From a virus, in IMG/VR virus record IMGVR_UViG_3300034198_010467, positions 1 to 34,262 of that record: DNA of 34,262 bases. One strand, given 5' to 3'. The position numbers and the translations under genes were made by a program. The notes under the pieces were generated by a model that was not told where the DNA came from, made no database searches, and was given only the letters and a program-made list of their open reading frames with translations. Below are positions 1 through 34,262 of the stretch, piece by piece; the first letter of the stretch is position 1; every line of letters starts with the position of its first letter.

Positions 1-1
1 G

Positions 2-598
2 GATTTGGTGGTAACAGACCCGCCTTATGGGATGAGTTACCAAAGTAATATGCGAAAAGAAAAGCATAAAAAAATAGTAGGGGATGATAATATCGACTGG
101 TTAGAAAGTTGGGTGGTTGAACTTAAAAGACTGTGCAAGCCTGAAGCTCACCTTTATATTTTTTGCAGTTGGCATAAAGTAGATGAATTTAAGGCTGTAA
201 TCCAAAACTACTTTAATGTAAAAAATATATTGATATGGGACAAGAAGGCTGGCGGTATGGGCGATTTAGAAGGCGATTACAGCCCTTCTTATGAAATGGT
301 TATATTTTGTTCAAATGGAAGCAAAAAATTGAATGGTGGGCGTGATAGCAGTATTTTAAGGACTATTAGAACCAATAACGAAAACCACCCAACCGAAAAG
401 CCTGTAAACTTGATAAAATACTTTATTGAAAAAAGCAGTAAGGAAGGCGATATTGTGCTTGATACATTTGCAGGTAGCTTTTCGACTGCAAGAGCTTGTA
501 AAGAAAGCAGGAGGCATTTTTTATGCTTTGAAATTGATGCAGATTACTGTGCGAAGGGCAGGCAATTGTTGAATGGAACAGCTGTCAGTTTGTTCTAA
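2..598 (+). CDS. Beta-class DNA N6-adenine methyltransferase, 5' end cut by window edge
   Basis: This enzyme transfers a methyl group from S-adenosylmethionine to DNA bases, probably adenine. The catalytic motif DPPY lies at the very start (residues 5-8 counting from the TTG at position 5), HPTEKP at 128-133, and the SAM-binding motif DTFAGSFSTA near 153-162. The order catalytic motif then SAM motif defines the beta class. The frame is open to the window edge, and relatives usually have some 20-30 residues before DPPY, so the real start lies outside; the TTG at 5 is not a believable start. No restriction endonuclease is next to it, so it could be an orphan phage methyltransferase protecting phage DNA. 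Its stop codon sits in the string TAACG, as does that of the last plus-strand gene at 34133. Confidence 0.9.
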   Translation, partial: DLVVTDPPYGMSYQSNMRKEKHKKIVGDDNIDWLESWVVELKRLCKPEAHLYIFCSWHKVDEFKAVIQNYFNVKNILIWDKKAGGMGDLEGDYSPSYEMVIFCSNGSKKLNGGRDSSILRTIRTNNENHPTEKPVNLIKYFIEKSSKEGDIVLDTFAGSFSTARACKESRRHFLCFEIDADYCAKGRQLLNGTAVSLF

Positions 599-621
599 CG
601 ATGCATTGCCGCTAACTCCCA

Positions 622-647
622 AATAGACGAAATACCATGCGTCTATT
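622..647. terminator. Hairpin between convergent genes
   Basis: AATAGACG at 622-629 pairs perfectly with CGTCTATT at 640-647 around a 10-base loop. It lies between the end of the methyltransferase (+) and the end of the late operon (-), where terminators are expected. Neither side has a clear T-tract, so the role is inferred from position. Confidence 0.4.
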
Positions 648-660
648 CATCGTCCGAAAT

Positions 661-699
661 ACCCTACATTAACCCGATTTATGACCGACAATGTAGGGT
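661..699. terminator. Second hairpin between convergent genes
   Basis: ACCCTACATT at 661-670 pairs perfectly with AATGTAGGGT at 690-699 around a 19-base loop, just before the stop codon of the last late gene at 703. With the hairpin at 622-647 it probably separates the convergent transcripts. There is no strong T-tract. Confidence 0.45.
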
Positions 700-702
700 T
701 AA

Positions 703-1902
703 TCAATCAATACATGAATGATTGATGATGCATTCATTAATTACCTTCCTATCTTCATAATAGTTGAAACTTATGAATCCGCTTATACCTTGTTGAAAGT
801 TTACTTGCACCCAGGATGATGACGGACTTAATGCTGGATAGTTGTAATAGTTGAATCTTTGAGCGGTCGAACTATCAAATAAATATTGGTGCGAATCTCC
901 TTTGCTAAATTCGATAATTCCTTTTAGTCCATTTCTATCCAGGTAGTTATCAATTTTGTTTTCTTGTATCTTATCCAATTTCGGTTTGAATCCAAATTTC
1001 AAAGAAACCGAATCTTTGCCGTGACTGATGACAAATGTGTATTTCCCGACCTTGTAGTAATCAATGAACTTTCTGATATTAACCACCTCAACATTTGGGA
1101 GCATCATTTCAATGGCTGTTTTAAATGCTGAATTAAGGATATACCCAAAACTTCCGGCATGATTGTCCTCACATACATTGTGGCAAATGATACTATCGTA
1201 ATAAGGAGCCAATGACTGAATCAATTTAATTTTAAACCTCAATCCCACATCAAACGCTTTTTGATTGTCCATGTTTTGCGGTAAATGATGCCCTTTCCGT
1301 ACGGTCTGTGCATCGTATCCGTCCAAAAAATCGCCTAAGTCATCAATGTATAAAACCTTTGATTTTCTGTTTAAAATAGTATGTTGAATCATCTTATCGC
1401 ACATCTTGTCTAATTCATGTTCATCCCACAATCCGCCATATAAACTATAATCGGTAATCATCATTCCAACGTGCGTATCGGTGTAAACTAAGCGGTCAAA
1501 TAAAGCCGATTCTATGGGCGGTTGCTTCTTATATTCAAAAGGCTTTATCTTTCCAAATAACGCCCTAAAATCAATATCTTCAACTCTTAACTCGCCCGCC
1601 TCCCGATAATTCGGATTAACTACAAATAGTGACGCTTCCTTGTTTTTAATCCACATATTTTTAGTGGATGTACTCGGAACATCAAGATTATTTGTCGCAT
1701 TGTAAAGGCCTTCATGTTCATCTAACAACCGCTTTTCATGTCGGGCTATAAACCGCCTGAAGCCTCTTACTATTGGGTCTTCATCCCTTTTGGCGGTTGT
1801 GTTTAGGATTTTTTCTACTATCTTATAGTGCGCCATCCCTTGCCGTAGTAATTCGGCTATCTGGGCGTCATATTGATAATAGTCTATTGGCTTGTATGAC
1901 AT
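703..1902 (-). CDS. Phage metallophosphoesterase-like protein
   Basis: The protein has 399 residues, and residues 140-340 carry the metal-binding motifs of the calcineurin-like phosphoesterase fold: TDTH at 141-144, GDFLD at 190-194, EDNH at 245-248 in place of the usual GNHD, SHG at 293-295 and GDSH at 335-338. Such enzymes use two metal ions to cut phosphoester bonds in DNA, nucleotides or other substrates; the substrate here cannot be read from sequence. The first 60 residues look helical, like the small DNA-binding head seen in some phage relatives. It is the last gene of the late operon, nine bases after the metallopeptidase gene, so it is probably made late. The altered third motif and the GDSH in place of GHxH are unusual, and activity is not certain. 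Confidence 0.75.
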   Translation of the reverse strand: MSYKPIDYYQYDAQIAELLRQGMAHYKIVEKILNTTAKRDEDPIVRGFRRFIARHEKRLLDEHEGLYNATNNLDVPSTSTKNMWIKNKEASLFVVNPNYREAGELRVEDIDFRALFGKIKPFEYKKQPPIESALFDRLVYTDTHVGMMITDYSLYGGLWDEHELDKMCDKMIQHTILNRKSKVLYIDDLGDFLDGYDAQTVRKGHHLPQNMDNQKAFDVGLRFKIKLIQSLAPYYDSIICHNVCEDNHAGSFGYILNSAFKTAIEMMLPNVEVVNIRKFIDYYKVGKYTFVISHGKDSVSLKFGFKPKLDKIQENKIDNYLDRNGLKGIIEFSKGDSHQYLFDSSTAQRFNYYNYPALSPSSSWVQVNFQQGISGFISFNYYEDRKVINECIINHSCID

Positions 1903-1911
1903 ATGGTAAGT

Positions 1912-2163
1912 TTACCGACCTCCGTTATCTTTTGTCCTTTCATATCCGTTATCAATTAAAAATTTCGCCATCTTATCACCAATCATTTCGACTTGGGCCT
2001 CATCCAGATATGGCTGTAAATAATGCGTGTATTCATGAATCAAGGTATTAAGCAGTTCTTCGCCTTCCAATCTGCTATCAATCTCAATTTTATTTTCAGG
2101 GGTGTAGAAGTAACCCCTTGCATATCGTAGCTTTTTATATTCGACTTTAACTTTTTTCGGCAT
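1912..2163 (-). CDS. Small HExxH zinc metallopeptidase-like protein
   Basis: An 83-residue basic protein with the zinc-binding motif HEYTH (around residues 43-47) inside a helix, followed by LQP and a glutamate-containing helix that could supply the third ligand. This resembles a minimal SprT or ImmA-like zinc peptidase core found as small phage genes. The start ATG at 2163 follows a hairpin and a gap of about 100 bases after the endolysin, so it may be partly separated from the rest of the late operon. The substrate is unknown; a role in lysis or in removing a host protein is only a guess. Confidence 0.6.
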   Translation of the reverse strand: MPKKVKVEYKKLRYARGYFYTPENKIEIDSRLEGEELLNTLIHEYTHYLQPYLDEAQVEMIGDKMAKFLIDNGYERTKDNGGR

Positions 2164-2193
2164 GATGATTAATTTAATGTGTTAAATAACAAA

Positions 2194-2215
2194 CCCCGAT
2201 GTAGACACATCAGGG
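2194..2215. terminator. Hairpin after the endolysin gene
   Basis: CCCCGATGT (2194-2202) pairs with ACATCAGGG (2207-2215) around a 4-base loop, with one wobble or mismatch. On the minus strand it follows the endolysin stop by about 50 bases and is followed by the U-rich stretch TTTGTTATTT; on the plus strand it is followed by GTTCTTTTT. It can serve as a terminator in both directions. Confidence 0.55.
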
Positions 2216-2263
2216 CGTTCTTTTTAAACCTATACCTCAAAATTATATGCGGCTGCATTATTT

Positions 2264-2827
2264 TTATTTTAGTCCATTGAAAAAAGCCTGAGCATAACCG
2301 GCAATTAATACGTCCTTATCACGCCCGTTAATAATCTTCCTGGCGTTTATCCAATCGGTTTTTGTTAGGCTAAAATATTGTGATAATTTCCGGCCCGTAA
2401 ACCACCCTTGTATCATGCCTTCAAACATGATGTCGGTTGCAATTTGCAAATCACAAGCCAATTCAGGATTGTTCAGCAAATCAACTCCTAACTTTTTACC
2501 CGCTTTCTGATAATTCTCATACCATGTGAGCTGAACGAATCCACGTCCATAGTATAATTGGTCGGGCGTTGTGTACGGCTTTCTATCCATTCGGATTTTG
2601 CTACCATAAGGACACCCTTTGCCTTTGCCAAATTCCACGATTGGCTGCATGGTCTTTGCGGTTTCATGGAATACAGTAGCCAAACAATAAGCCAGACCTT
2701 TAATGCCTATTTCTGAATACTTTTGTTCGTATTCATCAATTATGGCATCAATGCCTTGTATCTGCTTTGCGGTATACTTACCGAATAGTGGCCTTACCGT
2801 ATCGAATAATCTTTTGCGGTCAATCAT
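2264..2827 (-). CDS. Endolysin, glycoside hydrolase family 19 (chitinase/lysozyme type)
   Basis: This 187-residue protein is expected to cut the glycan chains of peptidoglycan at the end of infection. It shows the GH19 core: the catalytic glutamate in FHE (Glu55), a second glutamate at 65 (QPIVE), and the strongly conserved block YYGRGFVQLTW at 92-102. There is no signal peptide, so it must reach the wall through a holin-made lesion. It is followed by a terminator hairpin and preceded by a gene block rich in membrane proteins (3200-3914), which fits a lysis cassette. The start at 2827 overlaps the stop of the upstream gene (ATGA type overlap). Confidence 0.9.
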   Translation of the reverse strand: MIDRKRLFDTVRPLFGKYTAKQIQGIDAIIDEYEQKYSEIGIKGLAYCLATVFHETAKTMQPIVEFGKGKGCPYGSKIRMDRKPYTTPDQLYYGRGFVQLTWYENYQKAGKKLGVDLLNNPELACDLQIATDIMFEGMIQGWFTGRKLSQYFSLTKTDWINARKIINGRDKDVLIAGYAQAFFNGLK

Positions 2828-3033
2828 AAAAATACTTTAGTTGTTGGGCCTCCGTCATCAATTCCGATATGCTCAAAAAAGATACCCGCTATGGTCAATT
2901 CATCTTTGAATAGAATCGCATCCGTTAATGAAGTCGATACGGTTACTGCTTTCGGATTGTTGCAATCATAGTGAACATGATAGCTGATTCCTAACCCTGA
3001 TAGTATGGTTGTAATGCGTTGGATTGTGGTCAT
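2824..3033 (-). CDS. Small protein of unknown function in the lysis region
   Basis: A 69-residue soluble protein with no family that I recognise. It has an even mix of short beta and helical stretches and a Gly/Asp-rich stretch near the C-terminus (GIDDGGPT). It is translationally coupled on both sides by four-base overlaps: its start lies in the stop of the 55-residue gene upstream (3030-3197), and its stop overlaps the endolysin start. The tight coupling suggests that it is made with the endolysin, but I infer no function. Confidence 0.6.
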   Translation of the reverse strand: MTTIQRITTILSGLGISYHVHYDCNNPKAVTVSTSLTDAILFKDELTIAGIFFEHIGIDDGGPTTKVFL

Positions 3034-3197
3034 CGTGCTTCGTTTTGCATATCATGGTCGGGAATTAACCGATCTAAAAATGTGAACAGACTCCAACTCT
3101 TTGCCGTCGGAACTAATCGGATAATGACTTCATAAACCGCAAATGCAGCTGTTGTAATTGGTTCCCAATGCTCTTGAATTAAATTGATGATGTGCAT
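3030..3197 (-). CDS. Small lysis-region protein (55 aa), easily missed by length cut-offs
   Basis: I read this gene from the sequence: ATG at 3197 and TGA at 3030-3032, giving 55 residues starting MHIINLIQEHWEPITTAAF. It overlaps the next gene by an ATGA junction and starts two bases after the stop of the membrane protein at 3200, so the operon continues without a gap. It has a weakly hydrophobic amphipathic helix (about residues 14-28) and a Trp/Phe-rich segment (SWSLFTFLDRLIP). Position next to the endolysin and membrane proteins suggests a lysis accessory such as a small holin or spanin-like peptide, but no family was recognised. Confidence 0.65.
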   Translation of the reverse strand: MHIINLIQEHWEPITTAAFAVYEVIIRLVPTAKSWSLFTFLDRLIPDHDMQNEAR

Positions 3198-3199
3198 AA

Positions 3200-3577
3200 T
3201 TATTTATTTTGTTTTGTGAAAAATCGTTTTATAGCTACTCCGATTGCGTCCACGATGGGGTCAACCCATAGAACGACGCGAAGGGATACTGGCTCAATGA
3301 TGATAGGCGTAAACCCACATATTACGGCTTGTTGATAGCCCGGCACCCCGGCATCGTTGACAATAAACCATGCAATTGTTCCGGCCATACCCGCAAGAAA
3401 AACCGCTACATAACATTGTGAAGGTTTAACCCGCTTTGCTTGGCGTTTAATCATATAAATCTTAGTCGTTACCCCAAACACTATTGATGCTATACCTAAT
3501 AGGTTTTTAACAATGAACCCGAAAAAGGTTTCTAAAAGTTCAACGAGATAATTATTATTTGGCGTCGGGTGTTCCAT
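3200..3577 (-). CDS. Membrane protein, candidate holin
   Basis: A 125-residue protein with two or three hydrophobic segments: about residues 13-41 (FFGFIVKNLLGIASIVFGV), 56-75 (CYVAVFLAGMAGTIAWFIV) and possibly 84-95. The C-terminus is basic (KRFFTKQNK), as in many holins that make holes in the inner membrane to release or trigger the endolysin. It overlaps the next membrane gene upstream (3555-3914) by 23 bases and is followed after two bases by a 55-residue gene. No named holin family was recognised, so the call rests on topology and position. Confidence 0.6.
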   Translation of the reverse strand: MEHPTPNNNYLVELLETFFGFIVKNLLGIASIVFGVTTKIYMIKRQAKRVKPSQCYVAVFLAGMAGTIAWFIVNDAGVPGYQQAVICGFTPIIIEPVSLRVVLWVDPIVDAIGVAIKRFFTKQNK

Positions 3578-3914
3578 TTTTAATATCTATATAAAGTTCA
3601 TATAAATTTCTTGCAGTAAAAGTTGCGATAATTATAGCGAAGATTTTTTCATTTGTTCCGAAAATGTAGGGGTCGCCAATGGTTTCGTCAAAGAGGTTGT
3701 TAAGACTACATAAGAAAACGTCACCTGATAGTATTCTGAGTAACGGGTCGGGCCAATACGCTACCAATAGAAGCCCTGTAATGACTGAAATAAAAAAACC
3801 CATGCAGTAAGTGAAGTAAAACCCGTCATGGTCATTGTATGCGTAAATAGATGAAGCCAAAGCCACTACCATTGCAGCGGCTTTAGCAACTCTATGTAAG
3901 TCCTTACGCTCCAT
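3555..3914 (-). CDS. Membrane protein, possible second holin or antiholin
   Basis: A 119-residue protein with hydrophobic segments near residues 8-26 (VAKAAAMVVALASSIYAY), 32-52 (FYFTYCMGFFISVITGLLLVA) and around 91-103 (IFAIIIATFTA). It starts in the last base of the stop codon of the upstream gene and overlaps the candidate holin downstream by 23 bases. Paired overlapping membrane genes beside an endolysin are typical of holin and antiholin pairs, but nothing here shows which is which. Confidence 0.55.
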   Translation of the reverse strand: MERKDLHRVAKAAAMVVALASSIYAYNDHDGFYFTYCMGFFISVITGLLLVAYWPDPLLRILSGDVFLCSLNNLFDETIGDPYIFGTNEKIFAIIIATFTARNLYELYIDIKNGTPDAK

Positions 3915-4225
3915 TATCTCGGACGGCGTGGTGGGCGTGTACCAATCAACTCATTTGCCACAATTGACATCGCAGGGCTTGTGATTGTTCCGTCGAAATC
4001 ATCATTCACGTTGATTTCGCATGAGGTATCAACTCTGCAATTATCGATTGAAATGATTTCCAAAACCGGATCATCCGATTCAAGTTGGCCTAAAGTTTCA
4101 GCGGTGACTACATCGTAATCGTTACCAGTTGAAATATAGGTTTTAAGATTGCCTGATTCATGTCGTGCATCAATCAGAATGATTGGGTCTCCCGCTTCGA
4201 GCTGAAGAAAGCTAATGTTTGCCAT
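3914..4225 (-). CDS. Unknown late protein, probably virion or tail accessory
   Basis: A 103-residue protein, acidic in the middle and ending in a Pro/Arg-rich tail (RPPRRPR). No family was recognised. It contains two cysteines (in a NCRVDTSCE stretch). It is the last soluble gene before the membrane protein genes and shares one base with the next start, so it is co-transcribed with the small structural genes upstream and is likely virion-associated. Confidence 0.5.
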   Translation of the reverse strand: MANISFLQLEAGDPIILIDARHESGNLKTYISTGNDYDVVTAETLGQLESDDPVLEIISIDNCRVDTSCEINVNDDFDGTITSPAMSIVANELIGTRPPRRPR

Positions 4226-4251
4226 TATATTTGTTTTTATTGGTGACGTGG

Positions 4252-4560
4252 TTATGATACGAGTAAAACTTTAATTGCAGTAGCCAAAGCAACCGTAGTA
4301 GCTTGGCCATGTGCCGTGCCGTCTAGTTTTATTACGTTAGTCATAGTCAGGTTTGGTGACTTTTCGCCGTCCTGAGAAACGACTTGAAAACGTGCCGCTG
4401 CCGCTGTTGTAGCCGGTATATACCTAATTGTAGGATTACGATAAAGCGCAAATGAATAATTTGCCGCCGGTGTACTTGTTCCCGTCCCGTCGCATTCGGT
4501 TATAGTTATTACCAAATCCGTATTTGTTGTTGTTTCTGAAGCAATGTTGTAAAATGCCAT
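4252..4560 (-). CDS. Unknown small beta-rich late protein
   Basis: A 102-residue protein rich in Thr, Ala and Ser with alternating beta-type residues, as in small phage head-decoration or tail-tip proteins. There is no recognisable domain. It lies in the run of small, evenly spaced structural-type genes between the neck genes and the lysis genes, with a 26-base gap before the next gene. A virion role is inferred from context only. Confidence 0.5.
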   Translation of the reverse strand: MAFYNIASETTTNTDLVITITECDGTGTSTPAANYSFALYRNPTIRYIPATTAAAARFQVVSQDGEKSPNLTMTNVIKLDGTAHGQATTVALATAIKVLLVS

Positions 4561-4582
4561 GATATTTATTTTTTAGTTGTGA

Positions 4583-5263
4583 TTAAAATGCCGATAATTC
4601 CATCCATTTGATTGTAAAACCCGCTACCCATACGCCCGTTGCCGGAACGGTTGCCCTGATGATTAAGCCTTCGTTTTGAACCAATACTATTGGATGGTCA
4701 CCGCTTGCAAGGTCGCACTTGTATAGCTGTGGTGTTGGTAGGTAAATGCTCCCGATAATGGGCGTAGCTGATGCAACCCCACCGCTTGAATGAGATGTAA
4801 TCATTCCGATGGGTTGGGAGTCAATGGTTTTTGTCCCTGCCGTTAATGGTGTTGTTGTGGTTATTCTTGCACTACCCATGAGGGAAGCGCCCATAGATGT
4901 TCTGAGTTGGTTTGTGTCACCCGTTAAGGTAATTGGAGTGCCGCCTGAGCCATCGCCAGACCAACCTCTGCAGATAGTTGCATTTAAGGTAATTGAACCC
5001 GCAGCAAAAGCGGTAAATGCTATCATGCCATTACATACGATTTCGGTGATGACACAAACACGTGTTGCATCCGTCCAACGGAGTTGCACATATTCACTAT
5101 TAGCCGCAGCACCCGCTGTGACTGACCCCGTTTGAACCGATACCGCATAGTGGCCTAATGTGCCGTAATCCTGTGGTTTTGCAATGTTATGTAAGCCTTT
5201 TGCGACTGCTTCGCCAATGTTTACGATTACGCTATCTGAAGCACCTGATTGAATGATTGCCAT
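4583..5263 (-). CDS. Putative virion structural protein (226 aa)
   Basis: A 226-residue protein very rich in Thr, Ala, Gly and Ser, with many short beta segments and a Trp-rich C-terminal sheet (residues about 206-222: GVWVAGFTIKWMEL). It has no signal peptide and no membrane segment. This composition is common in phage decoration, tail fibre or receptor-binding shells. It is three bases downstream of the next structural gene. A specific function cannot be assigned. Confidence 0.5.
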   Translation of the reverse strand: MAIIQSGASDSVIVNIGEAVAKGLHNIAKPQDYGTLGHYAVSVQTGSVTAGAAANSEYVQLRWTDATRVCVITEIVCNGMIAFTAFAAGSITLNATICRGWSGDGSGGTPITLTGDTNQLRTSMGASLMGSARITTTTPLTAGTKTIDSQPIGMITSHSSGGVASATPIIGSIYLPTPQLYKCDLASGDHPIVLVQNEGLIIRATVPATGVWVAGFTIKWMELSAF

Positions 5264-5266
5264 GTG

Positions 5267-5791
5267 TTATATTTTTATGTAATTGAATTTGAAATTGCCG
5301 ACTACCTTGCCAAGTTTTACGGTCTGGAAAAGTCGGTTTATGTCTGCTGTTGGATAAGTTCCTGTGTTTGGCCTTGATGTCAAAATACCCCCGTTTACGA
5401 ATCCGCCTGCTATGACGGGAGCCAAAACAAAACCTTCGTTTGCCTCCCAATTAACTTTGAAGTTACCCGTTCCCGCTGTGGCCTTGAGTAGCAACGTATC
5501 CATTTCGTTTTCATCAGCTAATGAACCCTTACCTGTTAATGATGTCATGGCCTGCCATATCATTATTTTCGTTGTTGATGTCACCCCCGCATCCGTTACG
5601 GTGAATGTTCCTCTGCTTAATGGAGTGCGACCGAAATCGACTTCTATGGTAGTCACAACCATACCTCCTGAATGCGCATCCACATACCCCTTCGAAGCCG
5701 GCCCGTCTGAGGTCTGGTCAAGGTCTGAGTATAACAATACCTCACGGCGTTTGTTCTCAATTAGGCTATTATCATCAATATAGAATGGCAT
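5267..5791 (-). CDS. Putative virion structural protein (174 aa), fibre-like C-terminal domain
   Basis: A 174-residue protein. The N-terminal 35 residues include SDGPASKGYVDAHSGG, a motif type seen in phage fibre or neck-appendage proteins just before a beta domain (compare the common ASKGYVD segment). The rest is a compact beta-rich domain with a hydrophobic C-terminus (FKFNYIKI). It fits a short tail or head fibre subunit. It sits three bases from its neighbours on either side. Confidence 0.5.
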   Translation of the reverse strand: MPFYIDDNSLIENKRREVLLYSDLDQTSDGPASKGYVDAHSGGMVVTTIEVDFGRTPLSRGTFTVTDAGVTSTTKIMIWQAMTSLTGKGSLADENEMDTLLLKATAGTGNFKVNWEANEGFVLAPVIAGGFVNGGILTSRPNTGTYPTADINRLFQTVKLGKVVGNFKFNYIKI

Positions 5792-5794
5792 GTG

Positions 5795-6079
5795 TTACGC
5801 TGTTGGTGGTCTTGAGATTCCGTTGTTTATCTGATAGTTTACGACCTGATAAAAGGCATTCCCGTTATCATCTGTGATGTAATCGACCTCATTTAGTTGT
5901 GCAATTACGTCATCATCAAAGGAACCCGAATAAGCATGTGATACGCTCCCAGTCACGGTCGTTCCTTGACGTTTAAAAACCGTACCCCTCACGGGTGTTC
6001 GGCTATATGCCAAGTAATCAAACCCGCCGTATTGAATTAAATAAACGGAATCACCCGCCCTGAATTGTTTAGTGGTCAT
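5795..6079 (-). CDS. Unknown small late protein (94 aa)
   Basis: A 94-residue protein with a beta-rich, SH3-like start (FRAGDSVYLIQYGGFDYLAYSR) and an acidic middle. No family was recognised. Its start overlaps the end of the small membrane protein gene at 6076, and it is followed after three bases by the fibre-like gene, so it belongs to the same translational block. Confidence 0.5.
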   Translation of the reverse strand: MTTKQFRAGDSVYLIQYGGFDYLAYSRTPVRGTVFKRQGTTVTGSVSHAYSGSFDDDVIAQLNEVDYITDDNGNAFYQVVNYQINNGISRPPTA

Positions 6080-6453
6080 AAATCAATGTTTTTAATGGTT
6101 TCATTTGGTTGCTTTTGTGCAAGTCCCTGAGCATAGAAGGATAGCCCTCCAAATAAGATATAGAACCCGAACCACTCAAGGCAAACGGCCCATGTTTGTC
6201 CCGGTAATTCAAAGTGATAAATCAAGAACGCAAACGTAAGGTCTGTAAATCTTTGCACGGTGCAAACACCACAGCCGCCGATTGACTTATAAATGAATTT
6301 CGAAAGCAGGCCGGTTTTATTGCTGAAATATGCAAGTGGTTTCTGCATGAAAGCGAACAACTGAGCCGGTCGAATCAGATACAAATAAAGATTCCCGATC
6401 CCGACGGAAGCAAAGGCAAAGATTAAAAAAGTCAAAATAAATTCTACGGTCAT
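6076..6453 (-). CDS. Membrane protein with a GGCGVC motif in the structural gene block
   Basis: A 125-residue protein with a long hydrophobic N-terminus (residues 3-28) and further hydrophobic segments around 70-80 and 90-108. Between them is GGCGVCTVQRF (around 59-69), a CxxC pair next to a predicted membrane helix, reminiscent of the Cys pair of DUF1360-type membrane proteins, although I cannot confirm membership. It overlaps both neighbours by four bases. A membrane protein in this place could take part in lysis control, superinfection exclusion or DNA entry; no direct evidence decides. Confidence 0.5.
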   Translation of the reverse strand: MTVEFILTFLIFAFASVGIGNLYLYLIRPAQLFAFMQKPLAYFSNKTGLLSKFIYKSIGGCGVCTVQRFTDLTFAFLIYHFELPGQTWAVCLEWFGFYILFGGLSFYAQGLAQKQPNETIKNIDL

Positions 6454-7136
6454 GGTGTATAGATATAAATTGGTGAATAAGGATTATTGCCTACGTTATA
6501 GCCAGATGCAAGGCCGTCATAACTTTCGACTTGTGTTTTGATGTCAATTGTATTGGTACAGCCCGAATTGTTGGTTTTAACCCTTACAACGCATCCAGCA
6601 CCGGCAAACATAGCGGCGGCATCAAGTATAATAATTTCGTTATCATTGTTGACATCAAGGTAAGTAACTCCCGGCGGCACTTCAATATCAGGCGTAAATG
6701 AATCAACGCTACTCACAAAACCCAACCTTATAACCGTGCCGTCCTCAATAGCTGCGTTATCACTAAATTGAATAGCGACTTCAACGGTAAGCGTATTAGT
6801 TGTGCATGAGATAAACCCAATCAAACAACTTGTATCTACCGTATTTTCTTCGGCATCTCCTGATTTCGCACATGGCATTATCTTGACCTTTGCACAGGCT
6901 AATTGAGTGCCGTTTTGGTCGAATACGCCAAAGGTTGTATCTAAATCTTCGTTAAAGAAATCAGCCGGCAATGTAAGTACTTCGCTATCCATGTCAACGG
7001 TATATGCGCGTTCAACTTCGGCCCCGTTTAGGTCGTAACGGATAAATATTTTTCTTTGACCCGTTACGCCGATGTCAAGCGTTATGGCTTCACAGCTATT
7101 TTTACATCCTAAATCTATTGGGTTATTGCAGCACAT
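6450..7136 (-). CDS. Cysteine-rich virion structural protein (228 aa)
   Basis: A 228-residue protein beginning MCCNNPIDLGCKNSC, with about ten cysteines in total, and made of what look like two or three beta-sandwich repeats rich in Asp, Thr and Val. Similar multi-domain beta proteins are found as tail or decoration proteins. It overlaps the next gene by four bases and directly abuts the upstream tail-completion-like gene, placing it right after the neck genes. It could be a tail or decoration protein. Confidence 0.5.
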   Translation of the reverse strand: MCCNNPIDLGCKNSCEAITLDIGVTGQRKIFIRYDLNGAEVERAYTVDMDSEVLTLPADFFNEDLDTTFGVFDQNGTQLACAKVKIMPCAKSGDAEENTVDTSCLIGFISCTTNTLTVEVAIQFSDNAAIEDGTVIRLGFVSSVDSFTPDIEVPPGVTYLDVNNDNEIIILDAAAMFAGAGCVVRVKTNNSGCTNTIDIKTQVESYDGLASGYNVGNNPYSPIYIYTP

Positions 7137-7619
7137 TTAACAATCGCATGGGTTTAGTGAACAATTACGACCAGATATGAGTTGAATTATGTTGAAGTCA
7201 ACTGATACCAAAGTCAAGTTTTTATTGGTCAAATCTTTTCCGGTTTCTTCTCTGAATACCGTCGTAGATTCTGTATTTGAACGCAAAACGGTATGGCCTT
7301 TAGCCGTTACCGAATTGATTAAAGTAGTTAGTATTTCTTCTGAATCACCATTGGCATAGACCCCAACAATTCGGCACTCACTTACCGCAGAATAAAACTG
7401 AACATTTGCACCTCTTCGTTGTGCATCGTAGTTAGTACGGCCCGTGAATCTGATATAAAAATGTTTTGTTTTGGTATCGGTTATTCCTTCGAAGTTTTGC
7501 CCGTCGTAATCCGTTAAGATATCTTTGCCTTCTATTTTGCGAACAGGAGCCGCCCCCGTTATAAACGTGGTGTACTTAGTGAGCGCAAAATCTTTTATGG
7601 CTTCCAATATCTCTTTCAT
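7137..7619 (-). CDS. Putative tail terminator or tail completion protein
   Basis: A 160-residue protein with the size and order of a neck component: it follows the gp10-like gene, which follows the adaptor and the capsid. It begins with a helix (MKEILEAIKDFALTKYT) followed by alternating strands and helices, with a C-terminal NCSLNPCDC. Tail terminators of siphophages cap the tail tube and bind the connector. The call is by gene order and fold pattern, not by a clear motif. Confidence 0.45.
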   Translation of the reverse strand: MKEILEAIKDFALTKYTTFITGAAPVRKIEGKDILTDYDGQNFEGITDTKTKHFYIRFTGRTNYDAQRRGANVQFYSAVSECRIVGVYANGDSEEILTTLINSVTAKGHTVLRSNTESTTVFREETGKDLTNKNLTLVSVDFNIIQLISGRNCSLNPCDC

Positions 7620-8173
7620 TAGTTCGTTCGTTTATCTATGATGATTGCTTGTTTGATTACGTCCTCACGCATAAATTGTTTTTCTTCGGTTGTGAGCGGG
7701 TAGATTTCGCCGTATTTCTCAGTCATGCCTTCAAACTTATCAGAAGCACCTTGATTGGTTGTTCCGTAATAAACGGATTCGCCTACTTTTACAATTTGAA
7801 AACTACGTTCTAAATCACCACTGAATTTAGTTTTCACATTATCAACTTCACGCCCTTGTATTTGTCTGAATCCTGAATAACCCGTAGTTATAAACATGGA
7901 TTTGCGCTCGTTTCCGTTTTTGAACTTACCCTTCTTTTCTTTGCCTTGTTGTTTAAACGCGGCCTTTCTGATGAATGCCGACTTTGAAAAATAAGCCGGG
8001 TCTGTTGAATATTCACCAATCTGCACACCGTCCGAATTCAACCCCAAATCAAACACCCTTTTCTTGTGCATAGCCATTAAATCGGCCATTGTTTCAATAG
8101 CCAATACATCCGGCATTTGTCTGTCAAGATTTTCGGCCATGCCTTCGATTCTACCTATGAACTCCTCCCACAT
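7619..8173 (-). CDS. Putative neck / virion morphogenesis protein (HK97 gp10 / gpG type)
   Basis: A 184-residue basic protein with the pattern of phage virion morphogenesis proteins: an N-terminal helix with conserved M-W-residues, a central segment DGVQIGEYSTDPAYFS, then a Lys-rich linker and a beta domain with SFQIVKVGESVYYG. These proteins join the connector to the tail. It shares one base with the adaptor gene upstream and one with the next gene, so the three are translationally coupled. Confidence 0.6.
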   Translation of the reverse strand: MWEEFIGRIEGMAENLDRQMPDVLAIETMADLMAMHKKRVFDLGLNSDGVQIGEYSTDPAYFSKSAFIRKAAFKQQGKEKKGKFKNGNERKSMFITTGYSGFRQIQGREVDNVKTKFSGDLERSFQIVKVGESVYYGTTNQGASDKFEGMTEKYGEIYPLTTEEKQFMREDVIKQAIIIDKRTN

Positions 8174-9159
8174 TATACATTCGATTTAATTTGTAAACCT
8201 GAGCAGTCCACACATTTACAACCTCCATCCATACGGGTAAGATATTGCCTCATTCCCATCATGGCCTTATCCATGTAGTCACGATATGCCTCAAAACCTG
8301 CGACGGCCTGCGCCTTGATTTCTTCGGCCTTGTAGATGGTCAAATAGTTCATTCGGTTATTCCTCAACAATTCATCATAAGCCATTGCCCCACATAATTC
8401 ATAGGCGGCTTGACCGATTAGCCCATCCGTAGCCATGTCGCATACCACGCTATCCAAATCACATTTCAAAATCATATCAACTTCAATTCCGTAGGTCTCA
8501 TTTGAGTTCAATGTATAGCTTCCACCGCTGTAACTAATACCCTGTGTGAGCAGATAACTTTTATCAGCATTACACCCGCAATTAGGTTTAGCGCTGTAAA
8601 GGCTAATATCAGATGGCAAAGTTACTTGTACTTCAACGCCTTCTAAGACCTTGTTTAGATTCAATGTCGTTATGTTACCCGCTACCAATGAAACCGCTAC
8701 GTTATAAGCCGTCCCAGTTCCAACATCGGTAATTCTCAAAGTCGTATCTATTGTCTGATTTGAGTAGATACGAACACGGGTAACGCACATTTTAAACAAC
8801 CTGCACCACACCTTCACCTTCGATACAACAACCCCGCGCCGGTTACCTACGCCTCCTGTTGTTGCAACCGTTGAAGGCGTGACAAATTCAGACGATTTAT
8901 AAACATCAAATGGGATTGAATTAACCCTATACTCCGAATTAATATAAGCCTTGATGTCGGCGTTCAGTTTCATCATTGCCCGACGTCTTACATCTTGTAA
9001 AAACTTTAACCCGGTTTGTGTGCGTTCATCTGCTGCGTTTGCTGCGAATTGCATAGTAATGCCTGGGTAATCGTTGATGTGGTAACCACTTAAAGGCGTT
9101 ACGTCCGATACCCCCGTGCATGGGTCTTTTATTGCAATGATGTTATCTAAACAAGCCAT
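8173..9159 (-). CDS. Putative head-tail adaptor or minor virion protein, Cys-rich
   Basis: A 328-residue protein directly downstream of the major capsid gene. The central 150 residues are beta-rich; the N-terminal and C-terminal parts are helical, with a cysteine cluster at the end (GGCKCVDCSG) and others in the middle (CGC). Position between capsid and gp10-like gene is where head-tail adaptor genes sit, but the size is larger than usual and there may be an added beta domain. No diagnostic motif was found. Confidence 0.5.
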   Translation of the reverse strand: MACLDNIIAIKDPCTGVSDVTPLSGYHINDYPGITMQFAANAADERTQTGLKFLQDVRRRAMMKLNADIKAYINSEYRVNSIPFDVYKSSEFVTPSTVATTGGVGNRRGVVVSKVKVWCRLFKMCVTRVRIYSNQTIDTTLRITDVGTGTAYNVAVSLVAGNITTLNLNKVLEGVEVQVTLPSDISLYSAKPNCGCNADKSYLLTQGISYSGGSYTLNSNETYGIEVDMILKCDLDSVVCDMATDGLIGQAAYELCGAMAYDELLRNNRMNYLTIYKAEEIKAQAVAGFEAYRDYMDKAMMGMRQYLTRMDGGCKCVDCSGLQIKSNV

Positions 9160-9178
9160 TTATTTTTGTTTTTAAATG

Positions 9179-9207
9179 AAACAGGGCAGGCATAACCCGC
9201 CCTGTTT
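9179..9207 (-). terminator. Hairpin after the major capsid gene
   Basis: AAACAGGGC (9179-9187) pairs perfectly with GCCCTGTTT (9199-9207) around an 11-base loop, five bases after the capsid stop codon. The stem carries an A-run on one side and a U-run on the other; on the minus strand it is followed by CATTTAAA. It could partly terminate transcription, or shield the capsid mRNA 3' end from exonucleases so that more capsid is made than downstream neck proteins. Confidence 0.55.
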
Positions 9208-9212
9208 ACGAA

Positions 9213-10289
9213 TTAACAAGCTGGGTCAGCAAACGGACAAATATCGTATTTGATAATGCCGTTGAAATCTGAGAATTTGCATCCGGTCAGATTCAGGATT
9301 AACCATTTGAATTTAAGGTCAATCTTCCATGTGAACAACTTACAACGTGGGTCATAAACCAAGTCGTAATCAAACAACATGCCTGTTGCAGGGTCTTGCA
9401 AGACCGTATGCATGTAGCTGTCATTGTTTGTGTTAATCAAGTCCATCGGGTCCATGTTTGACCAATCAATCTCACCGTTACGACTTGCAAACAGGCCTGA
9501 ATTCTCAGACCATGTTAACAGGTTCACGATTTGCGGTTGAACTGCAAACACAACCTCATTACCACCGCCCAATGTAGGGGCCGTATTGGTTGCATTGATG
9601 TTGATGTCATAGAATGCCGGAACGTCCAACAAGTTCGCATTGTTAAATCCTTGATCGCTTACACCACCACGATTTGAAGCGTTACGCAAATAGTTTATTT
9701 GACGGTTACCGATTAAAAGCGGCATCGTTGGATAACCCGCGTCTGCAAAATCGTTTTCAATCATGGTGATTGTGTGAGGGTAAGGTTTACCCGTAGCGAA
9801 GTCAACTAACTTTAACAAGCGCGTTGCTGTTGTGCTGTTGATTTCACCCGCGTTTGTGTTCAAACTTGTGATACCGATTAAATCAGCCTCAGCCTTTAAT
9901 TTCTGCATTTGCTGATAAACGGCATGAAACATGTTTTGTTGAACCGTCAAACTACCTAAGTCACGGAAACGAGAAACACCGGTTTTAAACCAAATACTTG
10001 AACGCCCTGTGAATGAATCAAATGATTCACACGTTGGCGCGCCTGTGCCAACAGGGACATCACTACATGCAATTGTTGACGAATCAACAACGGCGTTACA
10101 AACCTCAGACGGGTAAGTGATTGAATACTTTGATTCAAGGCCGTTTTGCTGAAGCATCTGCGCCTGAACTTGAGCGCCGTTTTGAGCGGAGAAAGCCGCG
10201 TCGATTAGACCCGTTTGGGCCTGAAAACCTCTGTTTTGATAGAGGTCGAAAATCCCTTTCTGTACGTTAGGGGTGCAATTATTAGACAT
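9213..10289 (-). CDS. Major capsid protein
   Basis: A 358-residue protein placed directly after the scaffold gene and before the adaptor, where the major head protein is expected. Fold clues are a helical N-terminus, a long helix near residues 120-140 (VYQQMQKLKAEADLIG) and a mixed sheet with GYPTMPLLIGNRQINYL, all as in HK97-like shells. There is no separate protease gene in the cluster. It contains about eight cysteines, many near the ends (SNNC, ADPAC). It has its own structured leader (10301-10407) and a hairpin just after its stop, suggesting that its mRNA level is set apart from its neighbours. Confidence 0.75.
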   Translation of the reverse strand: MSNNCTPNVQKGIFDLYQNRGFQAQTGLIDAAFSAQNGAQVQAQMLQQNGLESKYSITYPSEVCNAVVDSSTIACSDVPVGTGAPTCESFDSFTGRSSIWFKTGVSRFRDLGSLTVQQNMFHAVYQQMQKLKAEADLIGITSLNTNAGEINSTTATRLLKLVDFATGKPYPHTITMIENDFADAGYPTMPLLIGNRQINYLRNASNRGGVSDQGFNNANLLDVPAFYDININATNTAPTLGGGNEVVFAVQPQIVNLLTWSENSGLFASRNGEIDWSNMDPMDLINTNNDSYMHTVLQDPATGMLFDYDLVYDPRCKLFTWKIDLKFKWLILNLTGCKFSDFNGIIKYDICPFADPAC

Positions 10290-10300
10290 TGTTTTTTAGT

Positions 10301-10340
10301 TTTGAAGTGAACAATTATAAATCTTTTGTTCCACTTCAAA
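10301..10340 (-). promoter_or_regulatory. Stem-loop in the major capsid mRNA leader
   Basis: TTTGAAGTGAAC (10301-10312) pairs with GTTCCACTTCAAA (10328-10340), 12 pairs with one bulged base, around a 15-base AT-rich loop. It ends 11 bases before the capsid start codon on the minus strand. A strong hairpin here may stabilise the mRNA or act as an operator. No TAnnTTTG promoter was found between scaffold and capsid. Confidence 0.6.
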
Positions 10341-10352
10341 GGCAGGAACCGC

Positions 10353-10407
10353 CAACATTTTTAATACTTGTGGGTGTTTATTAGGTACTCCCACGCACCA
10401 AATGTTG
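10353..10407 (-). promoter_or_regulatory. Nested stem-loop between scaffold and capsid genes
   Basis: CAACATTT (10353-10360) pairs with AAATGTTG (10400-10407). Inside the loop GTGGG (10370-10374) pairs with CCCAC (10390-10394). It lies immediately upstream of the capsid leader hairpin. It could be an attenuator or processing site between scaffold and capsid. No U-tract follows. Confidence 0.5.
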
Positions 10408-10453
10408 TTTGTTCTATGTGCCGTAACCAAACGGCGGGTTGCAAGTGTCTTTC

Positions 10454-11314
10454 TTAACCAGCGCTTACCGCTGACATTACCTCAGCTAATGTTCCGGCTG
10501 ATTTCGCAGCGGCGGCCATTGGCTTTTGTTCTGTTGTTGTTTGAATGTTTACCTTTTCATTGCCCGCTGATTTCTTCGCCGGAAGTTCGTTTTCACGGGC
10601 AATATCGGCCACAAGCGCATCAAAGGTGTATAATTCTGTTCCTGATTTCTTCAATGGTGTTTCCGGGTTCTTGATGTCGTACAGGCTCAATCTGCCATCG
10701 TTACCTGCCTTGATTACGGCACGTGCTTTTAGTTCTGAACGAATCAATTTAGCTGCCGCCGTTGGGTTTAGGCTTGTAATTGCAGAAACGGCACGGGATA
10801 ACTCAGAATCCAAAGTACGGTCGGTTTCAATCTCTGAAATACGGGCGTTTAAACGCTGTTCGTATTCTGAATCTTTGGCCTCAAGTTGTTCCTTTAATGT
10901 GTTTTTCTCTGCATTGGCAGCGTCCAACATTTGGCGTAATTCAGCACTTTCTTTCGGCGATAACTGCTCAATTGCTTTGGCATGAATGGAGGCAATAACG
11001 GCGTCAAATGTTTGGCCCTGATTTTCGGGGTTAGATAAAATCTTGTCTATTTCGCCAGATGTCAACAGGTTACCAAATTGCTTGTTAAACTTTTGTACCA
11101 TTTCTTTGAAGTACTTACCCTTCATTGATTTGCGTTCATCACTCATCTTTTCGCTGAATTCAGACTCCAAAAAAGGACGGGCATAGGTTTGCGACTTAGA
11201 TAACAAGTCCTGAACGGTATCATCATCTTCGGCGTCCGCTGCCGTTAATTTGGCAATGAGTTCATCACTTGGGGCGATTCCTAAATTTTGTAGATACTTT
11301 TTTAAGGTTAACAT
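10454..11314 (-). CDS. Capsid scaffolding protein
   Basis: A 286-residue hydrophilic protein with long charged helices (about residues 95-190, including KESAELRQMLDAANAEKNTLKEQL, coiled-coil type), a short beta region near 200-230 and a low-complexity Ala/Ser C-terminus (AAAAKSAGTLAEVMSAVSAG). This is the usual shape of scaffolds that guide capsid assembly, and the position directly before the major capsid gene fits. There is no protease motif, so the scaffold is probably expelled or degraded by another enzyme. Confidence 0.75.
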   Translation of the reverse strand: MLTLKKYLQNLGIAPSDELIAKLTAADAEDDDTVQDLLSKSQTYARPFLESEFSEKMSDERKSMKGKYFKEMVQKFNKQFGNLLTSGEIDKILSNPENQGQTFDAVIASIHAKAIEQLSPKESAELRQMLDAANAEKNTLKEQLEAKDSEYEQRLNARISEIETDRTLDSELSRAVSAITSLNPTAAAKLIRSELKARAVIKAGNDGRLSLYDIKNPETPLKKSGTELYTFDALVADIARENELPAKKSAGNEKVNIQTTTEQKPMAAAAKSAGTLAEVMSAVSAG

Positions 11315-11357
11315 GTTTTGCAGGTTTGGTTTTTATAGGTTTGAAAAGAATGTATAG

Positions 11358-11591
11358 TTATTTTTTTTTATGTTCAACGACAATATCCCATTTGCCGGAC
11401 TTCTCATAAATAGGCCATTGTGTTTGATGGATTGTAACCGGTTCGCCTCCTGTTTTCAAAGAGATGATAACATAGCCGGGTTTTACTTGTGGGCTTTGCA
11501 CGATTGCAGGAATCGTTACATCCACTTCGGGCATGAGTTCGGCGGGTTGTTCCTGCTCCATTGGTTCCATATCTTTATCTTTTTTTGCCAT
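11358..11591 (-). CDS. Small protein upstream of the scaffold gene
   Basis: A 77-residue protein with an acidic Met/Glu/Pro-rich N-terminal arm (residues 7-30) followed by a short beta domain and a Lys-rich end. No family was recognised. Its C-terminal part (PGYVIISLKTGGEPVTIHQTQWP) recalls head-associated beta proteins. It lies three bases after the stop of the next small gene and just before the scaffold gene, so a role in head assembly is likely but unproven. Confidence 0.55.
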   Translation of the reverse strand: MAKKDKDMEPMEQEQPAELMPEVDVTIPAIVQSPQVKPGYVIISLKTGGEPVTIHQTQWPIYEKSGKWDIVVEHKKK

Positions 11592-11594
11592 AGA

Positions 11595-11909
11595 TTAGTT
11601 ATTTTCTTCAACAATTTCAACGCGGTTTGGGTATTCCTTAACTTGTTGACGCGCCATCTTTATATCGATTGGCCCCGCAATGATTCTTTTGGTTAATTTG
11701 GATTTGATATAAACGCCTTGAGCCTTTAATATACCCGAAGCAGGCGCGGTGTGAGCCTGAACCGTAACGCCTTGAGTATTGTCCTCAACGGGTTCGATAA
11801 TGGTTTCAATAAGAGTCGGTTCTGCTGATGTTGTTTCAACGATTTCAACTGCTTCTGCTGATTGTTCTTCGATTAGTTCAGGTGTTTTCTTTCGGGTTGC
11901 TTTAGACAT
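11595..11909 (-). CDS. Small acidic protein in the head gene block
   Basis: A 104-residue protein with a low-complexity acidic half (residues 10-50, Glu/Thr/Ala/Val-rich) and a basic C-terminal half containing a short helix (KMARQQVKEYPNRVEIV). It resembles its downstream neighbour in layout (acidic arm then compact C-terminal piece), so the two may be diverged copies. No known family was recognised. Confidence 0.5.
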   Translation of the reverse strand: MSKATRKKTPELIEEQSAEAVEIVETTSAEPTLIETIIEPVEDNTQGVTVQAHTAPASGILKAQGVYIKSKLTKRIIAGPIDIKMARQQVKEYPNRVEIVEENN

Positions 11910-11953
11910 TGCCTACAAAGTTTTTACAAAGTTATAATATTTTTAAATATCTA

Positions 11954-12817
11954 CTAAGTTTTTTTTGATGGGATGGCAGTATGTGTGCAATTGAACCCAC
12001 CGCGTTTTGCCATGAAGTTTTCCACCGTTGTATTCGGCATCATTCCCGACCATTTATGACCCATCGGGAATTCCCGTTTTGCCTTCTCGAACTTGTAGGC
12101 GTTTCTGATTTCTTCGGATAGTTTGTCACGCGGTATTTTTCCATTGAGTTCACGCACCCACCGCCAACATTGACCCCTGCTATCTGTTTGCGTTCCACCG
12201 ACGTAAAGAACGGTATTGTATCCTGTTTCATTTGCAAGGCTTTGCATCTGTTGGCCTTGAAGTTGTGAAACGCTATCACGCGCCGTTTGGGTGATGTACG
12301 ACTTTAGTTTGCCTGATGAATCATCGCCGGATTTGATAAATTCGGTTAATCGTTTCTTTGCCCCGTCTATGCTTTCGCCGTAACTTATGGCGTTATCAAG
12401 TATCTGTAATATTTGGCGCTTAAAACTTTCGTTTATGCCGGAGTTCATTAGCGTTTCTGCGGTCTGCGCCTTCCATTTCTTTTCAATCTTTGATAACGGT
12501 AACTTCTGGTGCGAATATCCGACGGCCTCCAAAATGCCGCTTGTGTTGATTGTGATTTTGCCCAAATCATTGATAAATACTTCTGCTGTTTTATTATAAC
12601 CGCCCGTTTTTAGGCCGGTATTGATAGCGTCCTCAAACCTGAGTAATTGCTCGGCTGTTAATATCCCGTTTGAAAAGTTACCGCCTGTGGTATCAATGGT
12701 ATCCATCTCTTTGAAAATGGACTCCAATATAGCTCGTTCAACTTCAGGCATCTTCTTTAGGATTGAATCAATCAATTCCTGTTTTAATGCTTCGTTTCTG
12801 CTAATTATTTTATTCAT
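11954..12817 (-). CDS. Minor head / head morphogenesis protein (Mu gpF-like)
   Basis: A 287-residue protein whose C-terminal half (about 150-285) resembles the Mu F / SPP1 gp7 head morphogenesis domain: a helix with TQTARDSVSQLQGQQM, a Trp/Arg core (GQCWRWVRELNGK) and a closing RGGFNCTH motif. These proteins bind the portal and are packed in the procapsid. It overlaps the portal gene by eight bases, the usual arrangement for this pair. The N-terminal half is helical. Confidence 0.75.
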   Translation of the reverse strand: MNKIISRNEALKQELIDSILKKMPEVERAILESIFKEMDTIDTTGGNFSNGILTAEQLLRFEDAINTGLKTGGYNKTAEVFINDLGKITINTSGILEAVGYSHQKLPLSKIEKKWKAQTAETLMNSGINESFKRQILQILDNAISYGESIDGAKKRLTEFIKSGDDSSGKLKSYITQTARDSVSQLQGQQMQSLANETGYNTVLYVGGTQTDSRGQCWRWVRELNGKIPRDKLSEEIRNAYKFEKAKREFPMGHKWSGMMPNTTVENFMAKRGGFNCTHTAIPSKKT

Positions 12818-14447
12818 AAATTCCGGTTGGAACCATACCCATAGCGCGTTGTGTTACCTCTGTAATCAATGTGTTTACATCGGCCTCAATGAATGCTTTT
12901 TGCCCTTTTTCGTAGGCTATGTTTTTTAAAATCATATAGCCTTTTTCGTGGATAGTTTTATCCATAGCGGTAAACACCCCCGAAAGTAGTTTAGACCTCA
13001 ATGCATTGCCTGAAACGCCGTATAAGGGGTCAACGTAATACAGCACATCATTTATTCGTATGCTTACGGGATCGTCACGGAACACCTTTGAATTGACCAT
13101 GAAACACATCTCAGATAGAATCATGCCGTCATCTGTTTTGCCCTGAACGGCTGCGAATTCGTTTACCAAATCCGAATCAGACATTAAGTCAAATTGCTTA
13201 GGTCTGATTAAATAAACTTCTTGAGGTGTGTATCCCGTTGTAGTGTAATTGATGTAAGCCGTTATGAACTTTAAACCGTATTCGATTTGATTGAACAAAA
13301 AGTTTGATAACGATAAAAGGAAATAATATTGGTCTTTTCTATCTTCTTTTTTCGCCTCACCACTTTCAGTAGCATTGATTTTTTTACTCAGGAACAAAGC
13401 CTTTTCGGCGCGTTCATAAAAGACCTGCCAACGGTCAAGATGATATTGAGGTATGCCGACGTCCGGCGTGTGGAATTTAACAACGTCGTACATTTGACCG
13501 CCGTTTTTCGCCAACTTTTCCTCAGACATTGTGTAATTGTCGCCGGGATTTACTGATATAGTCCCGCGTCCGTCGCATGAATCGCACATGCCGACCTTAT
13601 TATTCAACGGATTATCTTTATCCTCAATCGTTTTATGGCCTGTGCCAAAGCACGTAGGGCATGCAGGCAATACTACCTGTTTAATCGGGTAGCTATAATG
13701 CTTTGTCATGGCTTCGTCATCGTTCATATTGCGAACAAGATTTTCAGCCCAAATAACAAAGGGTTGCATGAATGCGTTATCGGTGTTCCAAAAAGGAATC
13801 AAACCGAAATTATGAGTAGTCTGAATGCCGGACAAAACAAATATTTGTTCCGTAGCATTCAGATAAATGATTTCTTTTTTGTATTTAAAAACAACTGATT
13901 CTTCGTCAAGTTGTATGATGTCCTCACACTTGATAAAAACCATTTTCGGTTTTATCTCTGTGCTGTCATCTTTTTCGAGGTTGTCCGATTCGATAACCGC
14001 TGTGTAACCCGTTGGATTGTTTAAGTAGAATTCGAGCGCTTCCATTGCCATGATTCGCAGGAATTCATTTGTAACGTATTGACCGCTTGGGTCATCAACG
14101 GAAATGCTAAAGTTATTGGGTTGTAATATAGAACCCTTAGACATTTCTAAGAATCGGTCAAACAATTCCTTCCCGATTGGAGCATAAACTGACCGCCTCC
14201 AATTGTGATGCTCGTCGTTTTCGTTTGGGTGTCTGTTAAGCAGTCTATACTTAAACACCTCATCATAACGGGTGTCGTATGTCTCAGGCTTAATGCGCAT
14301 TCCGTTCAATACGAAATCGGGGCGCGCTCCTGTTGAATGCACCTGAACTGCTAAGGAGGTATCCACCCGCTGAACGAATCCAGCGGGTAGAAAATCCTTG
14401 TGTTTTTTGTTGGCTTTATAAAGCCTTTGGAATTCTTGGAATTGCAT
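12810..14447 (-). CDS. Portal protein with DnaJ-type zinc-finger insert
   Basis: A 545-residue protein that forms the ring through which DNA enters and leaves the head. The call rests on its size, its adjacency to the Mu gpF-like gene, the helical tail with RAEKALFLSKKINA and the wing-like beta segments. Residues 263-270 (CPTCFGTG) and 288-295 (CDSCDGRG) make a two-knuckle CxxCxGxG pair like the DnaJ zinc domain, expected to bind one zinc ion. Most portals I know lack this, so it is a notable insertion. The C-terminus runs on as far as the minor head gene and overlaps it. Confidence 0.8.
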   Translation of the reverse strand: MQFQEFQRLYKANKKHKDFLPAGFVQRVDTSLAVQVHSTGARPDFVLNGMRIKPETYDTRYDEVFKYRLLNRHPNENDEHHNWRRSVYAPIGKELFDRFLEMSKGSILQPNNFSISVDDPSGQYVTNEFLRIMAMEALEFYLNNPTGYTAVIESDNLEKDDSTEIKPKMVFIKCEDIIQLDEESVVFKYKKEIIYLNATEQIFVLSGIQTTHNFGLIPFWNTDNAFMQPFVIWAENLVRNMNDDEAMTKHYSYPIKQVVLPACPTCFGTGHKTIEDKDNPLNNKVGMCDSCDGRGTISVNPGDNYTMSEEKLAKNGGQMYDVVKFHTPDVGIPQYHLDRWQVFYERAEKALFLSKKINATESGEAKKEDRKDQYYFLLSLSNFLFNQIEYGLKFITAYINYTTTGYTPQEVYLIRPKQFDLMSDSDLVNEFAAVQGKTDDGMILSEMCFMVNSKVFRDDPVSIRINDVLYYVDPLYGVSGNALRSKLLSGVFTAMDKTIHEKGYMILKNIAYEKGQKAFIEADVNTLITEVTQRAMGMVPTGIYE

Positions 14448-14459
14448 CCAAATTTGTTT

Positions 14460-14933
14460 TTAGTCCTGTGTAATTACTTCGGCCTCAACGCGGGTGCTTT
14501 GTGTGCCGGTTCCGACACATGCAACGCGCAAATATAACACCCTACCCCAATTAGATAATACCGTTGGAGTCGGATTTAATGACCAAATGAAGTAAGCAGG
14601 TGCAGCACTTGTTACCTGTAATGTATCGCATTGAATGCCTGTTGTTCCGGCTGTTCCATAGAAATTAACCCAATCAGTACCGTTAAATGACCCTTGAAGA
14701 ATTGCTTTGAAAGTTGATGTGCCTGAAATGTTGGTCGTTTTCAATGCCACACGATAACGTCCTGATTTACCTGCATTGATTACACCTTTTTGAGTGGTCA
14801 AATAAGTAGTACCGGCATTTGTTACGGTATCAAACAATGTGTGTGAGCCGTATAACTTAGTCTGTGCATTTGCTTTTTGGTTGCAAGCCGTGAAGCATAA
14901 CACGGTGATAATAAAGAAAAATAATTTTTTCAT
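14460..14933 (-). CDS. Predicted lipoprotein or secreted protein inside the structural operon
   Basis: A 157-residue protein with a lipoprotein signal peptide: basic MKK, a hydrophobic core (residues 4-15) and a lipobox FTAC with Cys17. An alternative cut after KANA (residues 20-23) cannot be excluded. The mature part is a Thr/Ser/Gly-rich beta domain (GTDWVNFYGT, RVALKTT) similar in style to virion beta proteins. It sits 12 bases before the portal gene. Phage lipoproteins can block receptors or DNA entry by a second phage (superinfection exclusion); that is an inference. Confidence 0.65.
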   Translation of the reverse strand: MKKLFFFIITVLCFTACNQKANAQTKLYGSHTLFDTVTNAGTTYLTTQKGVINAGKSGRYRVALKTTNISGTSTFKAILQGSFNGTDWVNFYGTAGTTGIQCDTLQVTSAAPAYFIWSLNPTPTVLSNWGRVLYLRVACVGTGTQSTRVEAEVITQD

Positions 14934-14970
14934 TTTTGTTTTGTTTTTTGTTTTTGATTGTTTAAAATAA

Positions 14971-15633
14971 TTAATTAGCGCGGTACATCCATGCCAAACC
15001 TAATGAGTCGGTCGGGTCTGCTTGAAGCAAATCCAGATACGGCAACTTCATTGTAGCGATTGGGTCACCTGTGAAATTGATATTCATAGATTTAAATTCA
15101 ACGACTTGGCCTTCCACTTCAATATCTTGACCGTACCAATGATTCACGTCATAAGACATGAACTCACTATTTACGTTCAAAAATAAGTAGATACGACCAT
15201 CCGCAGTAATCCAACCTCTGTATTTTGTTGCTGCGTTTTGCAGTTCGTCAACAAACACGGTTCGGTCATGGAATGGTGATGCTGAACCCGCTGGGTTTAC
15301 ATCCGTAGCGGTGTAGTCACGAGCGGTTAATGTTCGGCCTGTTGTGATTGTCTTAGCAGGACTGCGCCGGCTACGATATTGTTTAGTCGTAGTCGTTGGG
15401 TCACTCCATGAGAACTCAGCAAGTTCAAACGTGGCACTGATATTGCCAATAGATACAAGCGCTTCAAACGCAGTAGCTAAAGCCAAATCATCATAAACGC
15501 CCGTCGGAAACGTAGTGTTACATGTAGCAGTAATTAAACGCACAGGAATTTCCGAACGCTGATAAATATCGCATTGGTCTGTGGTTGTGAGTGTGAAAGT
15601 ATCTACACACGCACTATTACAAGTTGATAGCAT
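14971..15633 (-). CDS. Putative tail tube or tail structural protein
   Basis: A 220-residue protein with a Cys-rich N-terminus (CNSACVDTFT) followed by beta strands, a charged loop (QYRSRRSPAKTITTGRT) and a C-terminal sheet with DIEVEGQVVEFKSMNINF. Size, beta content and position directly after the tail tip genes suit a tail tube protein or a baseplate-proximal tail protein. No specific motif was seen, so the call is positional. Confidence 0.45.
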   Translation of the reverse strand: MLSTCNSACVDTFTLTTTDQCDIYQRSEIPVRLITATCNTTFPTGVYDDLALATAFEALVSIGNISATFELAEFSWSDPTTTTKQYRSRRSPAKTITTGRTLTARDYTATDVNPAGSASPFHDRTVFVDELQNAATKYRGWITADGRIYLFLNVNSEFMSYDVNHWYGQDIEVEGQVVEFKSMNINFTGDPIATMKLPYLDLLQADPTDSLGLAWMYRAN

Positions 15634-15677
15634 TTGCTTATGTTTTTTGTTTTGTTATTAAATGGCTTGCAACCTGG

Positions 15678-16760
15678 TTAAGAACAAACAAAAGTTTTTT
15701 CGCACTTGCTTGAAAGCAAAGGTACGTTTAAATTTTTGAATTCATAACCAGGATTTTCAGGATTTTCTACAAAATTTTCTTGTTCAAAAAAGTATTCGAT
15801 ATTGTCAACGTAGAAGTTACGTGCTGATAATAGATTGAGTATAGCTAATTCAAAGAATTCCGGTATCGGTTCAGACAATAACCGGTATTGTTTGATGACC
15901 TCTGATTTATAACAGAATTGTCTTTCGTTGTATGTTTTTTTGATTCGTGCCGGTTCGCGGTCAAGGTCTGCAGGAATGCGAAGAAACAACTTAGCCGCAT
16001 CCCAAAATGAACTATTACTGCTTTCATGAACATGGCCTTCGCAGTCCGTCAATGCAATTGGAAATGTAGCGGTCAATAACGGGTAACTATCTTCACAATA
16101 CGGAACCTTATACGGTTTTGAATACCATGTTTTAACGACTCCCAACGTGGTAAAATTAGCCGTAAACTTTACTCTGAAACAACCGAAGCCCTCATGCGTT
16201 CCGGTTGCAAGTGCTGAAGCTATACTTGTAAGCGAAGATACCGTGCCGTTCTTTTTATAGACTACGCCTCCAATAGTAGCTACATTTAACCCGATACATA
16301 AACGGCCTGCCTTTAGTTCAACAAATGGAGGCGGGGTTTCTTGTGTGCCGTAAATGAAATAGTACACGGTTCCGTTATCATTTAATTCGATAATATCACC
16401 TGCAACTGCATCGAAGTAATAAACTGAAAAGTTTTGCCCCGCTGCATTTGGTAGTCGCATCGGTGCAAGTATTTGATATTCGGCATGCCCCGAAGCATTA
16501 TAAGTTCCCAATAACCAACGATTTGTAGAAGTCGCACCATAGCTGACATAAGTAGTTGAATCGGTTTCATCAACGATACTCAATGTGCAATTAGTTCCAC
16601 TTGGCAGACCGCCGCCGTTTTGGGTAACGTATTGATACGGCACAATTACCCGGAGCGCTAAAAAGTCGGTACGTCGTATCGGAATAAAGAAAGGTTTATC
16701 GTTATCTGCTAATCCACAATTAGCTAAGTCTGTATCTGATAATTCCCAAAGTTGGTTCAT
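15678..16760 (-). CDS. Putative tail structural protein (360 aa)
   Basis: A 360-residue beta-rich protein with a mixed helical C-terminal third. It follows the 586-residue tail tip gene by six bases. It has two or three small subdomains with CEDSYPLLTATF and CEGHVHESS in the middle and several cysteines at the end (KCEKTFVCS). It could be part of a tail tip or receptor-binding assembly. No recognisable domain was found. Confidence 0.45.
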   Translation of the reverse strand: MNQLWELSDTDLANCGLADNDKPFFIPIRRTDFLALRVIVPYQYVTQNGGGLPSGTNCTLSIVDETDSTTYVSYGATSTNRWLLGTYNASGHAEYQILAPMRLPNAAGQNFSVYYFDAVAGDIIELNDNGTVYYFIYGTQETPPPFVELKAGRLCIGLNVATIGGVVYKKNGTVSSLTSIASALATGTHEGFGCFRVKFTANFTTLGVVKTWYSKPYKVPYCEDSYPLLTATFPIALTDCEGHVHESSNSSFWDAAKLFLRIPADLDREPARIKKTYNERQFCYKSEVIKQYRLLSEPIPEFFELAILNLLSARNFYVDNIEYFFEQENFVENPENPGYEFKNLNVPLLSSKCEKTFVCS

Positions 16761-16766
16761 TTCGTT

Positions 16767-18527
16767 TTAGTTTTTAAGGTTACCCGTTAACTTGATTTGC
16801 CGTCTGCCATGATCGAATTCAACGCTTTCGATTTCGCCTTCATCCGTTCCGTTTGGCATTACGACTGTCTGAAATATGTCTAAGGTGTTGTATGTTTCTT
16901 TGCAATAATCCAATATAACTTCGAATTGAATCACATCTTTTTTCGCTGGGTCGGGCGCATCGATTGAATGAAATTCACTCCAAAGGTTATCGTTTACCGC
17001 TGCTGCGTCTGGGTCATGCGACATCGGATGATTGTAGTAGTAACAATCAGCAGGGTTTATGATGGTTCCGCTTAAATCGCTTGGGTCGTCATCATCTAAA
17101 GCGGGTATAGTGAGGTAATCAACATAAGGTGCTTTGATTGCCCGGGCGTCTTCTATGTCGCTGGATGGGTCATAGATGATAAGTTTTGCAAGTTGCAGTG
17201 TGTCGGTCATTGATTTAAGACAATGCTTCCAATCATCACCGTTACCCTGCCAAACCAATAACTGATTAGCTACGGACTTAACCAGGTTAATATCCCAGGG
17301 CGAATCCTTACCATCCAAAACAAAGGAAGCTGCGCTGTAATCCGTTGAAGTGAATTCAATCGTATCTGTATAATTCGGGCTTGATGAATCCAGATATTCG
17401 CCATTAAATCGTTTGATTAATTCGTTCCCGATTGCGTCTGTTGCATCAAGGCCGTACTTGTTATAGATTCGATAAGGTTTGCCTTTGCCGTTCCATGAGT
17501 AACAAACAGATGAAAGCATATACTCCGCATCTGCTCCACTCAAATCAATGGCCGGAGTTGTACCCCATATGTTCTCCCCTATTCGGTCTTTTCGGTCGAA
17601 ATACGCCGCCCCCGCTTCGCTGATATACCACCTTGCATTAAACACAGGAACCAATGTTTTGAAGAATGCCGTTAATGTCCATGAAGGCTGATTTGCCGGA
17701 ATAAACCCCTTAGCCGTTGACATCTTAATGCCCTTTGTCGTGTATGCACTTAGCACCGCTGTATTATAGTAGATACTTCCTGAATCGTGAAATATTGGGC
17801 TTTTGGTTCCGTCAATTGTTATTCCACATTTAGAACATACATTACTCATGTAATTACGAACAAAAGGCGAAGGCCAACCCCTATCACATCCTAAAAACGA
17901 ATCAGCTAATGTACTTGGCAATGGTATCTGGGGGATATTACTCCCTATGATTGAAGTAAGCGCACCCAATACCGCATTAATGGTTACCACAATGATATTG
18001 AATGAAGCCAATAAAAGCGTAATCGAATTAAAGAACGTCACCAACGCCCCGAATAAAAACGTGGGTTTAATAACGTCACAATACCGGAATCTTGGGTGTG
18101 GGTAACCGCTTGTAGGGAATTCCTGATATTCGTTTGCGTGGTTATCTGCAACGGGTGTATAACTTGCACAATCGTTGTATATATTTACTTCAGTTAGGTC
18201 TGCCTGAAACTCACATTTATCATCATCACACCATCGGAGCAACCGATTTTCAAACTTAAAAAGATATTGAGGCGCGCCGCTGAAATTCAAATCCGTAATT
18301 TTTACGCAAATATTATTTGAGGCCCGATTTACGGAATCAATCAGGTTTGTTTTGATAAAGACATAGGCAGAACCGCTAAACAAAACGCTTGATATAGTCC
18401 GTCTAAGCGGTGATTTGTCCGCATCTAATTGTCGGTATCTTACCATCTTTGAAACGTCGGCATAGTCGCTGTAATCTACCCACGTCAAGTTATTACAATT
18501 GAGCGTTAGTTCTACCCTGTAACTCAT
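16767..18527 (-). CDS. Tail tip protein (distal tail / tail-associated type) with a hydrophobic segment
   Basis: A 586-residue protein immediately after the tape measure gene (overlap of four bases), the standard place for the tail tip proteins that follow the tape measure. The N-terminal 110 residues are beta-rich. Residues about 157-195 form a long hydrophobic segment (LVTFFNSITLLLASFNIIVV and following) like a membrane helix pair, unusual for such a protein. Then come a CSKCG zinc-like pair and a mixed C-terminal part. The hydrophobic part might insert into the host membrane at DNA injection; this is inference. Confidence 0.55.
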   Translation of the reverse strand: MSYRVELTLNCNNLTWVDYSDYADVSKMVRYRQLDADKSPLRRTISSVLFSGSAYVFIKTNLIDSVNRASNNICVKITDLNFSGAPQYLFKFENRLLRWCDDDKCEFQADLTEVNIYNDCASYTPVADNHANEYQEFPTSGYPHPRFRYCDVIKPTFLFGALVTFFNSITLLLASFNIIVVTINAVLGALTSIIGSNIPQIPLPSTLADSFLGCDRGWPSPFVRNYMSNVCSKCGITIDGTKSPIFHDSGSIYYNTAVLSAYTTKGIKMSTAKGFIPANQPSWTLTAFFKTLVPVFNARWYISEAGAAYFDRKDRIGENIWGTTPAIDLSGADAEYMLSSVCYSWNGKGKPYRIYNKYGLDATDAIGNELIKRFNGEYLDSSSPNYTDTIEFTSTDYSAASFVLDGKDSPWDINLVKSVANQLLVWQGNGDDWKHCLKSMTDTLQLAKLIIYDPSSDIEDARAIKAPYVDYLTIPALDDDDPSDLSGTIINPADCYYYNHPMSHDPDAAAVNDNLWSEFHSIDAPDPAKKDVIQFEVILDYCKETYNTLDIFQTVVMPNGTDEGEIESVEFDHGRRQIKLTGNLKN

Positions 18528-21118
18528 AAGCGTGCCATTTTAATACGTAACCCTTCGCGGTTCAGATGACCTGCAATTGATGTAGCGAACTGCCCGGAAT
18601 CAAACCCGTTGTAAATATTTATTTCGCGCTCTTTTAGTAACTCATTGGTCTTATCTAACTTGCTTTCAACTCCGCTAATATCCAATGACATAGACCGCGC
18701 TTGTTGGTGGTCGCTTACTGCTTTGTCAATGTCAAGGGTATCGGTTACGAAATATCCGTTACTTGCCCGCATAACCTTTAGTTTGCGTTGGTGTATGCCT
18801 TCAAACATTTGTTTATGTTTGGCCGTTAGGTCGTGATCCATAACGAATTCACGTTTGTGGTATTTATACGGCCTACGGCCTACGGCTGTGCTTTCTTGCT
18901 CCGCAGGCCCATCACCCGTGTACCCACCATCGTAGAATTGATATTCTTGTGATGCGTTCCGAATGGCTGCAATGCTGGCGGTTATCCCCGCTGCAATGGC
19001 GACTACATTTGCGGCGGTTTCAACAAAGTTTTTCGAAGTCGCTATTTGCCGAATCGCTCCCGATATTGCTACGGCTTGATTTGCAACAATCACCCCTGCA
19101 TCAATAACCCGCTGTTGGCGCTCATATCGTTCACGTTTGGCTAAGAGTTCGTTTAATCTGTCCTCCTCAATCTTAAGTGATTCCTTAGACCCCTTTTCCT
19201 GACTATCTCTTATGGCTTCAACTCTTTGCTCCTGCAATTGAATGAGTCGGTCTGTTTTGTTTTGTTCGGTAGCTAAAAGCGATTGCGTTGCATCTGCCAA
19301 CGCCATTGTATTATCCCATAATTCCTGACGTGCGATTTGTTTGCGCTTGTCGGATTCAGATTTAGATATAGCTGTTTTGCGTTCCTCTGCTGATTTATGC
19401 TCTTGTACACCGGCTTCGGCTCCTGATACGGCGGTATCAAACACTTCCTGCCGTGCAAGTTGTTGAAGCAAACGCGCTGAACTAATTTGAATACTTAGTT
19501 CATCCTGTGATGCCTGTATTTGCCGGGCCTCATTTGCGGCGCGTTCAATTAACTTGTAGAACGCCCAACCTGAACCGGGTTTATCTAAGTCCTCAATTGG
19601 TGTTTCACCTACAATAACATTTATTTTTATTTTGTTTTCCGGCTTTGCTAAAACCTTGTTCGTTTTCTTTACTTCGCTCTCGACTTCATCATAAAGTTTT
19701 GCATTCGGATTCAAAGGCGCGTTATCACCTTTGCCCTGCGTCAACTGATTAAACGCCCTTCTTAAAGTTGTTGCACGTTGGACGTATTGGTTAAACTGCT
19801 CTAAGTATTTATCAAGGTCTTTGCGTGCTTGAATCTCATCCAATGGATTACGCCTACCTGCTAAGGCATCATCAAGTCGGGCCTGTGCATTATCTGCAAA
19901 TCCTTTGTATTGCACCGCTTTACGGGCAAAGAACATGGCCTGTTCCTCCATCTTCTTGATTCCGGCGGGGTCGTTTGCATACTTACCCGCTAAAGCGCCC
20001 GCATCTTTGTTTACACGCCTGTTGAATTGTTCGTCAATACTTTCAAATGTGTAATTTATCCCGTTCAGAATCTCAGTGAGAAACGGCAGGAACCTCATCT
20101 TTACCGAATCCAAAGCGCCACCGAAATCTTCTTTGATGTTATTGAGTAACATCTTGTTTTTTTGTTCGATACCCTCAGCGGTTTGCGCATAAATAGCTGT
20201 TGACCCCTGCAACTTTGTGTAGAAGTCGCCCAATACAAGATTTAATCGGTCATGTTCTGACTTCACGCCCTTAACACTTAGACCATAATCTCTAAGGGTT
20301 TGACCTCCTCTGCCTTCCATGATGTTCACGACCTTTTCGGTCGCACTTGCAAGGTCGATTCGTTCTGCTGAAGCTAATTCAATGATAACCGGCAACAACT
20401 TAGACAATTCCTCACGGCTTACTTTGCCGTAATTTACAAGCGCGGTTTGCGCATTCATTATGTCGTCATTATCAAATAGGCCATTAAATTTTTCAGATAA
20501 CTGATTTGCTTCGCGTTGTAATTCATCAAACATCCCACCCTTACCGATGTTGGATAAGGCGCGGTTCAGGTCGTTGCTAACCCGTTCTGCCTCGCGAAAT
20601 TCATCAGTCGCATCACCTATAAACCCACTCACCGCATTCATAGCGGTTTGAAACAATGCCATGCCACCACCAATGCCCAAACCCATCGCTAAACTACTCC
20701 CAAATGATGATACCTTGCTGCCAAATGATTGAGCCTTAGTTGACATCGCGGCCAACTGATTATCGACTTTGCCTAACTCCCTGAGTAATGCCTGAACATT
20801 TGCCGGATCGTTTGTCTTTCTGAGTTGTTCGTATAAGTCCTTTTGTGAACGCCGTAGTTTTTCTGTTAAGTCTAATTGCTTTTTTTGCGCGGTCGTAATG
20901 TTATCCGCTGCGCTCTGCATCTTCTTGAGTTCGCCTGTAAGCCGTTGAACCTTTGCGGGGTCATTGGTTTTGCGTATTTGTTCCTCTAACTTTGCACCGC
21001 CGGTTCTGAGTTCGTCCAAAACCTTATCCTGATGCTTCATTTCATCAGTAACTTGCTTCAACTCCTTTAGGTTTGAATCCCAACTAATTCGGGCGATTGC
21101 GTCAAATATTTCAGCCAT
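18524..21118 (-). CDS. Tape measure protein
   Basis: An 864-residue protein, the longest in the late operon; its length sets the tail length. The N-terminal 120 residues are a coiled coil with a near repeat of 51 residues: RKTNDPA occurs at 49-55 and again at 100-106. A hydrophobic segment with SSLAMGLGIGGGMALFQ lies around 140-165 and a second Ala/Ile-rich segment near 690-720, both typical of tape measure proteins that contact the membrane. It follows the two-frame tail chaperone. No lysozyme or peptidase domain was recognised in it. Confidence 0.85.
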   Translation of the reverse strand: MAEIFDAIARISWDSNLKELKQVTDEMKHQDKVLDELRTGGAKLEEQIRKTNDPAKVQRLTGELKKMQSAADNITTAQKKQLDLTEKLRRSQKDLYEQLRKTNDPANVQALLRELGKVDNQLAAMSTKAQSFGSKVSSFGSSLAMGLGIGGGMALFQTAMNAVSGFIGDATDEFREAERVSNDLNRALSNIGKGGMFDELQREANQLSEKFNGLFDNDDIMNAQTALVNYGKVSREELSKLLPVIIELASAERIDLASATEKVVNIMEGRGGQTLRDYGLSVKGVKSEHDRLNLVLGDFYTKLQGSTAIYAQTAEGIEQKNKMLLNNIKEDFGGALDSVKMRFLPFLTEILNGINYTFESIDEQFNRRVNKDAGALAGKYANDPAGIKKMEEQAMFFARKAVQYKGFADNAQARLDDALAGRRNPLDEIQARKDLDKYLEQFNQYVQRATTLRRAFNQLTQGKGDNAPLNPNAKLYDEVESEVKKTNKVLAKPENKIKINVIVGETPIEDLDKPGSGWAFYKLIERAANEARQIQASQDELSIQISSARLLQQLARQEVFDTAVSGAEAGVQEHKSAEERKTAISKSESDKRKQIARQELWDNTMALADATQSLLATEQNKTDRLIQLQEQRVEAIRDSQEKGSKESLKIEEDRLNELLAKRERYERQQRVIDAGVIVANQAVAISGAIRQIATSKNFVETAANVVAIAAGITASIAAIRNASQEYQFYDGGYTGDGPAEQESTAVGRRPYKYHKREFVMDHDLTAKHKQMFEGIHQRKLKVMRASNGYFVTDTLDIDKAVSDHQQARSMSLDISGVESKLDKTNELLKEREINIYNGFDSGQFATSIAGHLNREGLRIKMARL

Positions 21119-21203
21119 AAATAAACCCTTTGTTTAGATTTACTCAGTTAAATAGGCCGAAGCGCGCCAAAGATTATTACAAAATTAAAGCCTTTCGATG
21201 GAA

Positions 21204-21536
21204 TTATTTTCTTTTTTTTGCGTTCATGGCCTCAGACCTGTTTTTATCCGACTTTTGTTTGGCTTCCAACCGTCGAACCGCTTGTGAATTAGCGTATAAG
21301 AATTGATAAAACGCTTCGACGCTCCATTTCATTACCTCTTTGATTTCAGACGGTTTGCGGTCTGCTATGGTGAAGATAAGGTAATTGTTTTCTTCAATTC
21401 TGGCCTGTATCTCTAATCCAATGTCGGCAACTGACTTTGCCGCTCTTTTACGGCTTGGAATACGGCTAATATATCGCTGTTGGATATACCCGCTGAGTTG
21501 TTGATGTAGGCGAAGGCCTTTGTGATAAAAAAATCC
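21204..21536 (-). CDS. Tail assembly chaperone, -1 frame extension (T part)
   Basis: This reading frame, offset -1 from the upstream chaperone gene, is open from 21536, just after a TAG stop, to a TAA at 21204-21206. It has no ATG near its start and encodes a real-looking C-terminal segment (IGLEIQARIEENNYLIFTIA and following) ending in a Lys-rich tail. In siphophages the G-T chaperone pair is made by programmed -1 frameshifting just before the tape measure gene, and this gene sits exactly there. A fusion made at the slippery site would be about 244 residues long. Confidence 0.75.
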   Translation of the reverse strand, partial: GFFYHKGLRLHQQLSGYIQQRYISRIPSRKRAAKSVADIGLEIQARIEENNYLIFTIADRKPSEIKEVMKWSVEAFYQFLYANSQAVRRLEAKQKSDKNRSEAMNAKKRK

Positions 21537-21937
21537 CTATTAGATTCGTCCCTCCTCCAAACCTCTTTTTTCTTCTTTTGGAATTCGGGATCCATCTCAA
21601 TGGGTTCATCATCCATCATGAAGTAAACACAGGCCAAATCTTCGTAGTGCTGCATTTCAGCAATGCGTTTGATTCGGCCCTTTATGTTTTGACCGATAGC
21701 GATACAATCCTGCTTTAGTTGCTTGATGTCATTGATTGACATAGCGCGGTCGATTAGTTCCGACATCAGGTTATCTAAGAAGTCCTCAGATATGCCCATC
21801 CTGATGTATAACTCCTGTATTTCGGCCTCCATGTAACGTTGATAGAGGATTTCATCTGCGTGATGAATTTCGTAAAACTTATGGCCGTCTATGACCTTAA
21901 CGGGTTCACGCCTAAGTCGTGGGTGTATTGCCTCCAT
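21413..21937 (-). CDS. Tail assembly chaperone, upstream frame (G part)
   Basis: A 174-residue helical protein directly upstream of the tape measure gene, in the position of the tail assembly chaperones that bind the tape measure and tail tube during assembly. Its own stop is at 21413-21415. A run of seven T, read as GAT TTT TTT ATC in the 0 frame, lies at 21533-21527 and can cause a -1 shift into the extension at 21204-21536. The start at 21937 overlaps the end of the upstream gene by 26 bases. Confidence 0.7.
   Translation of the reverse strand: MEAIHPRLRREPVKVIDGHKFYEIHHADEILYQRYMEAEIQELYIRMGISEDFLDNLMSELIDRAMSINDIKQLKQDCIAIGQNIKGRIKRIAEMQHYEDLACVYFMMDDEPIEMDPEFQKKKKEVWRRDESNRDFFITKAFAYINNSAGISNSDILAVFQAVKERQSQLPTLD
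21527..21533 (-). promoter_or_regulatory. Slippery heptamer for -1 frameshifting
   Basis: T TTT TTT in the correct X XXY YYZ phase. The -1 frame opens only three bases before it, after TAA and TAG stops in that frame. A second, weaker possibility is the GTA AAA GAG run at 21451-21443. Confidence 0.6.
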
Positions 21938-22184
21938 TTGTTAGTTTGTTTAGTTGTTCTGTGATTCGATCGCGTTCAGTTCCGGGCTTGTAATACGGTA
22001 GGATATAGTTCAGGATGCCGGGCCAACCATTGATGATATAAGCAGACCTCATGCGTTGGTAGTGGTCAAGATGCTTAACCGCTTTGGGCATCTTTCCGGC
22101 TTCGATTAAGACGTTCTTAGGCAATAGCTTCGCCATGTGTTTCATCTCGACTCTGACCTCCTTAGTTATGCCTGCTATAATCAT
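21912..22184 (-). CDS. Small basic protein between lipoprotein and tail chaperone
   Basis: A 90-residue basic protein with helices and a Tyr/Trp-containing middle (AYIINGWPGILNYILPYYKPG). No family was recognised. It overlaps the lipoprotein gene upstream by four bases and the chaperone gene by 26 bases, so it is translated as part of the tail assembly block; it could be another assembly factor. Confidence 0.5.
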   Translation of the reverse strand: MIIAGITKEVRVEMKHMAKLLPKNVLIEAGKMPKAVKHLDHYQRMRSAYIINGWPGILNYILPYYKPGTERDRITEQLNKLTNGGNTPTT

Positions 22185-22675
22185 GCGCGGTTAAATCTCA
22201 CTATGTTAAACAGGCCGTTATGAATCAAGACCGTATCTGTGTTGTTATACAGCCTGAGTTGAAACAATCCCGACATTGTGGTATCGGTTATCTCTGTGAA
22301 TTCGATATATGAACTGCCATCGCCATGATTCATTGTATAACCGATGTTGTTATGCTTTGCCCATGCATAAAATGGGCGCTGTGGACACGTCCAACTATCC
22401 GAATCGCTATAACAACCCGTTGTGAGCGTATCGGTTACAATTTGGAATGAAATCCCGTTATGTGCGTTTCCCGGTTGTGCTTGACTGAATACAAACGGCT
22501 GGCAATCCGTAACAGAACCCAACCACCCGAAGCTACCTGTTGACCACGTAACGGTATCTGTCTGATTCACCACATACGAAATAGAACCCGACACGGGCGG
22601 TAATTGATAGTTAGGATTGCTCGATTGATTGCACGACAAAGCGAGGGCAAACAGCCCTATTAATAGGTATCTCAT
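22181..22675 (-). CDS. Predicted lipoprotein between terminase and tail genes
   Basis: A 164-residue protein with an N-terminal lipoprotein signal (residues 1-15, lipobox LALSC with Cys15) and a Ser/Thr/Gly-rich, beta-type mature domain with CYSDSDSWTCPQRPF, a Cys pair. It overlaps the terminase gene by four bases and the next gene by four, so it is made in the late operon. This is the second lipoprotein of this operon. Surface-located phage lipoproteins often block reinfection, but a role in lysis or envelope change is equally possible. Confidence 0.65.
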   Translation of the reverse strand: MRYLLIGLFALALSCNQSSNPNYQLPPVSGSISYVVNQTDTVTWSTGSFGWLGSVTDCQPFVFSQAQPGNAHNGISFQIVTDTLTTGCYSDSDSWTCPQRPFYAWAKHNNIGYTMNHGDGSSYIEFTEITDTTMSGLFQLRLYNNTDTVLIHNGLFNIVRFNRA

Positions 22676-24003
22676 AGTTTAAAAGTTTTCATATAGTCAT
22701 TCAGATAGGTAGTTAATAGATATAAGAATCCATCAGTTAAGTGCATACCATATTCGGTATTGCCTGATGTCTTAAACATCTTATCCTTACCTTCCTCAGT
22801 CGTAGCTAACTCAATATCAGCTATTAAGTCAACGGTTCCGACAGGACAAAAGTACAACTTTGCATGGTTCTGCAAAATAGTATTTACAAAAATCCTTATT
22901 TCCCTCCATGCGTTCTCACCGGAATAGTTGATTTGGCATTTATCAATCTGATTCAAACTAATTTTTAACGCCTCCCGAATCATGGTGTACATGGTGGCAT
23001 TCGGGCTGTTAAACCCTTGATTACGGTTGTGGCCGGATGGGTCACCGGTTACCCTTAAAACAGCTCCCGGAAAATCAGTAAGTATGCGCTGACATAGTTG
23101 TGAAATCGTGCAGTTCGGTATCTTGTATGCCTTCAAAACGAATATAAACGCACCCGGAACCAACTGAGAAACCACACACGTAGCGGGGTCGATGTTGAAG
23201 TCAAAACTGAGTATAAGTGGGAACGCGGGGTTAAATGGTATGCGTTCCGAATACACATGCCTTGATTTATCGAATGCGTAGAACCAAGGGTTTTTGTTTT
23301 CAAAGCTATTCCAATCACCCTCAATCATTCGGGCCTTGATGTCGGGCGGCATTCTATTCCACACTTCCCATTGCTGTTTAGTGTTTGATGGTTCATTCGT
23401 CGGGCTAAGTGGCACAAATAGTTCCGATTGTGGTAATGTTCCTGATTTAAAAGGCGTATAGATTTCTTTTTTAATCCAACCGGGGTGCGGGTTGCAGGTA
23501 GTCAATACAAGCGGATTCGGTTCATCAGGAATATGCCACGATCCGACACGCTGAAGGACTGCATTATAATATTCATAACTCACGTCTTCCAATTGGTCAA
23601 AGAAAGCGCCGTTAATCTCAAGCCCTAAAGTGTCGGTAAAATCTTTATCCCTGCTTTCATTTGCGCCTATAAAAAATATCCGCGCGCCGTTTGGTTTGTA
23701 CAACAAATGATAGTTAGACCTTGACTTGCTCCAATGCCATTTTTTTGAGCCTCTGAGTATCTTTGAAAATGTTTCAATGGTTGTGGATTCAAGGATAGTC
23801 AAATCCTTCCTGTGAACGCTCCATTTACTTAACGGGTACTGAATTGCAAGTGTAATCAAGGCAAGGGAATTGGTAACGGTTTTCCCACCCCTAATTGCCC
23901 CGCCTGAGTGAATCCTGTTGTATGGGTTAAGTCCCTGCGCTGCGCCTATAATGGTTTGGAACAGATTGAATTGTGTGGGTCTATCTTTAAAGCTGAATTG
24001 CAA
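22672..24003 (-). CDS. terL: Terminase large subunit
   Basis: The 443-residue motor and nuclease that packs the phage DNA. The ATPase part has a Walker A motif GGAIRGGKT (34-42), a Walker B-like stretch AFFDQLED (133-140) with acidic residues at 136 and 139, and a coupling motif LTTCNP (167-172). The nuclease part has SFDFNID with acidic residues at 268 and 272, TGDPSG with Asp321, and HLTDG with Asp424. All expected motifs are present in order, so it looks intact. It overlaps the lipoprotein gene downstream and starts two bases before the DUF5681 gene ends. Confidence 0.95.
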   Translation of the reverse strand: MQFSFKDRPTQFNLFQTIIGAAQGLNPYNRIHSGGAIRGGKTVTNSLALITLAIQYPLSKWSVHRKDLTILESTTIETFSKILRGSKKWHWSKSRSNYHLLYKPNGARIFFIGANESRDKDFTDTLGLEINGAFFDQLEDVSYEYYNAVLQRVGSWHIPDEPNPLVLTTCNPHPGWIKKEIYTPFKSGTLPQSELFVPLSPTNEPSNTKQQWEVWNRMPPDIKARMIEGDWNSFENKNPWFYAFDKSRHVYSERIPFNPAFPLILSFDFNIDPATCVVSQLVPGAFIFVLKAYKIPNCTISQLCQRILTDFPGAVLRVTGDPSGHNRNQGFNSPNATMYTMIREALKISLNQIDKCQINYSGENAWREIRIFVNTILQNHAKLYFCPVGTVDLIADIELATTEEGKDKMFKTSGNTEYGMHLTDGFLYLLTTYLNDYMKTFKL

Positions 24004-24004
24004 T

Positions 24005-24340
24005 TTATCCTATTGTTATTTTCGCGCCGTTGGGTAGTTCTAAGACTTGATGCTCTTTGTCTTTGCCTTCGGAATCGGTTTCAGCTATTGGCGTAACGAC
24101 CTTGCCATAAGCGCGGTCTAAAAGCAGTTCAGCGGCCTTTATGTCACCATCCAAAGCCCGTTTCTTAACCGCTTCTAATATCTGCTCGGCGGTTTGTATT
24201 CCGTTCTTATCTTCGGTTGACATTATTTTTTTCATCAATTCTTTCAACGCCGGCAATTCTTTAGGCCGTCCGTTCGGGTTTCCTGATTGGCCTTTTTTGA
24301 ACGGCGTCCCTTTACCGACTACGTTTTGTGGGTTTGGCAT
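24005..24340 (-). CDS. DUF5681-containing protein, likely terminase small subunit
   Basis: A 111-residue basic protein. Residues 11-27 (GTPFKKGQSGNPNGRPK) match the DUF5681 signature, found in small phage proteins just upstream of terminase large subunits. The middle is helical (KNGIQTAEQILEAVKKRALDGDIKAAELLLDRAYGK), like a DNA-recognising terminase small subunit. It is the first gene of the late operon, two bases from terL, and starts about 40 bases downstream of the late promoter. Confidence 0.7.
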   Translation of the reverse strand: MPNPQNVVGKGTPFKKGQSGNPNGRPKELPALKELMKKIMSTEDKNGIQTAEQILEAVKKRALDGDIKAAELLLDRAYGKVVTPIAETDSEGKDKEHQVLELPNGAKITIG

Positions 24341-24366
24341 AAATGGACTGTTTTAGGACTGTTTCA

Positions 24367-24381
24367 CTTTGAATTTCAAAG
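24367..24381 (-). promoter_or_regulatory. Candidate operator at the late promoter start point
   Basis: CTTTGAATTTCAAAG is a perfect 7-1-7 palindrome lying right after the -7 box, across the expected transcription start. It is placed to let a repressor block the late promoter. Just beside it GGACTGTTT occurs twice (24345-24353 and 24356-24364). Confidence 0.5.
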
Positions 24382-24410
24382 CAAATATACACAATATTTA
24401 TTTAAACAAA
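24382..24410 (-). promoter_or_regulatory. Late operon promoter
   Basis: Minus-strand TATATTTG (24389-24382) is the Bacteroidota -7 box (TAnnTTTG). TTTG at 24410-24407 is the -33 box, 17 bases upstream. The -33 box overlaps the T-run of a terminator. The leader to the first late gene is about 35 bases. Confidence 0.75.
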
Positions 24411-24435
24411 AAAAGCCCAGCTATTAGGGCTTTTT
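24410..24435. terminator. Strong bidirectional terminator before the late operon
   Basis: AAAAAGCCC (24410-24418) pairs perfectly with GGGCTTTTT (24427-24435) around an 8-base loop. Both ends read into T-runs, seven T on the minus strand. It stops transcripts of the small gene block before the late promoter takes over. Confidence 0.85.
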
Positions 24436-24480
24436 CTGAAATTGATAAAACAACATGAAAACGGATTAGGGCAAAGGTAA

Positions 24481-24639
24481 TTAATAAATCCAAATAATAC
24501 AAATTAAATCTATAACCATTGCGATATAGATTAGGTAATTGATTCCGAGGTAATACTTACGTTTCATCTTTTTTTCATTGTGTTCGATTACCGGAACGGC
24601 TGCGAAAAGTAGCAGCAGGATTGTGAGGAGTAGTTTCAT
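24481..24639 (-). CDS. Small membrane protein (52 aa)
   Basis: A 52-residue protein read from the sequence: ATG at 24639, TAA at 24481-24483. It has a hydrophobic start (MKLLLTILLLLFAAVPVI) and a second hydrophobic segment at the end (YLIYIAMVIDLICIIWIY), with a basic KKMKRK loop between, like a two-helix membrane protein. It is the last gene before the strong terminator at 24410-24435. Functions of such small phage membrane proteins vary; none is assigned. Confidence 0.55.
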   Translation of the reverse strand: MKLLLTILLLLFAAVPVIEHNEKKMKRKYYLGINYLIYIAMVIDLICIIWIY

Positions 24640-24712
24640 TGTTTATTATTTTGTTTTGATGGTTCACAAGATGGTCTGTTATGGCCTTGCGGATTATTGA
24701 TTGGATGGGCAT
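24575..24712 (-). CDS. Possible small ORF (45 aa), doubtful
   Basis: ATG at 24712, stop at 24575-24577, starting MPIQSIIRKAITDHLVNHQN. It starts 12 bases after the stop of the 55-residue gene, which supports it. However, its last 65 bases overlap the membrane protein gene at 24481-24639 in another frame and that part is low-quality. It could be real or a chance frame. Confidence 0.25.
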   Translation of the reverse strand: MPIQSIIRKAITDHLVNHQNKIINNETTPHNPAATFRSRSGNRTQ

Positions 24713-24723
24713 GGGTTAGTGGT

Positions 24724-24891
24724 TTAAAGATGGTCAATATTAATCGGCTCCCACGTATGCCCGTCTGTGGTATAAACGTGGTTAATCAGGTCATATACGA
24801 CCATTTTAACACAGGGGTTAAAATGATTTTCGGCATCGAACCATATAGTTAGGAATGGTGGTTGTACGTTTGTTGTTATTAGGTATTGCAT
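24724..24891 (-). CDS. Small protein of unknown function (55 aa)
   Basis: ATG at 24891 and TAA at 24724-24726 give a 55-residue protein (MQYLITTNVQPPFLTIWFDA and on) with a mixed beta pattern and a DGHTWEPI stretch. Its start lies a few bases before the end of the next gene upstream (24899), so it is in one run with it. It is too short for most gene callers. It has features of real coding sequence (no rare codon runs, sensible residue mix) but no known family. Confidence 0.55.
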   Translation of the reverse strand: MQYLITTNVQPPFLTIWFDAENHFNPCVKMVVYDLINHVYTTDGHTWEPINIDHL

Positions 24892-24898
24892 GTGTTAT

Positions 24899-25090
24899 CT
24901 ATTTTAAATAATTCTTAATATGCTCCATGATGCCCCACGCGGATAGTAGGAGCATGGATAGGGCGAATCGGGCAAATGCCTTTTCTGAATCATCTTTGAA
25001 ATAATGTACTATACTAAAGACAAATGTGTTTATTGCCATGCCTAGTATAATTCCTCTTACCGCTTCGCAGGTTGGGTGGGGTTGGTTCAT
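24899..25090 (-). CDS. Small membrane protein (63 aa)
   Basis: A 63-residue protein with two hydrophobic segments, residues 12-28 (GIILGMAINTFVFSIVH) and 41-55 (FALSMLLLSAWGIME), and a charged loop between (YFKDDSEKAFAR). It lies downstream of the hairpin at 25135-25150. It may be a membrane accessory of the early or middle genes. No family was recognised. Confidence 0.55.
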   Translation of the reverse strand: MNQPHPTCEAVRGIILGMAINTFVFSIVHYFKDDSEKAFARFALSMLLLSAWGIMEHIKNYLK

Positions 25091-25134
25091 ACTTTTACTT
25101 TTTAGCGTTATCTATTTTGATTGAGATGTGGGAA

Positions 25135-25156
25135 TGGGGCGCTTGCCCCATTTTTT
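25135..25156. terminator. Hairpin after the 61-residue gene
   Basis: TGGGGC (25135-25140) pairs perfectly with GCCCCA (25145-25150) around a 4-base loop, followed on the plus strand by TTTTTTA, a perfect plus-strand terminator. On the minus strand the T-run becomes an A-run just before the stem and no U-run follows. It is therefore an odd orientation for the flanking minus-strand genes. Confidence 0.5.
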
Positions 25157-25340
25157 ATTTAATTTTAGTAGTAGGTTTAAAGTGAAAAAAGCTATCTACT
25201 TTTTTACCATCGTTTGTTGTGCAAGACACCAATATTGACGGTTTTCCGTTTTTATAATTATCAGATGTGATCTCTTGAACGGTAAACTTAAAACCTTGTT
25301 TTTTGAAAGTATCTCCGATTTTTAATTCTGCTGCTGTCAT
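25155..25340 (-). CDS. Small beta-rich protein (61 aa)
   Basis: A 61-residue protein that looks like a small beta barrel: it starts AELKIGDTFKKQGFKFTVQE and has CTTNDGKKVDSFF near the end, like small OB-fold or nucleic-acid-binding proteins; this is inference. It is the first gene after the promoter at 25365-25395, so it is likely made when that promoter is active, about 25 bases upstream of the start. Confidence 0.6.
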   Translation of the reverse strand: MTAAELKIGDTFKKQGFKFTVQEITSDNYKNGKPSILVSCTTNDGKKVDSFFHFKPTTKIK

Positions 25341-25364
25341 TGTGTTTTGTTTTTAAATCTTTCA

Positions 25365-25395
25365 CAAATATACACCGTATATTCAAACGAACAAA
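25365..25395 (-). promoter_or_regulatory. Promoter of the small gene block
   Basis: Minus-strand TATATTTG (25372-25365) with TTTG at 25395-25392, spacing 19, a good Bacteroidota match. It overlaps the stop of the upstream nuclease gene. It would drive the genes from 25340 to the terminator at 24410-24435. Confidence 0.7.
25367..25383 (-). promoter_or_regulatory. Palindromic operator over the -7 box
   Basis: AATATAC-ACC-GTATATT is a perfect 7-3-7 palindrome that overlaps the -7 box of the promoter at 25365-25395, so a bound protein would compete with RNA polymerase. Confidence 0.5.
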
Positions 25396-25396
25396 T

Positions 25397-25927
25397 TTAT
25401 TCCACAAATTCTTTTAAAATATTTTGCGTTAACAAATACATATCCTCGAATGATCGGACGGTGTGGTATATCCCGCCACCTTCGCGTACCCATTGCATGA
25501 ACTCCTGTTGGCTTTTTAGGTGCTTCTCATTGCGTTGCTTAGTTTCAATGTAAACGGCCCGACCCTTGTACATCCCATGCAGGTCTGCAAATCCCTTGTT
25601 TGTACTTGGGATGAAGCCTACACCGACTCTGTATTTCCCCTCAGATGATATCCGCTTGAGTACGTTCCCGGTATAATACTCCCAAACCGCCTGACATAAG
25701 GCGTTGAAGTTATTGGTGTTAAATGCCTTTTTTGATATGCCGGGTATTCGTTCCACTAATGTAGGCACTCCGTTTTCGTCTGCTTTGTAAATGTCCTGTC
25801 TTTTCTTGATGACTTTTGTAGTCATCAGCGGCCATGTTTTTTTAAAGAATCCGACCGGCATTTGTTGTTTTCTGCGCTCATTGTATAGGGCTTCGAATTC
25901 GTTTTGGGTGATTAGATTTATACTCAT
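25397..25927 (-). CDS. VRR-NUC / PD-(D/E)xK family nuclease
   Basis: A 177-residue protein with the compact VRR-NUC core near its C-terminus: FADLHG with Asp115, then YIETKQ with Glu128 and Lys130, then SQQEF with Gln140. This is the GxxD, (D/E)xK, Q pattern of virus-type resolvase-like nucleases, which act on branched or repair DNA. I start it at the ATG at 25927; a TTG further upstream (25972) is inside an iteron-like repeat region and is not convincing. It sits between the primase-helicase and the small gene block, so it belongs to DNA replication or recombination. Confidence 0.8.
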   Translation of the reverse strand: MSINLITQNEFEALYNERRKQQMPVGFFKKTWPLMTTKVIKKRQDIYKADENGVPTLVERIPGISKKAFNTNNFNALCQAVWEYYTGNVLKRISSEGKYRVGVGFIPSTNKGFADLHGMYKGRAVYIETKQRNEKHLKSQQEFMQWVREGGGIYHTVRSFEDMYLLTQNILKEFVE

Positions 25928-25953
25928 ATTATGATTTTTTATAACTTTACACT

Positions 25954-26183
25954 TTTTTGACAAATTTGACAAAAATTTGACAACAAGAATGCCCTATTTA
26001 TAGGCCTTTCGGGCGAAAAGTGTCAAATTTTGACAAATTTTACATTTTTTATTTTTTTGACATTTTTTTTATTCATTTATTTTTCATTTCAATTTTGTCA
26101 ACTTTACACTTTACATTTTACATGACTGATTATCAACGATTTACATATTACTGCGTTTGACACTTTTTACAAATTTTACATTT
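25954..26183. repeat. AT-rich region with repeated TTTGACA boxes, candidate replication origin
   Basis: Between the primase-helicase and nuclease genes, TTTGACA or a near copy occurs at 25956-25963, 25965-25972, 25976-25983, 26029-26036, 26056-26063 and 26156-26163, with one inverse copy (TGTCAAA, 26021-26027). TTTACA occurs several more times. Two small hairpins (25993-26004 and 26006-26020) lie within. The string TTATCAACG (26130-26138) resembles a DnaA box with mismatches. Iterons, AT richness and adjacent replication genes suggest an origin. No gene is present in about 256 bases. Confidence 0.45.
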
Positions 26184-28472
26184 TTACAATTTGTCCAACT
26201 CTTTTTTCCAATTGTAAACCGTTTGACGGCTTACCTCAAGTTGTGAAGCTACCGAAGCAGTTTTTATCTTCGGATTTTTGCGATACATGGCCTCAAAAAT
26301 TTCGAACGGAGTCCGCCCTTGATTGCTCTTTGATACCTCTTTTATTTGGGCCTCATCCCTGCTTGTTGACCTTATCTTCCTTGACATGGAGGTGAAGTAC
26401 TCCGCCAACCTTTCAGCGCCTAAAACGGCCTGTTTTGACACCTCCCTGATATTTACATCCGTTTCCGTAACCGATGCGTTTAAGAAGTGCAACAACAATG
26501 AGAATCTGGGGATGTATGATTTCATCTTTGGAAGTCCGCTTTTTGCGTATTCGTTTATTTCGTCGCTGTTCTGTTGATGGGTTATTTTGTTAAATATCCG
26601 TATCCATTCCCGTTTTGCCTCCTGTGACCAATTACACAACATCGGCACGACCTCCCCTTCTAAGTCATATTCGACCAACTTTTCACGGACGGTTTCATAC
26701 ATTGATACCACCGCTTCCTCATACCATTGAACGGTTACGGGATCAATTTCATTCTCATTGTATTCATCTACCCGTAACTCAGGGAATGTGAGCAGCATCC
26801 TATCAACAAATCCGTTCTCTTTATTTTCTTCGGTGTACATTGAGGCCAATACACCGGGCTGAATACCGCCCAATACCGGAATAATTGGCAAATCTACAAA
26901 GGCGGACTTTGCCATTTTCCGGTTAAATGCCACCGACTTACCGCTCCATGTACTTAACCAGAATTCCAAATCAGAACCCGCCCTATATTTGTTCATATCT
27001 TTGAACCAACCGTTTAATTCATCCTTAAAAACCCCGACTGATACCTTTGATTCGCCATGCAATTCAACAAGGGCCTCCAATGTGATGTCATTGGCAATGA
27101 ATTGTGATTTCGTAGGCTCTTTAGCTTCCTCTGTGTATTGCTTTTCGTCTTTGCTTAACTTGCTGTATTCCTCAAACTTTTTCAGAGCTTTGATGTACCG
27201 CTTTACTTCACGGCTGTTTTGTTTGAGTAATGGGAATATAATACTATCAATACTTGGTGTTTTACCAATTCCGGCTTGACCTACGACCGAAATCCAAACC
27301 GTCGCTATCTCACTCCATCCTGTTTTTACTTTGATTCGCATGCTATTACCGACAATTACCGACAAAAGCCATAGCATCGAACAACCCATATAATCAAAAC
27401 TATGGTTCAGATACTTGTTACATTGAATCATGTATTCCTGAATTGGTGCAGGAAACACATCCAACGGAAATGCCACTTCGCTTATGTCCTCAATTTCGGT
27501 TTTTAACTCAGGTACTTTTATTTCCTTTGTACGGCTCCCGAATCCGTCCTTGTATAGTTGTGATGCAGCTCGTGAGAAGTCGCCGTTATGGTGCTTGTAT
27601 GCGTATGCGCTAAAGGAGCTGATTAGTTTCTCATGTGGGTAAATCGTTCCAGTGCTAAAAAGATACATACATCCCGAATTCTTATAAACGTACCCGCTAT
27701 GCGGACTTGTTGCACCATGACGGCGTATGATGTATTTATCGCTCAATTGCCTTACTATATCAAAGTCGGGGCCAATGATGTCGAATATATCGGTTTTATC
27801 GTTGAAGTCCTGCCACGGCGTTACGTCTGATTTTTCATATTGCTTTATAGGTCTTTCGGCTTCAATCGGCCTGCTTTCATCAACGTAATTGAAAGTGGCA
27901 CAAATGTTCCAAAGTATCTCCCTATCTTGTTTGCTTATCTCCTGCACATCATTATACCCTAATTGGCTTATTTGATTGTCATAGATAAACACATAGCCGC
28001 CTACGCCTCTGGATTCAATAACGGCTTCGGTATGTCCTTTTAGTTTAGCAATCTTGGTGTTACCCGCTACGAATTCGCATCGGTAAAGGATATGATAACC
28101 CTGATTGCGGGTTTTGACTACAACAAACTTTCGATCGAAGTCATCAATGTTATCTGTAAGGTATGCGTATAACTCAGCCCAAAAGGCCTGTTGTTCAGGT
28201 AGTGAGTTAAACACCTTCAAATCTACGTCTATGACCTCAAGGCCATTGAACCCGCATACAAGCCCGACCCCGACGGTGGCCTGCATTTCTTCGCCGTCCT
28301 TCTTGATGTAACCGCCTGCGTATTGATATTGTTTTTCAAACGCTGCTTTCTCAAGTGGTTTGTTTTGGCATGGCTTCCATGCATAGTTTGGTCGCTTGTT
28401 TTCGCCAACCGTAATCAGGCTGTAACCGCAGTCGAAGAGCCTATAACATCGGTCTAATGTTGGTTTATTCAT
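26184..28472 (-). CDS. Primase-helicase (prim-pol domain plus DUF3987-type helicase, C-terminal HTH)
   Basis: A 762-residue replication protein. Residues 8-170 form a bifunctional primase/polymerase domain with the catalytic pair DVD (82-84), His127 in GYHILY and ESR (153-155). Residues 330-660 are a DUF3987-type helicase domain with a Walker A motif GQAGIGKTP (398-406). The last 45 residues form a helix-turn-helix (KTASVASQLEVSRQTVYNWK). It would start and unwind DNA at the phage origin; the C-terminal HTH may bind the repeats just downstream of its stop. A structured leader sits ten bases before the start. Confidence 0.85.
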   Translation of the reverse strand: MNKPTLDRCYRLFDCGYSLITVGENKRPNYAWKPCQNKPLEKAAFEKQYQYAGGYIKKDGEEMQATVGVGLVCGFNGLEVIDVDLKVFNSLPEQQAFWAELYAYLTDNIDDFDRKFVVVKTRNQGYHILYRCEFVAGNTKIAKLKGHTEAVIESRGVGGYVFIYDNQISQLGYNDVQEISKQDREILWNICATFNYVDESRPIEAERPIKQYEKSDVTPWQDFNDKTDIFDIIGPDFDIVRQLSDKYIIRRHGATSPHSGYVYKNSGCMYLFSTGTIYPHEKLISSFSAYAYKHHNGDFSRAASQLYKDGFGSRTKEIKVPELKTEIEDISEVAFPLDVFPAPIQEYMIQCNKYLNHSFDYMGCSMLWLLSVIVGNSMRIKVKTGWSEIATVWISVVGQAGIGKTPSIDSIIFPLLKQNSREVKRYIKALKKFEEYSKLSKDEKQYTEEAKEPTKSQFIANDITLEALVELHGESKVSVGVFKDELNGWFKDMNKYRAGSDLEFWLSTWSGKSVAFNRKMAKSAFVDLPIIPVLGGIQPGVLASMYTEENKENGFVDRMLLTFPELRVDEYNENEIDPVTVQWYEEAVVSMYETVREKLVEYDLEGEVVPMLCNWSQEAKREWIRIFNKITHQQNSDEINEYAKSGLPKMKSYIPRFSLLLHFLNASVTETDVNIREVSKQAVLGAERLAEYFTSMSRKIRSTSRDEAQIKEVSKSNQGRTPFEIFEAMYRKNPKIKTASVASQLEVSRQTVYNWKKELDKL

Positions 28473-28481
28473 TATTGAAAA

Positions 28482-28546
28482 CTAAATGCCCGACTTACAT
28501 GGTGATGGGCTGTGCGTAACACAGGTTCATGCAGTCGAGCATTTAG
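28482..28546 (-). promoter_or_regulatory. Structured leader RNA of the primase-helicase gene
   Basis: CTAAATGCCCGACT (28482-28495) pairs with AGTCGAGCATTTAG (28533-28546), 14 pairs with one mismatch. In the loop CTGTG (28510-28514) pairs with CACAG (28520-28524). It ends ten bases before the primase ATG on the minus strand. It may control translation or be a site for primase action. It has no U-tract, so it is not a simple terminator. Confidence 0.65.
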
Positions 28547-28595
28547 ATTAAATGTCTTTTGGAATCATTCGCCATCACACGAATTAATTGAAGCG

Positions 28596-28760
28596 CTAAG
28601 ATAGGAATTCTTCTGGTATATTATTCATCAAATCTTTTAATTCTTTTGGCACAAGTATAATCCTAAAGTGCCGGATATACCACATGACAAAGGCCGAATC
28701 TGTTAAGTCATACAGATTGCGGCCCTTGTACTTGCAATCGATTCTTATGATGTGTTGCAT
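28596..28760 (-). CDS. Small protein upstream of the primase gene (54 aa)
   Basis: ATG at 28760, TAG at 28596-28598, 54 residues (MQHIIRIDCKYKGRNLYDLT and on) with a mixed helix and strand pattern (SAFVMWYIRHFRIILVPKEL) and an acidic end. It starts two bases before the stop of the OB-fold gene at 28763, so it is co-translated with it. No family was recognised. Confidence 0.55.
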   Translation of the reverse strand: MQHIIRIDCKYKGRNLYDLTDSAFVMWYIRHFRIILVPKELKDLMNNIPEEFLS

Positions 28761-28762
28761 AA

Positions 28763-29122
28763 TTAGAATGGCAAATCCGTTTCAATGGGTGCTTGTGCGG
28801 GTTGTGGTTGTTGCGGTTGTGGTTCCTGTTGCTGCACATCAAGAGATTCAATACGCCATGCGTCCAATGACGTGAAATACTTAACCTCCCCACTTGGCGA
28901 AGTCCAGCCACGCCCCTTTAGGTTGAAATGAACCCGGACCCGGTCACCTGTTTTAATCTTGTCTGCTAATTCGGTCTTTGCGTTTGCCAATTGGAATTCG
29001 AAAAGGTTAGCGTATTCCGGTGCTTCGTCATCAATGATGAACTTTCGGATAGATAGCTTTTCTGTTTTTTGTTCTGTTTGACCGACGGATAATACGCGGC
29101 CTTCGATTGTGTAACTGCTCAT
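28763..29122 (-). CDS. DUF3127 OB-fold single-strand DNA-binding-like protein with SSB-type C-terminal tail
   Basis: A 119-residue protein whose first 95 residues form a compact beta barrel (DUF3127-like, OB-fold), followed by a Pro/Gln-rich linker and an acidic tip ending TDLPF. The tip resembles the DDIPF tail that bacterial SSB uses to recruit replication and repair proteins. It therefore probably coats single-stranded DNA during phage replication and recombination. It lies between the DnaA-like gene and the primase gene. Confidence 0.75.
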   Translation of the reverse strand: MSSYTIEGRVLSVGQTEQKTEKLSIRKFIIDDEAPEYANLFEFQLANAKTELADKIKTGDRVRVHFNLKGRGWTSPSGEVKYFTSLDAWRIESLDVQQQEPQPQQPQPAQAPIETDLPF

Positions 29123-29196
29123 GGTTTATGATTGTTTAAATATAATTGTTTTTTATTTCCCACATTAACGGGGTTATTGTTGATAATATGCGACAT

Positions 29197-29592
29197 TTAC
29201 GATTGCATCATTAATTTAGGATACGGCCTGTAAAGCAATGCAACGCCGGGAAATGGTGGTGTGATTCCTTTAGCGGGTTCAACAGGCGGGTGAAGTTCAT
29301 CCATCAATTTGAAGTAAATCAGGCCGTATCTGCGTTTTAAATATGGGTCGGTATCAATCATATCATTGATGTGATTAACGCTATGTAATATCGTTGTATG
29401 GTCGCGTCCTTCAAGTGTTTCGCCAATAGTAAGCAATGGTGCGCCTGTTAGCTTTCTTGCTAATTTGCAATAGATTTGCCTTGCTTCGACATATTCGCGT
29501 TTCCTTGATTTGGATTGGATTTGCGTAACGGTTACGCCCCATTCTTCGGCCACCGCATTAAGTATGTATTCAAGTTTCTTTTCGTTTGTCAT
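29197..29592 (-). CDS. Stand-alone DnaA domain IV-like DNA-binding protein
   Basis: A 131-residue protein matching only the C-terminal DNA-binding domain of DnaA: helix-turn-helix region, then the signature GRDHTTILHSV (62-72), in which Arg63, Asp64, His65 and Thr66-67 correspond to DnaA residues that contact the DnaA box. There is no AAA+ ATPase domain, so it may be an origin-binding phage factor that uses or disrupts host DnaA sites. It lies in the replication block, between SSB-like and unknown genes, with a 74-base gap downstream containing no clear signal. Confidence 0.85.
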   Translation of the reverse strand: MTNEKKLEYILNAVAEEWGVTVTQIQSKSRKREYVEARQIYCKLARKLTGAPLLTIGETLEGRDHTTILHSVNHINDMIDTDPYLKRRYGLIYFKLMDELHPPVEPAKGITPPFPGVALLYRPYPKLMMQS

Positions 29593-29619
29593 GGGTTTAT
29601 TTTTTATTTTTAATGATTT

Positions 29620-30051
29620 TTAAAACAACCTCAAATAAGCCTTGATGAAGTCCTCAAGGTTGTTGGGGTTGGAGCAGACAATGGTAGTGCCTATAAATAC
29701 ATCACAATGATTTAATGTACTATCGTCATTACTCCTTATGTATATTGTTAAGTTTTCCAATTCAAATTTTTTGCCATTAGGCCCAAACGCTTTCACTTTA
29801 AACCTATACTCATCCACCAACCTATCTTCAAGGCTTTTCGGGGTGGATATGATTTCTGCCCATTGGCCGGTTTGTAAATCATAAAGTACTCCTTTGCCTT
29901 CTTCTGCATGAATTTTATGTCGGTAAATACTAAAATCCTCTACTGATTCAACGCTAAATATAAAATAATTCCCGGTGGCGCATTTGTAAATAGTCCCTTT
30001 CGGGTATCTTTTCTTCGCTTCTTCGAGCGCTTGTTGTGGTGTTAGTTTCAT
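29620..30051 (-). CDS. Unknown protein in the replication block (143 aa)
   Basis: A 143-residue protein of mixed helix and strand content. It starts with a short helix (LTPQQALEEAKKRYPKG), followed by beta-rich segments with NYFIFSVES and LYDLQTGQWAEI. No family was recognised. It starts just after the terminator hairpin at 30083-30108, suggesting it begins a new transcript or depends on read-through, but no TAnnTTTG promoter was found there. Confidence 0.5.
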   Translation of the reverse strand: MKLTPQQALEEAKKRYPKGTIYKCATGNYFIFSVESVEDFSIYRHKIHAEEGKGVLYDLQTGQWAEIISTPKSLEDRLVDEYRFKVKAFGPNGKKFELENLTIYIRSNDDSTLNHCDVFIGTTIVCSNPNNLEDFIKAYLRLF

Positions 30052-30082
30052 ATTGTTATTTTATTTTAAATTGTAAAAATAT

Positions 30083-30108
30083 GGGGCCGGCATCCTCACA
30101 CCGACCCC
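30083..30108 (-). terminator. Intrinsic terminator after the exonuclease gene
   Basis: GGGGCCGG (30083-30090) pairs with CCGACCCC (30101-30108), seven pairs with one mismatch. On the minus strand it is followed by ATATTTTTACAATTT, a U-rich tail. It ends the 31311-30122 transcript. Confidence 0.7.
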
Positions 30109-30121
30109 GCCGGGATTACCC

Positions 30122-30844
30122 CTAACCCGGTATTTTGTCAAATACGGTCACGTCCTTATCGTGGATGGTTAATATTTGTGGGGTGGAAATATGGACGGTA
30201 TCGATATAGTTCCGGCATTCGATTACCCTGTTTTTAATCTGTTCGATTCGTTCAGGATTGTATTCGATGTCAAACGATTTAATTCGTAATTCAATCGGAA
30301 GGTTACTAAACGTGTGCCGTTTCAGGACTTCATCGTACAAATCCAAATCGACTTCATCCATGCCCATGTCATAGGCTTTCGATCTGGCTTCGCGTTCTAC
30401 AATGAATTCAGGCGTATCAATAAGGCAATACACTAACTTTGCGGACCGTTTGCCTGTTAAATCCATGTACACCTGCAATTGGTCATTATATTGCTCAGGG
30501 GCTGTTGTTTCGAAGTATGGGAACGTAAAGCAGTCCCATGATGTTTTGACATCAATCACATCCGTAGCTGTTATGATGTCGGGGGTTCCTGTGAAATAAT
30601 CGTTTTCGAACCAATCAGCATTCTTGATTAACATTTGCCCGATGAAAGCAGATGTGAGTTCGATTGATTGCTGCTCCTGCAATGTTCCTTTTTGGGTGTA
30701 CTTTGATGAAAACTCTTTTGAGCGTCCATAGATTTGAAACAATACCCAATCCTTGCAATAATTCTTCGCGGTTTCACCCATGCCTGTTTTCGCTCGATTG
30801 TTTGTCATAATCGTATTGGCTGCGCTGGCTCTTATTTTGAACAT
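30122..30844 (-). CDS. PD-(D/E)xK exonuclease (Cas4/YqaJ-like, phage recombination)
   Basis: A 240-residue protein with the catalytic core GTPD (86-89, Asp89), DVK (98-100, Asp98, Lys100) and Glu57/Glu62 upstream, followed by YNDQLQVYMDLTG, typical of RecE/YqaJ- and Cas4-type nucleases that chew DNA ends for recombination. It overlaps the 159-residue gene upstream by 13 bases, a common pairing with a single-strand annealing or accessory factor. It ends at the terminator at 30083-30108. Confidence 0.75.
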   Translation of the reverse strand: MFKIRASAANTIMTNNRAKTGMGETAKNYCKDWVLFQIYGRSKEFSSKYTQKGTLQEQQSIELTSAFIGQMLIKNADWFENDYFTGTPDIITATDVIDVKTSWDCFTFPYFETTAPEQYNDQLQVYMDLTGKRSAKLVYCLIDTPEFIVEREARSKAYDMGMDEVDLDLYDEVLKRHTFSNLPIELRIKSFDIEYNPERIEQIKNRVIECRNYIDTVHISTPQILTIHDKDVTVFDKIPG

Positions 30845-31311
30845 AGTAACTTTTCGTTTTCAGGGGTTAATGAATACTTTGTTTTAATCTGTTCGATGGT
30901 GTATGAACCCGAATCAAACGCTGCCTTTGCAGCGGTCCATTGTTCGGTATTCGGTAACAGGTCCGGCTTCTTTGGCGCTTGTGGTAATACACGAATCGCA
31001 TCATGTGTTTCACCGAATGCGCGAATCTTTTTTACGGTCAATGTGATTCTTTGGCCAATCCATTCTTCGATAAACGATGTACCTAACGCCTTCGCTATGG
31101 CTTTGAGGTTTGTTGAATTAGCAACTAATGGTTTCACGCCATGTAATTGAACCACAGGGCATTCTTCTTGGCCTCCGTTTCCGTCATGGACCATTTCTTT
31201 TTTTACGCCTGTGATTGTCGTGGTTAGGTCCTTAACGCGGCCTTCTTCGTCCATCAGGTCCCATGAACCGATGTAGTTAGGGTTTTTTAGTTTCTTGAAG
31301 TGAGTTTTCAT
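30832..31311 (-). CDS. Phage recombination-associated protein, partner of the exonuclease
   Basis: A 159-residue protein. The N-terminal two thirds form a domain with KNPNYIGSWDLMDEEGR, TITGVKKEMVHDG, LVANSTNLKAIAKALGT and EEWIGQRITLTV. I recognise this pattern from small phage proteins encoded next to YqaJ or Cas4-like nucleases; they are thought to assist recombination, although their activity is not well defined. The last 40 residues are a helical tail. It is the first gene after the promoter at 31341-31372. Confidence 0.65.
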   Translation of the reverse strand: MKTHFKKLKNPNYIGSWDLMDEEGRVKDLTTTITGVKKEMVHDGNGGQEECPVVQLHGVKPLVANSTNLKAIAKALGTSFIEEWIGQRITLTVKKIRAFGETHDAIRVLPQAPKKPDLLPNTEQWTAAKAAFDSGSYTIEQIKTKYSLTPENEKLLCSK

Positions 31312-31340
31312 TTTTTATCGGGGTTTTAATTAATAATAAG

Positions 31341-31372
31341 CAAAGATAGTTAATGTATATCGGATATACAAA
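31341..31372 (-). promoter_or_regulatory. Promoter of the exonuclease operon
   Basis: Minus-strand TATCTTTG (31348-31341) and TTTG at 31372-31369, spacing 20, a very good Bacteroidota promoter. It lies about 30 bases before the 31311 start. Confidence 0.75.
31354..31370 (-). promoter_or_regulatory. Palindromic operator inside the exonuclease promoter
   Basis: TGTATATC-G-GATATACA, a perfect 8-1-8 palindrome between the -33 and -7 boxes. Its TGTATAT half-site recurs at the divergent switch region. It is well placed for repression. Confidence 0.6.
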
Positions 31373-31386
31373 TTATTTTTTATTTT

Positions 31387-31413
31387 GTCGCAAATTTAGC
31401 TGACTTTTGCGAC
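31387..31413. repeat. Hairpin after the early gene block
   Basis: GTCGCAAA (31387-31394) pairs perfectly with TTTGCGAC (31406-31413) around an 11-base loop. On the minus strand it follows the 31434 gene by 20 bases. It has an A-rich, not T-rich, exit, so termination is uncertain; mRNA end protection is possible. Confidence 0.5.
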
Positions 31414-31433
31414 GGATTTGTAAGGCCATAGGC

Positions 31434-31661
31434 TTACCCCGCAAACTCATGCGCATGCCATGAGTCCTCATCGTGCGTTGGGCGTCGTTGATTCTTTTGG
31501 ACAGATTCGGCCACAGGTTGTTGTGACGGCTGCCAAACTTCGATTTGCCCATCTTCAAATGTGATGTTGACCGGGCCTTTGACATCGTGAAGGATACAAA
31601 ACTGCATGAGTTCAGTTAATTCGTCGGTTGTGGTTGCGATTGTGTTTGATATTAGTTGCAT
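31434..31661 (-). CDS. Small early protein (75 aa)
   Basis: I start this at the ATG at 31661, giving 75 residues (MQLISNTIATTTDELTELMQ and on); a longer frame upstream is not convincing. The N-terminal 50 residues are compact (helix, then FEDGQIEVWQP), followed by a polar His/Glu tail. It overlaps the 73-residue gene by ten bases and is the last gene of the early leftward run. No family was recognised. Confidence 0.55.
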   Translation of the reverse strand: MQLISNTIATTTDELTELMQFCILHDVKGPVNITFEDGQIEVWQPSQQPVAESVQKNQRRPTHDEDSWHAHEFAG

Positions 31662-31873
31662 GATATTTGATTGATTAATTGATTGATTGTTATTCGATCC
31701 TCCAGTCCTCTTAGCTTGTTTGTTGCATATTTGTAAGTGCATAGGCCTTGATGACAATCCCGGCTCAATTCAGCGCCTATCTTGTTGTATAGGTCGCATA
31801 ATTGTTCGTAGTCTGTGCTGCGTTTATTCAGTAATATATGCAGTTCTATTTCGGCATCAAATCTGTTCATCAT
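31652..31873 (-). CDS. Small early protein (73 aa)
   Basis: A 73-residue helical protein (FDAEIELHILLNKRSTDYEQ, then LCDLYNKIGAELSR) with a few cysteines. It is translationally coupled to the next gene by a ten-base overlap and overlapped by a possible 40-residue gene upstream. No family was recognised; small helical early proteins in phages often bind host proteins. Confidence 0.5.
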   Translation of the reverse strand: MMNRFDAEIELHILLNKRSTDYEQLCDLYNKIGAELSRDCHQGLCTYKYATNKLRGLEDRITINQLINQISCN

Positions 31874-31968
31874 CTGGGGTGATTTTTGAGTATGAACCTA
31901 AAACAATAGCGGAGTAGATTACCGCTATTGTTAAGGTGATTAGAATTGTTATGTCTATTGGGGTCATG
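31846..31968 (-). CDS. Possible small membrane protein (40 aa)
   Basis: ATG at 31968 and TAG at 31846-31848 give a 40-residue protein (MTPIDITILITLTIAVIYSA and on) with one predicted membrane helix (residues 6-24) and a charged tail. It overlaps the next gene by 28 bases. A perfect 11-base inverted repeat lies inside it (31903-31933), so the coding call is moderate. Confidence 0.45.
31903..31933. repeat. Perfect 11-base inverted repeat
   Basis: AACAATAGCGG (31903-31913) pairs with CCGCTATTGTT (31923-31933) around a 9-base loop. It lies inside a possible small gene and between early genes. It could be a transcription or RNA regulatory hairpin, or an operator. Confidence 0.5.
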
Positions 31969-31987
31969 TGGTTAGGTTTAAAGGTAA

Positions 31988-32275
31988 TTAAATATTGGAT
32001 TTGTTATAAACCTCCTCACATATTTCATAGGCCCGGTAAATGTGCGCCCTGAATTCGTTTGCGCTGATTTCTTCATGTTTATAAGATAGCACTTCTTTAG
32101 CGCTATTTCTCTGGTCGATTTGCCCTGCTTTTAATGTCGGGCCATCCCAAACATTGGCGCAGATAACTTCTGTTTCAGATAATATCATGCAGCATTGATA
32201 TTCGCTTAATCGGATGTAGTGAGGTAATTCGATTTCTCTTTCTTGAGTTGTTGTTGTTGTGATTAAAATTTTCAT
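31988..32275 (-). CDS. Early protein of unknown function (95 aa)
   Basis: A 95-residue protein with a beta-rich start (MKILITTTTTQEREIELPHY) followed by helices and the segment CCMILSETEVICANVW. No family was recognised. It is 26 bases downstream of the next gene, within the early leftward run. Confidence 0.5.
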   Translation of the reverse strand: MKILITTTTTQEREIELPHYIRLSEYQCCMILSETEVICANVWDGPTLKAGQIDQRNSAKEVLSYKHEEISANEFRAHIYRAYEICEEVYNKSNI

Positions 32276-32301
32276 GATGTTTATTTTTTAAGTGTTTTCA
32301 A

Positions 32302-32613
32302 TTATCTATCCTCATAATCAGTCCGCTGTTGGTCATCATCAAGGCTGTTATCGTTTGCAACGTGCCATTCATAATCCCAATCAATTGAATCAATTATATC
32401 TCTGAATGCCTCGTCATTGACTTCGGCAAGGATATAGGATAAGTCGCCGACAAATTTTCGGTCAATATACAAATCAATGGCGAAATGTTCATGCGATAGG
32501 TCGTATGCTTCGCGTGGGCTGCTTACGTTGCAACTAATTACGATTTCCTGTAATTGGTTTTTACCGCCTTGTTTAAGTGGGCGAAACTTTTGGAATGATG
32601 TTTGAATTCTCAT
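32302..32613 (-). CDS. Early protein of unknown function (103 aa)
   Basis: A 103-residue acidic protein, with a basic start (MRIQTSFQKFRPLKQGGKNQ) and an acidic end (DNSLDDDQQRTDYED). It is four-base overlapped with the upstream gene (ATGA), so the two are coupled. No family was recognised; the acidic end may mimic nucleic acid, an inference only. Confidence 0.5.
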   Translation of the reverse strand: MRIQTSFQKFRPLKQGGKNQLQEIVISCNVSSPREAYDLSHEHFAIDLYIDRKFVGDLSYILAEVNDEAFRDIIDSIDWDYEWHVANDNSLDDDQQRTDYEDR

Positions 32614-32900
32614 GTTATTTGGGTTTTAGAAATTGATTGATTAGAAAAAGTTTGAGTGAGCCACTCTATCACTTCGCCTTCGATTTGAGATTCTATTAAA
32701 TCGTAAAGAGCGTCGTATCTGTCTTGCCCATCCAAATCATTGGCCGCGTCATAGCCGGGCATGAAGTTAGTAGTTGCTGTGAATGATTCTGATTCACCTT
32801 CGCACTCTAATTCGACCTTTATTTTTTTGTGGCCATAGCCGGATGGCAAAGAGTCTGCAAATCTAACTGATACTTGTTTGTCTTGACATTGGAAGTTCAT
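32610..32900 (-). CDS. Early protein of unknown function (96 aa)
   Basis: A 96-residue acidic protein with beta-rich N-terminal half (VSVRFADSLPSGYGHKKI) and helical C-terminal half (LIESQIEGEVIEWL). It overlaps the next gene. No known family was recognised. Confidence 0.5.
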   Translation of the reverse strand: MNFQCQDKQVSVRFADSLPSGYGHKKIKVELECEGESESFTATTNFMPGYDAANDLDGQDRYDALYDLIESQIEGEVIEWLTQTFSNQSISKTQIT

Positions 32901-32924
32901 GTTATTGGGTTTTTTAAATGATTA

Positions 32925-33452
32925 TTAGATTGATTGTAATTGTGCGTAGGCTTTAACTAACTTTTTTTCGCCATGTAATTCAAACAACACGGTTATGGTC
33001 TTGTCATCTTCGCTAACCTTAACACCCTTGCCAAATCGTGCGTGCATAACGTCAGCAGATAAGCCATTGAATGCAGCTACATTGGTGGACTTAACTTCTT
33101 CAACTTGTTTTTTTGATTCTTTTTTCGCTTGACGTTTAGCAGATTTATGAGCGCGGTCGGCTTCACGCTCCATATGTAATTCATTGTAGAAGTCGCTTAC
33201 AACATTAACGAAGTCTACGTTTTTTTCTAATTCAAAAGCGATAACCCATAATTGTTTCGCGCTGAATCGGTCAGCAGTTGAAGCGATCTTGTAAGCTAAT
33301 GTATCTTGATTAAGAGCAGACATAACTTCCATACGCTTGCTGTCTGCTAATTGTTGATGACTTGCATCAATTACGTTACCAATTGAGGATATGGTAACAC
33401 TTGATGGGTTAAGTCCTTGAATGTATTTGTAAATGTTTGATACCGTGTTCAT
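32925..33452 (-). CDS. First early gene: protein with UvrD/PcrA-like C-terminal Tudor domain
   Basis: I start at the ATG at 33452 (175 residues); an upstream TTG at 33476 overlaps the promoter. The N-terminal 100 residues are helical, followed by a Lys/Glu-rich linker (residues 100-125). The last 45 residues (VMHARFGKG at 135-143, then TVLFELHGEKKLVKAYAQL) match the Tudor-like domain at the C-terminus of UvrD and PcrA, where it contacts RNA polymerase. As the first early gene, it could bind host RNA polymerase or repair helicase partners. The match is by sequence pattern only. Confidence 0.6.
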   Translation of the reverse strand: MNTVSNIYKYIQGLNPSSVTISSIGNVIDASHQQLADSKRMEVMSALNQDTLAYKIASTADRFSAKQLWVIAFELEKNVDFVNVVSDFYNELHMEREADRAHKSAKRQAKKESKKQVEEVKSTNVAAFNGLSADVMHARFGKGVKVSEDDKTITVLFELHGEKKLVKAYAQLQSI

Positions 33453-33473
33453 TGCTTTATCGTTTTGTTGACA

Positions 33474-33481
33474 CAAAGATA
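33474..33481 (-). promoter_or_regulatory. Early leftward promoter -7 box
   Basis: Minus-strand TATCTTTG (33481-33474), about 22 bases before the 33452 start. No TTTG lies 17-23 bases upstream, so the promoter may need an activator. Half-sites of the GTGTATAT type occupy that place. Confidence 0.55.
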
Positions 33482-33501
33482 TATCATATACACATACACC
33501 C
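33479..33501 (-). promoter_or_regulatory. Operator-like half-sites at the early leftward promoter
   Basis: Read on the minus strand, GTGTATG and GTGTATATG follow each other, ending in a near palindrome TATATCATATA (33480-33490). They overlap or adjoin the -7 box and could bind the regulator encoded at 33587. Confidence 0.45.
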
Positions 33502-33542
33502 GCTACCTATATTGTTATCGAATTGTTAAATATATTTAATAG

Positions 33543-33570
33543 GGTGTATATTGAATATTTGGTGTATATT
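33543..33570 (+). promoter_or_regulatory. Direct repeat operator at the rightward promoter
   Basis: GGTGTATATT occurs twice, at 33543-33552 and 33561-33570, 18 bases apart. The second copy overlaps the -7 box at 33565-33572. This is a likely autoregulation site. Confidence 0.55.
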
Positions 33571-33572
33571 TG
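33565..33572 (+). promoter_or_regulatory. Rightward regulator promoter -7 box
   Basis: TATATTTG, a good Bacteroidota -7 box, 14 bases before the 33587 ATG. No TTTG or TTG is at the usual -33 place; the first GGTGTATATT repeat covers that region. Confidence 0.6.
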
Positions 33573-33586
33573 CAGAAACGAATAGT

Positions 33587-33784
33587 ATGCAAGAAACACA
33601 ACGAAAAAATATCGACATCCCTTACCCCGTATTAGAAGCGCTTGAGATTATCGGATTGAAAGATAAGCCAAACGGGAATAAGTACCCAAAACACATCATT
33701 GAGGACCTGTGTATAGATTACACGATTAATGCAGGCTATGTGAAGCGTGATAAGGCCGGTAATTTGGTTAGGACGAATAAATAA
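33587..33784 (+). CDS. Small putative DNA-binding regulator (ribbon-helix-helix-like)
   Basis: A 65-residue protein; I start at the ATG at 33587, as a TTG at 33551 would put the promoter inside the gene. A strand (RKNIDIPY) followed by two helices (PVLEALEIIG and YPKHIIEDLCIDYTIN) is the layout of ribbon-helix-helix repressors, though the loop is long. It lies at the divergent switch with repeats in its promoter, so it is the best repressor candidate. It is followed after six bases by a second small plus-strand gene. Confidence 0.45.
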   Translation: MQETQRKNIDIPYPVLEALEIIGLKDKPNGNKYPKHIIEDLCIDYTINAGYVKRDKAGNLVRTNK

Positions 33785-33790
33785 ACCACC

Positions 33791-34135
33791 ATGCACTTCC
33801 CAAACCTCAAAAAATTCCTGGAAAGCGGACTAAGCCAAAAGCAATTCGCCATAAGTCAAGGCGTTGGCGTTACTACAATGGCCGACCGACTAACCCGCGA
33901 AATGAAGCGGTTATTGGCTACTAATGTAATTGATGCCAAACGGATCGTAGGCGAAGTATCCATACACATTGATGACGTAAAACGTAATCGGGCTAATTGG
34001 CTTAAAGCTATTGATGCCTACGACCAAACCATGTTCGCTCCCGTTGACATCAAGACTGATAACCGAAAGATAAGCGAATTGACGGTAAGTGAGTTTGTAG
34101 GGGTGATGATGAAGGTTTTGGGGAATGGTGTATAA
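33791..34135 (+). CDS. Putative HTH protein
   Basis: A 114-residue protein. Residues 13-40 (GLSQKQFAISQGVGVTTMADRL) have the helix-turn-helix pattern of a sequence-specific DNA-binding protein; the middle is helical and the end SELTVSEFVGVMMKVLG is a separate short helix as seen in some mobile-element proteins. It is the last plus-strand gene of the window and its stop codon is inside TAACGG. It may be a co-regulator of the upstream gene. Confidence 0.5.
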   Translation: MHFPNLKKFLESGLSQKQFAISQGVGVTTMADRLTREMKRLLATNVIDAKRIVGEVSIHIDDVKRNRANWLKAIDAYDQTMFAPVDIKTDNRKISELTVSEFVGVMMKVLGNGV

Positions 34136-34255
34136 CGGCAAAATATTGGCAAAGGCGGGGAATTGAAGTACTACTGCCGATGTCAAAACAAAAGTTAAAT
34201 AAGTGTACTTCTGTTGGTTTAAGCACATCAGCCCTGCTTTTGCCAATATATTGTT
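34134..34255. repeat. Long imperfect folded repeat resembling an attC-like or intergenic element
   Basis: The element begins AACGGCAAAATATTGGC (34134 on) and ends with a matching inverse arm at 34232-34255 (GCTTTTGCCAATATATTGTT). Inside, GAAGTAC (34165-34171) pairs with GTACTTC (34205-34211). It is about 122 bases and lies directly at the stop codon of the last gene. AAC at one end and GTT at the other resemble integron attC edges. A recombination site or a common Bacteroidota intergenic repeat are both possible. Confidence 0.5.
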
Positions 34256-34262
34256 AGCTGCC

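Follow-up and report, generated by a model that had tools for sequence, protein, structure and literature searches.

Genomic context of the gene

The window analysed here is an entire IMG/VR virus record of 34,262 bases. On its minus strand, an open reading frame for 175 amino acids (32925-33452) runs from an ATG at 33452 to a stop codon at 32925-32927, and its limits, strand and length agree with the original prediction. This frame encodes a two-domain protein (Table 1) and leads a leftward operon, in which it is followed by small genes and then by genes for an exonuclease (phrog_5715), a DnaA-type HTH protein (PF08299), a DUF3127 protein and a Prim-Pol/DUF3987 primase-helicase; the genes for terminase and tape measure come farther along. 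The product had been called the first early protein, a description that its position supports, as the gene stands directly after a conserved promoter-like element and heads the operon. A 131-aa protein at 29197-29592 lacks the AAA+ part of DnaA and consists of the C-terminal DNA-binding domain (PF08299, E=1.1e-22), and its gene adjoins the DUF3127 and Prim-Pol/DUF3987 genes. PADLOC gave no match.

Table 1. Features of the two-domain gene and its surroundings in the window
Feature	Position	Strand	Basis
Gene of the two-domain protein (P0001)	32925..33452	-	ORF and translation; homologue in L001 93% identical, dN/dS 0.185
N-terminal phage/prophage domain, residues 1-75; helices and hairpin 18-28; signature KQLWVIAFEL	33228..33452	-	homologues with other C-termini; AlphaFold
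Long charged helix, residues 79-128, joining the two domains	33069..33218	-	AlphaFold model mc7cd07e8d041
UvrD/PcrA-type C-terminal Tudor domain, residues 131-175	32928..33062	-	HMM with shuffle control; alignment A6; Foldseek to 7egt_B/7egs_B/6yi2
H137 codon, equivalent to G. stearothermophilus PcrA H681 (needed for RNAP binding)	33042..33044	-	alignment A6; PMC5397179 mutants
F140 codon, equivalent to PcrA W684 / E. coli UvrD F681 (aromatic contact)	33033..33035	-	alignment A6; PMC5397179, PMC7585439
K163 codon, equivalent to PcrA K712 (needed for RNAP binding)	32964..32966	-	alignment A6; PMC5397179
L165 codon, equivalent to PcrA L714	32958..32960	-	alignment A6; PMC5397179
Conserved promoter-like element AACAATATAGGTAGCGGGTGTATGTGTATATGATATATCTTTG	33474..33516	-	0 matches in 100 window shuffles; also in 8 IMG/VR contigs
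Downstream genes bordering the variable slot: 96 aa (32610-32900) and core 103 aa (32302-32613)	32302..32900	-	contig comparison

The promoter-like element comprises 43 bases and ends 22 bases before the ATG of the Tudor gene. Its last eight bases, TATCTTTG (33474-33481), fit the -7 box consensus of Bacteroidota, TAnnTTTG (PMC9723704), and no matching -33 box was seen at the element. The host of the phage probably belongs to the Bacteroidota, judging from this promoter box, from a relative of the 159-aa gene in a Flavobacterium MAG and from the likeness of the Tudor domain to Bacteroidota UvrD. The divergent intergenic region of the window (33470-33580) also contains GTGTATAT(T)-type repeats, possible operator sites.

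The Tudor gene occupies a variable first-gene slot

The same element was found in eight further IMG/VR contigs, in which the neighbouring genes are close homologues. What follows it differs between contigs. Behind the element lies the Tudor gene in the window; a 75-aa gene, a 76-aa gene, a second copy of the element and then the Tudor-gene homologue in L063/L001; a 65-aa gene in L148/L005; an 85-aa gene in L145/L006; a 50-aa gene in L008; and a 58-aa gene in L150. In L146, L147 and L149 it is directly followed by the core 103-aa gene or its start, L149 being cut off just after the start. The Tudor gene is present in two of the nine related contigs, the other seven carrying another small gene or none. 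The 103-aa gene lies downstream of the element in eight of the nine, the exception being L149, which ends too soon, and the 96-aa gene is found only in the window, L001/L063 and L006/L145. The Tudor gene is an accessory cassette, probably early, in a hypervariable first-gene slot.

Comparison of the window with L001 gave a dS of 0.21 and a dN/dS of 0.185 for the Tudor gene, which is under purifying selection; the Tudor part alone gave a dN/dS of 0.17, on five differences only. The dS of the neighbouring 103-aa gene is 0.99. The lower value of the Tudor gene is as cassette exchange would give, on the small basis of two genes in one phage pair. In L001, the element is duplicated (2296-2410 and 2993-3110; window counterpart 33453-33590), with a two-gene cassette between the copies, and recombination between element copies is a possible route by which cassettes are added. 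Divergent from the element, L006 (3569-5954) and L008 (2571-4935) carry methyltransferase-like genes of 331-337 aa and helicase-like genes of 455 aa, both named by eye; the window has neither.

The C-terminal domain is of the UvrD/PcrA Tudor type

The original prediction recognised a UvrD/PcrA-type Tudor motif without any helicase. We found the motif in residues 135-173, and the frame indeed holds no helicase: the protein has only 175 residues, no SF1 helicase core stands ahead of the tail, and UvrD models match it only by their C-terminal end. The Pfam model PF21196 (PcrA_UvrD_tudor) matched residues 135-170 of the whole protein at 14.9 bits (E=0.025) and the C-terminal fragment at 18.1 bits (E=0.0024). 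Both scores lie below the curated cut-off of 23.9 bits, and we therefore file the protein as UvrD-tail-like and not as a formal member of PF21196. NCBIfam UvrD models matched residues 80-174 (E=5.7e-6 and 1.2e-5), and the best matches of a PDB sequence search were three UvrD C-terminal domains (E=0.005 to 0.08).

An HMM search against the UvrD C-terminal domain, proposed as a check of the motif, was performed with a custom profile built from 31 UvrD C-termini of Bacteroidota genomes. The phage protein scored 27.9 bits, against 10.2 bits for the best of 20,000 shuffles of its C-terminus, with an E-value of 1.7e-6 over the 13,952 ORFs from the loci then collected. Among these ORFs, the other matches beyond UvrD loci were only the L001 homologue, a UvrD-like helicase on a doubtful record and a Flavobacterium protein, and within the whole virus record the 175-aa protein is the sole Tudor match. 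In alignment A6, the ten invariant columns (V, H, F, G, G, F, G, K, A, L) are all kept in the phage protein, and the identity of its Tudor domain to Bacteroidota UvrD tails is 31-44%. The Tudor family of CarD and the Mfd RID gave no Pfam match at E<=10, a search in which HMMER filters drop most weak matches. Weak Pfam matches to ZMYND8_CC, eIF3_N and PSP1 were set aside as coiled-coil or low-score. The Tudor domain probably descends from a UvrD/PcrA helicase tail and is not a product of convergence.

Structure prediction, likewise proposed as a check, gave a Tudor/SH3-like fold and not the unlike structure that would have spoken against the assignment. With two sequences only, AlphaFold reached a pLDDT of 47 and the barrel was absent; with the 57 sequences of alignment A5, consisting of N-domain homologues and UvrD tails, the mean pLDDT was 88 (model mc7cd07e8d041). 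MAFFT put UvrD tails onto the N-domain in several alignments, among them A4, which was left out of the conclusions, and only the A5 set aligned both parts. In the model, residues 1-75 form helices and a hairpin, residues 79-128 one helix and residues 135-174 a beta barrel, with predicted strands at 135-137, 141-148, 152-157 and 161-166. The best PDB match in Foldseek was 7egt_B, the T. thermophilus UvrD tail bound to UvrB (TM 0.87 when normalised by target length, rmsd 1.1), followed by 7egs_B (the E. coli UvrD tail bound to the RNAP lobe), 6yi2 and 9dqs. No PDB match reached E<=0.001, and the TM by query length was only 0.24, because the match spans one domain. Since A5 included UvrD tails, the predicted barrel is not independent of the sequence match.

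Polymerase-contact residues are kept

In G. stearothermophilus PcrA, mutation of H681, W684, K712 or L714 lowered polymerase binding (PMC5397179). All four positions are kept in the phage protein, as H137, F140, K163 and L165. The cage of E. coli UvrD is formed by H678, F681, W709 and Y714 (PMC7585439); its counterparts by eye are H137, F140, K164 and Y169, so that three of the four are kept and the aromatic W709 is replaced by lysine. The loop that leads into the third strand has four residues fewer than its counterpart in Bacteroidota UvrD and is equal in length to that of T. thermophilus UvrD, whose CTD is bound to UvrB in 7egt.

Compared with the UvrD/PcrA C-terminal Tudor domain (PF21196; PDB 5DMA, 6YI2, 7EGS, 7EGT, 9DQS), the phage domain is alike in sequence pattern, predicted fold, the four mutated RNAP-contact residues and its C-terminal position behind a long linker. 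It differs in that the protein has no helicase, is joined to a phage domain, scores below the Pfam cut-off and has a lysine for a cage aromatic. The Mfd RID and CarD are likewise Tudor folds that bind the beta subunit of RNAP, but they bind beta1, a site other than that of PcrA (PMC8318588, PMC5397179), and show no sequence match to the phage protein.

The N-terminal domain belongs to a phage family with other C-termini

Relatives of the N-terminal domain were found through a DNA pattern for KQLWVIxxEL. Nine phage and prophage proteins match residues 1 to ~120 (phmmer E ~1e-13 to 1e-25, best 2e-25), and the homologous domain has an invariant KQLWVIA (alignment A3). Their C-termini consist of different, helical sequence: the KQLWVIA proteins of L052, L053, L057, L059, L061 and L062 and BFVD A0A8S5RS51 have an N-terminal domain homologous to that of the phage protein, but end in a helical segment ...EFxSKKxTxxSxxxFLAI where the latter ends in the Tudor domain. 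Among the relatives found, only this protein and its L001 homologue carry a Tudor tail on the KQLWVIA domain. As homologues of the N-domain carry other C-termini, the Tudor domain marks a fusion or swap. In the more distant viral contigs L077-L103 (at ~4500-5330 in most), the KQLWVIA domain lies behind another N-terminal region, MTTLNYSAPKNELR..., which shows that the domain is modular.

The domain is carried by phages and prophages that, so far as could be judged, belong mostly to Bacteroidota, and it is almost absent from 395 sampled Bacteroidota-phylum genomes, with one weak match. Neither Pfam nor PHROG gave a meaningful match for the family, and the only clear structural match of the N-domain is the uncharacterised phage protein BFVD A0A8S5RS51. 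The hairpin at residues 18-28 was considered as a TGE helicase-interaction motif and by eye does not fit; a loosened form of this motif was found in no ORF of the window or L001.

Candidate host partners

The PcrA tail binds a TGE-tipped hairpin of RpoB with the motif [VIL]DxxTGE[VIL][VILT] (PMC8318588). We identified [IVF]DxxTGE[IV] in 9/9 Bacteroidota RpoB sequences, five of them with the strict published motif, whereas a recognisable TGE/SGE hairpin was present in only 2/10 Bacteroidota UvrB sequences, the others being judged by motif and not by structure. This indicates that RNA polymerase is a likelier target than UvrB. A Tudor match was obtained in 197 of 198 Bacteroidota-phylum genomes, almost always in a frame of ~730-850 aa, the size expected for UvrD, and thus an endogenous user is there to displace.

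A precedent bears on what such binding may do. As a free domain, the PcrA CTD wins over PcrA in the competition for polymerase, and it acts as a dominant negative in B. subtilis, where its overexpression raises R-loops unless it carries K727A (PMC8318588). The phage counterpart is also helicase-free; the free CTD, however, is an artificial construct, whereas the phage Tudor domain is natural and fused to another domain. The CTD has other partners as well: UvrB and RNAP compete for one surface of PcrA, and the UvrD CTD also binds UvrB (both PMC8318588) and, weakly, DNA (PMC7585439). These partners and the generic nature of the Tudor fold count against a polymerase target. Moreover, in some assays neither repair nor replication-transcription conflicts were much affected when the UvrD/PcrA CTD was deleted (PMC8318588), so that blocking this contact may matter little.

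Other carriers of the Tudor domain

No close whole-protein relatives were found in INPHARED, PLSDB or GTDB genome contigs, except the tail of a UvrD-like helicase on a faecal 'phage' contig of 4.4 kb, which was rejected as a phage relative because the genes look bacterial and the contig is probably bacterial. In MT839327.1 (L003, 'Bacteriophage sp.'), a UvrD-like helicase with a Tudor tail (2032-4251) lies beside cellular-looking genes, and this record is probably a bacterial contig. A tblastn search of INPHARED with UvrD tails, insensitive at 54 aa, matched short unannotated faecal records and unannotated Salmonella, E. coli and S. aureus phage records; further matches fell in Salmonella genome contigs, on a feature annotated as DNA helicase II. 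When viral sequences were scanned with a Tudor alignment of the Flavobacteria type, only the known homologue was recovered. At 1057-1578 of L067, a Flavobacterium MAG, a 173-aa protein opens with a weak UvrD-like Tudor motif (GSRIKHAKFGIGVVT...) and is a possible cellular non-helicase Tudor protein.

A UvrD-type Tudor domain on a non-helicase is likewise seen in M. tuberculosis DinX, a Y-family polymerase with a DUF3553/UvrD-like Tudor tail (PMC6511836). DinX is a host DNA polymerase, unlike the small phage early protein, which has no match to DUF3553 (PF12073) at E<=10, again with most weak matches dropped by HMMER filters. No phage protein with a UvrD-type Tudor domain was found described in the open literature searched, and the searches of databases for further phage examples had low sensitivity. 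Neither the Tudor domain nor its fold nor the notion of phage proteins that bind polymerase is new; what goes beyond the original prediction is the phage domain at the N-terminus, the recognition of the gene as a cassette and the alternative of UvrB as target.

Interpretation

We propose, with a probability of roughly 0.45, that the protein occupies the UvrD site on host RNA polymerase early and displaces UvrD, and that the N-domain may add a second action. The Tudor domain would bind where host UvrD does, on the TGE-tipped hairpin of the polymerase beta subunit, and early occupation of this site would displace UvrD from transcription complexes. UvrD-dependent polymerase backtracking, R-loop removal or repair coupling would then be reduced during phage takeover, and the N-domain may also act at the polymerase. 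The domain identity claimed at the outset stands on sequence, fold and contact residues; the further suggestion, that the protein jams or takes over the UvrD-polymerase contact, is plausible in view of the RpoB hairpin and the free-tail precedent in B. subtilis (PMC8318588). It is possible, if rather doubtful, that the protein is a natural phage dominant negative of UvrD, in which a captured tail joined to a phage domain and carried on an early accessory cassette would shut off UvrD-linked backtracking, R-loop removal and repair coupling.

Alternatively, the Tudor domain may be an adaptor that docks on host RNA polymerase to bring the N-domain, which would redirect or tune transcription, the displacement of UvrD being incidental. 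Since the N-domain represents a conserved family of its own, with different C-termini elsewhere, the Tudor domain resembles a targeting module on an existing effector, and a 50-residue helix separates the two. TraR and phage lambda Orf73 are DksA-like and have a fold different from that of the phage Tudor protein. They are nevertheless examples of small mobile-element proteins that are related to a host polymerase-binding factor and reprogramme host polymerase (PMC9239242). However, the N-domain family has no match that suggests a role in transcription, its only clear structural match being uncharacterised, and a gene present in 2/9 contigs is not needed for the phage's own transcription. We consider this reading unlikely.

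It is more improbable that the Tudor domain has been repurposed to bind DNA, a phage protein or a defence protein and has lost the contact to RNA polymerase or repair. The first gene of an early operon is often one for host takeover or anti-defence, and the slot in question is hypervariable; the rest of the Tudor domain has diverged to 31-49% identity, and the UvrD CTD has weak affinity for DNA (PMC7585439). Against this, it is precisely the polymerase-contact residues H, F, K and L that are kept, in a domain under purifying selection (dN/dS 0.17, with the five differences mentioned above). Quite improbable, too, is a Tudor domain that targets UvrB or another TGE-hairpin protein and hampers excision repair instead of transcription: the best structural match is a UvrD tail bound to UvrB, and UvrB and RNAP are rivals for one PcrA surface (PMC8318588), but the hairpin is recognisable in few Bacteroidota UvrB and in all the RpoB sequences. 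Finally, chance resemblance of an unrelated small beta domain, to which the sub-threshold Pfam score might point, is refuted to a practical level and hardly credible, since none of the 20,000 shuffles approached the score of the phage protein and independent NCBIfam, PDB sequence and fold matches all name UvrD.

If UvrD is indeed displaced from host RNA polymerase, phages attack or exploit the contact between the two, for which transcription-coupled repair, R-loop removal and conflict relief are still under debate as cellular purposes. A natural inhibitor would show that this contact matters during infection, and the protein would provide a compact tool for breaking it with the helicase untouched. 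The hypervariable first-gene slot in this Bacteroidota phage group is also a place to seek other host-takeover or counter-defence proteins.
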